DNA of 64,000 bases from Betaproteobacteria bacterium (lineage in GTDB: Bacteria; Pseudomonadota; Gammaproteobacteria; Burkholderiales; SG8-41): NCBI GenBank assembly GCA_947486575.1, contig CANKUB010000005.1, positions 1-64,000 of the forward strand, written 5' to 3'. Position numbers and translations under genes: made by a program. How positions within the stretch are numbered: the first letter of the stretch is position 1; every line of letters begins with the position of its first letter. Below are positions 1 to 64,000 of this stretch, one piece after another. A model generated the notes under the pieces. That model was given only the letters and a program-made list of their open reading frames with translations, was not told the origin of the DNA and did not search any database.

Positions 1-527
1 ATATCGAGCGCGATATCGAGGCGCCCGCGAAAATCCGGCACCAGCACTTCGATGCGCGTTTGCGGTGAACGTGCGCGCACTTCGCGTATGCAGTCCCTGA
101 AATGCGCTGCGCCGCCGTCGCGCAGGTCGTCGCGATCAACGCTGGTGATTACCACGTATTTCAGTTTGAGTGCGGCGATGGTATCAGCCAGATGCACCGG
201 TTCTTCGCTATCCGGCGGTAGCGGCTTGCCGTGGCCCACGTCGCAGAACGGACAGCGTCGGGTACACAGGTCGCCCAAAATCATGAAGGTTGCTGTGCCT
301 TTGCCGAAACATTCGCCGATGTTGGGGCAACTCGCTTCTTCGCACACGGTATGCAGTTTTTGCTCGCGCAGGACACGCTTGATCTCGCGAAAACGCGGGC
401 TGTCGGTGAGCCGAACGCGTATCCAGTCGGGCTTTTTCAGCGCTTGTCCGGCATCGAGCGGCACGATCTTGATGGGGATGCGCGCGGTTTTGGCCTGGCC
501 TTTTTGTTTTGTACCCACTTCGCTCAT
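1..527 (-). CDS. lipA: Lipoyl synthase LipA (partial, C-terminus off window)
   Basis: Radical-SAM enzyme that inserts two sulfur atoms into protein-bound octanoyl groups, completing lipoate on 2-oxoacid dehydrogenases. About 175 N-terminal residues are visible; the rest runs off the left edge. The auxiliary-cluster cysteines lie in [12 protein letters not shown] (residues 62-73) and the radical-SAM triad in CTRRCPFC (88-95), both as expected for the family. The ATG at 527 overlaps the lipB stop in an ATGA arrangement, which fixes the start and implies translational coupling to lipB. Identification is firm. Confidence 0.96.
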
Positions 528-1153
528 GGCAACACTTTCAGCAGGTGCTGCGACATTTTTTCACTCACGATTTCGAATGTATCGCTCACGCCAAAATCGC
601 GCAGTTGGGTGACCGCCAGCCCAGCGTATCCACAGGGATTAATAGCTTGATACGGGGTGAGGTCCATGTCGATGTTCAGTGCAAGTCCGTGGTAGCAGCA
701 GCCGTTTTTAATGCGCAGGCCGAGAGCGGCGATTTTTGCATCCTGCACATAGACGCCCGGTGCGTCCGTACGGTAATTGGCGGTGATGCGGTATTCGCCG
801 AGCAAGTTTATCACGGCAGATTCAAGCTTACGCACCAGCGCCCGCACGCCGAGGTTTCGCCGCTTCAAATCTAGCAAAACATAGGCCACAAGCTGGCCCG
901 GCCCGTGATAGGTAATTTGTCCGCCACGATCAATTTTTATCAGCGGGATTCCCGTATCAGCGCGTAGCAAATGAGCGGGTTTGCCCGCGAGGCCCAGCGT
1001 ATACACGGGCGGGTGTTGCGTGAGCCAGATTTCATCGCGCGTCGCTGCCACGCGTTCCGCTGTGAACTGCTGCATGGCGCGCCACGTGGGTACGTAAGGC
1101 GCAACACCCAGGTGGCGCAGGGCCGGGGCAGGCAGATAAATGGGGGAATTCAT
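524..1153 (-). CDS. lipB: Octanoyltransferase LipB
   Basis: Transfers octanoate from acyl carrier protein to lipoyl domains, the step before LipA. The frame is open to 1240, but the start is placed at the internal ATG at 1153 (209 residues, normal for LipB), because the longer version would overlap the divergent gene at 1239. Family motifs seen are [16 protein letters not shown] and the region [20 protein letters not shown], where the conserved Lys and Cys-containing segments sit. It overlaps lipA by four bases, so the two are one operon. Cytoplasmic. Confidence 0.95.
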
Positions 1154-1238
1154 TGCTGCGAAAGTTGTCCCAGTTGTTCCTGAATCGGAACGGTAGCACA
1201 ATGCCGCTTGTCTTGGTCGCGGCTTATTTTGGAATGTC

Positions 1239-1709
1239 ATGAAACTCCCCCTTTATTTCACTGCGAGCTTGCTACTGGCCATCAGCGGTCTGGTGCAAGC
1301 CGCAGAGAGCCGTTCGTACACCGCTGATTTGGCGACGATGTATAACGAATATCAGCGCGTGCTCGCATTACGCGATGCCTGCATGACGCTGCCCGGCAAA
1401 CGCGACGAGATACTGGGCGCCTACAAAGACTGGTTCAATCGTCACGAGCGCATTATTGATGATTTCGACAATCGTTTCGCAGCGCTGGTAAAGCGCACGT
1501 CGAAAGATCAGGCCGATTACTCTAAAAACTACGGCAAATATCAGGCTGAAATTTTGCAGATGCGCGAAGACAACAAAAAGGCCTTGCTGGCCAACAAAGA
1601 AAAACTTGCGCAGCAGTGCGGTGAGTTTCCGGCGTACATCAGGCATCCGAAATCGGATATTCCAGCGATGTTTCCGGTGGAGTTCAAGACGGTCTATCGT
1701 CCGCGCTGA
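1239..1709 (+). CDS. Secreted hypothetical protein, charged and helical
   Basis: I do not recognise the family. The 156-residue product starts with a clear Sec signal peptide (hydrophobic residues ~4-17, then a VQAAES cleavage-like site near 21-23). The mature part is rich in Lys, Glu and Asp with long predicted helices (around residues 55-125). It has two Cys residues (48 and ~126) that could pair in the periplasm. It diverges from lipB and is followed 17 bases later by another small secreted protein, so the two are probably co-transcribed. No Shine-Dalgarno sequence is obvious before the ATG. Confidence 0.7.
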
Positions 1710-1719
1710 GTTCGTTTCG

Positions 1720-1737
1720 TAAGCTTTTGTTTTTATT
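1720..1737 (-). repeat. 18-bp A-rich dispersed motif, copy 1
   Basis: Reads AATAAAAACAAAAGCTTA on the minus strand. It fills the gap between two secreted-protein genes and overlaps the probable TTG start of the second. Confidence 0.75.
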
Positions 1738-2209
1738 GAAATTATTGATTTTTGGGCTGGCGCTGTGCGTGGTGCCGCTGGCCCGCGCTGAGACGTCGGA
1801 TGAGGCTGAAATTCAGCGTTGGCTGCATCAACATGCGCAGCGCGAGAAGCGGGTTGAAGTGCCTGCATCACGCCATCGTGTGGTGGGCGATTTACACGGC
1901 GAACGTCGCGCCGACGCTGCGTTGCTCTACACCTTGAAGCCGCGTGCGGCGCAGCGCGGCGAATCACGTTATGGCTACTATCGCTATCTCGCCACGTTCA
2001 AGCGCGCACGCGATGGTCAGCTGCGTTATTACGCGCACGTACTGGTCAGCGGGCCGGGTGCGGGTGAGGCAAATCGCGCGACCATTTTGAATCGGACGGT
2101 GGTAGTCGAAATGCTCTCCTTCAAGGCGGGCGATGCGCCGTGTTGCCCGACACAGGCTACAACACGTCGATACCGGCTGACCGCGCACGGTCTAGCCCTG
2201 ACCCGCTGA
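1727..2209 (+). CDS. Secreted hypothetical protein
   Basis: A 160-residue product of unknown family. The N-terminus is a Sec-type signal peptide (hydrophobic core to about residue 16, then LARAE). The mature part is rich in Arg and has no recognised catalytic motif; a Cys pair (CC) lies near residues 138-139. There is no ATG in the right place: the likely start is TTG at 1727 or TTG at 1736. Both lie inside or next to a copy of the 18-bp A-rich repeat, so the beginning of this gene may have been shaped by that repeat. Confidence 0.6.
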   Translation: MFLLKLLIFGLALCVVPLARAETSDEAEIQRWLHQHAQREKRVEVPASRHRVVGDLHGERRADAALLYTLKPRAAQRGESRYGYYRYLATFKRARDGQLRYYAHVLVSGPGAGEANRATILNRTVVVEMLSFKAGDAPCCPTQATTRRYRLTAHGLALTR

Positions 2210-2296
2210 CCAGATTACCCAAGCGGATGCGGCTAAAAAAGCGCGTTAGCAGGCGCGGCAGGGTAGAATCCAACCTTTTCTTGAGGGAGTTACAGC

Positions 2297-2431
2297 ATGG
2301 GCAGAGGCGACAAACGTACGGCAAAAGGCAAGCGTTCCAAGCGTTCACACGGCAATACGCGACCAGCAGGCGGCAAAGTAGCGGCACCTGCAGCGGGCGT
2401 CAAGGCGAAAAAGACGGCGAAGAAAGCCTGA
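2297..2431 (+). CDS. 30S ribosomal protein Thx-like, with basic Ala/Lys tail
   Basis: A 44-residue, very basic protein. Its N-terminal part MGRGDKRTAKGKRSK followed by GNTRP matches the Thx/S31 family, a small peptide that stabilises the head of the 30S subunit. A good Shine-Dalgarno (GAGGGAG, 2283-2289) precedes the ATG by seven bases. Compared with the compact family form, the C-terminus carries an extra Ala/Lys-rich tail (about residues 27-44), reminiscent of histone-like tails. It is a monocistronic plus-strand gene facing the minus-strand ybeD gene. Family call is by motif only. Confidence 0.75.
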   Translation: MGRGDKRTAKGKRSKRSHGNTRPAGGKVAAPAAGVKAKKTAKKA

Positions 2432-2490
2432 TTTACCGGATTATCCTCAGCACAGGCGCGCGCCCCGCATCGACTACAGGCTTACTGCGC

Positions 2491-2754
2491 TTATAGCACT
2501 TTGACCACCATCGGGTGGTCGCAAAGCGCCTGATACAGACTGTCGAGTTGGCTGCGCGATGTTGCAACGATGGTACAGGTCAGGCTCAGATACTTGCCTT
2601 TGCTGCTGGGGCGCATTTCCATTTCAGCGCCGTCGTAATCGGGCGCGTGGCGCTTGACCACTTCAAGGATGGATTGCGCGTAGCCGGGCTGCTGAATGCC
2701 GATAATCTTCAGCGGAAAATCACACGGAAACTCCAGCAGGCTTGCTTCGGCCAT
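2491..2754 (-). CDS. ybeD: YbeD/DUF493 family protein
   Basis: An 87-residue protein of the UPF0250/YbeD family, a small ACT-like fold found next to lipB in many proteobacteria. Typical features are the LLEFPCDFPLKIIG start and the C-terminal YQALCDHPMVVKVL. The family's biochemical role is not established; its constant neighbourhood suggests a link to lipoate or D-amino-acid metabolism. It lies 14 bases downstream of dat. Here three plus-strand genes separate it from lipB, which usually follows directly. Confidence 0.9.
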   Translation of the reverse strand: MAEASLLEFPCDFPLKIIGIQQPGYAQSILEVVKRHAPDYDGAEMEMRPSSKGKYLSLTCTIVATSRSQLDSLYQALCDHPMVVKVL

Positions 2755-2768
2755 ATAGGTCGCGAGTA

Positions 2769-3629
2769 TTACGCAGGTTTGCGCATGACATCACGCTTGA
2801 ATTCCTGATACAGCGTGTGCATGCGTTTGAACAACATGCCCGGCGCACCGTCGCCAACGGGTTTGTCGTCGAGCGTGGTAATGGCCAGCACTTCCTTGGT
2901 GGATGAGGTCACCCAGATTTCATCGGCGTTGCGCGTTTCGGCCTCGGAGATTTCGCGCACTTCGACTTCAAATTCACGCGCATGGGCGATTTCAAGTACC
3001 ACGTCGTAGGTGATGCCGGGCAATACCAGATTATTTTTGGGTGGCGCCAGCAGCACACCGTCTTTCACCACGAACACGTTGCTTGCAGACGCTTCGGTGA
3101 GCTTGCCGTCGCGAAACAGAATGGTTTCAACCGCGCCGACGTCTGCTGCCATTTGCCGCAGCAGACAATTGCCGAGCAGCGACACCGATTTTACGTCGCA
3201 CTTCAGCCATCTGAAATCCGATGCGGTAATCGCGGACACGCCGTTATCAATTTGCGTCTGCGGCGGCGTGGTAAGCGGGCTCGACATCATGAATACTGTC
3301 TGCTTCATGTCTTTGGGGAATGCGTGATCGCGTTTGGCGACACCCCGAGTGACTTGCAGATAAATTGATTGATCCTCGCCACCGTTCTTGGTGATGAGGT
3401 CGTGCATGAGGGTTGTCCACTCGGCATCCGTATGCGGATTGGCGAGCCGTATGCCATCGAGGCTGTGTTGCAGACGCACCAGATGCTCTGCCATGCGAAA
3501 CGGCCGACGTGAATACGCCGGCACGACTTCGTACACGCCGTCGCCAAAAATAAAGCCACGATCCAGCACGGGTATGCGCGCTTCGTCCAGCGGCATAAAA
3601 GCGCCATTCAGATAAACCATATCGCTCAT
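2769..3629 (-). CDS. dat: D-amino acid aminotransferase (class IV PLP enzyme)
   Basis: Fold-type IV PLP aminotransferase that interconverts D-alanine and other D-amino acids, feeding wall precursors. The 286-residue product has the LDRGFIFGDGVYEV motif (~22-36), the PLP lysine in CDVKSVSLLGN (about Lys147) and the phosphate-binding TEASASNVF segment. The start is set at ATG 3629, preceded by GAGGATGTC, rather than at the frame's first Met at 3695, which lies inside dacA. It sits between dacA and ybeD, the usual betaproteobacterial order. A branched-chain aminotransferase is the alternative but fits length and context less well. Confidence 0.9.
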   Translation of the reverse strand: MSDMVYLNGAFMPLDEARIPVLDRGFIFGDGVYEVVPAYSRRPFRMAEHLVRLQHSLDGIRLANPHTDAEWTTLMHDLITKNGGEDQSIYLQVTRGVAKRDHAFPKDMKQTVFMMSSPLTTPPQTQIDNGVSAITASDFRWLKCDVKSVSLLGNCLLRQMAADVGAVETILFRDGKLTEASASNVFVVKDGVLLAPPKNNLVLPGITYDVVLEIAHAREFEVEVREISEAETRNADEIWVTSSTKEVLAITTLDDKPVGDGAPGMLFKRMHTLYQEFKRDVMRKPA

Positions 3630-3654
3630 GACATCCTCACGTAACTCGCAGAGA

Positions 3655-4785
3655 TTATTGCAGATACAGCCGTATCGCGTCCCAGGTACGGCCAAACAGT
3701 CCGGCGACCGGCACGTCTTCCAGCGCTAACACCGGCAGCGTGTGATACGGCTTGCCGTTGAGTTCGAGTTTTAACGTGGCGATGGTCTGGCCTGTGCGCA
3801 AAGGCGCCAGCAGCGGTTGCTGGCTTTCGATTTTGGCTTTGAGATTGGCGGCCTGGCCTTTGGGCACGGTAACGTAGAGACCCGCAGGGAAACCGATCTT
3901 GATGTTGTTCAGCGTGCCTTTCCACACACGCGGATTACTCGCTGCCTGCTGCGCTTCATACAGGCGTACGGTATCAAAATTCTGGTAGCCGTAATTCAGC
4001 AGCTTTTGACTTTCGGCAGCGCGTGCGGCATCCGACGTGGTGCCCAGCACCACACTGATCAGTCGCCGGTTATCGCGCTTGGCAGAACTGATCAGGCAGT
4101 AGCCGGCGGCTTCAGTATGGCCGGTTTTGACACCATCAACCGTCGGATCGCGCCACAGCAGCCGGTTGCGATTGGGCTGGGTAATATCGTTGTAGCGGTA
4201 CTCTTTTTGCGCGTAGAGCGGGTAGTGTTCCGGGTAATCGCGTATCAGCGCAGCCGTCAACGCGGCTAAATCGCGCGCGGTGGAAGCATGTTGTGGCGCG
4301 GGCAGGCCTGTCGAGTTGGCGAACTGCGTGCCGGTGAGGCCCATGCGTTTGGCTTCCTGATTCATGCGCACAACAAACGCTTCTTCGCTGCCGGAAACAG
4401 CCTCGGCTAGGGCGATGGTGGCATCGTTGCCCGACTGAATAATCATGCCGCGTATGAGTTCGTTGACCGTGACAGGGATGTCAGGCTGTATGAACATGCG
4501 CGAACCGATGGCGCGGCGCGCTTTTTCGGATACCGGCGCGATTTGCTCGGGCTTGATTTTCTTTTGCTTTAGCGCGTCGAACACCAGATACGCCGTCATC
4601 AGCTTGGTGAGCGAGGCAGGCTCGAATTTATCGTCGTGCTGATAGCCGGTGATGAGTTGGCCGCTCTGTGTATCGAGCAGCACCCATGCGCGCGCAGCGA
4701 TCTGCGAGGCCGGGGGTTGTTGCGCACGCGCCGGTGCGCAGAGCGCGACGCAGCACAACAAAAGATGAAATGTTCGATTCAGCAC
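3655..4785 (-). CDS. dacA: D-alanyl-D-alanine carboxypeptidase (PBP5/6 type)
   Basis: Low-molecular-weight penicillin-binding protein that trims the terminal D-Ala from peptidoglycan pentapeptides in the periplasm. The 376-residue product has a signal peptide ending at ARAQ (~22), the catalytic SLTK (Ser58 to Lys61), the SGN motif (~118), KTGHTEAAGY (~221) and a C-terminal beta-rich PBP5 domain. The last residues form an amphipathic membrane anchor. It starts with GTG at 4785. Its own signal peptide and the D-Ala aminotransferase downstream make a consistent wall-metabolism operon. Confidence 0.95.
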   Translation of the reverse strand: MLNRTFHLLLCCVALCAPARAQQPPASQIAARAWVLLDTQSGQLITGYQHDDKFEPASLTKLMTAYLVFDALKQKKIKPEQIAPVSEKARRAIGSRMFIQPDIPVTVNELIRGMIIQSGNDATIALAEAVSGSEEAFVVRMNQEAKRMGLTGTQFANSTGLPAPQHASTARDLAALTAALIRDYPEHYPLYAQKEYRYNDITQPNRNRLLWRDPTVDGVKTGHTEAAGYCLISSAKRDNRRLISVVLGTTSDAARAAESQKLLNYGYQNFDTVRLYEAQQAASNPRVWKGTLNNIKIGFPAGLYVTVPKGQAANLKAKIESQQPLLAPLRTGQTIATLKLELNGKPYHTLPVLALEDVPVAGLFGRTWDAIRLYLQ

Positions 4786-4827
4786 GCTGCGATTATACGT
4801 GGCGTTACGCAGCCGTGTACAGCGCCG

Positions 4828-5019
4828 TTACTGATCTTTGCCGCGATCGAGGTATTGCTTCAGCGCGGCGCGTATCAGGCGCGTGTTATTCTGAAAATTG
4901 CGGCAGCCGGTGCAGATAAACAGGTGAAACCGCAGCCACAACTTTTCCACGGCAGTGAGCTTCTCCTCGTGCTGACGGGAAATCAAAACGGAAATGTCTC
5001 TGCAGGTCAGCTTTTTCAC
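4828..5019 (-). CDS. Zinc-finger anti-sigma factor
   Basis: A 63-residue zf-HC2-like protein with the anti-sigma signature HLFICTGC (His-x3-Cys-x2-Cys) in its middle and an N-terminal MKKLTCRDISVLIS helix. It is soluble, with no membrane segment, so it may act as a direct redox- or metal-sensing partner. The start is set at the GTG at 5019, which overlaps the sigma-factor TGA (GTGA). Longer in-frame starts would lie inside the sigma gene. The coupling strongly suggests it controls the sigma factor just upstream. Confidence 0.8.
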   Translation of the reverse strand: MKKLTCRDISVLISRQHEEKLTAVEKLWLRFHLFICTGCRNFQNNTRLIRAALKQYLDRGKDQ

Positions 5020-5597
5020 GATTTGCCGAACCACTTCATTTCCAGACATTCGCGCAGGCTCAGGCGCGCGCGGTGCAATATCACCCAGCAATTGGTGGTG
5101 GAGACGTCGAGCTCCTTACAGATGTCTGTGGTGTCGAGTTCCATCACCTCGCGCATCATGAAGGCGCGCGCTGTTTTTGCAGGCATGTTCTTTGCGCACT
5201 GTTCGAAAACTGCCATGAACGCCTTGTTCTCCAGCGCTTTGTCCGGGTCTCCCCAGTCAGAAGGGCGCTGGCGCCAGTGGCCGTTTTCAAGAAACAAGGC
5301 ATCGACTGCTTCGGCCTCGCTCGCATCACTGTCACCAGCAACCAGCGGCTGCTCGCGCGACTGGCGGCGGATGTGATCAATGATCTTGTGCTTGAGTATG
5401 CCGGTGAGCCAGGTCTTCACCGACGAATTGCCCGCGAATCGGTCGCGCCCTTCCAGCCCGGCGATGAGCGTGTCTTGTACCGCGTCTTCCGCAGCGCCCG
5501 CGTCGCGCAACTGCAACGATGCGTAGCGCAGTAGATAGTTGCGGTGCCGCTCGATTTCCGCGCTATCGAGGCGGGGCGATATTGTTTCTTCAGACAT
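5016..5597 (-). CDS. ECF-type RNA polymerase sigma factor
   Basis: A 193-residue sigma-70 family protein of extracytoplasmic-function type. Region 2 is seen as AEDAVQDTLIAGLEGRDRF and the following TWLTGILKHKIIDHIRR; region 4 as LDTTDICKELDVSTTNCW followed by the recognition helix VILHRARLSLREC. The acidic linker around residues 87-115 is longer than in minimal ECF factors. It resembles a betaproteobacterial group always paired with a short zinc-finger protein. It diverges from the heat-shock gene at 5745 and shares its 147-base upstream region, so its target may include envelope or redox stress genes; the regulon cannot be read here. Confidence 0.9.
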   Translation of the reverse strand: MSEETISPRLDSAEIERHRNYLLRYASLQLRDAGAAEDAVQDTLIAGLEGRDRFAGNSSVKTWLTGILKHKIIDHIRRQSREQPLVAGDSDASEAEAVDALFLENGHWRQRPSDWGDPDKALENKAFMAVFEQCAKNMPAKTARAFMMREVMELDTTDICKELDVSTTNCWVILHRARLSLRECLEMKWFGKS

Positions 5598-5610
5598 CTA
5601 CGATTTTATG

Positions 5611-5628
5611 TTTAAAAACAATGGCTTA
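5611..5628 (+). repeat. 18-bp A-rich dispersed motif, copy 2
   Basis: Reads TTTAAAAACAATGGCTTA. It lies 14 bases upstream of the sigma-factor start, in the divergent control region. Confidence 0.65.
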
Positions 5629-5671
5629 TGTTGAATTCGTCGCTTGCACGCCGCTATTGTTGGCAAGCGCA

Positions 5672-5700
5672 CTTGAAATCAAATTACAGACTCCCATATT
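5672..5700 (+). promoter_or_regulatory. Sigma-32 (RpoH)-type heat-shock promoter
   Basis: CTTGAAA at 5672-5678, a 14-base spacer, then CCCATATT at 5693-5700. This matches the known RpoH pattern CTTGAAA-N11-16-CCCCATnT with one missing C. It lies 45 bases upstream of the HSP20 ATG. A small inverted repeat (GGGC/GCCC, 5709-5723) falls in the predicted leader. Confidence 0.7.
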
Positions 5701-5744
5701 CAATGCACGGGCGCAAGATGCCCTTCATAACAGGAGATGAGATC

Positions 5745-6170
5745 ATGGTAAATATTGCACGCTATTCAGGAATTGACGACGCATTTGACAACTTGCTGCG
5801 CGGTTTCTTTGTTCGCCCGGTCAATCTGGAAGGACAAGATACTGCGGCAAAGTTCCGCGTGGATGTAGCCGAGAACGACAAGGCCTACACGGTGCATGCT
5901 GATTTGCCCGGCGCCAAGAAGGAAGATATACACGTATCGATTGACGGCGATCAGGTCGCGATCAGCGCCGAAACGCGCACAGAAAAGGAAGTCAAGGAAG
6001 GTGAACGTGTTTTACGCACGGAGCGATACGCAGGCAAGTTCTATCGTGCGTTCAGTTTGGGAAATGTCATTGACGAAGCCGCAGTTGTCGCGCGTTACGT
6101 TGATGGCGTCCTTGAACTGACATTGCCGAAAAAGGCGGCACCGGCAGCCAAGCGGGTTACCATTCAGTAA
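5745..6170 (+). CDS. Small heat-shock protein, HSP20/alpha-crystallin family
   Basis: A 141-residue ATP-independent holdase. The alpha-crystallin domain covers roughly residues 38-135. It has the family elements FRVDVAENDKAYTVHADLPG, VSIDGDQVAISAE and the C-terminal DGVLELTLPKK, followed by an I/V-x-I/V-like tail (RVTIQ). ATG 5745 is chosen over the upstream in-frame Met at 5628 because AGGAGA (5732-5737) precedes it. It has its own sigma-32-type promoter and a strong intrinsic terminator, so it is a single-gene heat-inducible unit. Confidence 0.94.
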   Translation: MVNIARYSGIDDAFDNLLRGFFVRPVNLEGQDTAAKFRVDVAENDKAYTVHADLPGAKKEDIHVSIDGDQVAISAETRTEKEVKEGERVLRTERYAGKFYRAFSLGNVIDEAAVVARYVDGVLELTLPKKAAPAAKRVTIQ

Positions 6171-6194
6171 CACGTTTCGTCTGCACGGCAACAG

Positions 6195-6231
6195 AACGGC
6201 GGGAGCGCAAGATTGCGCCCCGCCGTTTTTT
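6195..6231 (+). terminator. Intrinsic terminator after HSP20 gene
   Basis: Long GC-rich hairpin: AACGGCGGG and GCGCAA on the left pair with TTGCGC-like and CCGCCGTT on the right, then a run of six T. It ends the heat-shock transcript before argB. Confidence 0.88.
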
Positions 6232-6277
6232 GCTCGTGTAAAATAAGCGAGTCCTCACCTTCCTAAATTTTCTTTAA

Positions 6278-7183
<906 letters not shown>

Positions 7184-7188
7184 GCGGC

Positions 7189-7857
7189 GTGACGCGTGTC
7201 ATGCAACGAGGCGACGCATGGATTTTTGATCTCGACAATACCCTGCACAATGCTACGACGCATATTTTTCCGCGCATCAATCGCGCCATGACGCAATATG
7301 TGCAAACGCATTTGAATCTCGATGAGGCCGAGGCCAACGCATTGCGGCATACCTACTGGCGTCGCTATGGCGCGACCATACTCGGGCTAATCCGCCACCA
7401 TGACACCGACCCTGCGCATTTTTTGTGGCACACGCATCAGTTTCCCGATTTGCACAACGTATTGATCGCCGAGCCCATGCTGCGCTCGGCGTTGCATCGC
7501 TTGCCGGGGCGCAAGTTTGTGTTTTCCAATGCGCCCGTACACTATGCCAAAGCGGTGTTGCAGGCGCTGGGCATCCTGGATTTATTCGCTGATGTTTACA
7601 CCATCGAGCACACGCGCTATCGGCCCAAGCCGGATACGTTTGGTTTTTTGCGGCTTTGCCGAAGCCACCATTTACGTCCGCGCCGCTGTATCATGGTTGA
7701 AGACAATCTGGATAATTTGCGCACCGCCAAACGGCTGGGGATGAAAACCGTGTGGGTGACAGGCGCAACCGTTACCAAGGGCAAAGCGCCGGGCTACGTG
7801 GACAAATCCGTGCACAGCGTGGCGCAACTGCCCGCCTTGTTTAAACAGTTACCGTAG
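7189..7857 (+). CDS. HAD-family pyrimidine 5'-nucleotidase
   Basis: A 222-residue haloacid-dehalogenase phosphatase of the Sdt1/Phm8-like pyrimidine 5'-nucleotidase type. HAD motif I is WIFDLDNTL, with Asp nucleophile and acid. Motif II is VFSNAP, motif III the Lys in RYRPKPDTF, and motif IV MVEDNLDNL. Substrates are likely UMP/CMP or damaged pyrimidine nucleotides; this is inferred from the family. Start may be GTG 7189 or ATG 7201; only the second begins directly before the conserved domain. It lies in the argB-slmA gene string. Confidence 0.88.
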   Translation: MTRVMQRGDAWIFDLDNTLHNATTHIFPRINRAMTQYVQTHLNLDEAEANALRHTYWRRYGATILGLIRHHDTDPAHFLWHTHQFPDLHNVLIAEPMLRSALHRLPGRKFVFSNAPVHYAKAVLQALGILDLFADVYTIEHTRYRPKPDTFGFLRLCRSHHLRPRRCIMVEDNLDNLRTAKRLGMKTVWVTGATVTKGKAPGYVDKSVHSVAQLPALFKQLP

Positions 7858-7866
7858 AGGAACATC

Positions 7867-8451
7867 GTGGCAAGAACCGGAGATCGCAAGAATCAGATTC
7901 TGCAAACGCTGGCGCAAATGCTTGAAGGCCCGGCGGCAGAAAAAGTGACCACCGCTGCACTCTCCAAGCAGTTGGATGTTTCCGAAGCCGCGTTGTATCG
8001 GCATTTTTCCGGCAAGGCGCAGATGTTCGAGGGCTTGATTGAATTTATTGAGCAGACGTTGTTTGCGCTGATCAACAAAATCACCACTGAGGAAAAAAGC
8101 GGCGTGCGCCAGTGCGAAGCTGTGATCGGCGTGCTGCTCGGCTTTGCGCAAAAAAATCGCGGCATGACACGCGTGCTGATCGGTGATGCGCTGGTCAATG
8201 AGAATGAAAAATTACAGTTAAGAATCAATCGGTTACACGAGCGGCTGGAAGCGACCCTGCGGCAGTCGCTGCGTTTTGCCATAAGCGCCAATGAAGTTGC
8301 GCAGGATGCCGATGCCGCCGCCGAGGCCAATCTCATCATGAGTTTTGTGGTGGGCCGCTGGCACCAGTTTGCAAAAAGCGGTTTCAAGCGCGACCCTGCC
8401 GAAAACTGGGGCCGCCAGTGGAAGCAGTTGATGGAAGGCGTGTTGGCTTAG
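7867..8451 (+). CDS. slmA: Nucleoid occlusion factor SlmA (TetR fold)
   Basis: DNA-binding division regulator that blocks FtsZ assembly over the nucleoid. The 194-residue product has an N-terminal TetR-type helix-turn-helix (TTAALSKQLDVSEAALYRHF, ~31-50) and the long helical C-terminal domain characteristic of SlmA, including the GFAQKNRGMTRVLIGDAL segment. It starts with GTG at 7867, after AGAGGAA. The argB-HAD-slmA neighbourhood supports the call over a generic TetR regulator. Confidence 0.92.
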   Translation: MARTGDRKNQILQTLAQMLEGPAAEKVTTAALSKQLDVSEAALYRHFSGKAQMFEGLIEFIEQTLFALINKITTEEKSGVRQCEAVIGVLLGFAQKNRGMTRVLIGDALVNENEKLQLRINRLHERLEATLRQSLRFAISANEVAQDADAAAEANLIMSFVVGRWHQFAKSGFKRDPAENWGRQWKQLMEGVLA

Positions 8452-8478
8452 ATGCAACGTCACAACAAGGAGTGAAAC

Positions 8479-8799
8479 ATGTCGAGTCTGACCACCGAAC
8501 AAATCGCCGAATTGCTGCTGGGTGTAGCGCGCGCGCAACTGGCCATGGCCGATGCCATAGAAAGCTCGAAAGCCGGCTTCAAGGCGACCCACCTCAGATC
8601 AAACGTGGAAAGCGCGGCGCGCATCAAAATGAACCGGCCCGAAACGCTGGCAGATTTTCCGTCACGCCTGCTGTTGCAGATGCTGGGACGTAATGCGCCC
8701 ACGCAAGCGGCGGTGACAGTGGCCTTGAAAGCGTTGCTGAATGCGCCGTCGGCTGCAGCGCCTGTGGACAGCGGCGACTCGCTGGATATGACGAAGTAA
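8479..8799 (+). CDS. Small conserved-looking hypothetical protein
   Basis: A 106-residue soluble protein that I do not recognise. It is Ala- and Leu-rich and largely helical, with no signal peptide or Cys, and ends in a flexible Ala/Pro/Ser tail. A good Shine-Dalgarno (AAGGAG) precedes the ATG, and the codon usage looks like its neighbours, so it is very probably real. It sits 27 bases behind slmA, suggesting co-transcription, and faces the moeB-like gene. Confidence 0.7.
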   Translation: MSSLTTEQIAELLLGVARAQLAMADAIESSKAGFKATHLRSNVESAARIKMNRPETLADFPSRLLLQMLGRNAPTQAAVTVALKALLNAPSAAAPVDSGDSLDMTK

Positions 8800-8822
8800 A
8801 TGCGTTAGACAGCGATGTAGCG

Positions 8823-9581
8823 TCAAACCAGCGTACGTCCAGCACACACCGCACAGGCCGCGTCTTTCTTGAGCCGGATGGTGCGTATATCCATCGTCAA
8901 CGCGTCGATCAGCATCAGGCGACCCGTGAGCGGCTGCCCGGCGCCCATCAGAATTTTCAGTGTTTCTGCCGCCTGTATGCAGCCGACAATGCCGGTCAGC
9001 GGCGCAAACACGCCCATCACCGCGCAGCGCACTTCTTCGCTTTGCGCGTCTTCGGGGAACAGGCAGGCGTAACACGGTGCTGTTGCATCGCGCATGTCGA
9101 ATACGGATACCTGTCCATCGAAGCGCACACCTGCACCGGAGACCAGCGGCTTTTTGTGATTGACGCAGGCACGATTGACTGCGTGGCGCGTGGCGAAATT
9201 GTCGCAGCCGTCGATCACTACGTCAGCGCGCGCAACCAGTTGATCGAGCTCATCACCGGCGACGCGCGCCGCAATCATTTCCACGGTGGTTTCCGCGTTC
9301 ACGCCGCGCAGCGTGTCGCGAGCCGATTCCACTTTGGGTTTTCCGATGGCATCGGTACGATGCACGATTTGCCGTTGCAAATTGGTGAGATCAACGCTGT
9401 CGTCGTCGCACAGCGTGAGTGTGCCCACGCCTGCGGCTGCGAGATACAGCGCAATCGGCGAACCCAGCCCGCCTGCGCCGATCAACAGCGCACGTGATGC
9501 GCGCAGTTTTTCCTGACCTTCGACACCGATTTCCGGCAGCAGGATGTGGCGGCTGTAACGCAGTAATTGTTCGTCGTTCAT
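8823..9581 (-). CDS. moeB: E1-like adenylyltransferase (MoeB/ThiF/HesA family)
   Basis: Adenylates the C-terminal Gly of a ubiquitin-like sulfur carrier (MoaD or ThiS) for molybdopterin or thiamine synthesis. The 252-residue product has the nucleotide-binding GAGGLG (35-40), the catalytic-Asp segment VVIDGCDNFATRH, and the two structural zinc pairs CYAC and CAVC. Family members differ mainly in partner, so moeB versus thiF cannot be decided from sequence alone. Molybdenum-dependent SoxC in this window makes either role useful. It lies downstream of ctpA, behind an intrinsic terminator. Confidence 0.88.
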   Translation of the reverse strand: MNDEQLLRYSRHILLPEIGVEGQEKLRASRALLIGAGGLGSPIALYLAAAGVGTLTLCDDDSVDLTNLQRQIVHRTDAIGKPKVESARDTLRGVNAETTVEMIAARVAGDELDQLVARADVVIDGCDNFATRHAVNRACVNHKKPLVSGAGVRFDGQVSVFDMRDATAPCYACLFPEDAQSEEVRCAVMGVFAPLTGIVGCIQAAETLKILMGAGQPLTGRLMLIDALTMDIRTIRLKKDAACAVCAGRTLV

Positions 9582-9587
9582 GACATA

Positions 9588-9627
9588 TTAAAAAACTACG
9601 CCCGGTCGAGCGCAGCGCGACCGGGCG
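9588..9627 (-). terminator. Intrinsic terminator after ctpA
   Basis: Perfect 10-bp stem (CGCCCGGTCG with CGACCGGGCG) and 9-base loop. Read on the minus strand it is followed by TAGTTTTTTAA. It ends transcription from ctpA just before the moeB-like gene. Confidence 0.82.
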
Positions 9628-9639
9628 AGGGACTTAATG

Positions 9640-9657
9640 TAACTATTTGTTTTTAAA
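9640..9657 (-). repeat. 18-bp A-rich dispersed motif, copy 3
   Basis: Reads TTTAAAAACAAATAGTTA on the minus strand, directly behind the ctpA stop codon and before its terminator. Confidence 0.8.
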
Positions 9658-9663
9658 TAATTT

Positions 9664-11115
9664 TTAGTCTGCGCCAGTGCCTTTGCCACGTGATTTCAAA
9701 TAGGCCATCGCCTGATTCAGCTCGTAATCTTTTTTCGACACCACTTCACCGGGCACCGGGCGCAGTTCTTTCGGATCAATCTCAGGCCGTGATTCGGGCG
9801 CGAAATTATATTTAGCGCGCGCCGTGGCGACGGCCTTATCCATTTCGGCGGCTTTCGCGTCTTTGGTTTCCACTATCGGCGCTGCTGCGGGTTTGCCGTC
9901 GTCGAGGTGTTTGCTCAAATCGGCTTCACGCAAACGCAGGCTGGCGTTTTTGTCGATCGCGCTTTCCAGCGGAATGTCCGGCGTGATGCCTTTGGCCTGT
10001 ATCGAGCGGCCATTCGGCGTGAAATAACGCGCGGTGGTGAGCTTGATGGCGGTGTTGTTGCCCAGCGGCAATATGGTTTGCACCGAGCCTTTGCCAAACG
10101 TTTGCTGGCCCATGATGACGGCACGTTCATAATCCTGCAGCGCACCGGCAACGATTTCCGAAGCCGAGGCTGAGCCGCCGTTCACCAGCACCACCATCGG
10201 CAGCTTTTTGATCTCCGCAGGCAGACCCTTGACGAAATCCTGCCGGTTGCGGCCACGCAGATAATGTTCGGGGCTGGCATTCAAACGCATCTTGGAATCT
10301 TCAGCGCGGCCTTCGGTGTAGACCACCAGTTTGCCGGATTCGACAAACATCGCGGTCACCGCCACGGCGCTATTCAGCAAGCCACCCGGATCATTACGCA
10401 GATCAAGAATGATGCCTTTCATCGGGCCTTTGACATGCGTGGTAATCGCATTGGCCAGCAATTCGCCGGTGCTTTCCTGAAACTGTGTGACGCGGAAATA
10501 CGCGTAGCCGGGCTCCAGCGTGGTGGCTTTTACGCTTTGAATTTTAATCACGGCGCGTGTCAGCACGAGTTCCAGCGGATTGGGCTCGCCCTTGCGCACG
10601 ATGGTCAAACGGATCGGCGTATTGGGTTTGCCGCGCATGAGTTTTACCGCATCGTTCAGCGTCATGCCCTTGACGGCTTGTTCGTCGAGCTTGACGATCA
10701 AATCGCCTGCCATCACGCCTGCGCGCGAAGCGGGTGTGTCGTCAATCGGCGAAATCACTTTGACGAAGCCGTCTTCCATGCCGACTTCAATGCCCAGGCC
10801 GCCGAACTCGCCTTGCGTGCCGACCTGCATTTCCTTGAATGCTTCCTGATCAAGGTACGCGGAATGCGGGTCAAGGCCGGTCAACATGCCGTTGATGGCC
10901 TCGTTAATGAGTTTTTTGTCTTCAACGGTCTCGACGTAATCCTGCTTCACGCGCCCGAATACTTCGGTGAACGCGCGCAGTTCTTCAATCGGCAGCGGCA
11001 GTTGCTGGCGCGAGGCGCTTTCGCGTTGAGCGACAGCCGAAAAATTCAGGCTGATGGCAACACCAATCACCACACCCGCGACGACGAGGCCAAATTGCCC
11101 CAGTTTGTTACGCAT
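9664..11115 (-). CDS. ctpA: Carboxy-terminal processing protease (S41 family)
   Basis: Periplasmic serine protease that processes or degrades envelope proteins. The 483-residue product has an N-terminal anchor/signal segment (GLVVAGVVIGVAISL), a PDZ domain (~100-185) and the S41 core. The catalytic Ser lies in GGSASASEIVAGALQD and the Lys in FGKGSVQ, spaced as in the family. The frame is open to 11169, but ATG 11115 is preferred because of CTGGAGCAG upstream. It lies 40 bases behind envC, a common pairing in betaproteobacteria that ties both to wall remodelling. Confidence 0.94.
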   Translation of the reverse strand: MRNKLGQFGLVVAGVVIGVAISLNFSAVAQRESASRQQLPLPIEELRAFTEVFGRVKQDYVETVEDKKLINEAINGMLTGLDPHSAYLDQEAFKEMQVGTQGEFGGLGIEVGMEDGFVKVISPIDDTPASRAGVMAGDLIVKLDEQAVKGMTLNDAVKLMRGKPNTPIRLTIVRKGEPNPLELVLTRAVIKIQSVKATTLEPGYAYFRVTQFQESTGELLANAITTHVKGPMKGIILDLRNDPGGLLNSAVAVTAMFVESGKLVVYTEGRAEDSKMRLNASPEHYLRGRNRQDFVKGLPAEIKKLPMVVLVNGGSASASEIVAGALQDYERAVIMGQQTFGKGSVQTILPLGNNTAIKLTTARYFTPNGRSIQAKGITPDIPLESAIDKNASLRLREADLSKHLDDGKPAAAPIVETKDAKAAEMDKAVATARAKYNFAPESRPEIDPKELRPVPGEVVSKKDYELNQAMAYLKSRGKGTGAD

Positions 11116-11130
11116 ATACTGCTCCAGTGA

Positions 11131-11148
11131 TAAACACTTGTTTAATCG
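11131..11148 (-). repeat. Degenerate copy of the 18-bp A-rich motif
   Basis: Reads CGATTAAACAAGTGTTTA on the minus strand. It keeps AAACAA and the terminal TTA at the normal spacing but not the A-rich left part. It lies in the 40-base envC-ctpA gap. Confidence 0.4.
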
Positions 11149-11155
11149 CGCTAAT

Positions 11156-12391
11156 TTAACGCCGTCCAACCCAGCTTAAAGGGTCAAAAGGCCTGCCTTG
11201 ATGCCGTAGTTCAAAGTATAAACCTGATTCACCGCTTCCGCCGCTGTTGCCGACGGTAGCAACTGATTCGCCGCCGTTAATGTCATCGCCAACACGTTTT
11301 AGCAGTGTTTCGTTATAGCCATACAAGCTCATGTAGCCTTCGCCGTGGTCAATAATCAGCAAATTGCCGAATCCGCGCAGCCAGTCGGCGTAAACCACGC
11401 GCCCGCCAGCAACCGCGCGTACCGGCTCCCCGGCGTTGGCTGCAAGCAATAATCCCTTCCAGGTTAATCCGCCATCACTGCGTGGACTGCCGAAACGCCC
11501 CGTAAGTTCCCCCCGCACCGGCAAAGCCAGTCGCCCGCGCAGTTGCGAAAACGCTTGCGTGATGGTCGTGGGGTCAGGCAATCGTTCATTCCGCTGGCGC
11601 GGCGCCGCTGCTTTGCCGGGCGGCGTGGGCGCCACTGGCGGCACAAAAGGCGCGCTGCGCGTGATCACGCGCGCCAGCTGTTCGATCAGCGAGGTCAGGC
11701 GCGTTTCGTTGCGCTGCATGGTGCCGATTTCCTGCCGTTGCCGCGCAATGTCGCGTGACAGCCGGGTGACCACTTCCGTGCGCTTGACTTTTTCGGCCTC
11801 CAGCCGCTTGCGTTGATTGATTTGCTCAGCGCTGATCGCGGCGAGCTCGGTGGCCTTGGTGTTGGCTTCGTCAGCGAGCACCTGCAAATGCGTCATGCTG
11901 TCGCGCATGCTGCGTATCGCTTCAGCGCGCGTGCGTGAAATATAGCCCAGGTACTGCAAATCACGGGCGATGTCGTTGGGGTTTGCGCCGCTTAGCAGCA
12001 AACGCAAACTGTCAGGTGGGCTGCCCCCGTGACGCAGGTAATGCGCGTGCAGCAGTCGCGCAAGATTTTTTTGCTGGCTTTCGAGCGCTTCGGCTGCTTT
12101 GCGTATTTCGCCGCGCAATTCGTCCGTGCGTTTGGAGGCTTCGCCGGACGATTTATCCAATTCGCTCAGATCGCGATGGGCCTCCGATATGGCGCGCTCG
12201 GATTCACGCAACGCTTCTGCCGCTTCGTTGCGCGATTCTTCAGCGCCAGCCACCTGCTTTTGCAGCGCTTCGATGCGGCTGCGCAGTTGTTGCAGCTCTT
12301 CTTTGGCGACGGCGGGGTTGCTTGCGGCCCAAACGTCGCGTGCGCCCGATAATAAAAATACCAATAAAAACAAATACTTATAATATTTCAC
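11156..12391 (-). CDS. envC: Murein hydrolase activator EnvC (degenerate LytM)
   Basis: Periplasmic activator of division amidases. The 411-residue product has a signal peptide, two long coiled-coil stretches (~30-110 and ~160-245), a Pro-rich linker and a C-terminal M23/LytM domain (~290-411). The metal ligands of active M23 enzymes are missing: the HxxxD position reads TWKG and the HxH position reads FEL. This is the expected EnvC state, so it should activate rather than cut. It starts with GTG 12391. Remarkably, its signal peptide codons KYLFLL are a copy of the 18-bp A-rich repeat read in reverse. Confidence 0.92.
   Translation of the reverse strand: MKYYKYLFLLVFLLSGARDVWAASNPAVAKEELQQLRSRIEALQKQVAGAEESRNEAAEALRESERAISEAHRDLSELDKSSGEASKRTDELRGEIRKAAEALESQQKNLARLLHAHYLRHGGSPPDSLRLLLSGANPNDIARDLQYLGYISRTRAEAIRSMRDSMTHLQVLADEANTKATELAAISAEQINQRKRLEAEKVKRTEVVTRLSRDIARQRQEIGTMQRNETRLTSLIEQLARVITRSAPFVPPVAPTPPGKAAAPRQRNERLPDPTTITQAFSQLRGRLALPVRGELTGRFGSPRSDGGLTWKGLLLAANAGEPVRAVAGGRVVYADWLRGFGNLLIIDHGEGYMSLYGYNETLLKRVGDDINGGESVATVGNSGGSGESGLYFELRHQGRPFDPLSWVGRR
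12363..12380 (+). repeat. 18-bp A-rich dispersed motif, copy 4 (within envC signal peptide)
   Basis: Exact consensus AATAAAAACAAATACTTA. Read on the minus strand it encodes KYLFLL of the envC signal peptide. A second A-rich block (AATAAAAATACC) adjoins it, as at copies 12 and 20. Confidence 0.85.
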
Positions 12392-12395
12392 GCGT

Positions 12396-13928
12396 TTACG
12401 TAAACTCGATCAGCGGCTTGCCAGTCATTTCACTGGGTTGCGGCAGGCCCATCATTTTGAGCAATGTTGGCGCCACGTCTTGCAGCGCACCGCCGCTGGC
12501 TTTGGCTTTGCGGCCTATGTATAACAGCGGTACCAGATTCAGCGTGTGCGCAGTATGTGCTTGATGCGTTACCGTATCCAGCATCGTCTCGGCGTTGCCG
12601 TGATCAGCGGTGATCAGCACTTCGCCGTCGATGGCCTGCATGGCTTCCACCGCGCGACCGATGCACACGTCAAGTGTTTCAATGGCGAGCGTGGCCGCCG
12701 CCAGATCACCGGTGTGGCCCACCATATCGCCGTTGGCATAGTTGCAAACTATCGCTTCGTACTGACGGCTTTGAATGGCGGCGACCAGTTTGTCCGTCAC
12801 TTCACGCGCGCTCATCTCCGGCTGCAAATCGTAGGTCGCAACTTTGGGCGACGGCACCATCACGCGGTCTTCACCGGCGTAGGGCGTTTCAACGCCGCCA
12901 TTGAAAAAGTAGGTGACGTGCGCGTATTTTTCAGTTTCGGCTATGCGCAATTGTTTCAGGCCGCGCGATGCGAGATATTCACCAAAGCCGTTGCTGATGT
13001 TTTGCGGTGGATACGCCGCAGGAATATGCGCGAAATCTTCGCCGTAGGTGGTGAGCGTACAAAAGTAACCCAGCCTGGGCGCGTGTTCGCGCGGGAAGGC
13101 GTTGAATTTTGCATCGGTGAGTGCGTTAGTCATTTGCCGCGCACGATCCGCGCGGAAGTTCATGAACACCACCGCGTCACCGTCATTCATGCGCACCGGC
13201 TTGCTGCCGGGCGGCACGATGGCGGTGGCTTTCACGAATTCATCGGTTTCGTTACGCAAGTCGGCGAGCGCGTAGCCGTCCGTCGCTGACGCTGCCCAGA
13301 AGTCGGATTTACCCTGGGTGATGACGTCGTACGCGGGTTGCACGCGCTCCCAGCGCTTATCGCGATCCATGGCGAAGTAGCGGCCACAGATGGAAGCAAT
13401 GCGTCCACTGCTGATGGCTTCGAACTTTTTTTGTAAGGCAACCAGCGACGGTTCGGCACTTTTGGGCGGCGTGTCGCGGCCATCGAGAAAGGCGTGCACG
13501 TAAATATTTTTTACGCCTGCCTTCGCGGCCATATCCACCAGCTCGTGTATTTGCGATTCGTGGCTATGCACGCCGCCTGGCGACAGCAGGCCAAGAATAT
13601 GCAGGGCATTGTGTTTGCCGACTTCAATCGCTTTCAGTAACGCGGGGTTTTTGCGAAACTCGCCGGTTTCAATCGCATGCTCGATCTTGGTGTAATCCTG
13701 ATACACCACGCGGCCCGCGCCGATATTCATGTGGCCGACTTCGGAGTTACCCATTTGTCCGGTGGGCAGGCCGACCATTTTTTCAGAGGCGTCGATCAGG
13801 CTGTGGGCGTATTTGTTCCACAAAAAGTTCCAGTGCGGCTTGCGCGCCTGGCAAATGGCGTTGTTGTCGCATTCTTCGCGGTGGCCGAAGCCGTCGAGGA
13901 TGAGCAGAAGAACTGGCGTTATGTGCAT
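12396..13928 (-). CDS. gpmI: 2,3-bisphosphoglycerate-independent phosphoglycerate mutase
   Basis: Interconverts 3- and 2-phosphoglycerate in glycolysis using two Mn ions and a phospho-Ser. The product is 510 residues, the usual length, when started at ATG 13928; the frame is open further but would cross the divergent promoter. The metal site LLILDGFGHRE lies at the N-terminus, the catalytic Ser in PTGQMGNSEVGHMN, and later metal ligands in LITADHGNAE. Its stop lies five bases before the envC start, so gpmI-envC-ctpA form one minus-strand unit. Confidence 0.95.
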   Translation of the reverse strand: MHITPVLLLILDGFGHREECDNNAICQARKPHWNFLWNKYAHSLIDASEKMVGLPTGQMGNSEVGHMNIGAGRVVYQDYTKIEHAIETGEFRKNPALLKAIEVGKHNALHILGLLSPGGVHSHESQIHELVDMAAKAGVKNIYVHAFLDGRDTPPKSAEPSLVALQKKFEAISSGRIASICGRYFAMDRDKRWERVQPAYDVITQGKSDFWAASATDGYALADLRNETDEFVKATAIVPPGSKPVRMNDGDAVVFMNFRADRARQMTNALTDAKFNAFPREHAPRLGYFCTLTTYGEDFAHIPAAYPPQNISNGFGEYLASRGLKQLRIAETEKYAHVTYFFNGGVETPYAGEDRVMVPSPKVATYDLQPEMSAREVTDKLVAAIQSRQYEAIVCNYANGDMVGHTGDLAAATLAIETLDVCIGRAVEAMQAIDGEVLITADHGNAETMLDTVTHQAHTAHTLNLVPLLYIGRKAKASGGALQDVAPTLLKMMGLPQPSEMTGKPLIEFT

Positions 13929-13964
13929 GTTTTCTTTGGAAATTTTTTGAGTAACCGCATACGG

Positions 13965-13970
13965 TATAAT
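13965..13970 (+). promoter_or_regulatory. Probable -10 box upstream of the rhodanese-glutaredoxin-secB genes
   Basis: A perfect TATAAT, 25 bases before the rhodanese TTG start. No good -35 hexamer lies at the normal distance; the nearest TTG-containing hexamers are too near or too far. Confidence 0.45.
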
Positions 13971-13994
13971 TCTAGCCCATTTCAGGAGTATGCC

Positions 13995-14438
13995 TTGGAG
14001 CAGTTTTTCGCCACATTTTTTACCTATGTCAAACAAAGTCCGCTGAACCTGGTGTTGTTCGGCTTGGCGGTTACGTCCGGCGGCATGCTGTTGTTTCCGC
14101 TGCTGACACGCGGCATGCGCCCCGGTGCTGAGGTGGGGCCGTCTGAAGCGGTAATGTTGATCAATCGCAAAGACGCGGTAGTAATTGACGTGCGTGACGA
14201 AGGCGAATTCAAGACCGGGCACATCAACAACGCGCGTCACATGCCGGAAAAACAAATGGCTGATCGCATGAAAGAGATTGAAAAATTCAAAACCAAGCCG
14301 ATCATCATCAGTTGCGCCAGCGGGCGGCGTTCGGCGTCGGTGGTGGATACGCTAAAGAAGCAGGGTTTTACCGAGGTGGTAGCGCTGGCGGGTGGCATCG
14401 GTGCCTGGCAGCAAGCCGGTATGCCGTTGGAAAAATGA
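13995..14438 (+). CDS. Membrane-anchored rhodanese-like sulfurtransferase
   Basis: A 147-residue single-domain rhodanese behind an N-terminal membrane helix (about residues 14-36). The active-site Cys lies in SCASGRRS, the standard CxxGxR persulfide loop, and the first motif is VVIDVRDEGEFKTGHI. It probably moves sulfane sulfur at the inner membrane; its exact partner is unknown. The start is TTG 13995, preceded by CAGGAG at six bases; an ATG at 13990 is in the wrong frame. It begins the conserved string rhodanese-grxC-secB, and it is tempting to link it to sulfur oxidation, though the string also occurs in non-oxidisers. Confidence 0.88.
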   Translation: MEQFFATFFTYVKQSPLNLVLFGLAVTSGGMLLFPLLTRGMRPGAEVGPSEAVMLINRKDAVVIDVRDEGEFKTGHINNARHMPEKQMADRMKEIEKFKTKPIIISCASGRRSASVVDTLKKQGFTEVVALAGGIGAWQQAGMPLEK

Positions 14439-14455
14439 TTTAAAACAATTACTTA
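14438..14455 (+). repeat. 18-bp A-rich dispersed motif, copy 5
   Basis: Reads ATTTAAAACAATTACTTA. It starts at the last base of the rhodanese stop codon and fills half of the 37-base gap to the glutaredoxin gene. Confidence 0.75.
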
Positions 14456-14475
14456 GAGATAATTCGGGAATCATC

Positions 14476-14733
14476 ATGGCAAAAATATTGATGTACAGCA
14501 CCGCAGTTTGACCGTACTGCGTATCCGCGGAGCGGCTACTGGCAAACAAGGGCGTGAAAGACATCGAAAAAGTATATATCGATAAAGATCCCGCACGTCG
14601 CACAGAAATGATGGAAAAAACCGGGCGGCGCACCGTGCCGCAAATCTACATCGGCGACACCCACGTGGGCGGCTACGACGACCTTTCCGCGCTCGATCGC
14701 GCGGGCGGGCTTGACCCGTTGTTGGCGACATAA
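14476..14733 (+). CDS. grxC: Glutaredoxin with in-frame TGA at the active-site Cys (candidate selenoprotein)
   Basis: An 85-codon GrxC-like thiol oxidoreductase. The reading frame is intact from ATG 14476 to TAA 14731-14733 except for TGA at 14509-14511. The translation around it is MYSTAV-stop-PYC, so the TGA stands exactly at the first, nucleophilic Cys of CPYC. Downstream family motifs are all kept: TGRRTVPQIYIG with the cis-Pro, and HVGGYDDLSALDR. A hairpin resembling a bacterial SECIS follows at once. I infer read-through with selenocysteine (UPYC). The alternative is a recent nonsense mutation or a sequencing error; only Cys-type codons and a few others are one base from TGA, so position alone is not proof. 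Gene order with secB is normal. Confidence 0.8.
14518..14544 (+). promoter_or_regulatory. SECIS-like hairpin downstream of the in-frame TGA
   Basis: Predicted stem: TGC/GCA, a two-base bulge, GTA/TAC, an unpaired T opposite C (14524/14536), then CCGC/GCGG around a GGA loop (14529-14531). The unpaired U lies 13 bases and the loop GG 18-19 bases after the TGA. This is close to the layout of the E. coli fdhF SECIS (three pairs, bulged U, three pairs, GG-containing loop) as I know it. The loop has GGA instead of GGU. Confidence 0.55.
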
Positions 14734-14758
14734 TCAAAACTAAACAGAAAGCAAAGCA

Positions 14759-15262
14759 ATGAGCGAACAAGCCCCCGCGCCGCAGGCGCCCGCATCACCG
14801 CAGGATATGACGCAGCCCATCTTCAGCATCGAAAAAATCTATCTGAAAGACATGTCGCTGGAAGCGCCCGGCACGCCAAAGATTTTTATGCAGAACGAAG
14901 CGCCGCAAGTGGATGTCAACGTCCACACCGGCGCCACGGTGATCGAAGCGGGCGCGCTGTACGAAGTGGTGCTCACTGTTACTGTCACCGCCAAACTGCC
15001 GGATCGCACGATTTTCCTGGTTGAAGTGGCGCAGGCGGGCCTGTTTCACGTGCGCAATCTGCCGCCGCAGGACCTGGATGCGGTGCTGGGCATTTTGTGC
15101 CCGACCAATTTGCTGCCGTATGCGCGCGAAGCGGTATCGAGCATCATCGCAAAGGCGGGCTTTCCGCCGGTGGTGCTGCATCACATGGATTTCAATCAGG
15201 TCTATGCACAGGCCCAGCAACAGCGCGAAGCCCAGCAGCCCACGCCCTCACAGGTAAACTGA
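14759..15262 (+). CDS. secB: Protein-export chaperone SecB
   Basis: Cytoplasmic tetrameric chaperone that keeps preproteins unfolded and hands them to SecA. The 167-residue product has the conserved core FSIEKIYLKDMSLEAPG and the VAQAGLF...LGILCPTNLLPYARE region that forms the peptide groove. The N-terminus is extended by an Ala/Pro-rich tail and the C-terminus by a Gln-rich tail. It follows the glutaredoxin gene by 25 bases, the usual grxC-secB-gpsA arrangement. Confidence 0.96.
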   Translation: MSEQAPAPQAPASPQDMTQPIFSIEKIYLKDMSLEAPGTPKIFMQNEAPQVDVNVHTGATVIEAGALYEVVLTVTVTAKLPDRTIFLVEVAQAGLFHVRNLPPQDLDAVLGILCPTNLLPYAREAVSSIIAKAGFPPVVLHHMDFNQVYAQAQQQREAQQPTPSQVN

Positions 15263-15263
15263 T

Positions 15264-15716
15264 ATGTTGCGCCGTGCTGCGTTGGGCTTGTGGTGCGCGC
15301 TGGCGGCGCACGGTGCCAGCGTTGCAACAGCGGCGGAATTTCGCGCCGCTACCGACGAAGCGGTGGTGCTCTACGATGCGCCCTCCGTGCAATCGCAAAA
15401 GCGCTTTATCGTTAATCAGGGTTACCCGCTCGAAGTCATTGTGGTGCTGCAAGGCTGGGTAAAAGTGCGGGACGCCAGCGGCGCGTTAAGCTGGGTAGAA
15501 GCGGGCAAAGTGAGCAACAAGCAACGCACCATCATGGTTAAAACGCCGCTGGCGCAAATTCGCTTTGCCGCAGACGACAACTCGCCGGTGGTGTTTCAGG
15601 CGCAGCAAAACGTGGTGATGGAATTAAGCGAAGTGGTCGCGGGCGGCTGGCTGCGCGTGCGTCATCGCGACGGTGTCGCCGGCTTTGTGCGCTTGGCGCA
15701 GGTGTGGGGCGTTTAA
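15264..15716 (+). CDS. Periplasmic SH3-like domain protein
   Basis: A 150-residue secreted protein with a signal peptide ending near ATAAE (~24) and two bacterial SH3-like repeats: one around residues 28-78 (DAPSVQSQKRFIVNQGYPLE, then WVKVRDASGALSWV) and one around 95-150 (GGWLRVRHRDGVAGFVRL). Such domains usually bind peptidoglycan or mediate protein contacts. It starts one base after the secB stop and lies directly before gpsA, as in many betaproteobacteria. Specific role unknown. Confidence 0.85.
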   Translation: MLRRAALGLWCALAAHGASVATAAEFRAATDEAVVLYDAPSVQSQKRFIVNQGYPLEVIVVLQGWVKVRDASGALSWVEAGKVSNKQRTIMVKTPLAQIRFAADDNSPVVFQAQQNVVMELSEVVAGGWLRVRHRDGVAGFVRLAQVWGV

Positions 15717-15725
15717 AAACCGCCG

Positions 15726-16727
15726 ATGAATATTGCCGTTCTGGGCGCTGGCGCGTGGGGTACCGCGATAGCGATACATCTGGCTACGCGGGTTGGAACG
15801 CACGGCGTAACCCACAACGTAATGCTGTGGGCGCGCGACGCGGCACAGGCAGCGGCGATGCAGGCCAGCCGCTGCAACAGCCGCTATTTACCCGACGTTG
15901 TATTGCCGCCAGCCGTCACCGTCAGTGCGGATTTCAACGCAGCGATTCGTGATGCGCATTTATGCCTGGTAGCTGTTACGACGGCAGGCTTGCGCGAAAC
16001 GCTGGTGCGAATGAAATCCGTGCAATCGAGAGCGCCCGTGGTGTGGCTGTGTAAAGGTTTTGAGCGCGAACACGCACTGCTGCCGCATCAAGTGTGCGCC
16101 GCTGAATTGCCGGGGGCCACCTGCGGCGTACTATCCGGCCCCAGCTTCGCGCAGGAAGTGGCGCGTGGGCAACCCACCGCGCTCACACTCGCTTCAGCCG
16201 ATGCCGCATTCGCCAGCGCCACTGCGCGTGAGCTGCACGGCGGCTCGCTACGGGTGTATTCCAGCGGCGATGTGGTTGGCGTTGAAGTCGCGGGCGCGGT
16301 CAAAAATGTCATGGCAATCGCCACTGGCATCTGCGACGGACTTAAGCTGGGACTTAACGCGCGTGCCGCGTTGATGACACGCGGACTTGCTGAAATTAAC
16401 CGGCTTGGCGTCGCACTCGGCGGGCGCGCAGAAACATTCATGGGACTGGCAGGCGTGGGCGATTTAATACTCACCTGCACCGGCGATTTGTCGCGCAACC
16501 GGCGGGTGGGCCTGATGCTGGCAGACGGCAAGGCGCTGGATGAAATTCTCACGGCACTCGGCCATGTCGCTGAAGGCGTTTACAGCGCGCGCGAAGTGGC
16601 GCGCATCGCCAAAACGCGTGGCATCGACATGCCGATTACCGATGCCGTGTGTCGTGTGCTCGACGCACCATACAGTGCCGCGCAGATGGCGCGTGAACTG
16701 CTCGGACGAGACCCGAAATCGGAATAA
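15726..16727 (+). CDS. gpsA: Glycerol-3-phosphate dehydrogenase [NAD(P)+]
   Basis: Reduces dihydroxyacetone phosphate to sn-glycerol-3-phosphate for phospholipid synthesis. The 333-residue product has the N-terminal NAD-binding [12 protein letters not shown], the [11 protein letters not shown]-like segment ([14 protein letters not shown]) and the catalytic Lys in [17 protein letters not shown]. It is the last gene of the secB-SH3-gpsA group before the thioesterase gene. Cytoplasmic, essential for membrane synthesis in most bacteria. Confidence 0.96.
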
Positions 16728-16734
16728 AAATATC

Positions 16735-16752
16735 AAATAAAACAATTACTTA
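16735..16752 (+). repeat. 18-bp A-rich dispersed motif, copy 6
   Basis: Reads AAATAAAACAATTACTTA. Its last bases run into an ATG (16752) that opens a six-codon reading frame ending at the TTG start of the next gene. Confidence 0.8.
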
Positions 16753-16768
16753 TGAAAGAGTCGCCGCT

Positions 16769-17728
16769 TTGAGCCTCACTCCTCAAAACCAGAAAATCAT
16801 CCGCCAGCAAGTGCTGCGCGCGATATCCAGCAACCGCGAACCAGGCATGCACTTCGCCGGTTATTTTTTAAACTTCACGGCGCAACGCTTCAAGACCGAT
16901 GGCGTTGAATTCACGGTTGAAGCAGGGCCGCACTGCACGGATGCCAACGGCGCAATCAATCGCACGGCACTGCTCTACAGCGCCGATATGACGCTGGCGG
17001 CGGCGAATCGCGTGTTCACCGATCCGAATGCACGCACCGCAACGCTGATGCTGCGCGTGGAATTCACCGGCGAAGCTGCGCGCGGCAAGCTTGAAATCAG
17101 TGGGCGCGGCAGCGGCTTTGACAAGCGCACCGCACTGCCAGAGAGCGTTGCCGCCGGGCGTGTGATGTGCGAAGGCCGCGAAATTATGCGCATGTCCGGC
17201 ACATGGGTGGAGCCGCCCGCACCCAAGGGCATGGTGATGCGCGCCCTGCCGTGGGAAGGCGGCGCGAGCGGTGCGCTGCGACCGCTATTGAAAAAAAGCG
17301 AACTCGATGCCGTCGAAAAAGATGTGGTGCGCCGTGTTGATAAGGCCATGCGCAACGCCAGTGCAGCAAGTGGCGTCGGCATGTTCGCAAGCCTGTGCAA
17401 CCCGCTGGTCAAACGCACGGCGCAAGGTGCTAATGGAAGGTTGCCGGTAGGCATGCACATCGGCAATCGTGTCGGCCACGTGCAGGGCGGGTTTCTCATC
17501 AGCGCAGCACTTGTTACCGCCGAAGCCGCAGTGCCCGAACACCCCATACTCACCGGCGCTTCAGCGTGGTACATCAGCCCGGGGCAGGGCAAAGTGATTA
17601 CGTCACGCGCAACCATTTTGCAAAGCGGCCGCAACGTGGCTGTGGTGCGCACCGAATTGTTTGCAGCGGGGCGCAAGCGGGTGCTGGAGGTGATTTCCAA
17701 TCATTCGGTGGGCACGCGGGCTGCGTAG
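16769..17728 (+). CDS. Double-hotdog thioesterase-like protein
   Basis: A 319-residue protein that looks like two hotdog-fold halves, as in acyl-CoA thioesterases of the PaaI/4HBT superfamily. The second half has the clearest motif, GMHIGNRVGHVQGGFLI, comparable to the HGG helix region of the fold. No membrane segment or signal peptide is seen. Substrate cannot be told. The start is uncertain: TTG 16769 overlaps the stop of a six-codon ORF that begins at ATG 16752, which suggests coupled initiation; ATG at codon 27 is the other option. Confidence 0.75.
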   Translation: MSLTPQNQKIIRQQVLRAISSNREPGMHFAGYFLNFTAQRFKTDGVEFTVEAGPHCTDANGAINRTALLYSADMTLAAANRVFTDPNARTATLMLRVEFTGEAARGKLEISGRGSGFDKRTALPESVAAGRVMCEGREIMRMSGTWVEPPAPKGMVMRALPWEGGASGALRPLLKKSELDAVEKDVVRRVDKAMRNASAASGVGMFASLCNPLVKRTAQGANGRLPVGMHIGNRVGHVQGGFLISAALVTAEAAVPEHPILTGASAWYISPGQGKVITSRATILQSGRNVAVVRTELFAAGRKRVLEVISNHSVGTRAA

Positions 17729-17802
17729 CCGTGTTGAATTGTTGGGTTATGTTGTGTCAGCGTAGTTCGGGTTTATAACGCCTGCGGGTACGCCGCGCTA
17801 CA

Positions 17803-18177
17803 TTATTCAGCGTGTGCAGATTGAGACTGCGCGTGGTTTGAAACAGCCTGAAACGCTGGAGTGGCCACTGAAGAAGAGTCAATCTCAGATCTGAGCGTTT
17901 GATCCATATATCTTCGATCGTAATCTTCGCGCAAGACTGGGTTGGTTAGAATGTCGTAGGCCGCTTCAAGGTCAGCGAACCGCGACTGCGCATATTGATC
18001 GCTGCCATTGCTGTTCTTGCGAAGCTGTTCGCCCAATCTTAAACATGCTTGCTCGATAATTTCCGTTGGTGCGGAAATATCGAGTCCAAGGATTTTGTAA
18101 TAGTCTTTAAAATGCCTATTTTCCGCTTTGCGCTCTAATGTATCGGGTAGGCAAGAGCATACACGGCAAGCTGTTAA
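17803..18177 (-). pseudogene. J-domain-like reading frame lacking a usable start codon
   Basis: The minus-strand frame encodes FKDYYKILGLDISAPTEIIE followed by FADLEAAYDILTNPVLREDY, the helix I/II and helix III parts of a DnaJ-type domain. The HPD signature between helices II and III is absent (the segment reads LRKNSNGSDQ). No ATG or GTG exists in frame upstream; the only candidate, TTG 18036, falls inside the domain. The frame remains open back into the HTH gene. It may be a decayed cochaperone fragment or a fusion broken by a frameshift. The product would end in a Ser/Gln-rich tail. Confidence 0.45.
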
Positions 18178-18419
18178 CCCAGCAGTTGTTCCGCTGACAC
18201 TCCCAATGCCAACGCCACCTTTTGTAGCTTAGCTTTGCGCGGGCGCTTGGCCGTTTCCATCTGCGTGTAGGCTGCCTGCGTTACACCTATACGCTGGGCT
18301 ACTTCTACTTGTGTCATGGCCAAATATTCGCGCCACGCCTGCATCAACGATTTGTCGTCCATGATGCGCTTGCCAACTACGGCATTGGGAATGGTTCCCA
18401 GTGTGAAGTTGGCATTCAT
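18174..18419 (-). CDS. XRE-family HTH regulator, third gene of the Fic module
   Basis: An 81-residue protein with a C-terminal Cro/CI-type helix-turn-helix (MTQVEVAQRIGVTQAAYTQM, about residues 35-54) and an N-terminal arm that may mediate dimer contacts. Its ATG overlaps the fic stop (ATGA), so the two are translationally coupled. It probably represses the module's promoter, as XRE partners in toxin-antitoxin loci do; that is inference. The preceding conserved-looking GTIPNAVVGKRIMDDKSL arm resembles antitoxins that dock on a toxin. Confidence 0.82.
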   Translation of the reverse strand: MNANFTLGTIPNAVVGKRIMDDKSLMQAWREYLAMTQVEVAQRIGVTQAAYTQMETAKRPRKAKLQKVALALGVSAEQLLG

Positions 18420-19123
18420 TTGATGGAGCCGCTCATATTTCTGTCGCCGCCCAATACCAATCCCCGCTCAATATAGCCACGCAGGGTCGTGCCAGACGTA
18501 TTCACGTCATGAATAACGCGCGAAGCCAAACGCAAATCTTTTTCCGCAGCGATCAAATCATCATCCAGCGCGCGGCGCAGCACTTCGGCGTCGCGGGCGA
18601 GGTAGAGTGCGTCGCGCGTCTCGAACGGGTCGATGGTGTGCGCCCAGGTTAAGTGTTGTGATGTTTTTTCGGCGACCCAGCAGCGGGTAAATTCGCGCAG
18701 GGTGCGGCTGTTGCCGTCGGTAAACGGGTGCTGAAAATCCAGATCGGCATAGAGCGTGGCGAGCGGTGCGGCGAGTTTTTCGGCGGTGTCGTGTTGCGCC
18801 CAATTTTGCGCATTGGCTTTTGCCAAAACTTGCGGCAATTCTTTTTGCATTTCTTCGGCGGGTTTGTAGTAGACGGGATATTGCCTGTGGTGCAGCGCCC
18901 GGCCTTTACCCCACTGGCCACGCAGGGTGCGTAGTTCGCCTGCGTCGGGATAGATATCTTGAAAGATGTGGTGGTTGATGGCACGTAGATGGGCTACGTC
19001 GAAGGCGCCTTTTATGGGGTGCAGTTGGAGTTGTGAGATGCGAAGCGTGGCGTAGTTGCCTTCTTCGCGGGTGAGTATTTCGGGATCGGTTATCCCGAGA
19101 CGATTAGGCCGCGCGTCGGACAT
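18416..19123 (-). CDS. fic: Fic-domain toxin (AMPylase-type)
   Basis: A 235-residue Fic protein. The core motif reads HPFTDGNSRTLR (His132 to Arg143), matching HPFx[D/E]GN[G/K]RxxR with Ser in place of the second Gly, a change seen in other FicT-like toxins. The N-terminal LRISQLQLHPIKGAFDVAHL and GELRTLRGQWG parts fit the FicT family. Family members transfer AMP to target proteins such as gyrase and are toxic without the antitoxin; the target here is unknown. It overlaps the antitoxin gene by 20 bases and the HTH gene by four. Confidence 0.9.
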   Translation of the reverse strand: MSDARPNRLGITDPEILTREEGNYATLRISQLQLHPIKGAFDVAHLRAINHHIFQDIYPDAGELRTLRGQWGKGRALHHRQYPVYYKPAEEMQKELPQVLAKANAQNWAQHDTAEKLAAPLATLYADLDFQHPFTDGNSRTLREFTRCWVAEKTSQHLTWAHTIDPFETRDALYLARDAEVLRRALDDDLIAAEKDLRLASRVIHDVNTSGTTLRGYIERGLVLGGDRNMSGSIK

Positions 19124-19316
19124 GGCGTGCGTGATTGCGCGCCAGCGCCTCTTCCAGTGTCATTTCACCACGCACGTAGGCGTCAAGGTCAAGCTTCACT
19201 TCTGTTGAAACCGTAAAACCTTCGAGCGCCACACTCGCTGTGGCTTCACGCACATGGCGTTCGCGCTCTACGCGCGCGGTTGCTTTGTTGTTTGCGACTT
19301 CATTCATTTTGCCCAT
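19104..19316 (-). CDS. VbhA/FicA-type antitoxin
   Basis: A 70-residue antitoxin for the Fic protein downstream. The inhibitory-helix signature [S/T]xxxE[G/N] is present as SVALEG (Ser28 to Gly33); in characterised class I systems the Glu displaces the ATP gamma-phosphate and blocks AMPylation. The rest, AYVRGEMTLEEALAR, is the family's C-terminal helix. AGGAG lies eight bases before ATG 19316. Overlap with fic ensures that antitoxin is made first. Confidence 0.88.
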   Translation of the reverse strand: MGKMNEVANNKATARVERERHVREATASVALEGFTVSTEVKLDLDAYVRGEMTLEEALARNHARHVRRAA

Positions 19317-19384
19317 GATTTCGCTCCTGTTTACAGGTAAATTATACCTTGATGATGGCCTTGCGCAAGCTATGAAAATTTTTA

Positions 19385-19402
19385 TAACTATTTGTTTTTA
19401 TT
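19385..19402 (-). repeat. 18-bp A-rich dispersed motif, copy 7
   Basis: Reads AATAAAAACAAATAGTTA on the minus strand. It follows the trmL stop and marks the boundary between the Fic island and the trmL-comF genes. Confidence 0.85.
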
Positions 19403-19407
19403 GAGTT

Positions 19408-19872
19408 TCATTCGCTGCCTGCAAACCCCAGTTGCCGCCAGGCTTCGTAAACCACCACCGCCACTGCGTTGGATAAATTGATACTGCGCGCAGCAGTGCG
19501 CATGGGCAGCCGGATGCGTTGTTCTGCGGGCAGTGCATCGATCAGCGCTTGTGGCAAGCCCCGACTTTCGGGGCCGAAGATGAATACGTCGTTTTCGTGA
19601 TACGCGGGTTTGTCGTAGCGTTGCGAGCCGCGCGTTGTTACCGCGAACAGGCGTCGCTTTTCAAAATGCGCCAGGCACGCTGGCCAATCGTCGTGCAGGG
19701 TTACGTCGGCGAACTCGCGGTAATCCATGCCCGCGCGCGCGAGTTGTTTGTGGTTGATTGAAAAGCCGAGTGGTTTGACCAGGTGCAACCGCACGCCAGT
19801 GTTGACGGCCAGCCGCATGGCGTTGCCGGTGTTGGGCGGGATTTCGGGTTCGTATAAAACGAGGTCAAACAT
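19408..19872 (-). CDS. trmL: tRNA (cytidine/uridine-34-2'-O)-methyltransferase TrmL
   Basis: SPOUT-class enzyme that methylates the wobble ribose of tRNA-Leu isoacceptors. The 154-residue product starts [20 protein letters not shown] and shows the knot motifs [11 protein letters not shown] and [22 protein letters not shown] 19872 is chosen over an upstream in-frame start at 19896, because it begins the conserved strand. Its first bases overlap the comF stop by eight, so both are one operon. Confidence 0.94.
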
Positions 19873-20611
19873 TTTGCGCACGCTTTTTGAAAGCATCGGG
19901 CAAGGTGCGCGCGACGATAAGCCCGGTGACTTTTGCGGCCCCCGCTTTTTTCTGGTTGCGGGCGAGTTCGTTGGGTGTGGCGCCAGTGGTCATTACGTCA
20001 TCGACGATGGCAACGTGCTGGCCGGTGAAATCGTCGTCGCACACAAACGCTTTGCGCACGTTTTTTGCGCGCTCTTTCCACGGCAATGCGGCTTGCGGTG
20101 CGGTGTCGCGCACTTTGCGGCAGGCGCGCGGCAGTAATTTTATACCGCTGATGTCTGCCACATGGCGAGCGATTTCCTGCGCTTGATTGAAGCCGCGTTC
20201 ACGCAGGCGCGCATCGGCGAGCGGCATGGGGATGATGATGTCGGGGCGTTCGTCGAGGCACGCCGCGATGGCAGCTCCGAACAGCGGTGCAATCGCCAGC
20301 ATGCTGCGATATTTGAGCGCTTGCACCAGCGCATCGGCGGGAAACGCGTAGGTGAATGGCGCGCACACGTGGTCATACGCCGGTGGGTCAGTGAGGCACG
20401 CGCCGCAGCGCGTGCCTTCGGTGATGGGCAGCGCGCAGGTGTCGCAGTGTGCGGCTGTCAAACGCGGCAAATCGGCATTGCACGGCGCGCACAGCAGCGC
20501 GCCCTTGCTGGGGCCGACGCAGAGCAGGCACGTGGGCGCGATCAGGTGTTGTACGAATCGTACGCAATTAGCCAAAAAGTGCGGCTGTGAATTTGACAAC
20601 AGTGACTTCAT
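19865..20611 (-). CDS. comF: ComF family amidophosphoribosyltransferase-like protein
   Basis: A 248-residue ComF protein. The N-terminal part has zinc-binding Cys pairs (CLLC, CAPC, CDTC, CGAC) and the C-terminal phosphoribosyltransferase domain has the PRPP loop [13 protein letters not shown]. In Gram-positive bacteria ComF couples to the ComFA helicase during DNA uptake; in Gram-negative bacteria homologues (GntX, ComF) are linked to competence or gluconate use. It diverges from bioB across a short gap, the common betaproteobacterial arrangement. Confidence 0.9.
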
Positions 20612-20639
20612 TGACGAAGATGCAAGCTATTCAAAATAT
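20611..20639 (+). promoter_or_regulatory. Possible sigma-70 promoter of the biotin operon
   Basis: TTGACG (20611-20616), a 17-base spacer and AAATAT (20634-20639), ending just before the bioB ATG at 20650. If used, the leader would be only a few bases long. Both hexamers are imperfect, so this is tentative. Confidence 0.3.
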
Positions 20640-20649
20640 TGAGTTTTTC

Positions 20650-21639
20650 ATGGACACACCGAATTCTTCGCCGCAGCCGACCCCTGTTTCAGTAGTGCCT
20701 TGGACAGTCGATCAAGTCGAGGCCCTTTTTGATCTGCCGTTTAATGATCTCATTTATCGCGCGCAGACAGTGCATCGTGCGCATTTTGATGCAAATGCGG
20801 TGCAGCGCTCTACACTGATTTCGATCAAAACCGGCGGCTGCCCGGAAGACTGCGGTTATTGTCCGCAGGCCGCGCGTTATCACACCGGCGTTGAAAACGA
20901 AGATATTTTGTCGGTCGATCAGGTTGTGGCCGCTGCGCAGTGCGCCAAAGACAACGGCGCGACGCGATTCTGCATGGGCGCCGCATGGCGCGGGCCGAAG
21001 CAACGCGATCTCGATAAAGTGGTGGAGATGATTGCCGCCGTGCGTGAGATAGGTATGGAAACCTGCGCCACACTCGGCATGCTGAAAGACGGTCAGGCCG
21101 AGCAGTTAAAAACGGCGGGTCTCGATTACTACAACCACAATATTGATACCGCGCCGGAGTTCTACGGCGAAATTGTCACCACACGCACGCAGCAAGATCG
21201 CATGGATACGCTTTCGCGCGTGCGTAATGCAGGCATGCACGTGTGCAGCGGCGGCATTGTCGGCATGGGCGAAACGCGGCGCGCGCGTGCGGCGTTGGTG
21301 GTGCAACTGGCGAATATGAATCCGTATCCTGAATCGGTGCCGATCAACAATCTGGTGCAGGTGGAAGGCACACCTTTGAATGGCACGGAGCAACTGGATT
21401 TGCTGGAGTTTGTGCGCACGGTGGCGTGTGCGCGCATCACCATGCCCAAGGCGATGGTGCGTCTGTCGGCCGGGCGGCAGGCCATGCCGGAGGGCATACA
21501 GGCGTTGTGTTTTCTGGCGGGGGCGAATTCGATTTTTTATGGTGACAAATTGCTGACGACCGGCAACCCGGATGTGGCGCGCGATCAGGCGTTGTTTACG
21601 AAACTGGGTTTGCATGCGATGGAAGCGAAGGGTGCGTGA
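20650..21639 (+). CDS. bioB: Biotin synthase
   Basis: Radical-SAM enzyme that inserts sulfur into dethiobiotin. The 329-residue product has the CxxxCxxC motif in [12 protein letters not shown] and the second-cluster residues in [14 protein letters not shown] and the [11 protein letters not shown] region. Start may be ATG 20650 or ATG 20620; neither has a strong Shine-Dalgarno, and 20650 gives the family's usual N-terminus. It heads bioB-F-H-C-D, all overlapping or touching, so the five form one transcript. Confidence 0.96.
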
Positions 21640-22808
21640 CCTATTCCGCACTGGTTGATGACCTGGCTGCGCTGGACGAAAAAAATCTTCGTCGCACCCG
21701 CCGCACGCTCGACACGCCACAAAGCGCCCACGTTACCGTTGACGGCAAAAATTATGTCGCGTTTTGCGGCAACGATTATCTAGGGCTTGCCAGTCACCCT
21801 GAATTGATTGCTGCCGCGCAATCAGGCGCAACGCAATTTGGCGTGGGCGCGGGCGCATCGCATCTGGTGCTTGGCCATACGCGCGCGCATGAAAATCTGG
21901 AGCAGCAGCTCGCAGCGTTTGTGCAATTGCCGCGCGCGTTGCTGTTTTCGACGGGCTATATGGCGAATCTTGGTGTGGTTACGGCGTTATTAAACCGTGA
22001 CGATGCGGTGTTCGCAGATCGATTGAATCATGCATCACTTAACGATGCGTGCTTACTCGCGCGTGCGCAGTTCAAACGATATGCACACAATAGTCTCGAA
22101 CAACTGGAACGCCTGCTCGCCACGACAAAAGCCAAGCGCAAATTGATCGTTGCCGATGCGGTGTTCAGTATGGATGGTGATATTGCGCCGGTGCCGGAAT
22201 TACTCGCACTGGCCGAGTGCTACGATGCGTGGTTGCTGCTGGATGATGCGCATGGCTTTGGTGTGCTGGGTGACGGTGCGAATGACAAGGGGCGTGGCGT
22301 GCTGGAGCATTTCAACGTGACGCATCCGCGCATTATTTACATGGCGACACTCGGCAAAGCGGCGGGCGTGTTCGGCGCGTTTGTTGCGGGTGAAACCACG
22401 CTGATTGAAACGTTGATGCAGCGCGCACGCACTTATATTTACACCACAGCGATGCCGCCGCTGCTGGCTTGTGCGGTGTCGAAAAGTATTGAGTTGATTG
22501 CGGCGGGTGCGTCATTGAGGAGGCAATTAGCTGAAAATATTATTCAATTAAAACAAATGGTTACGAATGGATTGCCAGGGGGTTGGAAATTGCTGCCATC
22601 GATCACCGCGATTCAACCGCTGGTGATTGGCGACAATCGCGCGGCTACTGATGTGGCTGAAAAACTCGCCGCGCGCGGCGTGCTGGTTCCCGCAATCCGT
22701 CCGCCGACGGTGCCGCAGGGCACAGCGCGGTTGCGTATTTCGTTGTCAGCGGCACACTCCAAAGATGATGTGCTGTTGCTGTGTGATGCGCTCAAGGCAT
22801 GCCAGTGA
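21636..22808 (+). CDS. bioF: 8-amino-7-oxononanoate synthase
   Basis: PLP enzyme that condenses pimeloyl-ACP with alanine. The 390-residue product has the PLP lysine in [12 protein letters not shown], the cofactor stack [13 protein letters not shown] and the [10 protein letters not shown]-like start ([14 protein letters not shown]). It starts with GTG that overlaps the bioB stop (GTGA). Unusually, codons for [10 protein letters not shown] (22538-22567) contain a good copy of the 18-bp A-rich repeat within an A+T-rich patch near residues 302-311, so the repeat has apparently entered coding sequence without harm. Confidence 0.96.
22546..22563 (+). repeat. 18-bp A-rich dispersed motif, copy 8 (inside bioF)
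   Basis: Reads AATTAAAACAAATGGTTA and is translated in frame as part of a helix in bioF. It keeps the invariant AAACAA and TTA at standard spacing. Confidence 0.55.
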
Positions 22809-23551
22809 GCACCGGGCATCACGTGGTGCTGCTGCACGGCTGGGCGAGTCATCCCCACGTGTTTCGTGGTCTTGTGCGTGCGCTGGAAAAAAGTTTTCGT
22901 GTGCAAGTTATCGCGTTACCGGGCTACAGCGATGTTGAGGTTTGCACGCCGTATACGCTGGAGCGCATCGCTGACACACTCGCGGCCAGCGCACCCAGGC
23001 AATGCAGCGTTATCGGCTGGTCGCTCGGCGCGCAAGTGGCACTGGCTTGGGCGCAGCGTGCACCGAAGCAAGTGCAGCGACTGGCACTGATTGGCGCAAC
23101 GCCGTGTTTCACGCAGCGCGCAGATTGGAAAAGCGCGGTAGCGCCGATGGTGATGCGTCAATTTACCGCGCAAATCCAGCGTGATTGTCCGAGTGTGTTG
23201 CGGCGGTTCGTGGCGCTGCAATCGCATGGCGACGATCACGCGGTGCGGGTGGCGCATAAATTGCGCACTGCATTGTTTACCAATCCGCTGCCGTCGCAAG
23301 CGGTGCTTGAAGCCGGGCTGGATATTTTGCGTAGCGCGGATTTACGGGTAGTGTTGCCTGCAATTACGCAACCGGCGCTGGTCATTCACGGCGGGCACGA
23401 TGCCGTAGTGCCCTGTGCTGCGGGCGCGCTACTGAGCGCGGCGCTGCCCAATGCCGTGTTTCAAAAAATTGATGGCGCAGGGCACGCGCCGTTTTTATCG
23501 CAGCCGGATTTAGTGGCAAACCACTTGCATGTGTTTCTTCATGCAGAATAA
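22799..23551 (+). CDS. bioH: Pimeloyl-ACP methyl ester esterase BioH
   Basis: Alpha/beta hydrolase that removes the methyl group from pimeloyl-ACP methyl ester, ending the BioC-BioH route to pimelate. The 250-residue product has the oxyanion HGWASH, the nucleophile elbow GWSLGAQ, the acid in HGGHDAVVP and the His in GAGHAPF. It overlaps bioF by ten bases. Its place between bioF and bioC makes BioH the only sensible assignment among alpha/beta hydrolases. Confidence 0.94.
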   Translation: MPVSTGHHVVLLHGWASHPHVFRGLVRALEKSFRVQVIALPGYSDVEVCTPYTLERIADTLAASAPRQCSVIGWSLGAQVALAWAQRAPKQVQRLALIGATPCFTQRADWKSAVAPMVMRQFTAQIQRDCPSVLRRFVALQSHGDDHAVRVAHKLRTALFTNPLPSQAVLEAGLDILRSADLRVVLPAITQPALVIHGGHDAVVPCAAGALLSAALPNAVFQKIDGAGHAPFLSQPDLVANHLHVFLHAE

Positions 23552-24422
23552 GCCACCGCAGTTCGACAAACGTCTGATCCGCCGCTCTTTCGAGCGCGCA
23601 GCAGCAAGTTACGATGCCGCCGCTGTTTTGCAGCACGAGGTGTGCAAGCGCATGAACGAGCGGCTCGATCTCATCAAGCATCAGCCCGCAACGTTGCTCG
23701 ATGCGGGCAGTGGCACAGGTAATGCGTTGCCAGCGTTGCGCGCGCGTTACCCGCAAGCGCGGCTGGTCGCGTTTGATCTGGCTTTCACCATGTTGCAGCG
23801 CGGGCGCGAACGTATTGCGGCGCCGTGGTGGAAATCTGTTTTAAAACAAAAGGTTGGTGCAATATGTGGGGACATCGAACAACTGCCTTTGGCTAGCGGC
23901 AGTGTGGATATGGTGTGGTCGAGTCTGGCGCTGCAATGGATGAATGACCCCGATAAAGCGTTCGGCGAATTTCACCGCGTGCTGGCCCCCGGCGGGCTGT
24001 TGATGTTCAGCACCTTCGGGCCGGATACACTGAAAGAATTGCGCACGGCTTTTGCCAGCGTCGATCAGCACACGCACGTCAGTCGCTTTATTGATCTGCA
24101 CGACATCGGCGATATTCTGGTGAAGCGTGGCTTTGCCGATCCGGTGATGGATATGGAGCCGTTCACCCTGACCTACAGCGACGTGCGCGCGCTGATGCAC
24201 GATCTGAAAGCCATCGGCGCGCACAATGTGACGCATGATCGTCCGCCAGGGTTGACGGGCAGGGCGCGTCTGGCGGCGGTGATGGCAGCGTACGAACCAC
24301 TGCGACGCGATGGCAAACTGCCTGCGACGTTTGAGGTGGTCTACGGCCATGCGTGGAAACCGCTGCCGCGTGTGACGGCTAGCGGCAAAAAAATCATCGA
24401 TATCAAGCCCGCAGCAACATGA
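23541..24422 (+). CDS. bioC: Malonyl-ACP O-methyltransferase BioC
   Basis: SAM-dependent methyltransferase that caps malonyl-ACP so that fatty-acid enzymes can build pimelate. The product of about 293 residues has FDKRLIRRSFERAAASYDAA at the start, the SAM loop LLDAGSGTGNALPAL and the later MVWSSLALQWMND, typical of BioC. ATG 23541 is preferred to ATG 23529; both overlap the end of bioH. The insertion KSVLKQKVGAICG around residues 98-110 is A-rich at the DNA level. Confidence 0.94.
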   Translation: MQNKPPQFDKRLIRRSFERAAASYDAAAVLQHEVCKRMNERLDLIKHQPATLLDAGSGTGNALPALRARYPQARLVAFDLAFTMLQRGRERIAAPWWKSVLKQKVGAICGDIEQLPLASGSVDMVWSSLALQWMNDPDKAFGEFHRVLAPGGLLMFSTFGPDTLKELRTAFASVDQHTHVSRFIDLHDIGDILVKRGFADPVMDMEPFTLTYSDVRALMHDLKAIGAHNVTHDRPPGLTGRARLAAVMAAYEPLRRDGKLPATFEVVYGHAWKPLPRVTASGKKIIDIKPAAT

Positions 24423-25108
24423 GCGCACGCGGATTTTTCGTTACCGGCACTGACACCAGCGTGGGTAAATCGCTGGTGGCCTGCGCGTTGCTGCACGCCC
24501 TGGCTGCGCGCGGACTACGCGTGGTGGGCATGAAGCCGGTGGCCGCTGGTGCGCAATTACAAGACGGCGTTTGGGTGAATGAAGACGTTGAACAATTGGT
24601 CGCCGCCAGCAACGTGGCCGCACCGCGCGAGCTTATTAACCCCTATTGTTTTGAGCCGCCCATTGCGCCACACATCGCTGCGAGCATTGAAAAAAATATC
24701 ATTAAAATCAATAATTTAACTGAATCATTTCAATCGCTGTCAGCGCTTGCTAACGTAGTCATCGTCGAAGGCGCGGGCGGCTTTTGTGTGCCACTGAACG
24801 ACAGCGAAACCAGTGCCGATCTGGCGCGCGCGCTGGCGTTGCCGGTGGTGCTGGTGGTGGGAATGCGGCTGGGTTGTTTGAATCACGCGCTGCTCACTGC
24901 CGAGGCTGTGCGTGCACGCGGATTGGTGCTGGCGGGTTGGGTGGCGAATCACCTAACGCCGGACATGCAGCACGCAGATGCCAACGTGGCGGCGTTGCAA
25001 GCGCGACTCGCCGCGCCGCTTCTCGCGCGCATTGCGTTCTGCGAGCAACCGCAAGCTGACGCAATTGCGCCGCAGTTTGATGTGAGTACATTGCTGGCAG
25101 CCGAATAA
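24419..25108 (+). CDS. bioD: Dethiobiotin synthetase
   Basis: ATP-dependent carboxylase that closes the ureido ring of dethiobiotin. The 229-residue product has the P-loop GTDTSVGKS (10-18), the substrate Lys in GMKPVAAG and the VEGAGGFCVPL motif. Its ATG overlaps the bioC stop by four bases. A short A+T-rich stretch (about 24688-24728) encodes a Lys/Asn/Ile-rich helix unlike the rest of the gene. The operon ends here; no clear intrinsic terminator is seen. Confidence 0.95.
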   Translation: MSARGFFVTGTDTSVGKSLVACALLHALAARGLRVVGMKPVAAGAQLQDGVWVNEDVEQLVAASNVAAPRELINPYCFEPPIAPHIAASIEKNIIKINNLTESFQSLSALANVVIVEGAGGFCVPLNDSETSADLARALALPVVLVVGMRLGCLNHALLTAEAVRARGLVLAGWVANHLTPDMQHADANVAALQARLAAPLLARIAFCEQPQADAIAPQFDVSTLLAAE

Positions 25109-25189
25109 TCGCGCTTCGTAGCGCGAAAAGTCGCGCGTGTCAATGTGTGCTGCCATCGAGAATTCGCGCGAATTCAATGGCTTACAAGG

Positions 25190-25219
25190 TTGCCTCGACA
25201 CCCCTCGCTGTGGTAAATT
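25190..25219 (+). promoter_or_regulatory. Probable sigma-70 promoter of the cytochrome oxidase operon
   Basis: TTGCCT (25190-25195), an 18-base spacer and TAAATT (25214-25219), in the 249-base gap upstream of coxB. It leaves a leader of about 130 bases, in which I see no other element. Confidence 0.45.
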
Positions 25220-25357
25220 CTCCCTGTTTGTTAGAGGGGCTTGCGTCTGCTTTTGTGGGAGTGTGCGTGGTGCGTGCGTGCTTGTAACGCTCTGAAATTG
25301 CCGATCATCCGCACCGAAGCCGAGCAGTAAGATTGGTTGTAACTATCCGGGGGAAGA

Positions 25358-26893
25358 ATGCGTAACAAGCTGGCTCAAATTTTTGCGGCATTGTCCAAGG
25401 CGGCGATGCTATTGATGATTCCTGCGGTGGCGTTCGCCGAATACAAACTCAATCTGCAGACGCCGAATACTGCGCTGGGCCACACCATATTTGATCTGCA
25501 CACCATTATTACTTGGATCTGCGTGGTGGTTTTCGTTCTGGTGTTCGGCTTCATGTTCTACGCCGTGTACGCGCACCGCAAATCGGTGGGACACAAAGCG
25601 GCAAATTTTCACGAGCATTTCTGGGTTGAAGTGGCGTGGACACTCGCGCCCGCCATTATTTTGCTCACCATGATGGTGCCAGCCACCAAATCCCTGGTCA
25701 TGCTGCGCGATACCTCCGACGCGGATTTGACCATCAAAGCCACCGGCTACCAATGGAAATGGGGCTACGATTACATTCGGGGCGAAGGCGAAGGCATCAG
25801 CTTCTACAGCAGCCTTTCGACGCCGCAGGCGCAAATCCAGGGTACCGAACCCAAAGGTGAACACTACCTGCTCGAAACCGACACCGTTGTTGTTGTTCCA
25901 GTGGGCAAAAAAGTGCGTATGCTGGTGACGGCGGCTGACGTCATTCACGCCTGGTGGGTGCCAGCGCTTTCGGTGAAGCAAGACGCCGTGCCGGGCTTTA
26001 TTCGTGACACCTGGTTCAAGGCTGAAAAGCCGGGCATCTTCCGCGGTCAATGTGCGGAGCTCTGCGGCAAGGATCACGGTTTTATGCCGATTGTGGTTGA
26101 GGTGAAATCCGCTGCCGATTACAGCGCGTGGGTTGCCAGTCAAAAAGCCAATATGAAAAAGGCGGCGGTTGCTGAAGCGCCCGATAAAGCCTGGACGCTG
26201 GATGAGTTGAAGGCGCGCGGCGAAAAAGTCTACGCCAGCAATTGCGTAGCCTGCCATCAAGCGAGCGGCATGGGTCTGCCGCCGACATTCCCTGCACTGT
26301 CTGGATCGAAAATCGCCACCGGCCCGAAAGAAGGTCACCTGGCGATGGTGTTGAACGGCAAAGCCGGTACCGCAATGGCGGCGTTCAAGCACTTGTCTGA
26401 CGCGGATATTGCGGGCGTAGTTACGTACGAGCGTAATGCCTGGGCCAACAAAACCGGCGACATGGTCACGCCAGCGGAAGTGAAAGCTGCGCGTGGCGGT
26501 GGTGCCGCTCCAGTGGCCGCTGCACCTGCGGCAGAAGTTGTCGCGCCCGCTGCGGCTGTTGCTGCGGGTGCCACAGGTGCATTACCTGCGGCGGTTTACT
26601 ACGATTCCGGCAAAGCGACCGCCAGCGCCGAAGGCAAAACTTCGCTGGATGCCGTGATTGCGCATCTAAAAACCAACGCCGACGCTAAAGTGGAAGTTAC
26701 TGGCTACACCGACAAAGCAGGCAACCTCGCCGCGAACATGGAGTTGGCCAAACAGCGCGCGGTCAGCGTGCGCGATGCGTTGATGGCAGCAGGGGTGGCC
26801 AAAGAGCGCATCAGCATGAAGCCGCCGGCAACGGTTGAGGCTGGCGGCGATGGCAAGCAAGCGCGCCGCGTGGATATCAAGCCTACTGCGTAA
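25358..26893 (+). CDS. coxB: Cytochrome c oxidase subunit II with fused cytochrome c and OmpA-like domains
   Basis: CuA-bearing subunit of the aa3 oxidase. The 511-residue product has a signal peptide (to ~28), two membrane helices (~45-70 and ~90-108), a cupredoxin domain with the CuA site CAELCGKDHGFM, a c-type heme domain with CVACH (~303-307), then an Ala/Pro linker and an OmpA-like domain (~405-511). That last part reads VYYDSGKATAS and GYTDKAGNLAANMELAKQR, with the Asp and Arg that bind peptidoglycan in OmpA proteins. Subunit II plus cytochrome c is the common caa3-type fusion; the OmpA-like end is less usual and may tie the oxidase to the cell wall. Confidence 0.94.
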   Translation: MRNKLAQIFAALSKAAMLLMIPAVAFAEYKLNLQTPNTALGHTIFDLHTIITWICVVVFVLVFGFMFYAVYAHRKSVGHKAANFHEHFWVEVAWTLAPAIILLTMMVPATKSLVMLRDTSDADLTIKATGYQWKWGYDYIRGEGEGISFYSSLSTPQAQIQGTEPKGEHYLLETDTVVVVPVGKKVRMLVTAADVIHAWWVPALSVKQDAVPGFIRDTWFKAEKPGIFRGQCAELCGKDHGFMPIVVEVKSAADYSAWVASQKANMKKAAVAEAPDKAWTLDELKARGEKVYASNCVACHQASGMGLPPTFPALSGSKIATGPKEGHLAMVLNGKAGTAMAAFKHLSDADIAGVVTYERNAWANKTGDMVTPAEVKAARGGGAAPVAAAPAAEVVAPAAAVAAGATGALPAAVYYDSGKATASAEGKTSLDAVIAHLKTNADAKVEVTGYTDKAGNLAANMELAKQRAVSVRDALMAAGVAKERISMKPPATVEAGGDGKQARRVDIKPTA

Positions 26894-26915
26894 TAGCGAT
26901 CTTGGTGAAATAACA

Positions 26916-26933
26916 TAAGTATTTGTTTTTAAA
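26916..26933 (-). repeat. 18-bp A-rich dispersed motif, copy 9
   Basis: Reads TTTAAAAACAAATACTTA on the minus strand. It sits in the 68-base coxB-coxA gap, ahead of a separate CGGAG ribosome site for coxA. Confidence 0.85.
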
Positions 26934-26961
26934 TAATAATTTTTAGAGAACCGGAGCCACA

Positions 26962-28569
26962 ATGAGCACCGCTACCCACGACGCCGCGCATGGTCACGAT
27001 CACGGTCACGACGATCACGCTCACGAGCACAAGCCCTACGGCATGATGCGCTGGGTTGGTTCGACCAACCATAAAGACATCGGCACCATGTATTTATGGT
27101 TCAGCTTCACCATGTTTTTGGTCGGCGGGGTGATGGCGCTGATCATTCGCGCTGAATTGTTCCAGCCCGGCCTGCAAATCGTGCGGCCTGAGTTCTTTAA
27201 CTCGATGACCACTTACCACGGCCTGATCATGGTGTTCGGCGCCATCATGCCGGCCTTCGTGGGTTTTGCTAACTGGCTGATTCCGATGCAAATCGGCGCT
27301 CCCGATATGGCGTTCCCGCGCATGAACAATCTGTCGTTCTGGCTGCTGCCGCCAGCGGCCATGTTGCTGATTGCAGCACAGTTCGCTCCCGGCGGAGGCG
27401 CTGGTGTGGGCTGGACGATGTATGCGCCGTTGACGACTCAAGCTGGCCCGGCGATGGATCTCACCATCTTCGCGGTACACATTCTGGGCATGTCGTCGAT
27501 CATGGGGTCAATCAACATCATCACCACCATTCTCAATATGCGCGCGCCCGGCATGGGCCTGATGAAAATGCCGCTGTTTTGCTGGACATGGCTGATTACC
27601 GCTTACCTGCTGGTGGCCTCGATGCCGGTGCTGGCTGGTGCGGTGACCATGACTTTGACCGACCGCCATTTTGGTACCAACTTCTTTAACGCAGCGGGCG
27701 GCGGCGACCCGGTTTTGTATCAGCACATCTTCTGGTTCTTCGGCCACCCCGAGGTGTACATCATCGCCATTCCCGCTTTCGGCGTGGTGTCGCAGGTAAT
27801 CCCGGCGTTCTCGCGCAAACCGCTGTTTGGTTATGCCTCGATGGTGTATGCCACGGCGTCGATCGCGATTCTCTCGTTCATGGTTTGGGCGCACCACATG
27901 TACACCGTTGGCATGCCGGTTGAAACGCAACTGTTTTTTATGTACGCGACAACGTTGATTGCCATTCCGACTGGCGTAAAAGTGTTCAACTGGGTGGCGA
28001 CGATGTGGAAGGGATCGCTCACGTTTGAGACGCCGATGCTGTTTGCTTTAGGATTCCTGTTCCTGTTTACGCTCGGCGGATTCACCGGGTTGGTGTTGTC
28101 CATCGTGCCGGTGGATGTGCAAATTCACGATACCTACTACGTGGTGGCGCACTTTCACTACGTGATGGTGGCTGGCGCGTTGTTCTCAGCGTTTGCCGGA
28201 ATTTATTTCTGGCTGCCGAAGTGGACCGGGCGCATGTATAACGAGACCTTGGGCAAATGGCACTTCTGGCTGTCGTTGGTTTTCTTTAACGTCACCTTCT
28301 TTGTGCAGCATTTCCTGGGCCTTGCGGGGATGCCGCGCCGCGTGCCGGATTACGCCCTTCAGTTCGCCGAGTTCAATGCGATTTCATCGGTAGGCGCGTT
28401 TGGTTTCGGCTTATCGCAATTACTGTTCCTCTACATTGTTTTGAAGTGCATTTGCAGCGGCGAAAAAGCGCTGGATAAACAATGGGAAGGTGCCGATAGC
28501 ATTGAGTGGACCATGCTGCCATCACCTGCGCCGTACCATAGCTTCACCACGCCACCGACTATAAAGTAG
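26962..28569 (+). CDS. coxA: Cytochrome c oxidase subunit I
   Basis: Catalytic subunit of the aa3-type oxidase, holding heme a and the heme a3-CuB centre and pumping protons. The 535-residue product has about twelve membrane helices, the heme a His in MTTYHGLIMVFGAIMP, the CuB/cross-linked site GHPEVYIIAIPAFG and HHMYTVGM, and the late HFHYVMV motif that binds both hemes. The N-terminus is an unusual His/Asp-rich stretch (HGHDHGHDDHAHEH), which may bind metal. It is translated from its own CGGAG site. Confidence 0.97.
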   Translation: MSTATHDAAHGHDHGHDDHAHEHKPYGMMRWVGSTNHKDIGTMYLWFSFTMFLVGGVMALIIRAELFQPGLQIVRPEFFNSMTTYHGLIMVFGAIMPAFVGFANWLIPMQIGAPDMAFPRMNNLSFWLLPPAAMLLIAAQFAPGGGAGVGWTMYAPLTTQAGPAMDLTIFAVHILGMSSIMGSINIITTILNMRAPGMGLMKMPLFCWTWLITAYLLVASMPVLAGAVTMTLTDRHFGTNFFNAAGGGDPVLYQHIFWFFGHPEVYIIAIPAFGVVSQVIPAFSRKPLFGYASMVYATASIAILSFMVWAHHMYTVGMPVETQLFFMYATTLIAIPTGVKVFNWVATMWKGSLTFETPMLFALGFLFLFTLGGFTGLVLSIVPVDVQIHDTYYVVAHFHYVMVAGALFSAFAGIYFWLPKWTGRMYNETLGKWHFWLSLVFFNVTFFVQHFLGLAGMPRRVPDYALQFAEFNAISSVGAFGFGLSQLLFLYIVLKCICSGEKALDKQWEGADSIEWTMLPSPAPYHSFTTPPTIK

Positions 28570-28588
28570 GCTGAGGCAAGCCATCGCG

Positions 28589-28726
28589 ATGTCCGAAGCC
28601 ATCAATGAAGAAGCGCGGCAGAAACAAATCAAGCGCAACATCCGCCTTACGGCGTCGGCGTTGTGGTTGATTGTCGCGGTGATTTTTTGCTACATGATGG
28701 CGAAATATTACTGGATGAGCCGATGA
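28589..28726 (+). CDS. Cytochrome oxidase small assembly protein
   Basis: A 45-residue single-span membrane protein. Charged N-terminus (EEARQKQIKRNIR), one hydrophobic helix (LTASALWLIVAVIFCYMMAK) and a short tail. Proteins of this size and pattern sit between coxA and ctaG in many betaproteobacteria and are annotated as small assembly factors. Its TGA overlaps the ctaG ATG (ATGA), so it is translationally coupled to the copper chaperone. Specific function is not shown. Confidence 0.82.
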   Translation: MSEAINEEARQKQIKRNIRLTASALWLIVAVIFCYMMAKYYWMSR

Positions 28727-29310
28727 ATCCGGGGCAAACCAAGCGCACTTTGCGTATCAATCGGCAGATGTTTGTACGCCTGAGTTTTTTTGCGTTGCTG
28801 ATGTTCGGTTTTGGCTATGCGATGGTGCCTTACTACAAAAAGTTTTGTCAGGTCACGGGCCTTAACAATCTGTTGCAGCCGGATACTGTTGTCAGCAATA
28901 CGCAGGTGGATAAATCACGCTGGGTCACGCTGGAGTTCGACGCCAACACGCACGGCATGCCGTGGCAGTTTGCGCCGGTGCAACGCAGCGTGCGGGTGCA
29001 TCCGGGTGAAATGACGCAGGTGGCATTTGAGATCAAAAATAACGGCGGCAGCACGATGGTGGGGCAGGCCATACCGAGTTATGGCCCTAAACACGGCGCA
29101 CCGTTCGTGAAAAAGCTCGAATGCTTTTGCTTCAAGCAGCAGGTGCTGGCGGCGGGTGAATCCCGTCAGATGCCGGTGCAGTTTGTGATTGATGCAGCGT
29201 TGCCAGCCAGCGTAACCACATTGACGTTGTCGTATACGTTTTTTGAGGTGCCGGCGGCAGATAAGAAAAATGCGTCTGCGCCAACTGTGGCGACAGGAAA
29301 AGCAGGTTAG
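28723..29310 (+). CDS. ctaG: Cytochrome c oxidase assembly protein CtaG/Cox11
   Basis: Membrane-anchored copper chaperone that delivers Cu to the CuB site of subunit I. The 195-residue product has one N-terminal helix (MFVRLSFFALLMFGFGYAMV) and a periplasmic immunoglobulin-like domain with the Cu-binding ECFCF motif and the earlier FCQVTGLN. ATG 28723 is fixed by overlap with the preceding small gene; the frame's first Met at 28663 lies inside that gene. Confidence 0.95.
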   Translation: MNPGQTKRTLRINRQMFVRLSFFALLMFGFGYAMVPYYKKFCQVTGLNNLLQPDTVVSNTQVDKSRWVTLEFDANTHGMPWQFAPVQRSVRVHPGEMTQVAFEIKNNGGSTMVGQAIPSYGPKHGAPFVKKLECFCFKQQVLAAGESRQMPVQFVIDAALPASVTTLTLSYTFFEVPAADKKNASAPTVATGKAG

Positions 29311-29316
29311 TGCCGA

Positions 29317-29532
29317 TTGGAAAATGGAAAACAGCCGGAAGAGCCAAAAACAGCCTCATTGTTTCAAGCCATAAAAATGGTGTTGTCAGCGTTTATTGGC
29401 ATACGTAAACAGGGTTTGCAGCAAGAGAAGATTAAGGTAACGCCGGTGCAGGTAGTGATTACCGGCATCATCATGGCGGCACTTTTTGCGTTAACGGTAA
29501 GAACGATAGTGCACTTGGTGCTTGGTAAGTAA
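29317..29532 (+). CDS. DUF2970 single-span membrane protein
   Basis: A 71-residue protein with the family block ASLFQAIKMVLSAFIGIRKQ and a C-terminal membrane helix (VVITGIIMAALFALTVRTIV). DUF2970 proteins occur in oxidase clusters between ctaG and coxC, and a role in oxidase assembly or stability is likely but unproven. The start is TTG 29317; the nearby ATG is in another frame. It is six bases behind ctaG. Confidence 0.85.
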   Translation: MENGKQPEEPKTASLFQAIKMVLSAFIGIRKQGLQQEKIKVTPVQVVITGIIMAALFALTVRTIVHLVLGK

Positions 29533-29553
29533 CACAAGTAAGTAACATAAGTG
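29525..29553 (+). repeat. Short tandem repeat upstream of coxC
   Basis: GTAAGTAACACAA and GTAAGTAACATAA stand in tandem (29525-29550), followed by a partial third unit GTGAGTGATG. It begins at the DUF2970 stop codon and may be a slippage product. Confidence 0.6.
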
Positions 29554-29617
29554 AGTGATGCACGTTGCAAGTTGTAAATTGTATTAGCCAGACGAACAGA
29601 AATTTGAGGATAAACAC

Positions 29618-30496
29618 ATGACGACGCAGCAGCATACGGCTCATCCCGCCGACTCCACCAACTACTACGTGCCGGGGCTGTCGCATTGGCCGATAACAGC
29701 CTCGGTGGCCATGGCATTACTGGGCTTTGGCGCAGCTTTTTCGATGAATCACATGGCTGGCGGCAATGTAATGCTGATCCTGGGGTTTATTGTGCTGTTT
29801 GTGATGTTCGGTGGCTGGTTCAGCACGGTGGCGCACGAATCCGAAGGCGGCATGTACAACAAGCAGGTCGGCATGTCGTTTCGCTGGGGTATGAGCTGGT
29901 TCATCTTCTCCGAAGTCATGTTCTTCGGCGCATTCTTTGGCGCGCTGGGTTACATGCGGCTGTACTCGGTGCCTGATCTGGGCAGCCTCGAACACCAGGC
30001 TCTGATGTGGCCCGGTTTCAAAGGTGGATGGCCCACGGCGGGCCCGCACTTTAAGCCCGGCGATTTCACCCCGATGGGCGCTTGGGGCATACCGGCCATC
30101 AATACCGCATTGCTGCTGACATCCGGCGTTACCCTAACCATTGCGCATTGGGGCCTGCTCAAGAAAAACCGTGCACAGCTGATCTGGGGTTTGGCCGCGA
30201 CTATCGCGCTGGGCATGGTCTTTTTGGGTTTTCAGATTTACGAGTACTCGCACGCGTATTCCGAGATGAACCTGAAGCTCACCAGCGGTGCATACGGTTC
30301 AACGTTCTTCATGTTGACCGGCTTTCACGGCTTTCACGTCACCGTTGGCACCATCATGCTGTGGGTGATTTTGTTCCGCAGCGTTGCGGGACATTTCACC
30401 CCTGAAAACCACTTTGGTTTTGAAGGCGTTGCGTGGTATTGGCACTTCGTGGATGTGGTATGGGTGTTGCTCTTCGTTCTGGTCTACATACTTTAA
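29618..30496 (+). CDS. coxC: Cytochrome c oxidase subunit III
   Basis: Integral subunit that stabilises the catalytic core and its proton uptake. The 292-residue product has seven membrane helices, the SEVMFFGAFFGALGYMRL segment with the conserved Glu, and the family ending FEGVAWYWHFVDVVWVLLFV. A Shine-Dalgarno-like TGAGGA precedes ATG 29618. It is followed by a strong terminator, so later assembly genes probably depend on read-through or a separate promoter. Confidence 0.96.
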   Translation: MTTQQHTAHPADSTNYYVPGLSHWPITASVAMALLGFGAAFSMNHMAGGNVMLILGFIVLFVMFGGWFSTVAHESEGGMYNKQVGMSFRWGMSWFIFSEVMFFGAFFGALGYMRLYSVPDLGSLEHQALMWPGFKGGWPTAGPHFKPGDFTPMGAWGIPAINTALLLTSGVTLTIAHWGLLKKNRAQLIWGLAATIALGMVFLGFQIYEYSHAYSEMNLKLTSGAYGSTFFMLTGFHGFHVTVGTIMLWVILFRSVAGHFTPENHFGFEGVAWYWHFVDVVWVLLFVLVYIL

Positions 30497-30517
30497 ACCG
30501 CGCGGGTAACGCTCAAT

Positions 30518-30547
30518 AAAAAGCCGCACCCGAGGGTGCGGCTTTTT
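30518..30547 (+). terminator. Intrinsic terminator after coxC (works both ways)
   Basis: Perfect stem: AAAAAGCCGCACC pairs with GGTGCGGCTTTTT around a CGAG loop. The A and T tracts make it suitable for coxC on plus and for the small membrane gene at 30572 on minus. Confidence 0.92.
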
Positions 30548-30571
30548 ACTTCCGGGCAATTGATCAATCTC

Positions 30572-30766
30572 TCAAAGTTTGCCGGTTATAAAGCCAAAAT
30601 GTATTCCCGCCATCAACAACAAAAAAAGTGTCACCGACAGCGCCACGCGTACCGTGAGCGCGCGTACCATGCGCTCGCTCGAACCATTGTCTCTCAGCAT
30701 GAAATACGCCGCCGAGCCAAGGCTGTAAATGATGAACACCAGAAAAAGAATCACGATATATTTCAT
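30572..30766 (-). CDS. DUF2909-type twin transmembrane protein
   Basis: A 64-residue protein with two membrane helices (IVILFLVFIIYSLGSAAYFM and VALSVTLFLLLMAGIHFGF) joined by a short polar loop (RDNGSSERMVR). This is the pattern of the DUF2909 twin-span family often encoded in oxidase clusters. It lies on the opposite strand to its neighbours and starts at ATG 30766, 36 bases from the SURF1 start. Function unknown; a helper role for the oxidase is inferred from place only. Confidence 0.85.
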   Translation of the reverse strand: MKYIVILFLVFIIYSLGSAAYFMLRDNGSSERMVRALTVRVALSVTLFLLLMAGIHFGFITGKL

Positions 30767-30801
30767 GGCGGAAGTGTAATCCAAGCGAGGGTGGAGCGCC
30801 A

Positions 30802-31530
30802 TTGAGAGTCGCCGGACGTGATTTTGCGCCTGCGGCTTGGGCGACGCTTGCCATGCTGGCTGGAGTCGCGCTAACCATTGCCTTGGGCTACTGGCAATTG
30901 GGCCGTGCCGATACCAAGCAGGCGCTACAGAATCGCATCAGTGAGCTCGCGCAGCAAGCACCGATTGTCATCGCAATCAACGACGTGAAACTGGAGGATG
31001 TGGAACTCAGGCCGATAGAGGCGCGTGGGCGATACGAGCCGCGTTACGTCGTGTTTATCGATAATCGCGTGTACAAACATCAACCGGGTTATTACGTAAT
31101 GATGCCGTTGCGGCTGGCGGGCAGCGAAAAGATACTGCTGATAAACCGTGGCTGGGTCGCTGCTGGCGCTGAACGCAATCAGGCGCCGCAGGTCAAAACC
31201 CCGGAAGGCGAGGTCGTGGTACGCGGTACTGCGGTAGCGTTCAGCGAACGTTTTCTGGAGTTATCCAGTAAGGTGGCGGAGGGTAACGTCTGGCAAAATA
31301 TGTTGCTGGAGCGCTACCGGCAGGCAACAAAACTCTATGTTCAGCCGCTTATTTTGCAGCAGGCCGAATCAGGCCAGGACGACGGGCTGGTGCGCGATTG
31401 GCCGCCGGTTGATTTAAAGCGCAACACCCATCTCGCGTACGCCGTGCAGTGGTTTGCGCTGGCCGCCGCCATATTTATCTATTACGTGGTAATCAATGTC
31501 CGCAGAAAACCCAACGCCGCAGCTGACTGA
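30802..31530 (+). CDS. SURF1 family cytochrome oxidase assembly protein
   Basis: Heme a insertion factor for subunit I. The 242-residue product has an N-terminal and a C-terminal membrane helix (WATLAMLAGVALTIALGYWQ and FALAAAIFIYYVVINV) with a periplasmic domain between, and the family signatures GYWQLGRAD, RPIEARGRYEP and LLINRGWV. It starts with TTG 30802 after GGTGGAG. Its end overlaps the next gene by 35 bases. Confidence 0.93.
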   Translation: MRVAGRDFAPAAWATLAMLAGVALTIALGYWQLGRADTKQALQNRISELAQQAPIVIAINDVKLEDVELRPIEARGRYEPRYVVFIDNRVYKHQPGYYVMMPLRLAGSEKILLINRGWVAAGAERNQAPQVKTPEGEVVVRGTAVAFSERFLELSSKVAEGNVWQNMLLERYRQATKLYVQPLILQQAESGQDDGLVRDWPPVDLKRNTHLAYAVQWFALAAAIFIYYVVINVRRKPNAAAD

Positions 31531-32107
31531 TCAACCCGCAGAACAACGCAAGAGCCAGCGTATGTTGTTGCTGGTGGCGGCAGTGTGCATCGCGCCTTTT
31601 GTGGCCTCATGGGCGCTGTATTTCTTTTGGCAGCCATCAGGCCGCATCAATTACGGGGAGTTGGTGGAAGGTGTGACCGTGCCACTGGGCGCGCTTGCCA
31701 CTGCTACTGAAGGCAAACCGTTCGACTTTGCGCAAGTGCGTGGGCGCTGGGTATTTGTAACAGTCGATTCCGGTGCGTGCGATGATTATTGTCAGAAGAA
31801 GCTGTGGAAAATGCGGCAAGTTCGATTGACGCAAGGCAAATATCTCGAGCGTATTGAGCGTGTGTGGCTGGTGAGCGATACGCAAAATGTTGCCGCTACC
31901 GTGATCAAAGAATACGACGGCACATGGTTAGTTGCCGCGCAAAACAGTGCAACCCTCAAAACGTTTCCGTTTCGCGATGTGCAACGTGATCACATTTACC
32001 TGGTTGATCCGCTGGGTAACGTGGTACTGCGTTTTCCGAAAGAAGCCGACCCCAGCCGCATGAAAAAAGATCTGGAGCGCTTGCTGCGCGTTTCGCGCAT
32101 CGGGTAA
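31496..32107 (+). CDS. SCO-like membrane protein with CxxxC motif
   Basis: A 203-residue protein with one N-terminal helix (MLLLVAAVCIAPFVASWAL) and a thioredoxin-like periplasmic domain. The segment VTVDSGACDDYCQKKLW carries a CxxxC pair at the position of the copper-binding CxxxC in SCO proteins, and YLVDPLGNVVLRF is the matching later strand. The SCO His is not obvious. I infer a redox or copper role in oxidase assembly from fold and place between SURF1 and heme A synthase. It may reduce or hand copper to the true SCO at 34013. Confidence 0.78.
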   Translation: MSAENPTPQLTDQPAEQRKSQRMLLLVAAVCIAPFVASWALYFFWQPSGRINYGELVEGVTVPLGALATATEGKPFDFAQVRGRWVFVTVDSGACDDYCQKKLWKMRQVRLTQGKYLERIERVWLVSDTQNVAATVIKEYDGTWLVAAQNSATLKTFPFRDVQRDHIYLVDPLGNVVLRFPKEADPSRMKKDLERLLRVSRIG

Positions 32108-32111
32108 AGAC

Positions 32112-33104
32112 ATGGCTACGTATTTGTTTCGTAACATTATTTATTTCACGGCTGCGTTCACATTCGTAGTCGTTGTAGTCGGCGCTTTCGTGCGCTTGAC
32201 CGATGCCGGTTTGGGGTGTCCCGACTGGCCAGGTTGCTACGGCAAAATTACCCCCAAACACGCCGCGCAAAATATTGCCAAAGCCATCGCCGAACAAGGC
32301 GGCACGCACGGACCCGTGTCCACGCAAAAAGCGTGGCACGAAATGGGCCATCGCTACCTTGCTGGCACGCTGGGTTTGTTGATACTCGGCATTATGGTAA
32401 TGGCATGGACACGCGGCGTGCGCGCGCAACAGTCACCCTGGTTGGCGACTACTTTGCTGGCCCTGGTGATATTTCAGGCTGCGCTAGGCATGTGGACAGT
32501 AACGCTGCTGCTCAAGCCGGTCATCGTCACCCTGCATTTGCTCGGCGGCATGGCCACGCTGGCGTTGATGACTTGGCTTGCCTTGCGCCAGTCCGGGCGC
32601 AGCGAATCACAAGCGGCATGGTTACGCCCATGGGCGGCGTTGGGACTTGTGTTGCTCGTTATGCAAATCGCGCTGGGTGGCTGGGTCAGCACCAACTACG
32701 CAGCGCTGGCGTGCATCGATCTGCCTACCTGTCACGGCGAGTGGGCGCCTAAAATGGATTTTGCGCACGGTTTTCAATTACTGCGCGAACTCGGCCAAAC
32801 GGCGGCAGGTGATAAATTAAGCTATGACGCGTTAACGGCGATTCACTGGACGCATCGCGCAGGTGCAGTGGTCGTCACACTTTATCTTGCGTGGCTTGCG
32901 TGGCAGGCTGCAAACGTGCCTCACTTACGCACCATTGCCGTCGGAGTTGGCGTGCTGCTGGCAGCACAAGTCGCTCTGGGCCTCAGCAACATCCTCACCG
33001 GCCTGAACCTGCTGGTCGCGGTAGGGCATAACGCAGGCGCGGCGCTGTTACTGGTGGCATTGGTGGTGCTAAACTTCGCGCTTTCCGTCAAAGCACACGC
33101 GTAG
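32112..33104 (+). CDS. ctaA: Heme A synthase (Cox15/CtaA)
   Basis: Membrane monooxygenase that oxidises the C8 methyl of heme O to make heme A. The 330-residue product has eight membrane helices in two repeats with conserved His residues, seen in HEMGHRYLAG, VTLHLLGGMA, TAIHWTHRAG and VGHNAGAALL. The first loop has GCPDWPGCYG and the later ACIDLPTCHG, the Cys-pair loops of the proteobacterial type. It lies four bases after the SCO-like gene and seven before ctaB. Confidence 0.95.
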   Translation: MATYLFRNIIYFTAAFTFVVVVVGAFVRLTDAGLGCPDWPGCYGKITPKHAAQNIAKAIAEQGGTHGPVSTQKAWHEMGHRYLAGTLGLLILGIMVMAWTRGVRAQQSPWLATTLLALVIFQAALGMWTVTLLLKPVIVTLHLLGGMATLALMTWLALRQSGRSESQAAWLRPWAALGLVLLVMQIALGGWVSTNYAALACIDLPTCHGEWAPKMDFAHGFQLLRELGQTAAGDKLSYDALTAIHWTHRAGAVVVTLYLAWLAWQAANVPHLRTIAVGVGVLLAAQVALGLSNILTGLNLLVAVGHNAGAALLLVALVVLNFALSVKAHA

Positions 33105-33110
33105 AACGCC

Positions 33111-34010
33111 ATGTCTTCCACTACCGTCACCGCGCCCCAGGGTTCGCGCATCCATCAGTTCTACCAACTGACCAAGCCGCGCGTGGTGTCATTGATTGTG
33201 TTCACCGCGATCATCGGCATGTTTCTCGCCGTGCCCGGCATGGCGCCACTGCAACCGTTGCTGGCGGGCACCGCCGGTATCGCGCTGGTGGCAGGCGCGG
33301 CGGCGGCCATCAACTGTCTGATCGAACAAAGGATTGATGGCGTGATGGCGCGTACCCGCGCACGGCCCTTGCCGCGCGGCCAGCTTACCTCGATGCAAAC
33401 ACTGGTGTTCGCCAGCATCGTTGGCGGCAGCGGCTTGGCGCTGCTCTATGTGTGGGTGAATCCGCTGACCATGTGGCTGACGCTCGCCACGTTCGTGGGC
33501 TACGCGGTGATTTATACCGTGATACTCAAGCCGATGACGCCGCAGAATATTGTCATTGGCGGCGCGTCGGGTGCGATGCCGCCGGTGCTGGGCTGGGCCG
33601 CGATGACTGGCGAAGTGACTGCTGAAGCGCTGACGTTATTCCTGATTATTTTCGCATGGACGCCGCCGCATTTCTGGGCGCTTGCGCTGTATCGCCGCGA
33701 GGAATACGCCAAGGCAGGCGTGCCGATGCTGCCGGTAACCCACGGCGAAAAGTTCACGCGGCTGAATTTGCTGCTGTATACCATCATATTGGTGGCGTGC
33801 TCTGTGTTGCCCTTTACCACCAAATTGTCAGGCCTGGTCTATCTGGTGTCAGCACTCGCCCTGGGCGTCGGCTTCATGGTTTACGCCGTGCGGATTTACC
33901 GCGTGTACAGCGACCAACTCGCACGCCAGACGTTTCGCTACTCGATCATGTATCTAACGGCATTGTTCGCCGCGCTGCTGATTGATCACTACCTGCGTGT
34001 CACGCTGTAG
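33111..34010 (+). CDS. ctaB: Protoheme IX farnesyltransferase (heme O synthase)
   Basis: UbiA-type prenyltransferase that adds farnesyl to heme B. The 299-residue product has about nine membrane helices and the first Asp-rich site as [20 protein letters not shown], with the second at [16 protein letters not shown]. Together with ctaA it supplies heme A for the oxidase encoded upstream. It is three bases from the SCO gene. Confidence 0.95.
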
Positions 34011-34012
34011 CG

Positions 34013-34612
34013 ATGAAGCGAATCCACCTCAGTGCGATATTGCTGCTTGCATTGCTGGGCGGTTGCGGTCCGCAACAACCCGCTGCGGTAAAGTTTCAGC
34101 TTACCGATGTTACCGGCGCTGATTTTGGCAAATCATTGGCGCTCACCGATCACACCGGCAAGCCGCGCACGCTGGCAGATTTTCAGGGTAAGGTGGTAGT
34201 GATTTTTTTCGGCTTTACCCAATGCCCGGACGTGTGTCCGACAACACTTGCTGAAATGGCTAAAGTCGTAAAAGAGCTGGGCGCAGATGGTGCCAAAGTG
34301 CAAGTGTTATTTGTTTCGGTTGATCCAGAGCGAGATACAAAAGAGCTTTTAAAACAATATGTTACCGTGATTAACCCCACGTTTCTAGGCTTGGTTGGCG
34401 ATGCCGAGGCTACAGTGCGCGCGGCCAGGGAATTCAAGGTGTATGTGCAAAAGCAGCCGCCCAAAACGCCGGGTGGCAGCTACAGCGTGGATCATTCTGC
34501 CGGCACCTTCATTCTCGATCAGCAAGGCCGTTTGCGCTTGTTTGCGCAATACGGCGTCGGTGCTGCCGCACTGCTGGGCGATATCAAGACGTTGTTAAAG
34601 CAAGCGTCGTGA
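34013..34612 (+). CDS. SCO1/SenC family copper chaperone, lipoprotein
   Basis: Thioredoxin-fold chaperone that loads or reduces the CuA site of subunit II. The 199-residue product has a lipoprotein signal (LALLGGC, Cys about 18), the Cu motif FGFTQCPDVCPTTL and the third ligand His in YSVDHSAGTF. Codons for LLKQYVTV (34347-34370) contain a copy of the 18-bp A-rich repeat, the second found inside a gene. It is the last gene of the oxidase cluster. Confidence 0.94.
   Translation: MKRIHLSAILLLALLGGCGPQQPAAVKFQLTDVTGADFGKSLALTDHTGKPRTLADFQGKVVVIFFGFTQCPDVCPTTLAEMAKVVKELGADGAKVQVLFVSVDPERDTKELLKQYVTVINPTFLGLVGDAEATVRAAREFKVYVQKQPPKTPGGSYSVDHSAGTFILDQQGRLRLFAQYGVGAAALLGDIKTLLKQAS
34347..34364 (+). 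repeat. 18-bp A-rich dispersed motif, copy 10 (inside the SCO gene)
   Basis: Reads TTTTAAAACAATATGTTA and is translated as part of LLKQYV. That peptide is common in this family, so chance origin is possible. Confidence 0.4.
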
Positions 34613-34636
34613 ACGAAATCAGAAGCGGGGTCGTAG

Positions 34637-35662
34637 ATGAATTTTTTGGACACCAAGGCTCGGCGCAGTAGGTCAAAGTTGAGCCGGGCCGTACTGAAAC
34701 CTGCGTTTGTATTTGCATACTGTGTCGCCGCATTGTGCCTAGCCTCAATGTCGGCGTACGCGCAAAGCTGGCCTACCCGTACCGTGCGTATCATCTCACC
34801 CTTTGCGCCCGGCGGCGGCAACGATGCTGTAGCCCGCTTTCTCGCGGCAAAGTTTCCTGAACAATTGGGCGGCACTTTTGTGGTGGAAAATCGCGCGGGC
34901 AGTGGCGGATTGATCGGCGCTGATCTGGTGGCCAAGGCGACAGCCGACGGCCATACGCTGCTGATAACCTCGCCCGAGTTCGCCATTAACCCTGGCATGC
35001 GCTCGAAAATGCCCTACGACACGTTCAAGGATTTTGCCTACATCTCGCAATTGGCGAGCGGGCAATTTATGATCGCCAGTCATCCCTCCGTTCCGGTGAA
35101 AAGTGCCAAAGAGTTGCTGGCGCTGGCGAAAGCGCGTCCGGGACAATTATCATACGGCACATCCGGTGCGGGCGGCATTAATCATCTTGCGGGCGAATTA
35201 TTGCAATCCATGTCCGGCATAAGCTGGGTACATATTCCCTTCAAGGGTGCAGGACCGGCAATGATCGCCGCCATGGGCGGCGAAGTTGAATTTGCCATTG
35301 CAAGCACCATCGGCATGGTCAACCACATCAAGGCGGGCAAGCTGCGTGGTGTCGCGGTCACCGGCAATCGCCGCTACGCTGAGTTACCCATTGTGCCCAC
35401 GGTGGCCGAGTCTGGTGTGCCGGGCTATAGCGTCACTGGCTGGTACGGGTTTTATGCGCCCGCGAATACGCCGCTGGACATAGTGCGCCGTCTGCACGAG
35501 GAATCGCGCCGTGCGTTGAACAGCCCTGACATCAGAGACAAGCTGGTGAAGGCCGGTAACGAACCCGTGGGCTCGACGCCGGTGGAGTTTCTGGCATTCG
35601 TGCGCGCCGAAGTTGAGAAATGGGCTAAGGTAATTAAGCAGGCTAAATTGCGCATCGATTAG
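34637..35662 (+). CDS. Bug-family (TctC-like) periplasmic solute receptor
   Basis: Tripartite-tricarboxylate-transporter receptor of 341 residues; binds a small carboxylated solute. The signal peptide is long (hydrophobic core ~22-40, cleavage near AYAQ). The two ligand loops are FAPGGGNDAVAR and YGTSGAGGINHLAGELL, both canonical. Start may be ATG 34637 or a later codon near the hydrophobic core. It stands directly behind the SCO gene and has no transporter membrane subunit beside it, so it probably serves a distant permease or a sensor. Confidence 0.92.
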   Translation: MNFLDTKARRSRSKLSRAVLKPAFVFAYCVAALCLASMSAYAQSWPTRTVRIISPFAPGGGNDAVARFLAAKFPEQLGGTFVVENRAGSGGLIGADLVAKATADGHTLLITSPEFAINPGMRSKMPYDTFKDFAYISQLASGQFMIASHPSVPVKSAKELLALAKARPGQLSYGTSGAGGINHLAGELLQSMSGISWVHIPFKGAGPAMIAAMGGEVEFAIASTIGMVNHIKAGKLRGVAVTGNRRYAELPIVPTVAESGVPGYSVTGWYGFYAPANTPLDIVRRLHEESRRALNSPDIRDKLVKAGNEPVGSTPVEFLAFVRAEVEKWAKVIKQAKLRID

Positions 35663-35738
35663 TCGAAGTAGACATGGCGGCCTGTATTAAAAGGCAATGA
35701 AAATAGCCGGGCATTGATGGCGTCAGGAGAGATGTGTC

Positions 35739-36443
35739 ATGTTGTTTAGCCTATTGAAAAGTATTGTAAAGGGAGAGTTTTCCTTACCCACGGAAAAGCC
35801 ATCTGAGACAGTAACGAACCCAGGTCATTTGAAAAACAGTGATCTGGCGCTGAGAAAAGTGCTCAATGTTGGCGGCAATAGCAAGGACATTCCGATACCG
35901 TCTCAGTATTCTGGCTGGCAGCATGACTTGCTGGATATTGATGCCAGCGGAAACCCGGATATCGTATGCGATGCCCGAGCGTTAACCCAATTGGTTGGGG
36001 CGCAGTACGATGCCGTCTATTGCTCGCACAATCTCGAACACTATTACAAGCACGACGTTGCAAAAGTCCTGTCGGGATTCCGCCATATCCTGAAAGAGGA
36101 CGGGTTTGTGCATATCCGGGTGCCGGATATTGGAGAGGTGATGCGGCAAGTGGTTAGCAGGGAGATGGATATCGATGACGTGCTGTATGAATCGCAAGCA
36201 GGCCCTATCCTTGTCAATGACGTTCTCTATGGTCTTGGCGTTGAAATTGAGCGATCGGGAAATGATTTTTTCGCACACAAGACGGGATTCACCCAGAAAT
36301 CACTGACGGCACGCCTGAAAGCCTCGGGGTTTTCTTCAGTGGCTTCGTGGTGCAGCCATTTTGAGATTGGCGCCATCGCATTCAAAAATGTTCCAACAGC
36401 ATACGTTGTTGAACTGTTTAATATTCAAAATGCACTTGAGTAG
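35739..36443 (+). CDS. SAM-dependent methyltransferase (class I)
   Basis: A 234-residue cytoplasmic protein of the Methyltransf_11 type seen in polysaccharide and lipid gene clusters. Visible are the strand LRKVLNVGGNSKDIPIP in place of motif I, YDAVYCSHNLEHYYKHD (post-I) and LKEDGFVHIRVPD. Motif I is weak (NVGGNS instead of a Gly-rich loop). AGGAGAG precedes ATG 35739. The gene is visibly less GC-rich than its neighbours, and no sugar genes surround it, suggesting acquisition by transfer. Confidence 0.8.
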   Translation: MLFSLLKSIVKGEFSLPTEKPSETVTNPGHLKNSDLALRKVLNVGGNSKDIPIPSQYSGWQHDLLDIDASGNPDIVCDARALTQLVGAQYDAVYCSHNLEHYYKHDVAKVLSGFRHILKEDGFVHIRVPDIGEVMRQVVSREMDIDDVLYESQAGPILVNDVLYGLGVEIERSGNDFFAHKTGFTQKSLTARLKASGFSSVASWCSHFEIGAIAFKNVPTAYVVELFNIQNALE

Positions 36444-36480
36444 GCATTTACCATGCTTTGACTTACCCCGATCTTTCCGC

Positions 36481-37674
36481 TTATTTTCCCCTTCGCTTGC
36501 CCACCGGCACCACGCCCCAATGTATCAGCAGCGCCAACACAGAGGCCGTCATCGCAATCGCGCACACCGCCAGCCACCCATACAATGCGAAAGCGGTGCT
36601 GGTGAGAAACGCGCCGACTGCGTTGCCACACCATACGTGCATGCCGAAAATGGTGTTGGCGCGCGCGCGTGAATCGGGTACTGCCGCATTGATCAGGGTT
36701 TGATTCGCCACCATTGCAGTGCGCAGGCCGCAGTCCAGCAAAATCGCGCCCGCCACCACAAACACAATGGAGGTGGCGGCGAATCCAAACGCCAGCCACG
36801 CGGCGATCATCACGCATACGCCGGTCGTGACCACTGGCACGGCCCCGGAACGATCCATCCAGCGTCCGGCGGGCCGGGCTACCAATATGCCCGCCGCACC
36901 GGGTATGCCCATCAGTCCGGAGACCGATGGCCCCGCGTTATGCAAGATCAACAGCATCGGGGCCACCACCGCCCACAGTCCGCCGTAACAAATGCCCAGC
37001 AGAAACTGTATCAACGCTGCACGCTGCACACTGCCGTGTTTGCGATAGATGATATAGATCGACCGCAATAAATCGCTATACGATAGCTGCGAGGTCGTGC
37101 TCGTATGCGGCAACCACGCAAGCAAAGCGCCCAACAGCACCAAATGCATACCGACTGAAAACACATAGCTCCAGCGCCAACCGAAGTGGGTGGCGATCAG
37201 GCCGCCCGCAATTCGCGCGAACAGAATGCCGATGAACATCGCCATCAGTTGCGTGCCGACGGCGCGTCCACGGTGTTTTTCCGGTGCGATTTCAACCACA
37301 ATGGAAATGAATATCAGCCCCACCGACGAACAGATGCCCGTGATCAGGCTCGCTGCCGCCAGCACGACGATCGACGGCGCCGCTGCCATTACTACCTGCG
37401 CCGCGGCAAGCACGCTGATCATGGTGATGATCAGCCAGCGCTTACTGATACGGTCACCCAGTGGCACCAGAAATGCCACGCCCACCAGCATGCCGCCAAA
37501 CGATAGCGTCGGTATCCAGCCCACAGCAGCAGGACTCGCCTGAAACTCAGCCGCTATGGTCGCCAGCATTGGTGTTTGATAATGAATGCCACCGGCAATC
37601 ACAAATGCGGCACCGATCAACAGCGCAATCAGCGCGCGGTGGTCGGTTGTATCAGCCGTTGTGGCGTTGGGCAA
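36481..37674 (-). CDS. Major facilitator superfamily transporter
   Basis: A 397-residue protein with twelve predicted membrane helices in two halves. The loop 2-3 signature is LVPLGDRISKRWL and the central loop is long and polar (HTSTTSQLSYSDLLRSIYII). The pattern resembles drug:H+ antiporters of the DHA1 type, but the substrate cannot be told. It converges with the methyltransferase and lies downstream of a Bug gene on the same strand, with a copy of the A-rich repeat in the gap. Confidence 0.88.
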   Translation of the reverse strand: MPNATTADTTDHRALIALLIGAAFVIAGGIHYQTPMLATIAAEFQASPAAVGWIPTLSFGGMLVGVAFLVPLGDRISKRWLIITMISVLAAAQVVMAAAPSIVVLAAASLITGICSSVGLIFISIVVEIAPEKHRGRAVGTQLMAMFIGILFARIAGGLIATHFGWRWSYVFSVGMHLVLLGALLAWLPHTSTTSQLSYSDLLRSIYIIYRKHGSVQRAALIQFLLGICYGGLWAVVAPMLLILHNAGPSVSGLMGIPGAAGILVARPAGRWMDRSGAVPVVTTGVCVMIAAWLAFGFAATSIVFVVAGAILLDCGLRTAMVANQTLINAAVPDSRARANTIFGMHVWCGNAVGAFLTSTAFALYGWLAVCAIAMTASVLALLIHWGVVPVGKRRGK

Positions 37675-37713
37675 AGCTGCGCCTTATCGCAATCGAAAAA
37701 CAATAAAAATCAT

Positions 37714-37731
37714 AATAAAAACAAATACTTA
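37714..37731 (+). repeat. 18-bp A-rich dispersed motif, copy 11
   Basis: Exact consensus AATAAAAACAAATACTTA, preceded by a second A-rich block (CAATAAAAATCAT). It fills the gap between the MFS start and the Bug stop. Confidence 0.9.
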
Positions 37732-37734
37732 TAT

Positions 37735-38730
37735 TCACTCAGGCTTGATGCCCAAAGGCTTCAGAAGCTTATCCCACTTCGCCAGTTCAGTGCGCAGGTG
37801 TGCGGCGAAATGCTCCGCCGACACATCCACCGCTTCAACGCCGGAGGCCAGCAGTTTCTCTTTCATATCCGCCTGCCTCAGCGCTACGCGCACCGTATGG
37901 TTGATGCGCTCGATTACCGCGCCAGGCGTTTTGGCTGGCGCCACAACGCCATACCAGCCGCTCACTTCAAAACCCGGCAAGCCTGCTTCAGCCAGGGTTG
38001 GCTGACTCGGCAGCGCCACGCTGCGTCGCGCCGTGGTCACACCCAATCCCTTGATCCTGCCGCTTTGCAGGTGTGGGCGAGCTACCGCCACCGTTGAAAA
38101 AAATATGGCCACGCGCCCGCCCAACAAATCGAGCATTGCCGGGCCGCCGCCCTTATAAGGTACGTGCAGCATATTCACGCCCGCCAGCGCGCAAAACAGC
38201 TCCGCAGAAAGATGCGTGAGATTGCCGATGCTCGACGAGGCGTACGCGACCTGCCCCGGCTTGGCCTTAGCTGCGGCAATCAATTCAGGCACGGTCGACA
38301 CGCCCGCCGAAGGGTGCGCCACCAGCACATACGCACCGTCTCCGATTTGCACTACCGGCAAAAAATCGCGGGCGGTATCGTAGGGCAGCTTGGCGTACAG
38401 CGCAGGCGTTGCCGCCTGCCCTGCTGCGATGATCAACAGTGTGTAACCATCCGGCGCTGACTTTGCCACAAGATCGGTGCCGATAATCGTGTTCGCCCCG
38501 CCACGGTTATCCACCACCAATTGCTGGCCGAGTTGCTCACTCACCTTTGGCGCGAGCAAACGCGCTACGGTGTCATTGGCACCGCCGGGCGGATACGGCA
38601 CCACGAGTCGTACGGGGTGTGAAGGATAGCCTTGCGCGTGTAACACCGCTGACGCGGCAAGTGCTAAAAGCAAGCACACGCGGATCACAGCCGACCTGCG
38701 TGGCAAAAGCATAAGAAAGTTGATGCGCAT
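37735..38730 (-). CDS. Bug-family periplasmic solute receptor
   Basis: A 331-residue TctC-like receptor when started at ATG 38730; the frame is open to 38931 but that part is not signal-like and would overlap the divergent gene. Signal peptide with hydrophobic core VCLLLALAASAVLHA. Ligand loops are YPPGGANDTVAR and ASSSIGNLTHLSAELF. It diverges from another Bug gene across 126 bases, and the MFS transporter lies downstream on the same strand. Confidence 0.92.
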   Translation of the reverse strand: MRINFLMLLPRRSAVIRVCLLLALAASAVLHAQGYPSHPVRLVVPYPPGGANDTVARLLAPKVSEQLGQQLVVDNRGGANTIIGTDLVAKSAPDGYTLLIIAAGQAATPALYAKLPYDTARDFLPVVQIGDGAYVLVAHPSAGVSTVPELIAAAKAKPGQVAYASSSIGNLTHLSAELFCALAGVNMLHVPYKGGGPAMLDLLGGRVAIFFSTVAVARPHLQSGRIKGLGVTTARRSVALPSQPTLAEAGLPGFEVSGWYGVVAPAKTPGAVIERINHTVRVALRQADMKEKLLASGVEAVDVSAEHFAAHLRTELAKWDKLLKPLGIKPE

Positions 38731-38856
38731 GCGATTGACACCAGCAGTGGGCAGGAAAGCTCGATTATCGCACCCTCGCACGCGGGCTCGCGTTGTAGTT
38801 ACGAAAACGGGCGTAACGATGCTAAAGTGCAGGTCACGCCAGCGGGAGAAACTGAC

Positions 38857-39831
38857 TTGAACCAGAAAGCCTGTGTTTTGTGTGTGGTAGCGCAATTTGC
38901 AATGTTGCCGTTTGCAAACGTTGAAGCGCAAACGGGTGAGTATCCCTCACGCCCAATCCGCGCCATCTCCGGCTTTCCGCCCGGCAGCAGTGTAGACGTC
39001 GTTGGGCGTTTTATCTGCACCCGCCTCGCTGACCGGCTTGGGCAGCAGATTGTTATCGACAACCGCCCCGGTGCCAGCGGCACCATCGGTGCCGATATCG
39101 CAGCGCGCTCGGCGCCGGACGGCTATACGCTCTACATCATGACCAGTTCACAGATCATGAGTGTGCCCGTGTTCAAAAAGCTGCCGTACGACCCGGTGAA
39201 GTCTTTTACCGCGATCAGTCCCATTGGCTCCGGGCCCTTGATGCTGGTGGGTCATCCTTCGTTCGCGCCCAAATCGGTGAAGGAATTGATTGAGCTTGCA
39301 AAATCCAAGCCTGATGCTCTGACGTATTCGTCAGCGGGCAATGGCAGCATCAATCACTATGTTGGCGCCACGTTCGCCAGTGCAGTGGGCGCGAAAATGC
39401 TGCACGTACCACACAAGGGCGGCGCTCCCGCGTTTTATGCGGTGATGAGTGGCGAGGTGAATCTGATGTTTGCCACGCTGCCGCTATCGCTGACGCAAAT
39501 TCGTGCGGGCAAGGTCAAGGCTTACGGCATTACCTCGCCCAAGCGTTCAGCGCTGGTGCCGAACATCCCGCCTATTGCGGATTCGGTACCGGGTTTTGAG
39601 GGTGTCACCTGGTGGGGCATGACCGCACCGGCCGGTCTGCCCGCACCTGTCCTCAAGCGACTGAATACGGAAATCGTCGCCATTCTGAATCAACCCGAAT
39701 CCGCCCAGCGCCTCTCCGCTGAAGGGGCCGAACCCTGGCCGCTTTCCAGCGAAGCATTTACCAAAGTACTCCACTCGGAACTTGAAAAATGGACACGCGT
39801 CGCGCGCGAAATCGGCATACGCGCAGAGTAG
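38857..39831 (+). CDS. Bug-family periplasmic solute receptor
   Basis: A TctC-like receptor of 324 residues from TTG 38857, preceded by GGGAG at eight bases; GTG 38827 is the longer choice. The signal region (LCVVAQFAMLPFANVEAQ) is short. Loop one is GFPPGSSVDVVGR, where Ser-Ser replaces the usual Gly-Gly, so ligand contacts may differ; loop two is SSAGNGSINHYVG. It overlaps the next Bug gene by 43 bases, indicating a tandem pair made from one message. Confidence 0.9.
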   Translation: MNQKACVLCVVAQFAMLPFANVEAQTGEYPSRPIRAISGFPPGSSVDVVGRFICTRLADRLGQQIVIDNRPGASGTIGADIAARSAPDGYTLYIMTSSQIMSVPVFKKLPYDPVKSFTAISPIGSGPLMLVGHPSFAPKSVKELIELAKSKPDALTYSSAGNGSINHYVGATFASAVGAKMLHVPHKGGAPAFYAVMSGEVNLMFATLPLSLTQIRAGKVKAYGITSPKRSALVPNIPPIADSVPGFEGVTWWGMTAPAGLPAPVLKRLNTEIVAILNQPESAQRLSAEGAEPWPLSSEAFTKVLHSELEKWTRVAREIGIRAE

Positions 39832-40772
39832 CGCTTGCGCTTGGCTGCGTGCTGGTTTCATTGGCGCACGCGCAACCCTATCCCGCCAAGCCGCTGCGGC
39901 TGATTGTGCCGTTTCCGCCCGGCGGCGGTAACGATATTCTGGCGCGCGCGGTGGGCCAGCGTCTGGCGGCGTCGATAGGCCAGCAGGTTATCGTCGACAA
40001 TCGCGGTGGCGCGGGCGGCATCGTCGGCGGACAAATTGCGGCGACATCTGATCCCAACGGCTACACGCTATTTCTCGGCAGTCTGGGTAGCCTTGCGCAC
40101 AATCCGGCGCTGCGCGTCAATAACCCGTACGATCCGCCGCGTGATTTTGCGGCGGTGTCGCTGCTGGCAACCTCCGCCTTCATTCTGGTGGCGCATCCGT
40201 CCGCGCCCGCTACGGTAAAAGAGCTGCTGGCAGTCGCACGCGCGAAACCCGGTGCGCTGAATTACGCGTCAGCAGGTGCTGGTTCATCACAGCATCTGAC
40301 GGGCGAATTGTTCAAATACACCGCTGGCGTGAATTTTACCCACGTGGCGTATAAAGGCAGCGCGCCTGCCATTACTGAGTTGATAGCGGGCCAGGTGCAA
40401 ATCATGTTCAGCACCATGCCGCCGCCGCTACCCCATGTGAAATCCGGCAAGCTGCGCGCGTTGGGTGTCACCAGCCCGCAACGAACCAGAATCGTACCGG
40501 ACATTCCAACCATCATCGAAGCGGGTGTGCCCGGCTTTCAGATTGAAAATTGGCAAGGCATCGTCGTGCCCGCAAAGACGCCAGCGCCCATTGTTGAAAC
40601 ACTGCACCGCGAAATTGCAAAGTTGCTCGCGCACCCTTCCATGGTGACGCTACTGGGTGCGCAGGGACTGGACGCGGCGGGTGGCTCGCCCGCGGCGTTC
40701 GATAAACTGATACGCACTGAAATCGATAAATGGCGCAAGCTCGCGCAGGCCGCCAACATCCGTATTGAATAA
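39789..40772 (+). CDS. Bug-family periplasmic solute receptor
   Basis: A 327-residue receptor starting inside the end of the previous Bug gene. Arg-rich N-terminus, then the hydrophobic core VALALGCVLVSLAHA. Ligand loops PFPPGGGNDILAR and ASAGAGSSQHLTGELF are fully canonical, in contrast to its partner. The downstream luciferase-like oxidoreductase 30 bases later may share the transcript, hinting that the ligand is its substrate or product. Confidence 0.92.
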   Translation: MDTRRARNRHTRRVALALGCVLVSLAHAQPYPAKPLRLIVPFPPGGGNDILARAVGQRLAASIGQQVIVDNRGGAGGIVGGQIAATSDPNGYTLFLGSLGSLAHNPALRVNNPYDPPRDFAAVSLLATSAFILVAHPSAPATVKELLAVARAKPGALNYASAGAGSSQHLTGELFKYTAGVNFTHVAYKGSAPAITELIAGQVQIMFSTMPPPLPHVKSGKLRALGVTSPQRTRIVPDIPTIIEAGVPGFQIENWQGIVVPAKTPAPIVETLHREIAKLLAHPSMVTLLGAQGLDAAGGSPAAFDKLIRTEIDKWRKLAQAANIRIE

Positions 40773-40775
40773 TTC

Positions 40776-40793
40776 AATATAAACAATAACTTA
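40776..40793 (+). repeat. 18-bp A-rich dispersed motif, copy 12
   Basis: Reads AATATAAACAATAACTTA. It makes up most of the 30-base gap between the Bug and monooxygenase genes; a GGATAA sequence follows before the ATG. Confidence 0.75.
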
Positions 40794-40802
40794 GGATAAA
40801 TC

Positions 40803-41858
40803 ATGAAATTCAGCAATTTCCTGTTTACAGCGTCGATGGACCCCAGCAAGGACGATCAGGTGATCGACGAAGCACTGCGTGAAGGTCAACTCTGTGATCA
40901 GTTGGGCATGGACATGCTGTGGCTCGCAGAACATCACTTCGATGGCATCTGCGCGTATGTCGATCCAGTGACGTTTGCCGCTGCACTGGCGGCCAGCACG
41001 AAGCAGATCAATATCGGTTTCGCAGTCGCGCAAATGTCATTGCACCATCCGATACGCATGGCGGAACAGATGGCGCTGATCGACAACATCAGCAAGGGCC
41101 GGTTACTGGTTGGCCTTGGGCGCGGCACGGCCTACAATGTGTATGACTATCAAGGCTATGGCATCGATCCGAAAGAAGCGTACGAGCGCCTGATCGAAGC
41201 CGAAGAGATCATGATCAAGGCATGGACCACGGAAAACTATCAGCACAAAGGCAAATACTGGGACATCAAACTGCCGCAACTGCGCCCGCGCCCGTACACC
41301 AAGCCGCATCCGGCCATCGTGCGCGCCTGCTCCGGCGAAGAAGCCATGCTCGGCATGGCACGCGAAGGCCGCCCGTTCCTGATGAATATTCAGACCAACG
41401 AAGTCACCAAGCAGCGCATGGATTTATATCGAAAAACGATGCGTGATTCCGGCTACGACGAAGCCACGGTGAAGCGCAACGTCGACAACACCTGGGTGTG
41501 GCGCAATATCTTTGTCGGTGAAACCGACGCCGAAGCCAAACGCATCGCCATGCCCGCATGGGAAACACAGCAGGAATTTCGCGCGGCCATGCGCAAAAAA
41601 GTGTACGCCGAGCAGGGCTTGCTGTTAAAACAGGAAACCGCCACACCAGCGCGCGATCAGCAGCAGCATTCGATCCTGTGCGGCTCACCCGACACGGTGG
41701 CCGAAGCGATTGCAGACATCGACAAGATCGGCGTCGGTGGATTGATACTGGTGTTTAGACTGGGGCCTATGCCCTATGAGGTGGCCGAGCACAGCATCAA
41801 GCTGTTCATGAACAAAGTTGCGCCGCAGTTTCAGCGGAAGGCAGTCGTTTCGGCGTAA
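40803..41858 (+). CDS. LLM-class (luciferase-like) flavin-dependent oxidoreductase
   Basis: A 351-residue bacterial-luciferase-fold enzyme that uses FMNH2 and oxygen. N-terminal LGMDMLWLAEHHFDG, the INIGFAVAQMSLHHPIRMAEQM strand-helix and GRLLVGLGRGTAYNVYDYQG are typical of alkanal/alkane-type members. No reductase partner is encoded nearby. The substrate is unknown; linkage to Bug receptors suggests an organic acid or a related xenobiotic. Confidence 0.88.
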   Translation: MKFSNFLFTASMDPSKDDQVIDEALREGQLCDQLGMDMLWLAEHHFDGICAYVDPVTFAAALAASTKQINIGFAVAQMSLHHPIRMAEQMALIDNISKGRLLVGLGRGTAYNVYDYQGYGIDPKEAYERLIEAEEIMIKAWTTENYQHKGKYWDIKLPQLRPRPYTKPHPAIVRACSGEEAMLGMAREGRPFLMNIQTNEVTKQRMDLYRKTMRDSGYDEATVKRNVDNTWVWRNIFVGETDAEAKRIAMPAWETQQEFRAAMRKKVYAEQGLLLKQETATPARDQQQHSILCGSPDTVAEAIADIDKIGVGGLILVFRLGPMPYEVAEHSIKLFMNKVAPQFQRKAVVSA

Positions 41859-42064
41859 CGCGCAGTGCTGAAGGAAGATGCAGCCTCAGCTGGAGGAGCG
41901 ATTTTAGAAATTGGAACGCTCTACGATCTCGCGCCAAAACGTGACGTCGATGGCGGAAGCCGATAGTATCCGCACGACTAGGTTCTGCCCAAAATCACGC
42001 GCACGCTCACCGTAGTTGCGGTTTGCGCACTACTGCCACCGGCACTACAAGACACCTCCACTTC

Positions 42065-43237
42065 ATGAACCGCAACCTCTGGCTAATGGCCGCCGCCCAA
42101 GGCCTTTTCCTCACCAACAACGTCTTGTTCGTTGCCGTCAACGGCTTGGTGGGCCTGTCACTTGCGCCGTATAGCTGGATGGCGACGTTGCCGATATTGG
42201 GTTACGTGGTGGGCGGCGCGATTTCCACGGGGCTGGTGGCGGCGTCGCAATCGCGCTGGGGGCGCAAGGTGTCTTTTCAGATCGGGCTTGCGGTGGCATT
42301 TTTCTCGGCGTTGCTGGCGACCTATGCGGTGCTTAACAAAAACTTTTGGCTGCTGGTTGTGGCCACTGTGGTGGCGGGCTACTACAACGCCAACGGGCAG
42401 TTGTACCGTTTTGCTGCCACTGAACTCGCCAAGCCTGAATACCGTGAGCGCGCAGTGTCGATGGTGCTGGCCGGTGGCATTGTCGGCGGGGTGATTGGTC
42501 CCAATCTGGCGAAGTGGACGCAGCACATGGGCGATGCGCCTTTCGCTGGGGCCTACGCTGCGCTGGCGGTGATCGCGCTGATTGCGATGGGCGTGATATC
42601 GATGGTGTCTTTTCCGCCCGTGCCGCCCAAGGTGCCTGGCGCTGATGGCGGACGCCCACTTTCGGCCATCATGCGTCAGCCGGTTTTTATTGTCAGCACG
42701 GCGGCGGCGGCGCTGGGTTATGGCGTGATGAATATTCTGATGGCAGCGTCGCCGATAGCCATGCAGGTGTGCGGCCACCCGTTCAGGGATGCGGCGCTGG
42801 TGCTGGAATGGCACGTCATCGGCATGTTCGCACCGGGGTTCTTCACCGGGCATTTGATCAAGCGCTTTGGCGTCATCCGCATTCTTTCTGCGGGGGTGTT
42901 GCTAAATCTGCTTGCCATTGCCATTGCGCTGTCTGGCATTGAGGTGATGAATTTTCTGATTTCGATGTTTATCGTGGGTGTGGGCTGGAATTTTCTGTTT
43001 ACGGCGGGCACTGCGCTGTCGCTCAAAGCTTACAGGCCGGAGGAGAAAGACAAGGCGCAGGGCGCAATCAATTTTTGCGTGTTCTCGGTGATGATGGTTA
43101 CGTCCTTTTCGTCCGGCGCGCTGGTCGCCACGCAGGGCTGGACACTGCTCAACTACATTTCGCTGATTCCCGTTGCATTAACTGGTATCGCTGTGCTTTG
43201 GTACGTATGGCAGGATCGACCGCTACAGGCGGGATAG
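42065..43237 (+). CDS. Major facilitator superfamily transporter
   Basis: A 390-residue protein from ATG 42065 with about twelve membrane helices; the in-frame start at 42023 adds a non-hydrophobic tail. The loop 2-3 region reads QSRWGRKVSFQIG and there is a conserved-looking YYNANGQLYRFAATELAKPE in the middle of the first half. Substrate unknown. It is separated from the LLM gene by about 206 bases in which I see nothing, and it converges with the FimV-like gene. Confidence 0.85.
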   Translation: MNRNLWLMAAAQGLFLTNNVLFVAVNGLVGLSLAPYSWMATLPILGYVVGGAISTGLVAASQSRWGRKVSFQIGLAVAFFSALLATYAVLNKNFWLLVVATVVAGYYNANGQLYRFAATELAKPEYRERAVSMVLAGGIVGGVIGPNLAKWTQHMGDAPFAGAYAALAVIALIAMGVISMVSFPPVPPKVPGADGGRPLSAIMRQPVFIVSTAAAALGYGVMNILMAASPIAMQVCGHPFRDAALVLEWHVIGMFAPGFFTGHLIKRFGVIRILSAGVLLNLLAIAIALSGIEVMNFLISMFIVGVGWNFLFTAGTALSLKAYRPEEKDKAQGAINFCVFSVMMVTSFSSGALVATQGWTLLNYISLIPVALTGIAVLWYVWQDRPLQAG

Positions 43238-43249
43238 CTGAAGCCTGAT

Positions 43250-45202
43250 TTACTCAAGTGACAACAGTATTTCCCGTGCTTCGGCTTGATGTGCAGCGTC
43301 GCCGTCGCGTTCAACTTCGCGCAACATCTCCAGGGCGCCTTCCTTGTCGCCCATTTCCCGATAGGCGCGCGCCAGATCAATCTTTTGTTGTACCTCTTCC
43401 CACAGCAGATCATCAGCGATCGTGGGCACTGCCTTGGCCGGCGCAGGTTTGTGGACCGGCAGCGGTTTGATGCTGGACAAGTCAACCTTGAAATCGAGCC
43501 CGGGATCGTCTTTCGCTGTGGGCGGCGCAATCGTTTTATCAGCCACTTCATCAGCGAGTGGCGTAGTGGCTGATGGAAATTCAAAATCAATTGCCGAAAA
43601 CGGTTGCGCCGAGGTTGCGGCAGGCTCCGCGCTGGCGCGCACAAGCACCATGGTCTTGTCCATGCCCGTGCTGGCGCTCACATCCTGCAAAAGCAGGTCA
43701 GCCGTGTTGATCAGCGCCAGCGGTTCTGGCGCAGGACTGGCAGGCTCGCTACTCAGGTCAAAATAAACGCGGGCAGAGGCAGGAACGGCAGCACCAGCGG
43801 GAACGGGCGCGCCTGCTGGTGCGCCTACAGTCGCCACGTCGTCAGCGGGCGAATAGAGCGGATACGCCGGATCGAGTGCGTAGCCCGTCGCCATGGCACG
43901 TTTCCAGTGCTCGCCCGTGCCGCCCGTCTGCTTGTGCAGGCGGCCAGCAAGTTGGTTAAAACCGTCCTTGTCACCGCTGCCAGCGAGGATTTCCAGCAGC
44001 AGCATCTGAATGTCCACACGTCCCGGTTGCTTGCTCAAGGCTTCTTTCAGCAGGCTTTTGGCCGATTCGTCCTGCCCGTGTTCAAGATATACTTTTGCTT
44101 CGTCAATCGGATCAACGATATCGGTAACGTTTGAAACTGTTGCCACAAGCGGGATTTCTCTATGGGGCGTTGCACCCGTGGCAGTAGCCGCAACACCCAT
44201 CGTAGTGTCTTCCGGCGTTTCAGCATGCACCGCTGATGCCATAGATTCGCTCGCTTCCCATGGCGCTGGTCTGCGGCGGCGCATCGCCCACCAGCCGCCC
44301 ATGGCCGCCAGCAGTGCCAACACAATGCCGCTGATCAGCACAATGTGCTTCATCGCTTTATCCAGGATGCTCGGCTGCACCGGCGGGCGCGGAACAATTT
44401 TTTTCTGCGGTACGGGCGCGGTGGCGGTAGCAGGCACACTGGCGACCGCCTTGGGGGGCTCAGGCGCTTCTGCCTTGCGTACTTCGACCGCATCAGGCTC
44501 GGATTTTTGGGTGGCTGGCGCAGCTTGTTCGGGTTTCGCGGGTTCAACGGGCTTGAGAGCGGGTGGGGGAATTGCCGGCGCGGGAACAACAGCCGACGGC
44601 GCATCCTTTACCACGGGTTGCCGCGGTGGCCGCGATGATCTCGGCGCGCGCGCGGGCGTGAGTTCTTTCTCGGGCACAGGCGCAGTTGCGGGGGCGGCAA
44701 CGGCAGCTGCAGGGGTGACCGTTGCAGACTCTGTTACTGTCGGCAAGTCGAGCAGTGCGGCATATCCACGCTGCAGCTTGCTATCCTGAGCATTAAGTTC
44801 AACCAGCAAATCAAGGTAAGGCTCGGTCATGCGGCGTGCCGACGTGGCACGAATGTAGGGCGTCCCGTTGTCGCGCCGTTCCACCGTCAGGCGCAAGGCA
44901 TTGAGCACTGGGTCAAACCGCAGGTTCGCCGCCTGATACGCTGTGGGCGTCGCAAGGTTGACCCGCAGCGACGAAAGGTCATCCTTTGATACATTGATCA
45001 GATCGATTTCAGCAGCGAACGGCTGCCCCAATCGCGAAAGCACGGTAAGCCTGCCTAAACCGACAGCATTGGCTACAGCCGCCTGGAACAGCAATCCCAT
45101 CAACGCGACAGCCACCCAATTTTTGGGCATGAACTTACGGGACCCTTGTAGATTAAAACGAATCGTACTAATCACGCTCTTTTTGGGCAAGGTGAATTCC
45201 AT
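43250..45202 (-). CDS. FimV/HubP-like polar scaffold protein
   Basis: A 650-residue inner-membrane protein. The N-terminal periplasmic part (GLGRLTVLSRLGQPFAAEID and LDLLVELN) is the FimV domain with a LysM-like region missing or very short. Then comes a long Pro/Ala-rich stretch, one membrane helix (HIVLISGIVLALLAAMGGWW, ~285-305), an acidic low-complexity cytoplasmic region and a C-terminal FimV/TPR-like helix pair (KIDLARAYREMGDKEGALEM). In pseudomonads and vibrios such proteins organise the pole and type IV pili. ATG 45130 is an alternative start giving a tidier signal peptide. Confidence 0.85.
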   Translation of the reverse strand: MEFTLPKKSVISTIRFNLQGSRKFMPKNWVAVALMGLLFQAAVANAVGLGRLTVLSRLGQPFAAEIDLINVSKDDLSSLRVNLATPTAYQAANLRFDPVLNALRLTVERRDNGTPYIRATSARRMTEPYLDLLVELNAQDSKLQRGYAALLDLPTVTESATVTPAAAVAAPATAPVPEKELTPARAPRSSRPPRQPVVKDAPSAVVPAPAIPPPALKPVEPAKPEQAAPATQKSEPDAVEVRKAEAPEPPKAVASVPATATAPVPQKKIVPRPPVQPSILDKAMKHIVLISGIVLALLAAMGGWWAMRRRRPAPWEASESMASAVHAETPEDTTMGVAATATGATPHREIPLVATVSNVTDIVDPIDEAKVYLEHGQDESAKSLLKEALSKQPGRVDIQMLLLEILAGSGDKDGFNQLAGRLHKQTGGTGEHWKRAMATGYALDPAYPLYSPADDVATVGAPAGAPVPAGAAVPASARVYFDLSSEPASPAPEPLALINTADLLLQDVSASTGMDKTMVLVRASAEPAATSAQPFSAIDFEFPSATTPLADEVADKTIAPPTAKDDPGLDFKVDLSSIKPLPVHKPAPAKAVPTIADDLLWEEVQQKIDLARAYREMGDKEGALEMLREVERDGDAAHQAEAREILLSLE

Positions 45203-45293
45203 TCAATTACGGCACACGCATTCGATCTGACAAACATGCTGCGCTTGTTGCCAAGCATACCCGGCAGTACAACTCAAACCACAGGTAACAATT

Positions 45294-46274
45294 TTATTCC
45301 GCTTTTACGCCAATATCGAATATAACTTTGCTCCAGCGCTTGATTTCAACGTCCAGGTAATCACGCAGCACTTCGGGTGTACCGCCCACCGGCACCATGC
45401 CTACGGCCAGAAATCGCGCCCGCACGTCGGGCTTGCGCAGACTGTTGTTGATATCGGCGTTGATCCTGTAGATGATGGCAGGCGGCGTGCGCGCCGGGGC
45501 GAAAATGGGATACCAACTGGTGCCGTCAAATCCTGCCACACCCTGTTCCGCCACCGAGGGCAGATCCGGGGCGAGTTCAACGCGCTTGGCGCTGGAGACC
45601 GCAATCAGGCGCGCCTTGCCCGCTTTGGCGTGCGGCAGCATGGTTGATATCGGGCTGAATATCGCCTGAATTTCACCTGACAGCACGCCCGTTGTCGAGG
45701 GCGCACCGCCTTTGTATGGCACATGTGTCAAGTCGGCCGTGTTCATCCGGGTGGAGGCTTTGAACAATTCCATCATCAAGTGCGCGAGAGAACCCACACC
45801 GACCGATCCATAAACCATTTTGCCCGGCTGCGCGCGTACCAGCGTGATGAATTCCTGCACAGACGCAGCTTTAACGCTCGGATGCAAGGCGAGCACATAC
45901 GGCGACTGCACTGCCAGCGAGACGGGTGCGAGATCTTTTACCACGCTGTAACTCAGCGTGCGATACAACGCAGGCGCGGTGGCCACCGAACCGTTGTTGA
46001 CCAGCAAGGTGTAGCCATCCGGCACGGCGCGCGCAACAATTTCCATGCCAATAGTGGTGCCCGCGCCTGGACGATTGTCAATGATCACCGGCTGGCCCCA
46101 CGCTTCGCTCAGTTGTTGCGCGATGGCGCGGCCCACCACATCGACACCGCCACCCGCCGTGTACGGATTGACCATGCGTACCGGCTTGTCTGGCCACGCC
46201 GCAGCGTGATGACACAAAAGCATGCCGATTGCAGAAACGGCCATCTTGAATGAGAAAGCGGGCGCGGCATTCAT
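45294..46274 (-). CDS. Bug-family periplasmic solute receptor
   Basis: A 326-residue receptor. Signal peptide core AVSAIGMLLCHHAAA. Loop one NPYTAGGGVDVVGR and loop two GSVGVGSLAHLMMELF are canonical. Its ATG directly abuts the stop of the upstream receptor gene with no gap, so the two are translated together. The pair and the gene at 47332 form a three-receptor minus-strand run. Confidence 0.91.
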   Translation of the reverse strand: MNAAPAFSFKMAVSAIGMLLCHHAAAWPDKPVRMVNPYTAGGGVDVVGRAIAQQLSEAWGQPVIIDNRPGAGTTIGMEIVARAVPDGYTLLVNNGSVATAPALYRTLSYSVVKDLAPVSLAVQSPYVLALHPSVKAASVQEFITLVRAQPGKMVYGSVGVGSLAHLMMELFKASTRMNTADLTHVPYKGGAPSTTGVLSGEIQAIFSPISTMLPHAKAGKARLIAVSSAKRVELAPDLPSVAEQGVAGFDGTSWYPIFAPARTPPAIIYRINADINNSLRKPDVRARFLAVGMVPVGGTPEVLRDYLDVEIKRWSKVIFDIGVKAE

Positions 46275-47276
46275 CTATTTTTTCGCCAATTCAAGGTCTA
46301 CTAGAAACGCCTTGATCTCTGCGTAATCTTCTTCCAAATATTTTTTCATGCGCGCGGCGCCCATGAATTCCGAAAGGCCGTTTAACGTCACCATTTCATT
46401 TTTCCATTCGGCGGTTCCCGCCAGCTTCTGGAAACTGCTTTCCCAAAATGCCACTTGCGTAGGCGTCATGCCGCGCGCACCGAACACACCGCGCCAGTTG
46501 GATACTACCGAATTGGCGCCCTGTTCGCGCCAGGTCGGGATGCCCGAAAAAAATCCGGGCAGGCGCTCTGCCGACGACACTGCGATCACTCGCACCGCGC
46601 CCGTTTTCATGTGCGGCACCCAACTGCCTACCGATACCGGTACTGCGTCAATGTGCCCGCCGAGCATCGCCGTTATCGCCAGCGCGCCCGACTGAAATAC
46701 CACGTTGCGCGTTTTTCGCACGTCTACGCCGGCAGCCTTAAGCGCGCCCGCCGCACCCTGATGATTGGTATTGCCGATACTCGTGGCAATGCCAAAGCTC
46801 ACTGCGGCAGGATCTTTTTTCAGGCGCTCGATCATGTCGCGGCCTGATTTGATCGGCGAATCCGCCTTCACCGCGATGCCGATGTATTCGCCGAACAAAT
46901 TCGCAATCGGCGTAAGTTCTGTATACGGCGCAACGCTGCGTCCCATGGCGTGCGTGGTCAGCACCGATTTGCCGGTGTGAAAAATATAGTGGCCATTGCC
47001 GGCAAACTGATTGAGATACGTTTGCGCCACCGCACCGCCGCCGCCGGTGCGATTTTGCACCGTGATCGCGGAATCAACGAACTTGTGCGTCTGAAACACG
47101 CCGTGCATCAACCGCGCCATGCGATCCGGCCCGCAGCCCGGCGCGCAGTTGACAATGATTTCCACCGGCGATTCGGGTTTCCAGGTTTGAGCGGCGGCGC
47201 ACGCAGGAAACAGGACAGCGCTGGTGAACGTACACGCCGTGATCAGCAGTTGTGTCTGAAGATTTTGCAACCCCAT
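46275..47276 (-). CDS. Divergent Bug-family receptor with Cys in the ligand loop
   Basis: A 333-residue receptor from ATG 47276, preceded by GAGGTG; GTG 47285 overlaps that site and is less likely. The first ligand loop reads NCAPGCGPDRMAR: it has two Cys and only one Gly of the usual Gly-Gly pair, and the second reads GIATSIGNTNHQGAAGAL. The fold and length still fit TctC-like receptors. The Cys pair could form a disulfide that reshapes the site, so the ligand is probably unlike that of its neighbours. Confidence 0.82.
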   Translation of the reverse strand: MGLQNLQTQLLITACTFTSAVLFPACAAAQTWKPESPVEIIVNCAPGCGPDRMARLMHGVFQTHKFVDSAITVQNRTGGGGAVAQTYLNQFAGNGHYIFHTGKSVLTTHAMGRSVAPYTELTPIANLFGEYIGIAVKADSPIKSGRDMIERLKKDPAAVSFGIATSIGNTNHQGAAGALKAAGVDVRKTRNVVFQSGALAITAMLGGHIDAVPVSVGSWVPHMKTGAVRVIAVSSAERLPGFFSGIPTWREQGANSVVSNWRGVFGARGMTPTQVAFWESSFQKLAGTAEWKNEMVTLNGLSEFMGAARMKKYLEEDYAEIKAFLVDLELAKK

Positions 47277-47296
47277 CGAACGCACCTCAAAAAATT

Positions 47297-47314
47297 AAAT
47301 AAAACAAATACTTA
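47297..47314 (+). repeat. 18-bp A-rich dispersed motif, copy 13
   Basis: Reads AAATAAAACAAATACTTA, in the 55-base gap between two receptor genes. Confidence 0.85.
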
Positions 47315-47331
47315 CACTGCATTCACTCAAA

Positions 47332-48333
47332 CTACTTTTTCAGCAGCCCGACATGCGCGAGGAACCCGCGAAACTCCTCGCGCCGCGAATCAAGATATTT
47401 GCGAAACTGCGCGCCATCGAGAAAATTCTCCTCGAAGTTATTGTTCGCGGAATAGTCTTTCCACAGCTTTGTCGTCACCACGCGCCGCAGCATACCCTCC
47501 ATGGTGGCGACTGCTTCTTTTGGCACTGCCGCTGGCATTGCTATGGCGCGACCGGTGCCGACGACGATCGGATAACCGAGTTCTTTCATGGTCGGCACGT
47601 TGGGTAGCACCGCCATGCGTCTTTCGCCGGTCACCGCCAGCACCCGCACTTTTCTGGATTCAAGATGCGCGGCAACTTCACTGTGGTTCTCCGTCGTCAG
47701 GTGGATGTGACCGCCCGCCACCGCAGTACCCGCTTCCGAGCCGCTCTTGAAGGACACATATTTGAATTTTGCGCCTGTTTCTTTTTCAAGCATGTATTGA
47801 AATAAGCGGCCTGATCCGGTGGCAGACGCAATTGCACTGACGATGGTATTCGGCTCACGCTTGGCAGCGTCGATCAAATCTTTTACGGTGTTGAACTTGC
47901 TGTCACCGGTCACCGCAACCAGTTGCGGATCCATCGCCAGAAACGCCACCGGTGTGAAATCGTCGATTGAAAAGCCAAGGTCGGTTCGCGTCAGTGCCGA
48001 TAAAAAAGTGCCGGTCGCAACCGCCAGAATCACGTGGGCATCGCCGCGCTTGCCCTTGACGTAATTATAGGCAATGGCGCCGCCCCCGCCTGCACGGTTC
48101 GAAACCAGCGGCGCGTGCGACACCATTTTCTCACGCGTGAATATTTCCGCTATTAACCGCACAAACTGATCGGTGCCGCCGCCCGCTGCGGTGTGTGCCA
48201 CCAGTTCAAGCGGCTGCGAAGGGAAGGTTTGTCCTGAGCTTGTCGAAGTGGGCTGCGCTGATGCCGACAGGGGCGCGCACGTACCTGCCACCGCGAACGC
48301 TGCGGATAGACCGCGCCATTTCACGCTGATCAT
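47332..48333 (-). CDS. Divergent Bug-family receptor
   Basis: A 333-residue receptor with signal peptide (FAVAGTCAPLSASA) and a strong AGGAGG ribosome site before ATG 48333. Loop one is AHTAAGGGTDQFVR; loop two, SAIASATGSGRLFQYML, lacks the normal Ser-x-Gly-x-Gly-Ser-x-x-His order. It forms the first gene of a three-receptor run and diverges from the 2-oxoacid oxidoreductase operon. Confidence 0.85.
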   Translation of the reverse strand: MISVKWRGLSAAFAVAGTCAPLSASAQPTSTSSGQTFPSQPLELVAHTAAGGGTDQFVRLIAEIFTREKMVSHAPLVSNRAGGGGAIAYNYVKGKRGDAHVILAVATGTFLSALTRTDLGFSIDDFTPVAFLAMDPQLVAVTGDSKFNTVKDLIDAAKREPNTIVSAIASATGSGRLFQYMLEKETGAKFKYVSFKSGSEAGTAVAGGHIHLTTENHSEVAAHLESRKVRVLAVTGERRMAVLPNVPTMKELGYPIVVGTGRAIAMPAAVPKEAVATMEGMLRRVVTTKLWKDYSANNNFEENFLDGAQFRKYLDSRREEFRGFLAHVGLLKK

Positions 48334-48398
48334 AAAACCTCCTCATATTTATTTGTGCAAAGTGTAGCCCGTGACGGCAACCAGGAGAATCTCGGTTT

Positions 48399-48415
48399 TA
48401 AGCATTGTTTTTATT
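48399..48415 (-). repeat. A-rich dispersed motif, copy 14 (one base short)
   Basis: Reads AATAAAAACAATGCTTA on the minus strand, 17 bases. It faces copy 15 about 80 bases away in the same divergent intergenic region. Confidence 0.65.
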
Positions 48416-48496
48416 GCCCTTTTCAGGGGCGTCACAAAGGGGTAGTATTACCGCCACTTTACCTGCCCAGCCGCTCAGCCGCATTGTATTTTATTT

Positions 48497-48514
48497 AATA
48501 AAAACAAATAGTTA
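48497..48514 (+). repeat. 18-bp A-rich dispersed motif, copy 15
   Basis: Reads AATAAAAACAAATAGTTA, 42 bases before the oxidoreductase start. Confidence 0.88.
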
Positions 48515-48556
48515 CCGCAGGTCGCCGTGATTGTTTGTATACGCCCGGAGTAGTGA

Positions 48557-50440
48557 TTGAAACCCACCGATATTTCGCACCCTGAGTACTTTCATAAAGT
48601 CGTCGATTGCCAGTACGCCTGTCCGGCGCACACCCCGGTTCCCGAATACATCCGCATGATCGCTGCTGGCAAGTATGACGATGCCTACATGGTCAACTGG
48701 AAATCGAATGTGTTTCCCGGAATTTTAGGGCGCACATGTGACCGCCCGTGTGAGCCTGCGTGCCGCCGTGGTCGTGTGGAAGAAGGCAACGTTGAATTGC
48801 GCAAACCCGTCGCACCAGGGGAGCACGGTATACCGCATGCGGAACCGGTGGCGATTTGCCGCCTGAAGCGTGTCGCCGCAGACAACAAAGGCAAAGACAG
48901 TGTTGCCGCACGCATGCCCAAAGCGCCCACCAAGAAAAACGGCAAGCGCATCGCCTGCATCGGTGCAGGCCCGGCATCACTGACGGTGGCCCGTGATCTC
49001 GCACCGCTGGGCTATCACGTCTCAGTTTTTGAGTCCGACCAAAAAGGCGGCGGCTTCATGCGCACGCAGGTACCGCGCTTTCGGCTGCCCGAAGAAGTGA
49101 TCGACGAAGAAGTCGATTACATCCTCAACATCGGCAACATTGAACTGAAATCCGGCAAAACGATTGATAGCCTGAAATCGATACTGGCGGAGAATTTTGA
49201 CGCCGTGTTCGTCGGCACTGGTGCGCCGCGTGGCCGCGATCTCGAAGCACCGGGACGCAAAGAAGCCGCAGCCAACATCCACATTGGCATCGACTGGTTA
49301 TCCAGTGTGTCGTTTGGCCACATCACCAAAATCGGCAAAAAAGTGATCGTGCTTGGCGGCGGCAACACCGCGATGGATTGCTGCCGTTCCAGCAAACGCC
49401 TCGGCGGTGAAGAAGTCAAAGTCATTGTGCGTTCGGGCTACGAAGAAATGAAGGCGTCACCGTGGGAAAAAGAAGACGCGGTGGACGAAGGCATTCCCAT
49501 CATGAACTTCATGGTGCCCAAGGCATTTATCCACAAAGACGGCAAGTTGACGGGCATGACCTTCGATAAAGTGAAGGCCGAGTACGACGCTAAAGGACGA
49601 CGCAATCTGGTACCCACCGGCGAGCCGGAGCAATTGGTTGAATGCGACGACGTGCTGGTAGCGATCGGTCAGGAAAATGCCTTCCCGTGGATTGAGCGCG
49701 ACATCGGTCTCGACTGGGACAAATGGGGTATGCCGGTAGTTGATCAGGTCACCATGCAATCCACCAACCCGAAAGTGTTTTTCGGTGGTGACGCGGCGTT
49801 TGGTCCCAAGAACATTATCTGGGCGGTGGCGCACGGCCACGACGCAGCGGTGTCGATTGACAAATTCTGCCAGGGCGAAAATCTGCATGAGCGCCCTGAC
49901 CCGATGACCAATCTGATTTCGCAGAAAATGGGCATCCACGAGTGGAGCTACGACAACGATATCTCCGACCAACTGCGCAACAAGGTGCCATGGAAAGACA
50001 AGAAAATCACCTTGAAAGACATCAAGGTTGAAGTTGAATTGGGCTTTGATCCACTTTCCGGCTTTGCCGAAGCGCAACGTTGTTTGAACTGCGACGTGCA
50101 AACCGTGTTCTCGGAAAAGCTGTGTATCGAGTGCGACGCCTGTGTCGACATTTGCCCGATGGATTGCATCACCTTCACGCCCAATGCGGAAGAAGCCGAG
50201 TTGCGCACACAACTCAGCGCGCCCACGCCGCACGCCAAGACGCAAGACCTGTATATCTCGGAAACGCTCAAGATGACGGGCCGCATCATGGCCAAAGATG
50301 AAGACGTCTGCCTGCACTGCGGGCTGTGCGCCGAGCGCTGTCCGACGGGCGCGTGGGATATGCAGAAATATCTGATCGAAATGACACATGCGGGGCCGGG
50401 TTGCCATAAATCGAAAGCGCCGCAGAAACAAGCCGCGTAA
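48557..50440 (+). CDS. FAD/NAD(P)-binding Fe-S oxidoreductase, KorAB partner
   Basis: A 627-residue GltD/NfnB-like electron-transfer protein. The N-terminus has cluster-binding Cys (CQYACPAHTPVPEY and GRTCDRPCEPACRRG), then an FAD loop (CIGAGPASLTVARDL), an NAD(P) loop (VLGGGNTAMDCCRSS), and two C-terminal 4Fe-4S motifs (CIECDACVDICPMDC and CLHCGLCAERCPTGAW). It probably moves electrons between ferredoxin or the Kor clusters and NAD(P)H, like the KorC-type protein of denitrifying Thauera. It starts with TTG 48557 after CGGAG, 26 bases before korA. Confidence 0.9.
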   Translation: MKPTDISHPEYFHKVVDCQYACPAHTPVPEYIRMIAAGKYDDAYMVNWKSNVFPGILGRTCDRPCEPACRRGRVEEGNVELRKPVAPGEHGIPHAEPVAICRLKRVAADNKGKDSVAARMPKAPTKKNGKRIACIGAGPASLTVARDLAPLGYHVSVFESDQKGGGFMRTQVPRFRLPEEVIDEEVDYILNIGNIELKSGKTIDSLKSILAENFDAVFVGTGAPRGRDLEAPGRKEAAANIHIGIDWLSSVSFGHITKIGKKVIVLGGGNTAMDCCRSSKRLGGEEVKVIVRSGYEEMKASPWEKEDAVDEGIPIMNFMVPKAFIHKDGKLTGMTFDKVKAEYDAKGRRNLVPTGEPEQLVECDDVLVAIGQENAFPWIERDIGLDWDKWGMPVVDQVTMQSTNPKVFFGGDAAFGPKNIIWAVAHGHDAAVSIDKFCQGENLHERPDPMTNLISQKMGIHEWSYDNDISDQLRNKVPWKDKKITLKDIKVEVELGFDPLSGFAEAQRCLNCDVQTVFSEKLCIECDACVDICPMDCITFTPNAEEAELRTQLSAPTPHAKTQDLYISETLKMTGRIMAKDEDVCLHCGLCAERCPTGAWDMQKYLIEMTHAGPGCHKSKAPQKQAA

Positions 50441-50447
50441 TATTTTG

Positions 50448-50465
50448 AATTAAAACAAATACTTA
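50448..50465 (+). repeat. 18-bp A-rich dispersed motif, copy 16
   Basis: Reads AATTAAAACAAATACTTA and ends one base before the korA ATG, so this gene has no room for a Shine-Dalgarno sequence. Confidence 0.85.
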
Positions 50466-50466
50466 C

Positions 50467-52305
50467 ATGAAACAAATTACAGCCACCAACGACTTCGTCG
50501 TTAAATTCGCCAATGTCAACGGCTCCGGCTCGGCATCGGCGAACGAGCTTTTTGCGCGGTCAATTTTGCGTATGGGCGTACCGGTTTCACCGCGCAATAT
50601 TTTTCCGTCGAATATTCAGGGCCTGCCCACGTGGTACGAAGTGCGCGTGAACGAAACCGGCTATCAAGGTCGACGTGGCGGTGTGGACATGATGGTGGCG
50701 ATGAATCCGCAAACGTGGGACAAGGACATTAAGGAAATCGATGCCGGTGGCTATTTGTTTTACGACAGCTCCAAGCTGCTGCCGAAATCGAAGTTCCGCG
50801 ACGATGTCAACGTTATCGGCATACCGCTGACGGAAATCTGCAATAAAACGTACTCTGATCCGCGCCAGCGACAGTTGTTCAAGAACATCATTTATGTCGG
50901 CGCGCTGTCGGCCCTGCTCGACATCGACCCTGCAGAAATCGAAAAGCTGTTCACCGAGCAATACAAGGGCAAGGAAGCGTTGTTGCAATCGAACTTCAAG
51001 GCGTTGAAACTGGGCCGCGATTACGCGCTGGAGCATCTGTCGTGCCCGCTGGGTATTCGCGTGAAGCGCGCCAACAACGTGGGCGACCGGATTTTCATTG
51101 ACGGTAACAGTGCAGCGGCACTGGGCGCGGTCTACGGCGGCGCGACTGTGTGTGCGTGGTACCCGATCACGCCTTCGTCCTCGCTCGCCGAATCCTTCAT
51201 CAGCTATTGCCAGAAACTGCGCAAGGAGCCGGAAACCGGCAAGGCACGCTACGCCATCATTCAGGGCGAAGATGAACTCGCCTCCGTGGGTATTGCGATC
51301 GGCGCGGGCTGGAACGGCTCCCGCTCGTTCACCACGACCTCCGGCCCTGGTATTTCGCTGATGAACGAATTCATTGGCCTCGCCTACTTTGCGGAAATTC
51401 CCGTGGTACTGATCGACGTGCAACGCGGCGGCCCCTCGACCGGCATGCCCACACGCACCCAGCAAAGCGATTTGCTGTCGTGCGCGTACGCCTCGCACGG
51501 CGATACCAAGCACGTGCTGCTGTTCCCCGAAGACCCCACCGAATGTTTCGAAATGAGCGCGCAGGCGCTGGACCTCGCTGAGCGGCTGCAAACGCCGATA
51601 TTCGTGATGACCGATCTCGACATCGGCATGAACACGCGCCTGTGCCGCCCGATGGTGTGGGACGACACAAAAGCCTACGATCGCGGCAAGGTCATGACCT
51701 ACGACGCACTCGAAGCGGGCGCGGATTTCGGTCGCTACAACGATGTTGACGGTGATGGCATCCCGTATCGCACCTACCCCGGCACGCATCCGCAACACGG
51801 CGCGTACTTCACACGCGGCACTACCAAAGACAAATACGCGCGCTACAGCGAGGCTGGCCCCGATTACATCGAAAACGTCACGCGCTTGCTGCGCAAATTC
51901 GAAACCGCAAAAAAGCTGGTGCCGCAGCCCGTGCTGCATAAGGCTAAAGAACCGGCACGCTTTGGCGCACTGTATTACGGCTCCACCAGCCCGGCGATGA
52001 CCGAAGCACTCGACGCGCTGGCCGAACAAGGCATACACGTCGATGCCATGCGCGTGCGCGGCTTCCCGTTTGCCGCGGAGGTGAAGGAGTTCGTGATGTC
52101 GCATCCGGGCACGTTCATCATCGAACAAAACCGCGACGCACAACTGAAAACCATGCTGGTTACCGAAGAGCAGATCAACATCGACAGGTTGATTTCCGTG
52201 CTGCATTACGACGGCACACCGATTACGGCGCGCTTTATTTCCGATCACATCGCCAAACATATTGCTGCACATACGGTTGTGCCCATGAAGAAAGCTGCCT
52301 CATGA
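50467..52305 (+). CDS. korA: 2-oxoacid:acceptor oxidoreductase, fused gamma-alpha subunit
   Basis: A 612-residue subunit. Residues ~1-190 are the gamma domain (VNGSGSASANELFARSILRM), the rest the alpha chain with GNSAAALGAVYGGATVCAWY and YPITPSSSLAESF, the standard pyrimidine-binding motif. The length and fusion match 2-oxoglutarate-type enzymes, but substrate choice is inferred. It oxidises 2-oxoacids with CoA to acyl-CoA, CO2 and reduced ferredoxin. The ATG follows an A-rich repeat directly with no ribosome site. Its stop overlaps korB by four bases. Confidence 0.92.
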   Translation: MKQITATNDFVVKFANVNGSGSASANELFARSILRMGVPVSPRNIFPSNIQGLPTWYEVRVNETGYQGRRGGVDMMVAMNPQTWDKDIKEIDAGGYLFYDSSKLLPKSKFRDDVNVIGIPLTEICNKTYSDPRQRQLFKNIIYVGALSALLDIDPAEIEKLFTEQYKGKEALLQSNFKALKLGRDYALEHLSCPLGIRVKRANNVGDRIFIDGNSAAALGAVYGGATVCAWYPITPSSSLAESFISYCQKLRKEPETGKARYAIIQGEDELASVGIAIGAGWNGSRSFTTTSGPGISLMNEFIGLAYFAEIPVVLIDVQRGGPSTGMPTRTQQSDLLSCAYASHGDTKHVLLFPEDPTECFEMSAQALDLAERLQTPIFVMTDLDIGMNTRLCRPMVWDDTKAYDRGKVMTYDALEAGADFGRYNDVDGDGIPYRTYPGTHPQHGAYFTRGTTKDKYARYSEAGPDYIENVTRLLRKFETAKKLVPQPVLHKAKEPARFGALYYGSTSPAMTEALDALAEQGIHVDAMRVRGFPFAAEVKEFVMSHPGTFIIEQNRDAQLKTMLVTEEQINIDRLISVLHYDGTPITARFISDHIAKHIAAHTVVPMKKAAS

Positions 52306-53357
52306 CCTATATCGCAAAACCCAAACTACACCACCCCGCGCTGACCAAGAACAGCGTCGGCTACACGCGCCGCGACTATGAAGGCAAAATCTCCACGCTG
52401 TGCGCGGGTTGCGGACATGATTCCATCAGCGCCGCCATTGTGCAGGCGTGCTGGGAGCTCGACATCCAGCCGCATCGTGTGGCCAAGCTGTCAGGCATCG
52501 GCTGCTCGTCGAAGACGCCCGATTATTTTCTCGGCAACTCGCACGGCTTTAACAGCGTGCATGGCCGCATGCCGTCGGTGCTCACCGGTGCCAACCTCGC
52601 CAACCGCGAATTGATTTACATGGGTGTGTCCGGTGACGGCGACTCCGCCTCCATCGGCATCGGTCAGTTCGCACACGCCATGCGCCGTGGCATCAACATG
52701 GTGTATATCGTCGAGAACAACGGCGTGTATGGCCTGACCAAAGGCCAGTTTTCCGCCACGGCGGATAAAGGCTCCAAGTCCAAGCGCGGCATCGTTAACT
52801 CGGACGAACCGCTCGACATGATCGGCATGGCGCTGCTGCTCGGCGCAACTTATGTTGCACGCAGTTTCTCCGGCGACAAGAAGCAACTGGTACCGCTGAT
52901 CAAAGGCGCGATGGAACACAAGGGCGCAGCCTTCATCGACGTGGTTTCACCCTGCGTAGCCTTTAACAACCACGCCGGTTCGACCAAGAGCTACGAATAC
53001 GTACGTCAACATAACGAAGCGGTGAATCGCCTCGACTTCATTGAAGAGCGTGAGGAAATCACCGCCGATTATGCGCCAGGCGAAGTGATTAACCTTACGC
53101 AGCACGATGGCAGTGTGATGCGCCTGCGTAAATTGTCGGAAGATCATGATCCGACCAATCGCATTAAAACCATGAACTACGTGCAGGAGCATGCGGCAAA
53201 AGGCGAAGTCGTCACCGGTCTACTCTATATCGACCCCAGCGCGGTGGATATGCATGAGCATCTGAACACCGTGGCAACGCCGCTCAATCAACTGACGGCG
53301 AAGGAATTGTGCCCCGGTTCAAAGGCGCTGGATCGAATCAACGCCAGCTTGCGGTAA
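52302..53357 (+). CDS. korB: 2-oxoacid:acceptor oxidoreductase, beta subunit
   Basis: The thiamine-diphosphate and 4Fe-4S subunit, 351 residues. Cluster ligands are in LCAGCGHDSIS and GIGCSSKTPDY; the ThDP motif is GDGDSASIGIGQFAHAMRRG ending at VENNGVYGLTKGQ. It completes KorAB. Such enzymes are oxygen-sensitive in anaerobes, yet this cluster lies beside an aerobic oxidase locus; oxygen-tolerant forms are known in aerobic bacteria. A terminator follows. Confidence 0.93.
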   Translation: MTYIAKPKLHHPALTKNSVGYTRRDYEGKISTLCAGCGHDSISAAIVQACWELDIQPHRVAKLSGIGCSSKTPDYFLGNSHGFNSVHGRMPSVLTGANLANRELIYMGVSGDGDSASIGIGQFAHAMRRGINMVYIVENNGVYGLTKGQFSATADKGSKSKRGIVNSDEPLDMIGMALLLGATYVARSFSGDKKQLVPLIKGAMEHKGAAFIDVVSPCVAFNNHAGSTKSYEYVRQHNEAVNRLDFIEEREEITADYAPGEVINLTQHDGSVMRLRKLSEDHDPTNRIKTMNYVQEHAAKGEVVTGLLYIDPSAVDMHEHLNTVATPLNQLTAKELCPGSKALDRINASLR

Positions 53358-53362
53358 AGATA

Positions 53363-53380
53363 TAACTAATTGTTTTTGTT
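53363..53380 (-). repeat. 18-bp A-rich dispersed motif, copy 17
   Basis: Reads AACAAAAACAATTAGTTA on the minus strand, between the korB stop and its terminator. Confidence 0.75.
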
Positions 53381-53383
53381 GAT

Positions 53384-53410
53384 AAAAATCCTGGCTCTGC
53401 CGGGATTTTT
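53384..53410 (+). terminator. Intrinsic terminator after korB
   Basis: AAAAATCCTGG pairs with CCGGGATTTTT (one T-G wobble) around a CTCTG loop, with a T run. It separates the kor operon from soxC. Confidence 0.88.
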
Positions 53411-53484
53411 GTTTGGGAGCAGCGCTTTGCAACGCCGTGTCTTAGGTGTAGTCTCGACGGGTCTGATTACAAAAGGGGGAACAC

Positions 53485-54789
53485 ATGAACACAGAAAAAG
53501 CATCGCAAGCGCTCATTGCGACAGGTGAAACATCGGGTGAAACGTCCATTGCGCCGACGGACACAAAACGCAGGCGCTTTTTAACCCGCAGCGCGTCGGT
53601 TGCCGGCACGTTGGCGACAGGTGGGGTTACGGCAAACGCCGCTGCACAAGAAGTCCCCGCATGGATGAAATCACCGGGCGCACCGATGCGCGGCTATGGC
53701 ACGCCGTCCAAATTTGAAGAGCCGGTGAAGCGTCCATTTGCTTCGGGCTACGCCACCGTTTCACCCGGCACCGGCAGTTCGCGCACGCCGCATCAATCGC
53801 TGGAAGGCACGATTACGCCAAGCGGCCTGCATTTCGAACGCCATCACAACGGCGTGCCGGATATTGATCCCGCCAAACACGAATTGCTGATACACGGTCT
53901 GGTGACGCGACCGCTGGTGTTTAACCTCGCCACGCTGTCGCGCTATCCGATGATAAGCCGCACGCACTTTGTCGAGTGCGCTGGCAACAGCGGCGCGAAC
54001 TCCGGGCCAAAACCGGCACAAACAACGGTTGGCGGCATACATGGGCTCGCGTCAGTCAGCGAATGGACGGGCGTGCCATTGTCGTTGTTGTTAAATGAAG
54101 CAGGCATTGCCAGTGGTGCGCAGTGGGTGCTTGCCGAAGGCGCCGATTCTGCAGCGATGACACGCAGTGTACCACTCACCAAAATCATGGACGATGCCAT
54201 GGTGGCGTTGTATCAAAACGGTGAACGCGTGCGGCCAGAGCAAGGCTACCCGATGCGTTTGCTGCTGCCGGGTTGGGAAGGCAATATGAACGTGAAGTGG
54301 CTGCGCCGCATCAAGGTTACTGATGCGCCGACGCACACCAAGGATGAAACCTCGAAGTACTCTGACCTGCAGCCGGATGGCAAGGCACGCCAGTTCACCT
54401 TTGAGCTGGGCGTCAAATCCATCATCACGTTTCCGTCGTTCGGTCATAAGCTCGATCGGCGCGGGCCGTATGAATTGACGGGCATTGCGTGGTCAGGTGC
54501 CGGGCGCATCAGCCGCGTGGAAGTCTCCGCCGATGGCGGTGCAAGCTGGAGCAATGCCAATCTTCAAGGCCCTATCTATTCGAAGAGTTTCACGCGATTT
54601 CGTTTGCCGTGGGAATGGACCGGCACAGCCGCTGTACTGCAAAGCCGTGCCATCGACGAAAAAGGCAATGTGCAGCCGACTCGTCAGGCATTCACGTCGC
54701 AGTACGTAGCGGGCATGAGCTATCACAATCACTACATTCAATCATGGGCCATCGCCGCCGACGGGAGCATCAGCAATGTTTATGCGTAA
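53485..54789 (+). CDS. soxC: Sulfane dehydrogenase SoxC-like molybdoprotein
   Basis: Molybdenum-cofactor subunit that oxidises the sulfane sulfur on SoxY or sulfite. The 434-residue product has a twin-arginine-type signal (KRRRFLTRSAS, ~28-38), the Mo-binding Cys in HFVECAGNSGAN, and a C-terminal immunoglobulin-like dimer domain (GISRVEVSADGG-like: RISRVEVSADGGASW). AAGGGGG precedes the ATG. It overlaps the cytochrome gene by 14 bases. Tat export fits a cofactor-loaded periplasmic enzyme. Confidence 0.93.
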   Translation: MNTEKASQALIATGETSGETSIAPTDTKRRRFLTRSASVAGTLATGGVTANAAAQEVPAWMKSPGAPMRGYGTPSKFEEPVKRPFASGYATVSPGTGSSRTPHQSLEGTITPSGLHFERHHNGVPDIDPAKHELLIHGLVTRPLVFNLATLSRYPMISRTHFVECAGNSGANSGPKPAQTTVGGIHGLASVSEWTGVPLSLLLNEAGIASGAQWVLAEGADSAAMTRSVPLTKIMDDAMVALYQNGERVRPEQGYPMRLLLPGWEGNMNVKWLRRIKVTDAPTHTKDETSKYSDLQPDGKARQFTFELGVKSIITFPSFGHKLDRRGPYELTGIAWSGAGRISRVEVSADGGASWSNANLQGPIYSKSFTRFRLPWEWTGTAAVLQSRAIDEKGNVQPTRQAFTSQYVAGMSYHNHYIQSWAIAADGSISNVYA

Positions 54790-55339
54790 TCAAAAAATTA
54801 CCGGTGTACTGACATTGATTGCCGCAGCATTGGTCTCTGCCTGCGCCACCACAGCCGATAACAACAGTGCCAGCACGCCTACGCGCGGGCCCAATCTGGG
54901 TGCTGCGCCCACCGCCGCTATGCTCGCAGCAATGGACACCAGCATTCCACCCAGCGGCGCAGGTTTGCCTGCGGGCAGCGGCAACGTGGCACAGGGTGCG
55001 AAAGTGTACGCGGCCAAATGCGAAACCTGTCATGGACCGAAGGGCGTTGGCAAACCGGCAGATCCGCTGGTCGGTGGCATCGGTTCGCTGGCATCCGGCA
55101 ACCCCATGCGCACGGTGGGCAGTTACTGGCCCTACGCCACGACCTTCTTCGACTACGTGCGCCGCGCCATGCCTACCAACGCACCGCAGACGCTCACGAA
55201 CGACGAGGTCTATGCGGTCGCGGCCTACGTGTTGAATCTTAACGGCATCGTGCCAGAATCAGCGGTAATGAATGCGCAATCCCTGCCGCAGGTGAAGATG
55301 CCCAATCGCGACGGCTTTATCGACTATTCACGCAAGTGA
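54776..55339 (+). CDS. soxD: Monoheme cytochrome c lipoprotein, SoxD-like
   Basis: Electron acceptor of the SoxC protein. The 187-residue product has a lipoprotein signal (LIAAALVSACATT, Cys about 23), one heme site CETCHG, an axial-Met candidate in RRAMPTNAPQ, and the SoxD-like ending YVLNLNGIVPE. Classic SoxD is about twice as long with two hemes; this short, membrane-anchored form is closer to sulfite dehydrogenase cytochrome subunits. The gene symbol is therefore by context. Confidence 0.82.
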   Translation: MFMRNQKITGVLTLIAAALVSACATTADNNSASTPTRGPNLGAAPTAAMLAAMDTSIPPSGAGLPAGSGNVAQGAKVYAAKCETCHGPKGVGKPADPLVGGIGSLASGNPMRTVGSYWPYATTFFDYVRRAMPTNAPQTLTNDEVYAVAAYVLNLNGIVPESAVMNAQSLPQVKMPNRDGFIDYSRK

Positions 55340-55376
55340 GCCGCACAGATTTCATCCGGTTACGCGGGCAAATGTC

Positions 55377-56243
55377 ATGTCACTGAAACTACGCAAACTT
55401 TCTTATGCGCTGGGTGCGGAAGTCTGTGACATCGACGTCGCCGCGCCCATGAGTGAAGTCGCGTTCGGTGAAATCTACAAGGCGTTTCTCGATCACGGCA
55501 TTCTGCTGTTTCGCGATCAGGACATTACGCGCGAGCAGCACATTGAATTCAGTCGCCGCTTCGGCGAGCTGGATAAGCACGAATCGCTGCCGCAGGACCG
55601 TCATCCGGATCACCCGGAACTGTTGCTGGTTACGAATGAACCGAACGCTGATGGCACGCCGTCGAACTCGCGCTACACCGGCCGTCAGTGGCATTCGGAT
55701 ATGTCGTTTACGCCTATCCCGTCGCTCGGTTCGCTTTTGAAAAGCTGGACGGTGCCGGAAGTGGGCGGCGACACATTGTTCGCCAACATGACGATGGCGT
55801 ACGATACGCTGTCGGGCGGCATGAAAAAACTCATCGCCGACTTGCATGGCATTCAGTTGGCCGGTACGCGCAAAATCAATTACGCGCCCACCGGCGTGGG
55901 ACGCGCCGAAGAGCAGCGCAAATTAAATCCGCCGATCGCGCAGCCCGTAGTGCGTGTTCACCCGGAGACCGGCAAAAAGGCGCTGTACCTCGGTGAAAAG
56001 GTCAAACGCTTCGACGGCATGACCGAAGCAGAAAGCCTGCCGTTGATTCAGTATCTGAATGCGCATGCCACCAAACCCGAGTTTGTCTACCGCCAGCAAT
56101 GGCGCAAAAACGACATCGTGGTGTGGGATAACCGCTGCACCATGCATCAAGCGCTGGGTGATTTCGATGAGACGCAACGACGGCACATGGAACGTACCAC
56201 GGTGCTTGGCACGCCATCAGGCTACGCGGTGATGGGTGGATGA
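55377..56243 (+). CDS. TauD/TfdA family Fe(II)/2-oxoglutarate dioxygenase
   Basis: A 288-residue alpha-ketoglutarate-dependent dioxygenase. The Fe ligands are the His and Asp of QWHSDMSF (~105-108) and the His of CTMHQALGDF; the 2-oxoglutarate Arg follows in RRHMERTTV. The family includes taurine and 2,4-D dioxygenases. A sulfonate substrate would suit the sox context, because it releases sulfite that SoxC could oxidise; this is inference. It lies 38 bases behind the soxD-like gene. Confidence 0.9.
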   Translation: MSLKLRKLSYALGAEVCDIDVAAPMSEVAFGEIYKAFLDHGILLFRDQDITREQHIEFSRRFGELDKHESLPQDRHPDHPELLLVTNEPNADGTPSNSRYTGRQWHSDMSFTPIPSLGSLLKSWTVPEVGGDTLFANMTMAYDTLSGGMKKLIADLHGIQLAGTRKINYAPTGVGRAEEQRKLNPPIAQPVVRVHPETGKKALYLGEKVKRFDGMTEAESLPLIQYLNAHATKPEFVYRQQWRKNDIVVWDNRCTMHQALGDFDETQRRHMERTTVLGTPSGYAVMGG

Positions 56244-56336
56244 TAAGCATCGTTGCAAGTCAGGCATAGTTGCAGTGGATAGTCGTTTGCACATGATACT
56301 GGCTTCCCGCAACGGCACCGAGGTGCAAAAACAGTC

Positions 56337-57338
56337 ATGTTCCGCCCAAACAAAAACATAAATGCTCTGCGCTGCTGTAGTGCCAGTTTGCCGATTCGAA
56401 TCCTGTTGCCGAGTCTAATCGCAATCTCTGCAACAGCTGCCGAATATCCCAACCGCCCGATGCGTATCGTGGTGCCGTTCACTGCGGGTGGTTCTACCGA
56501 CGTACTGGCGCGCATGATCGGCAAAAATTTAACCGAGGCCTGGGGCCAACAGGTGGTCGTGGACAATCGTGCGGGGGCCAACGGTGTGATTGCCGCCGAA
56601 CTTGTCGCGAAGTCGAATCCTGATGGCCATAGTCTGTTGATGATTGCCATTGGCCACGCGCTCAATCCCTCGCTGAATAAAAAGTTGCCGTACGATACCG
56701 AAAAGGATTTCCAGCCGATTAGTCTCACAGCCGTATTGCCACTGCTGCTGGCGGTGCATCCGTCAGTCAAGGCCAACAGCGTGCAGGATTTGATCGCGCT
56801 TGCAAAATCCAATGCCAAACCCTTGAACTACGCTTCGGGTGGCATCGGCTCATCACAGCATCTTGCGGGCGAACTCATCAATTCGATGGCTAAAATAAAA
56901 ATGCTTCATGTACCGTACAAAGGTGGCGGCCCGGGCCTGGTGGATCTGCTTGCGGGGCAGGTGAGCGTGATGGCATCAACCATACTCTCGGTTGCGCCGC
57001 ACGGACGCACCGGCAGGTTGCGCGTGTTAGGCATCACCACGACAAAACGCAGCGCTGCATGGCCGGAGGTGCCCACAGTGGCGGAAGCAGGCATCAAGGG
57101 CTATGAATCGATTGCGTGGTACGGGCTGGTGGGGCCTGCCGGTATGCCCGCGCCAGTGCTGGGTAAATTAAGCGCCGAGGTGATCCGAGGCACGAAATCA
57201 AAAGAGATGCAGGAGACGCTGATCAAGCAAGGTGCGGACCCGGTGGGCAACGGGCCCAAGGAATTCACCGCGTTTCTAAAATCTGAAACGTTGAAATACG
57301 CCAAAGTGATTTCTGAGGCGGGCATCAAATCTGATTAA
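56337..57338 (+). CDS. Bug-family periplasmic solute receptor
   Basis: A 333-residue receptor, probably co-transcribed with the dioxygenase 93 bases upstream and thus possibly bringing in its substrate. Signal core LPSLIAISATAAE, preceded by an unusual Cys pair (ALRCCSAS) that might make it a lipoprotein-like export signal. Ligand loops PFTAGGSTDVLAR and ASGGIGSSQHLAGELI are canonical. It converges with the next Bug gene. Confidence 0.91.
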   Translation: MFRPNKNINALRCCSASLPIRILLPSLIAISATAAEYPNRPMRIVVPFTAGGSTDVLARMIGKNLTEAWGQQVVVDNRAGANGVIAAELVAKSNPDGHSLLMIAIGHALNPSLNKKLPYDTEKDFQPISLTAVLPLLLAVHPSVKANSVQDLIALAKSNAKPLNYASGGIGSSQHLAGELINSMAKIKMLHVPYKGGGPGLVDLLAGQVSVMASTILSVAPHGRTGRLRVLGITTTKRSAAWPEVPTVAEAGIKGYESIAWYGLVGPAGMPAPVLGKLSAEVIRGTKSKEMQETLIKQGADPVGNGPKEFTAFLKSETLKYAKVISEAGIKSD

Positions 57339-57348
57339 TATGTCAATG

Positions 57349-57366
57349 TAAACTATTGTTTTTATT
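57349..57366 (-). repeat. 18-bp A-rich dispersed motif, copy 18
   Basis: Reads AATAAAAACAATAGTTTA on the minus strand, in the 34-base gap between two convergent receptor genes. Confidence 0.7.
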
Positions 57367-57372
57367 GATTAT

Positions 57373-58341
57373 TTAATCAGCTCGTGCGCCGGACGCCTTG
57401 ACCACCTTCGCCCACTTCGGCAACTCACTGCGCAGGTGCGCCGCGAGCTGTTCTGGCGTGGTGCCGATGGATTCAACCCCTATCGCACTGAGCCGCTCCT
57501 GCGTGTCAGGTAGGCGCAGTACCTTCAGAAATTCCATGTTGAGTCTGGCAATGATGTCCTTGGCTACACCAGCAGGCGTGAGTATTGGATACCACGTCGA
57601 GGCCTCGTAGCCGGGCAGTGCCGCTTCCGCCACCGTTGGCGTATCCGGCAGTGCAGGTGAGCGTTTCGCGCCTGACACTGCCAGCGCGCGCATACGCCCG
57701 CTTTGTATATGGGGCAGCGTGCCGCCGATGGTTGGAAACCACAATGAAATCTGCCCGCTGATAAGATCAGCCGTGGTCTGACCGATGGCTTTGTACGGTA
57801 CATGCATCATGTCGATGCCGGCCTGCGTGCGCAGCATTTCCATCAGCAGATGCCCAGACGTGCCGCTGCCGCTGGTGCCATAAACCACTTGCCCCGGCCT
57901 GGCTTTGGCCAGTGCAATCACTTCCTTTACTGACTTTGCGGCGAAGCCAGGATACGCCACCAGCACGTTATTCGAGGATGCGAGCAAGGTAACCGGCGCG
58001 AAATCCCGCAACGGGTCGTACGGCACTTTCGAATAAAGCGCCACATTGACCACCAGTGAGGGCGCGCAAATATAGATCGTGTATCCGTCGCGCGCTGCCT
58101 TCGCCACGATTTCAGCGCTTAAATTACCGCCCGCGCCCGGACGATTGTCCACCACCATTTGCTGACCGAAATTTGCCGACAAGCGCTGCGCGAACAACCG
58201 CGCCACCACATCGACCGTGCCACCTGCGCCAAACGCAGCCACAAAACGGATGGGCCGCGTTGGGTAATCTGCCGCGTGCGCCATACCCGTGACCATTGTC
58301 ATCGCGCACAGCAACCTTGGCACAAGTTTATTTACGTACAC
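57373..58341 (-). CDS. Bug-family receptor in the soxXYZA operon
   Basis: A 322-residue receptor whose GTG start (58341) lies inside the end of soxA, with a 14-base overlap, so it is translated as the last gene of soxXYZA. Signal core LLCAMTMVTGMAHA. Loop one AAFGAGGTVDVVAR and loop two GTSGSGTSGHLLMEML are near canonical. Physical coupling to Sox genes suggests that the ligand is a sulfur-containing organic acid or an energy source sensed with sulfur. Confidence 0.88.
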   Translation of the reverse strand: MYVNKLVPRLLCAMTMVTGMAHAADYPTRPIRFVAAFGAGGTVDVVARLFAQRLSANFGQQMVVDNRPGAGGNLSAEIVAKAARDGYTIYICAPSLVVNVALYSKVPYDPLRDFAPVTLLASSNNVLVAYPGFAAKSVKEVIALAKARPGQVVYGTSGSGTSGHLLMEMLRTQAGIDMMHVPYKAIGQTTADLISGQISLWFPTIGGTLPHIQSGRMRALAVSGAKRSPALPDTPTVAEAALPGYEASTWYPILTPAGVAKDIIARLNMEFLKVLRLPDTQERLSAIGVESIGTTPEQLAAHLRSELPKWAKVVKASGARAD

Positions 58342-59125
58342 CGGGCGTCTCCACTTTCAAGCCTTGCGAACGCCAGGCGAGAAAGAGTTCGAGGTCCAGC
58401 AAATCCTGCGAACCTGCTGGCGGCAATTCGGCACGCACGCCAAAAAAACATGCACGTAAACGGCGATGAAACGAACCCATGGTTTGCCATTCCAGCCGAT
58501 AGGCGGGATACGGATTGCCGTGGCCCTGGCTGATGGTGTCATTCAGAAGTTTGCGGCCAAAATTACGATCGTGGCAATGCGTGCAGGCAAGATTTATCTG
58601 CCCCATGCGCGTATAGAAAATATCGCGACCGCGCTCGAAGTTGCGGCGATTTTGTGTATCAATGACGACGTTCACGGGTTGCCCGCGTGACTGAAGGCCG
58701 ACGTAGGCCGTCAGGGCCAGCAATTCATCGGATTCATAGCGCAGCGGCGCGGCCTGCTGATTTTGCGTGCGGCATTGATTGATACGGCCCTCAAGGTTGG
58801 TGAGTTTCGCTGTGTCCGGATCGACTTTCGGATACCCGGCTGACACGCCTTTCATACTCACCCGCGCATCCTTGTGACAGGTGGCGCAGGACTTACCACT
58901 GTTTCCCGCAGGCTCGTTCCACAGTTTTTCGCCACGCGTAACCCACAGCATGGCAGGGCTGGAAAAATCATCCTGCTGTAGCGCACGCACTTCCGCGCCT
59001 GAAAAATCAATGCCGGATTTGAGAGGGGTGGGGCGAAATGGTTGAACAGGCTGAGCGGATTGGGCGCTGATGGCGCTGTGGGTTACCGCCAACAGCAGCA
59101 GCAAGACAACGCCCCGACGAATCAC
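58328..59125 (-). CDS. soxA: Sulfur oxidation diheme cytochrome SoxA
   Basis: Periplasmic cytochrome that, with SoxX, joins thiosulfate to the SoxY Cys. The 265-residue product has a signal peptide (LLLLLAVTHSAISA), two heme sites (CATCH and CTHCH) and the C-terminal HRRLRACFFGVRAE, whose Cys is the catalytic heme ligand. This is a diheme SoxA. It overlaps the soxZ stop by four bases and the Bug gene by 14. Confidence 0.94.
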   Translation of the reverse strand: MIRRGVVLLLLLAVTHSAISAQSAQPVQPFRPTPLKSGIDFSGAEVRALQQDDFSSPAMLWVTRGEKLWNEPAGNSGKSCATCHKDARVSMKGVSAGYPKVDPDTAKLTNLEGRINQCRTQNQQAAPLRYESDELLALTAYVGLQSRGQPVNVVIDTQNRRNFERGRDIFYTRMGQINLACTHCHDRNFGRKLLNDTISQGHGNPYPAYRLEWQTMGSFHRRLRACFFGVRAELPPAGSQDLLDLELFLAWRSQGLKVETPGVRK

Positions 59126-59445
59126 GCCGTAACCGCAATCGGCGAACTCGCAGCGCCCTTCTCACCGCGATCATCCACCCATGAAAATTCGACGTTGCCG
59201 CTCTCTTGCGCAACGATGTAGAACTGCCAATACGGATTGGCGGCAATGCCCGAACCCATTTCCGCGCGAAATACTTCGGCGCCGTTGTAGCGGCACAGCA
59301 GATTGTTGACGGTGTTTTTCGGAATCACTTTGCCGTTGTTATCCATGCGAAAGCCGGTTTCCATTGGATGCTGAATCGCGATGCGAATTTCCACCAGCTC
59401 GCCGCGTTTGGCATTGGGCGGAACCAGAATTCTGGCGATGCTCAT
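59122..59445 (-). CDS. soxZ: Sulfur carrier complex subunit SoxZ
   Basis: Immunoglobulin-fold partner that binds SoxY. The 107-residue product starts MSIARILVPPNAKRGELVEI and has HPMETGFRMDNNGKVIPKN and GSGIAANPYWQFYI, all typical. No signal peptide, as usual, because it is exported with SoxY by the Tat route. ATG 59445 is chosen over an upstream Met at 59493, which lies inside soxY. Confidence 0.94.
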   Translation of the reverse strand: MSIARILVPPNAKRGELVEIRIAIQHPMETGFRMDNNGKVIPKNTVNNLLCRYNGAEVFRAEMGSGIAANPYWQFYIVAQESGNVEFSWVDDRGEKGAASSPIAVTA

Positions 59446-59465
59446 AGGGTTACTTGCGTGCTCAC

Positions 59466-59972
59466 TTAGGTAATATCCGATGCATCCAGACACGCAGTTT
59501 CGGTCACGATCACATCCGCCGATGCAGCCCAGAATGTGCCATCTGACATTTGCGCCACGGCCACCACATGTTGCGCGCCGGAGAGCCGGATACGCGTGGT
59601 CAACGCCGCGCGCCCCGTACCGGGCGACATACTGATTTTCGCAATAATCGGACGCGGATTTTTTTCTGACAGCAAATACAATGTCCGCACGTAATCCGTA
59701 GCCGTCATCGGGCTATCCACCGATACCGTGAGCGGTACCAGGTGACCATTTTCTGCCAAGTGGGGAATCTCCAGCTTGACGCGGCTTTCACGTACCGCCG
59801 CACCCTGAGTAATTTCTTTTAAAACCGGCACCAGTTCCATCAACGGTGGCCTCGCCGTGGCGGGCAATTGTGCCAACGCCAGCGGCACCTGTGCTGCCAG
59901 TGGCAATAGCGCACCGCCTGCCATGCTTTTCAGCATGCGCCGTCGTCCGCCAGATTTATTGAGTGGGTTCAT
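59466..59972 (-). CDS. soxY: Sulfur carrier protein SoxY with an atypical C-terminus
   Basis: Carrier that holds sulfur intermediates on a C-terminal Cys. The 168-residue product has a Tat-like signal (GGRRRMLKSMAGGALLPLAA) and the SoxY fold (LVPVLKEITQGAAVRESRVK, MSPGTGRAALTTRIRL). Instead of the swinging-arm ending GGCGG, it ends VIVTETACLDASDIT. A single Cys remains ten residues or so from the end but the flexible Gly arm is missing and extra residues follow. DNA shows no frameshift. It may use a different partner set or be a SoxY-like variant. Confidence 0.88.
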   Translation of the reverse strand: MNPLNKSGGRRRMLKSMAGGALLPLAAQVPLALAQLPATARPPLMELVPVLKEITQGAAVRESRVKLEIPHLAENGHLVPLTVSVDSPMTATDYVRTLYLLSEKNPRPIIAKISMSPGTGRAALTTRIRLSGAQHVVAVAQMSDGTFWAASADVIVTETACLDASDIT

Positions 59973-60436
59973 TGCAGGGTCAGCAAATAGGCTATCACAT
60001 CTTCGATCTGCTCCGCGCTGAGTATGGGTTTGCCGCGCAGATTTTCCGCCACACGGTGCAAGCCTTCAACGCGGTAATAGGCGGGCATGATCGATTCCTG
60101 GTTAAAAAACAAAGGGTCAACAATGCGCGCGCGCATCTGCGCTGCCGTGAGTCGCTTGCCTACACCCGATAGTGGTGGCGCCAGATTGCCGTAAAAACGT
60201 TCGCCGGTTTCCGCCGCAGCATGGCAAAGAATACAGTTGGCCTCGCGACTTACCAGCACCTTGCGGCCACGTTCGGCGTCGGCCGCGGCGGTTGCCGCGT
60301 TGGAGAGCGGCTCGCGAATTTCACCACCGCTCAGGGTATAACGCACGCCGCTACCCGGCGCAGCACAGCCTGCTGCGAGTGCTATCACCCAGACTGCCGC
60401 ACCGCGCATAGTGCGCATGGGGTCAGGAGCCGTCAT
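59969..60436 (-). CDS. soxX: Sulfur oxidation monoheme cytochrome SoxX
   Basis: Forms the SoxAX complex. About 155 residues from ATG 60436 (ATG 60418 is possible). It has a lipoprotein-like signal (WVIALAAGCAAPG), a heme site CILCH and a Met ligand in IMPAYYR, with GNLAPPLSGVGKRL between. It overlaps soxY by four bases and abuts the methyltransferase-like gene, with which it may share a transcript. Order X-Y-Z-A is common. Confidence 0.92.
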   Translation of the reverse strand: MTAPDPMRTMRGAAVWVIALAAGCAAPGSGVRYTLSGGEIREPLSNAATAAADAERGRKVLVSREANCILCHAAAETGERFYGNLAPPLSGVGKRLTAAQMRARIVDPLFFNQESIMPAYYRVEGLHRVAENLRGKPILSAEQIEDVIAYLLTLQ

Positions 60437-60438
60437 GT

Positions 60439-60984
60439 TTAACGCGCTGGAATACGCCACAGATAAATGAAGGACGAGCCCACCTGCTCGGTATCTTCCG
60501 GGTACCAGTCGTCCATATCGAACGCGTGCGACACAATGCGTGAGCCTGGCTTGAGTTCTTTCTGCAGCTTTGGCCGCAGCTTGAGATTCAGACCCGTCAG
60601 CAAATACAGTGTCACCACGGTAGCTTCGCTGATATCGGCTTCAAACAAATCGCCTTCGATAAATCGCACACGGTCGTTAGCCCCGGTGCGCTCGGCCAGT
60701 TCACGCGCTTCTTTGATGCGCTCGGGATCAATGTCTATGCCCACACCGCGCGCACCGAATTGTCGTGCTGCTGTCACCACAAATCGCCCGTCGCCGCAGC
60801 CGAGGTCATACACAATATCGTTGCGGGTTACTTTGGCGAGCTTCAACATTTGCGTAACGACCTGAAAATCGGACGGCACAAAAATCACATCGGGCGTGGC
60901 CGACGCACGTTGAGCCAAAACATCAAACCCAGAACCCGCAAGACCTGCTCCAGCAAGCGCGCCCAAGAAATATCTGCGCTGCAT
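60439..60984 (-). CDS. Exported class I methyltransferase-like protein
   Basis: A 181-residue protein with a Tat- or Sec-like signal (MQRRYFLGALAGAGLAGSGF) followed by a clear SAM-methyltransferase fold: IVYDLGCGDGRFVVTAARQF (motif I), GVGIDIDPERIKEAR (acidic loop) and VVTLYLLTGLNLKLRPKL. A methyltransferase with an export signal is odd, since SAM is cytoplasmic; the signal may be a membrane anchor facing in. GGAGCAC precedes ATG 60984. The frame continues upstream through a copy of the A-rich repeat, but that part is unlikely to be used. It heads soxXYZA. Confidence 0.8.
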   Translation of the reverse strand: MQRRYFLGALAGAGLAGSGFDVLAQRASATPDVIFVPSDFQVVTQMLKLAKVTRNDIVYDLGCGDGRFVVTAARQFGARGVGIDIDPERIKEARELAERTGANDRVRFIEGDLFEADISEATVVTLYLLTGLNLKLRPKLQKELKPGSRIVSHAFDMDDWYPEDTEQVGSSFIYLWRIPAR

Positions 60985-61042
60985 CATGTGCTCCGTTAGA
61001 ATATTGTACCTATTATGCCGTAGTCCCAGAAAAATAAAAACC

Positions 61043-61060
61043 AATAAAAACAAATACTTA
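61043..61060 (+). repeat. 18-bp A-rich dispersed motif, copy 19
   Basis: Exact consensus AATAAAAACAAATACTTA, with an extra AATAAAAACC block on its left, in the divergent region of the methyltransferase and MBL genes. Confidence 0.9.
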
Positions 61061-61107
61061 CGTACCGGCGGGAAAGCTGCCCGCATAGTCAACGTCAAGG
61101 TGGAAAG

Positions 61108-61986
61108 ATGCAAAGCGAAATCAAACTGTGGTCAATACTCGGCAATTCGCAAAAGCTCGATGGCGGTGCGATGTTCGGCAATGCGCCGCGCGCGGTGTGG
61201 GCGCGCTGGATCAAACCCGATGCGGAAAATCGCGTGCCGCTGGCATGCCGCGCGCTGCTCGCCACCGGTATCAACAACAAGACGATACTGTTTGAAACCG
61301 GCATCGGCGTATTTTTTGAACCCAAGTTCAAGGAACGCTACGGCGTGGTTGAAGATGAGCACGTGCTGCTTAATTCGCTCGCCAAAGCGGGCTTCACGCA
61401 CGAGGATATCGACGCGGTGGTGCTGTCACATCTGCACTTTGATCACGCGGGCGGATTGCTGACGCCGTGGCAGGCGGATACCGCGCCTGAATTATTGTTT
61501 CCAAAAGCAAAATTTATTGTCGGGCGTGAGTGCTGGGAGCGCGCTCTAAAGCCGCACCCGCGCGACCGGGCATCGTTCATTCCTGAATTGCCAGCGCTGC
61601 TCGAAGCGACAGGCAGGCTGGAAATTATCGATGGCGATCACTCGCTCACACTGGGTCCACAGGTGCGTTTTGAATACAGCCACGGCCATACACCGGGGCT
61701 GCTGGTGGCAACCATCGGTGGTGAAAATAACCAGGGCGGCGTAACGTTTTGCAGTGACATGATTCCCGGTCGCCCGTGGGTGCATGTGCCGATCACCATG
61801 GGCTACGACCGTTACCCTGAAATGTTGATCGATGAAAAAATGCGTTTTCTTGACGACAAACTTGCGCGCGGCACACGGCTGTTTTTCACGCACGACCCGG
61901 TCTGCGCGATGGCATCGGTGACGCGTGATGGCGGCCGCTACGGTACAGCGAATGAGATGACGGAACTGAGCGGGCTGGTTTGCTAA
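61108..61986 (+). CDS. MBL-fold metallo-hydrolase
   Basis: A 292-residue metallo-beta-lactamase-fold hydrolase with the metal motif [10 protein letters not shown] (~112-121), a further His in [10 protein letters not shown], the bridging Asp in CSDMIPG and a final His in FFTHDPVCA. The set is complete, so it should be active. It may act on lactones, thioesters or organophosphates; nearby sox genes might suggest a persulfide dioxygenase, but the sequence is not of the ETHE1 type. GGTGGAAAG precedes the ATG. Confidence 0.88.
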
Positions 61987-62020
61987 CTTTTCTCATAAAA
62001 ACTCTCCAGAGGTATCACCC

Positions 62021-63109
62021 ATGAAAATCGTAGACGTCAAAACCTATTCGGCGGTTTATCCGGTTAAGCAGCCTTTCTCGAACGCCATGCGTACCACGCG
62101 CGAGCGCGCATTCGGCATTGTTGAAATCACCACCGACAGTGGTATTACCGGCTGGGGCGAAGGCGCCACGCTGCCTGCGCGCCGCGCGATCGATACGCAC
62201 GTTATTGGCCGCAGCCCGTTCGATAACGAGGTAATCTGGGAAGCGCTGCACTATCAGGGGACGGATACAGCGGCCATCAGCGCCATCGACATCGCGCTGT
62301 GGGACATCATGGGCAAGGCGCTCAATCAGCCCATCTGTAACTTGCTGGGCGGCGCGTTTCGCACCCGCGTTCAGGCGTACGCGACCGGCCTTTTCCGTCG
62401 CAATGTCCCCGATCACACTGCGGCTCTGGTCGCCGAAGCCCGTGGCTACGCTGATCAGGGCTTCAAGGCGATGAAAATGAAAGTCGGCTTCGGCCCTGAT
62501 TACGACATCAAGAATGTGGCCGCCGTGCGTCGCGCCATCGGTGAAGACATACTGTTCGCTGTCGATGCCAATTGTGGCTATGACCGGGGCTCCGCCATCG
62601 CGGTCGGCCAGCGGCTGGCGGAAAACAACCTGCTGTGGTTTGAAGAGCCGATCAGCGCCGACGATGTTGAAGGCTACATTGAAATTCGCCGCGCCTTGAA
62701 GATGCGCATTTCCGGTGCCGAGCAGTTGCGTGGCCGTTGGGCTTTTCGCCGCATGATTCAGGAAGGCGCGCTGGATATTATTCAGCCCGACATCTGCGTG
62801 TGCGGCGGTTTTACCGAGTACCGCAAAATCGCCGCCATGGCAAGCGCCAATCACGTGAGAGTGATTCCGCACATGTTCGGCACAGCGATTCGCCTTGCCG
62901 CAACACTGCACTTGCTGGCGGCAGCGCCTGATTCACCGCGCGCGCATGAGCCATTCCCCGCGTTGCTGGAGTACGACATGAGCGAAAACGCCCTGCGCAC
63001 ACAGCTCGCCAAAGAATCCATCACCCACACCGACGGCGTGGTGGCTGTGCCGCAAGGTCCGGGGCTTGGCATTGAAATCAACCGTGATGTGTTGAAGCAA
63101 TACAGTTAG
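62021..63109 (+). CDS. Enolase-superfamily enzyme (mandelate racemase/muconate lactonizing type)
   Basis: A 362-residue enzyme. The catalytic Lys pair lies in KAMKMKVGFG, metal ligands in FAVDANCGYD, FEEPISADD and GAEQLRG, and the second Lys position is replaced by the PDICVCGG region typical of cycloisomerases. Likely reactions are muconate cycloisomerisation or sugar-acid/dipeptide racemisation. It stands 34 bases behind the MBL gene, and a hydrolase acting on a lactone product would fit. A Bug receptor follows, so the three may form an uptake-and-use unit. Confidence 0.88.
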   Translation: MKIVDVKTYSAVYPVKQPFSNAMRTTRERAFGIVEITTDSGITGWGEGATLPARRAIDTHVIGRSPFDNEVIWEALHYQGTDTAAISAIDIALWDIMGKALNQPICNLLGGAFRTRVQAYATGLFRRNVPDHTAALVAEARGYADQGFKAMKMKVGFGPDYDIKNVAAVRRAIGEDILFAVDANCGYDRGSAIAVGQRLAENNLLWFEEPISADDVEGYIEIRRALKMRISGAEQLRGRWAFRRMIQEGALDIIQPDICVCGGFTEYRKIAAMASANHVRVIPHMFGTAIRLAATLHLLAAAPDSPRAHEPFPALLEYDMSENALRTQLAKESITHTDGVVAVPQGPGLGIEINRDVLKQYS

Positions 63110-63147
63110 CGCCGTAGTCTGCGCACGACATTCGAGGAGCAAACTTC

Positions 63148-64000
63148 ATGTTTCGCTATCTTCACTATCTCGGCAAACTCAGGATGCGTGTAGCTGGCGC
63201 GTTACTCTTGCTGCCCATGCAAAATGCCAGCGCGGCCGAAGCGGCTTATCCGCTGCGCCCCATTCGTCTGATCGTGCCGTTTGTCGCGGGCGGCGGTACC
63301 GATCTGCTGGCGCGGCTGGTTTCCGCTCGTCTCAGCGACCGCTTGGGGCAGCAGGTTGTGGTGGATAACCGCGGCGGCGCAGGCAGCGTGCTCGGCACGC
63401 AGATACTTGCAAAGGCTCTGCCTGACGGCTACACACTCGGCTTGATGGATACGGCATTTGCCATCAATCCCTCGTTGGTGGATAAGCTGCCCTATGATGC
63501 TGAGCGCGATTTCGCTTTTGTCGCCATCATTGCCACCTCGCCTTCGCTACTGGTGACGCATCCCGGTTTGAAAGTGCGCACGTTGCAAGAGCTGATTGCC
63601 GCAGCGAAAAAAAGTCCCGGCAAGATCACCTCCGCCTCTGCGGGTGTGGGTTCGTCCAGCCATCTCACCACGGAGATGCTGAAGGTGGCTGCCAAAATTG
63701 ATATTCTGCACGTGCCTTACAAAGGCGCGGGTGCCGCTATACTTGATGTCATTGGTGGCCATGCCGATCTTTGCATCGTGGTGCCGGGCGCGGTAATGCC
63801 GCAGATACAGGCTGGCGCGCTGATTCCGCTGGCGATTACCGGCAAGGCTCCGCACGCCACGCTGCCCGCAGTTCCTACGTTCGCTAGTGCCGGGCTACCC
63901 AGTGTTAATCCAGAGGCGTTTCGTTTTATCGTCGCGCCAGCTGGTATATCACCGGCAATTCAAAAGAAACTGGGCGACACCCTCGGCACATTCATGGGCG
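63148..64000 (+). CDS. Bug-family periplasmic solute receptor (partial)
   Basis: About 284 residues are visible; the C-terminus runs off the right edge. GAGGAG precedes ATG 63148. Signal core VAGALLLLPMQNASAAE. Ligand loops PFVAGGGTDLLAR and ASAGVGSSSHLTTEML are canonical. It is probably co-transcribed with the enolase-superfamily and MBL genes, 38 bases upstream, suggesting that it binds their substrate. Confidence 0.92.
   Translation, partial: MFRYLHYLGKLRMRVAGALLLLPMQNASAAEAAYPLRPIRLIVPFVAGGGTDLLARLVSARLSDRLGQQVVVDNRGGAGSVLGTQILAKALPDGYTLGLMDTAFAINPSLVDKLPYDAERDFAFVAIIATSPSLLVTHPGLKVRTLQELIAAAKKSPGKITSASAGVGSSSHLTTEMLKVAAKIDILHVPYKGAGAAILDVIGGHADLCIVVPGAVMPQIQAGALIPLAITGKAPHATLPAVPTFASAGLPSVNPEAFRFIVAPAGISPAIQKKLGDTLGTFMG

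Follow-up and report, generated by a model that had tools for sequence, protein, structure and literature searches.

The stretch of DNA analysed here, referred to as the window, comprises 64,000 nucleotides of contig CANKUB010000005.1 from a betaproteobacterial genome assembly (GCA_947486575.1). Its forward strand contains, at positions 14476..14733, the gene grxC, which is predicted to encode a selenocysteine (Sec)-containing glutaredoxin 3 with the active site UPYC and a length of 85 residues if UGA is read as Sec, an assignment based on profile matches, an alignment with E. coli Grx3 and the existence of 13 further TGA-containing orthologues. Translation of this region (MAKILMYSTAV*PYCVSAERLL...TVPQIYIGDTHVGGYDDLSALDRAGGLDPLLAT*, with asterisks for stops) bears out the coordinates and reading frame given in a preliminary description of the locus: the frame ends at an ordinary TAA and contains a single internal stop, the TGA at positions 14509..14511 (+). 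The read-through product scores above the cut-offs of the NCBIfam glutaredoxin 3 model TIGR02181 (111.7 bits, cut-off 90) and the Pfam glutaredoxin model PF00462 (70.7 bits, cut-off 22.9) and below that of a second glutaredoxin 3 model, NF007923 (98, cut-off 129). Apart from the UPYC motif, whose first Cys is replaced by the predicted Sec, it shows the motifs TVPQ and GGYDD. The frame is thus family-like around one in-frame TGA, as had been proposed. It is residue 12 that serves as the nucleophile in glutaredoxins, attacking mixed disulfides with glutathione. E. coli Grx3 (1fov) aligns along the length of the gene product (E 1.8e-23) and places the TGA at the first, nucleophilic Cys of CPYC, in line with the initial claim; together with the codon comparison with homologues, this position identifies the TGA as the predicted Sec codon for residue 12. 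Translation initiated downstream of the TGA would yield a protein without the active site, so read-through is likely to be required for GrxC function.

The gene is embedded in a conserved neighbourhood. It is preceded by a rhodanese-domain gene (13995..14438, +; Pfam PF00581), whose TTG start was inferred from an upstream GGAG sequence, and followed by secB (14759..15262, +; Pfam PF02556), with homologues of both genes flanking grxC in all 30 loci compared. The neighbourhood further includes a gene that, from family knowledge, we take to be gpsA-like (15726..16727, +; homologue in 29 of the 30 loci) and a divergently transcribed gene, presumably gpmI-like on the same grounds (12396..13928, -; homologue in 21 of the 30 loci, among them every one of the 14 TGA loci). 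Given that the rhodanese-grxC-secB arrangement is common to all 30 loci, the Cys and Sec forms of grxC can be regarded as orthologous. A genome-wide change of the genetic code, turning TGA into a sense codon, would explain one in-frame TGA within a conserved gene, but both the rhodanese gene and secB end in an ordinary TGA stop, and the same codon terminates 21 of the 66 ORFs in the window (picked by a greedy rule). Moreover, inspection by eye revealed no other read-through frame resembling a family member within the window. The ordinary use of TGA as the stop of neighbouring genes indicates that the code is unchanged, leaving a negligible chance for such a global reassignment.

A read-through search for grxC in 60 related genomes identified 14 genomes in which the gene contains exactly one TGA and 44 further genomes whose best grxC match contains none. 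The carriers comprise 13 of the 14 species of the genus (the window's own and 12 of the 13 others) and one member of another genus of the family (G018). At the predicted Sec position, the codon is TGA in these 14 clade genes and TGC or TGT in all 87 Cys homologues examined. The alignment of close relatives suggested in the preliminary description thus shows the TGA to be kept at exactly the same codon; it represents the sole internal stop in all 14 genes, with none of the scattered other stops that had been named as potential evidence against a Sec enzyme. Other query matches in the TGA-containing genomes were only about 27-33% identical, and the read-through search revealed no second GrxC orthologue in them. 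A survey with the pattern UP[YF]C..AE..L, using the reversed pattern as a control, yielded matches in 14 of 74 genomes of the family (reversed control: 0 in the same 74). Among 399 genomes of the order, there were four matches, every one in the window's genus, and among 399 genomes of the phylum the only real match was the window itself. Two further pattern matches in the phylum set (G543 and G802) were rejected as Sec glutaredoxins, with translations that are not glutaredoxin and genomes that lack tRNA-Sec. Several public MAG records of this group (L077, L080, L082, L085) are titled Bordetella parapertussis, labels that look wrong, and three of these records carry the TGA-containing grxC of the uncultured clade.

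The Cys codons TGC and TGT are one base from TGA, and the genomes concerned are mostly uncultured assemblies, so that the possibility had to be considered that the catalytic Cys codon was lost through a nonsense mutation, pseudogene formation or a sequencing error. Against this explanation, the same single TGA is found in 14 species genomes with a protein divergence of up to about 13%. Its recurrence in separate assemblies renders a read error very unlikely, and its presence in 14 genomes, together with the reversed control of 0 in 74, excludes chance or base-call error as its source. In addition, strong purifying selection acts on the protein downstream of the TGA, with a dN/dS of 0.089 across the 14 genes and no further stop, which suggests that it is made and matters. 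The TGA conservation and this low ratio answer the caution, raised at the outset, that a chance nonsense mutation might be involved. With the Sec machinery of the window's genome (see below) as a further argument against it, we regard a defective or misread gene as extremely improbable.

The genome containing the window (5.35 Mb, 98% complete) possesses all four genes whose search the preliminary description had recommended, including selB and selC, whose absence would have counted against its reading. It encodes a canonical tRNA-Sec with a UCA anticodon (77.7 bits), an intact selB gene nearby (455 bits), an intact selA gene directly upstream of selB (579 bits) and a selD gene (426 bits) that itself contains a single in-frame TGA within the motif HGGG-TGA-GCK. 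tRNA-Sec was detected in all 14 genomes with a TGA-containing grxC and selB in 13 of them; the apparent lack of selB in the remaining genome (G013) was dismissed, as the gene is present but interrupted by a run of Ns. Among the 60 relatives, tRNA-Sec accompanies the TGA gene in 14/14 cases and occurs in 29/46 genomes without it (Fisher p 0.006, a value that ignores relatedness). An unusual tRNA could also read UGA as Cys or another residue instead of Sec. A few bacteria have been described that insert Cys by means of unusual tRNAs with a UCA anticodon, and such insertion, given that the residue replaced is a Cys, would retain an ordinary enzyme. However, the UCA tRNA found here is the canonical tRNA-Sec, located beside intact selA and selB genes, selD is present and carries a TGA of its own, and the other examined matches to the tRNA-Sec model in this genome are tRNA-Ser and tRNA-Leu species with ordinary anticodons. 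On the tRNAs examined, decoding by a recoded tRNA is therefore very unlikely.

The sel loci show several additional features. A thioredoxin-reductase-like FAD protein of 303 aa with the motif CADC is encoded between selB and the tRNA-Sec gene (L046:6861-7769; G000:C47). Its TIGR01292 score of 230 bits falls short of the 343-bit cut-off, and it has homologues adjoining selB in every genome of the family whose selB locus was examined; speculatively, SelD might receive reduced selenium from this protein. The selA-selB-selC group is flanked by two paralogous genes (L046:8331-9722 and, on the minus strand, 1451-2860; G000:C47), both of which contain the sequence GA-TGA-G(S/A)CTPAVLRA near their listed start and appear to encode selenoproteins of the UGSC type (UGSC in one, UGAC in the other), their match to PF24696 being weak. 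Finally, the TGA-containing selD (HGGG-UGA-GCK; L171, G000:C248) adjoins a rhodanese-like gene that, named by eye only, appears selU-like (2-selenouridine tRNA synthase).

Downstream of the UGA, the transcript may form a bacterial SECIS hairpin (14518..14544, +), predicted in an identical register across the 14 TGA genes. In the conserved-register fold, a lower stem within this interval (+), a UGC/GCA helix, lies below a 2-nt bulge, followed by an upper stem (GUA-U-CCGC/GCGG-C-UAC; 14521-14539, +) and a GGA loop (14529-14531, +) that starts 17 nt after the UGA. The GGA loop, the CCGC/GCGG stem that carries it and the 17-nt spacing are found in 14/14 TGA genes, the first two loop positions being G throughout, and loop, stem and spacing fit the limits of the bacterial SECIS model (PMC13188914). 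The upper stem has either 8 bp or 4+3 bp flanking a mismatch; its fourth pair is U.C or A.C in most genes, four have A-U there, and G018 has G-C, with a U.C mismatch in the window's copy. Energetically, the window's hairpin (-7.4 kcal/mol for the upper stem, -9.2 with the lower stem) is close to the limit set for a bacterial SECIS element (a minimum free energy of -7.5 kcal/mol or lower), and the five full-stem copies reach -11.5 to -18.9 kcal/mol. Folded on its own, the window's sequence gives another hairpin as its minimum-energy structure, and the z-scores of that fold are ordinary. As this single-sequence fold does not stand out, our argument for the hairpin is based on conservation rather than energy. 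In the given register, 94.7% of the pair cells are formed, compared with 24 to 54% (at most 53.8%) in slid registers, and a hairpin in this register with a G in its loop is present in 4 of 87 Cys genes. Covariation is limited to one pair, and the relaxed bSECIS rule is satisfied after 22.8% of the codons in neighbouring ORFs; the hairpin alone is thus unspecific and constitutes weak evidence for a SECIS element. More telling than the hairpin rule is the suppression of synonymous changes over codons 13-23, where silent differences within the TGA group drop to 0.167, compared with 0.349 elsewhere (permutation p 0.004). No such dip was observed in two Cys groups, the Burkholderia relatives and the Polynucleobacter relatives (p 0.33 and 0.51).

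Judging from sequence, the product of grxC is very probably a glutaredoxin 3 in selenoprotein form, and the machinery genes, the conservation of the TGA and the purifying selection support the candidate UPYC enzyme that had been put forward initially. When the ribosome reaches the UGA at positions 14509-14511, SelB carrying Sec-tRNA(Sec) would bind the hairpin just downstream, with SelA producing Sec on tRNA-Sec from selenophosphate provided by SelD. Sec would then be inserted as residue 12 to generate the UPYC active site. Its selenol, being more acidic and nucleophilic than a thiol, is expected to attack glutathionylated or disulfide substrates, after which the resolving Cys15 and glutathione would reset the enzyme; Sec would presumably speed up GrxC. 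Failure to insert Sec would yield only an 11-residue peptide, so that GrxC activity should depend on the selenium supply.

A tree built from four proteins of the neighbourhood unites G009 with the Sec genomes in one clade (100/100), with G018 branching first, and the grxC gene tree, calculated without the predicted Sec codon itself, recovers the same set of genomes (99/99). As all surrounding lineages have Cys, the direction of change is most simply from Cys to Sec. These sequence relationships are best explained if the clade's single GrxC, originally a Cys enzyme, gave way to a Sec-GrxC derived from it: in the clade's common ancestor, a change from TGY to TGA would have converted Cys-GrxC into the Sec form, which is now the only GrxC orthologue. 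G009, a congener with a long branch (L031, L062), has a Cys codon (TGT) in grxC and a complete Sec machinery, including selA, selB, tRNA-Sec and a TGA-containing selD; its use of Cys in spite of these genes is a point against the Sec reading. It may represent either a Sec-to-Cys reversal or an early branch that diverged before the gain; a topology constrained to a single clade of all Sec genes gave a p-AU of 0.136 and was not rejected. We give roughly even chances to the broader scenario in which the clade's only housekeeping GrxC has become an obligate selenoenzyme, rendering a core redox function selenium-dependent, and G009 has reverted to Cys, so that one well-sampled family would show both a gain and a reversal.

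Ordinary gene callers would terminate grxC at its TGA or place the start beyond the active site, and the annotations of these genomes therefore probably lack a core redox enzyme or contain it in truncated form. The clade provides a clean natural experiment on the replacement of Cys by Sec, with close Cys- and Sec-containing relatives that have the same gene in the same neighbourhood, and it illustrates the formation of a putative SECIS element inside a conserved coding stretch as well as a possible reversal. Our results further suggest that some aquatic bacteria, as judged by sample names, may depend on selenium for a GrxC-type glutaredoxin.

Sec glutaredoxins as such are already known. UxxC forms have been reported in 10 Sargasso Sea sequences (PMC1088965), in the GOS data (PMC2398784) and in a few cultured bacteria, including Geobacter (PMC1794560). 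The initial statement that they are known from clostridia and metagenomes was thus correct as far as it went but omitted Geobacter. The enzymes of Clostridium oremlandii, Geobacter, Alkaliphilus, Moorella and the Sargasso Sea/GOS samples share the PF00462 domain with the product of the window's grxC. Like the latter, known Sec glutaredoxins have a UxxC motif in which Sec replaces the first active-site Cys and the second Cys is kept, with a bacterial SECIS element, predicted in the present case, just downstream (PMC1088965, PMC1794560, PMC13188914). As judged by their descriptions, they differ in their hosts, which are clostridia, deltaproteobacteria and unassigned sea reads rather than a betaproteobacterial clade, and in that the gene described here is a housekeeping grxC in a rhodanese-grxC-secB context and the only GrxC orthologue of its clade. 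We found no report of a Sec glutaredoxin in Burkholderiales in the literature searched, whose coverage is incomplete. Cys-type GrxC proteins, exemplified by the E. coli enzyme (1fov/3grx), match along the full length and have the TVPQ and GG-DD motifs in common with the window's protein, and the Cys-type grxC genes of relatives in the order occupy the same neighbourhood. In contrast to these genes, the window's grxC has a predicted Sec codon in place of that for the nucleophilic Cys, followed by a SECIS-like hairpin and a region of synonymous suppression. In 2006, the Betaproteobacteria were known to contain a single selenoprotein family, FdhA (PMC1794560). The Sec users known at that time had selA-selB-selC-type machinery, as does the window's genome, whereas the apparent Sec proteins of the present genome are GrxC, SelD and two of the UGSC type. 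What is new, then, is the lineage, the gene context and the well-resolved Cys-to-Sec conversion of a housekeeping gene.
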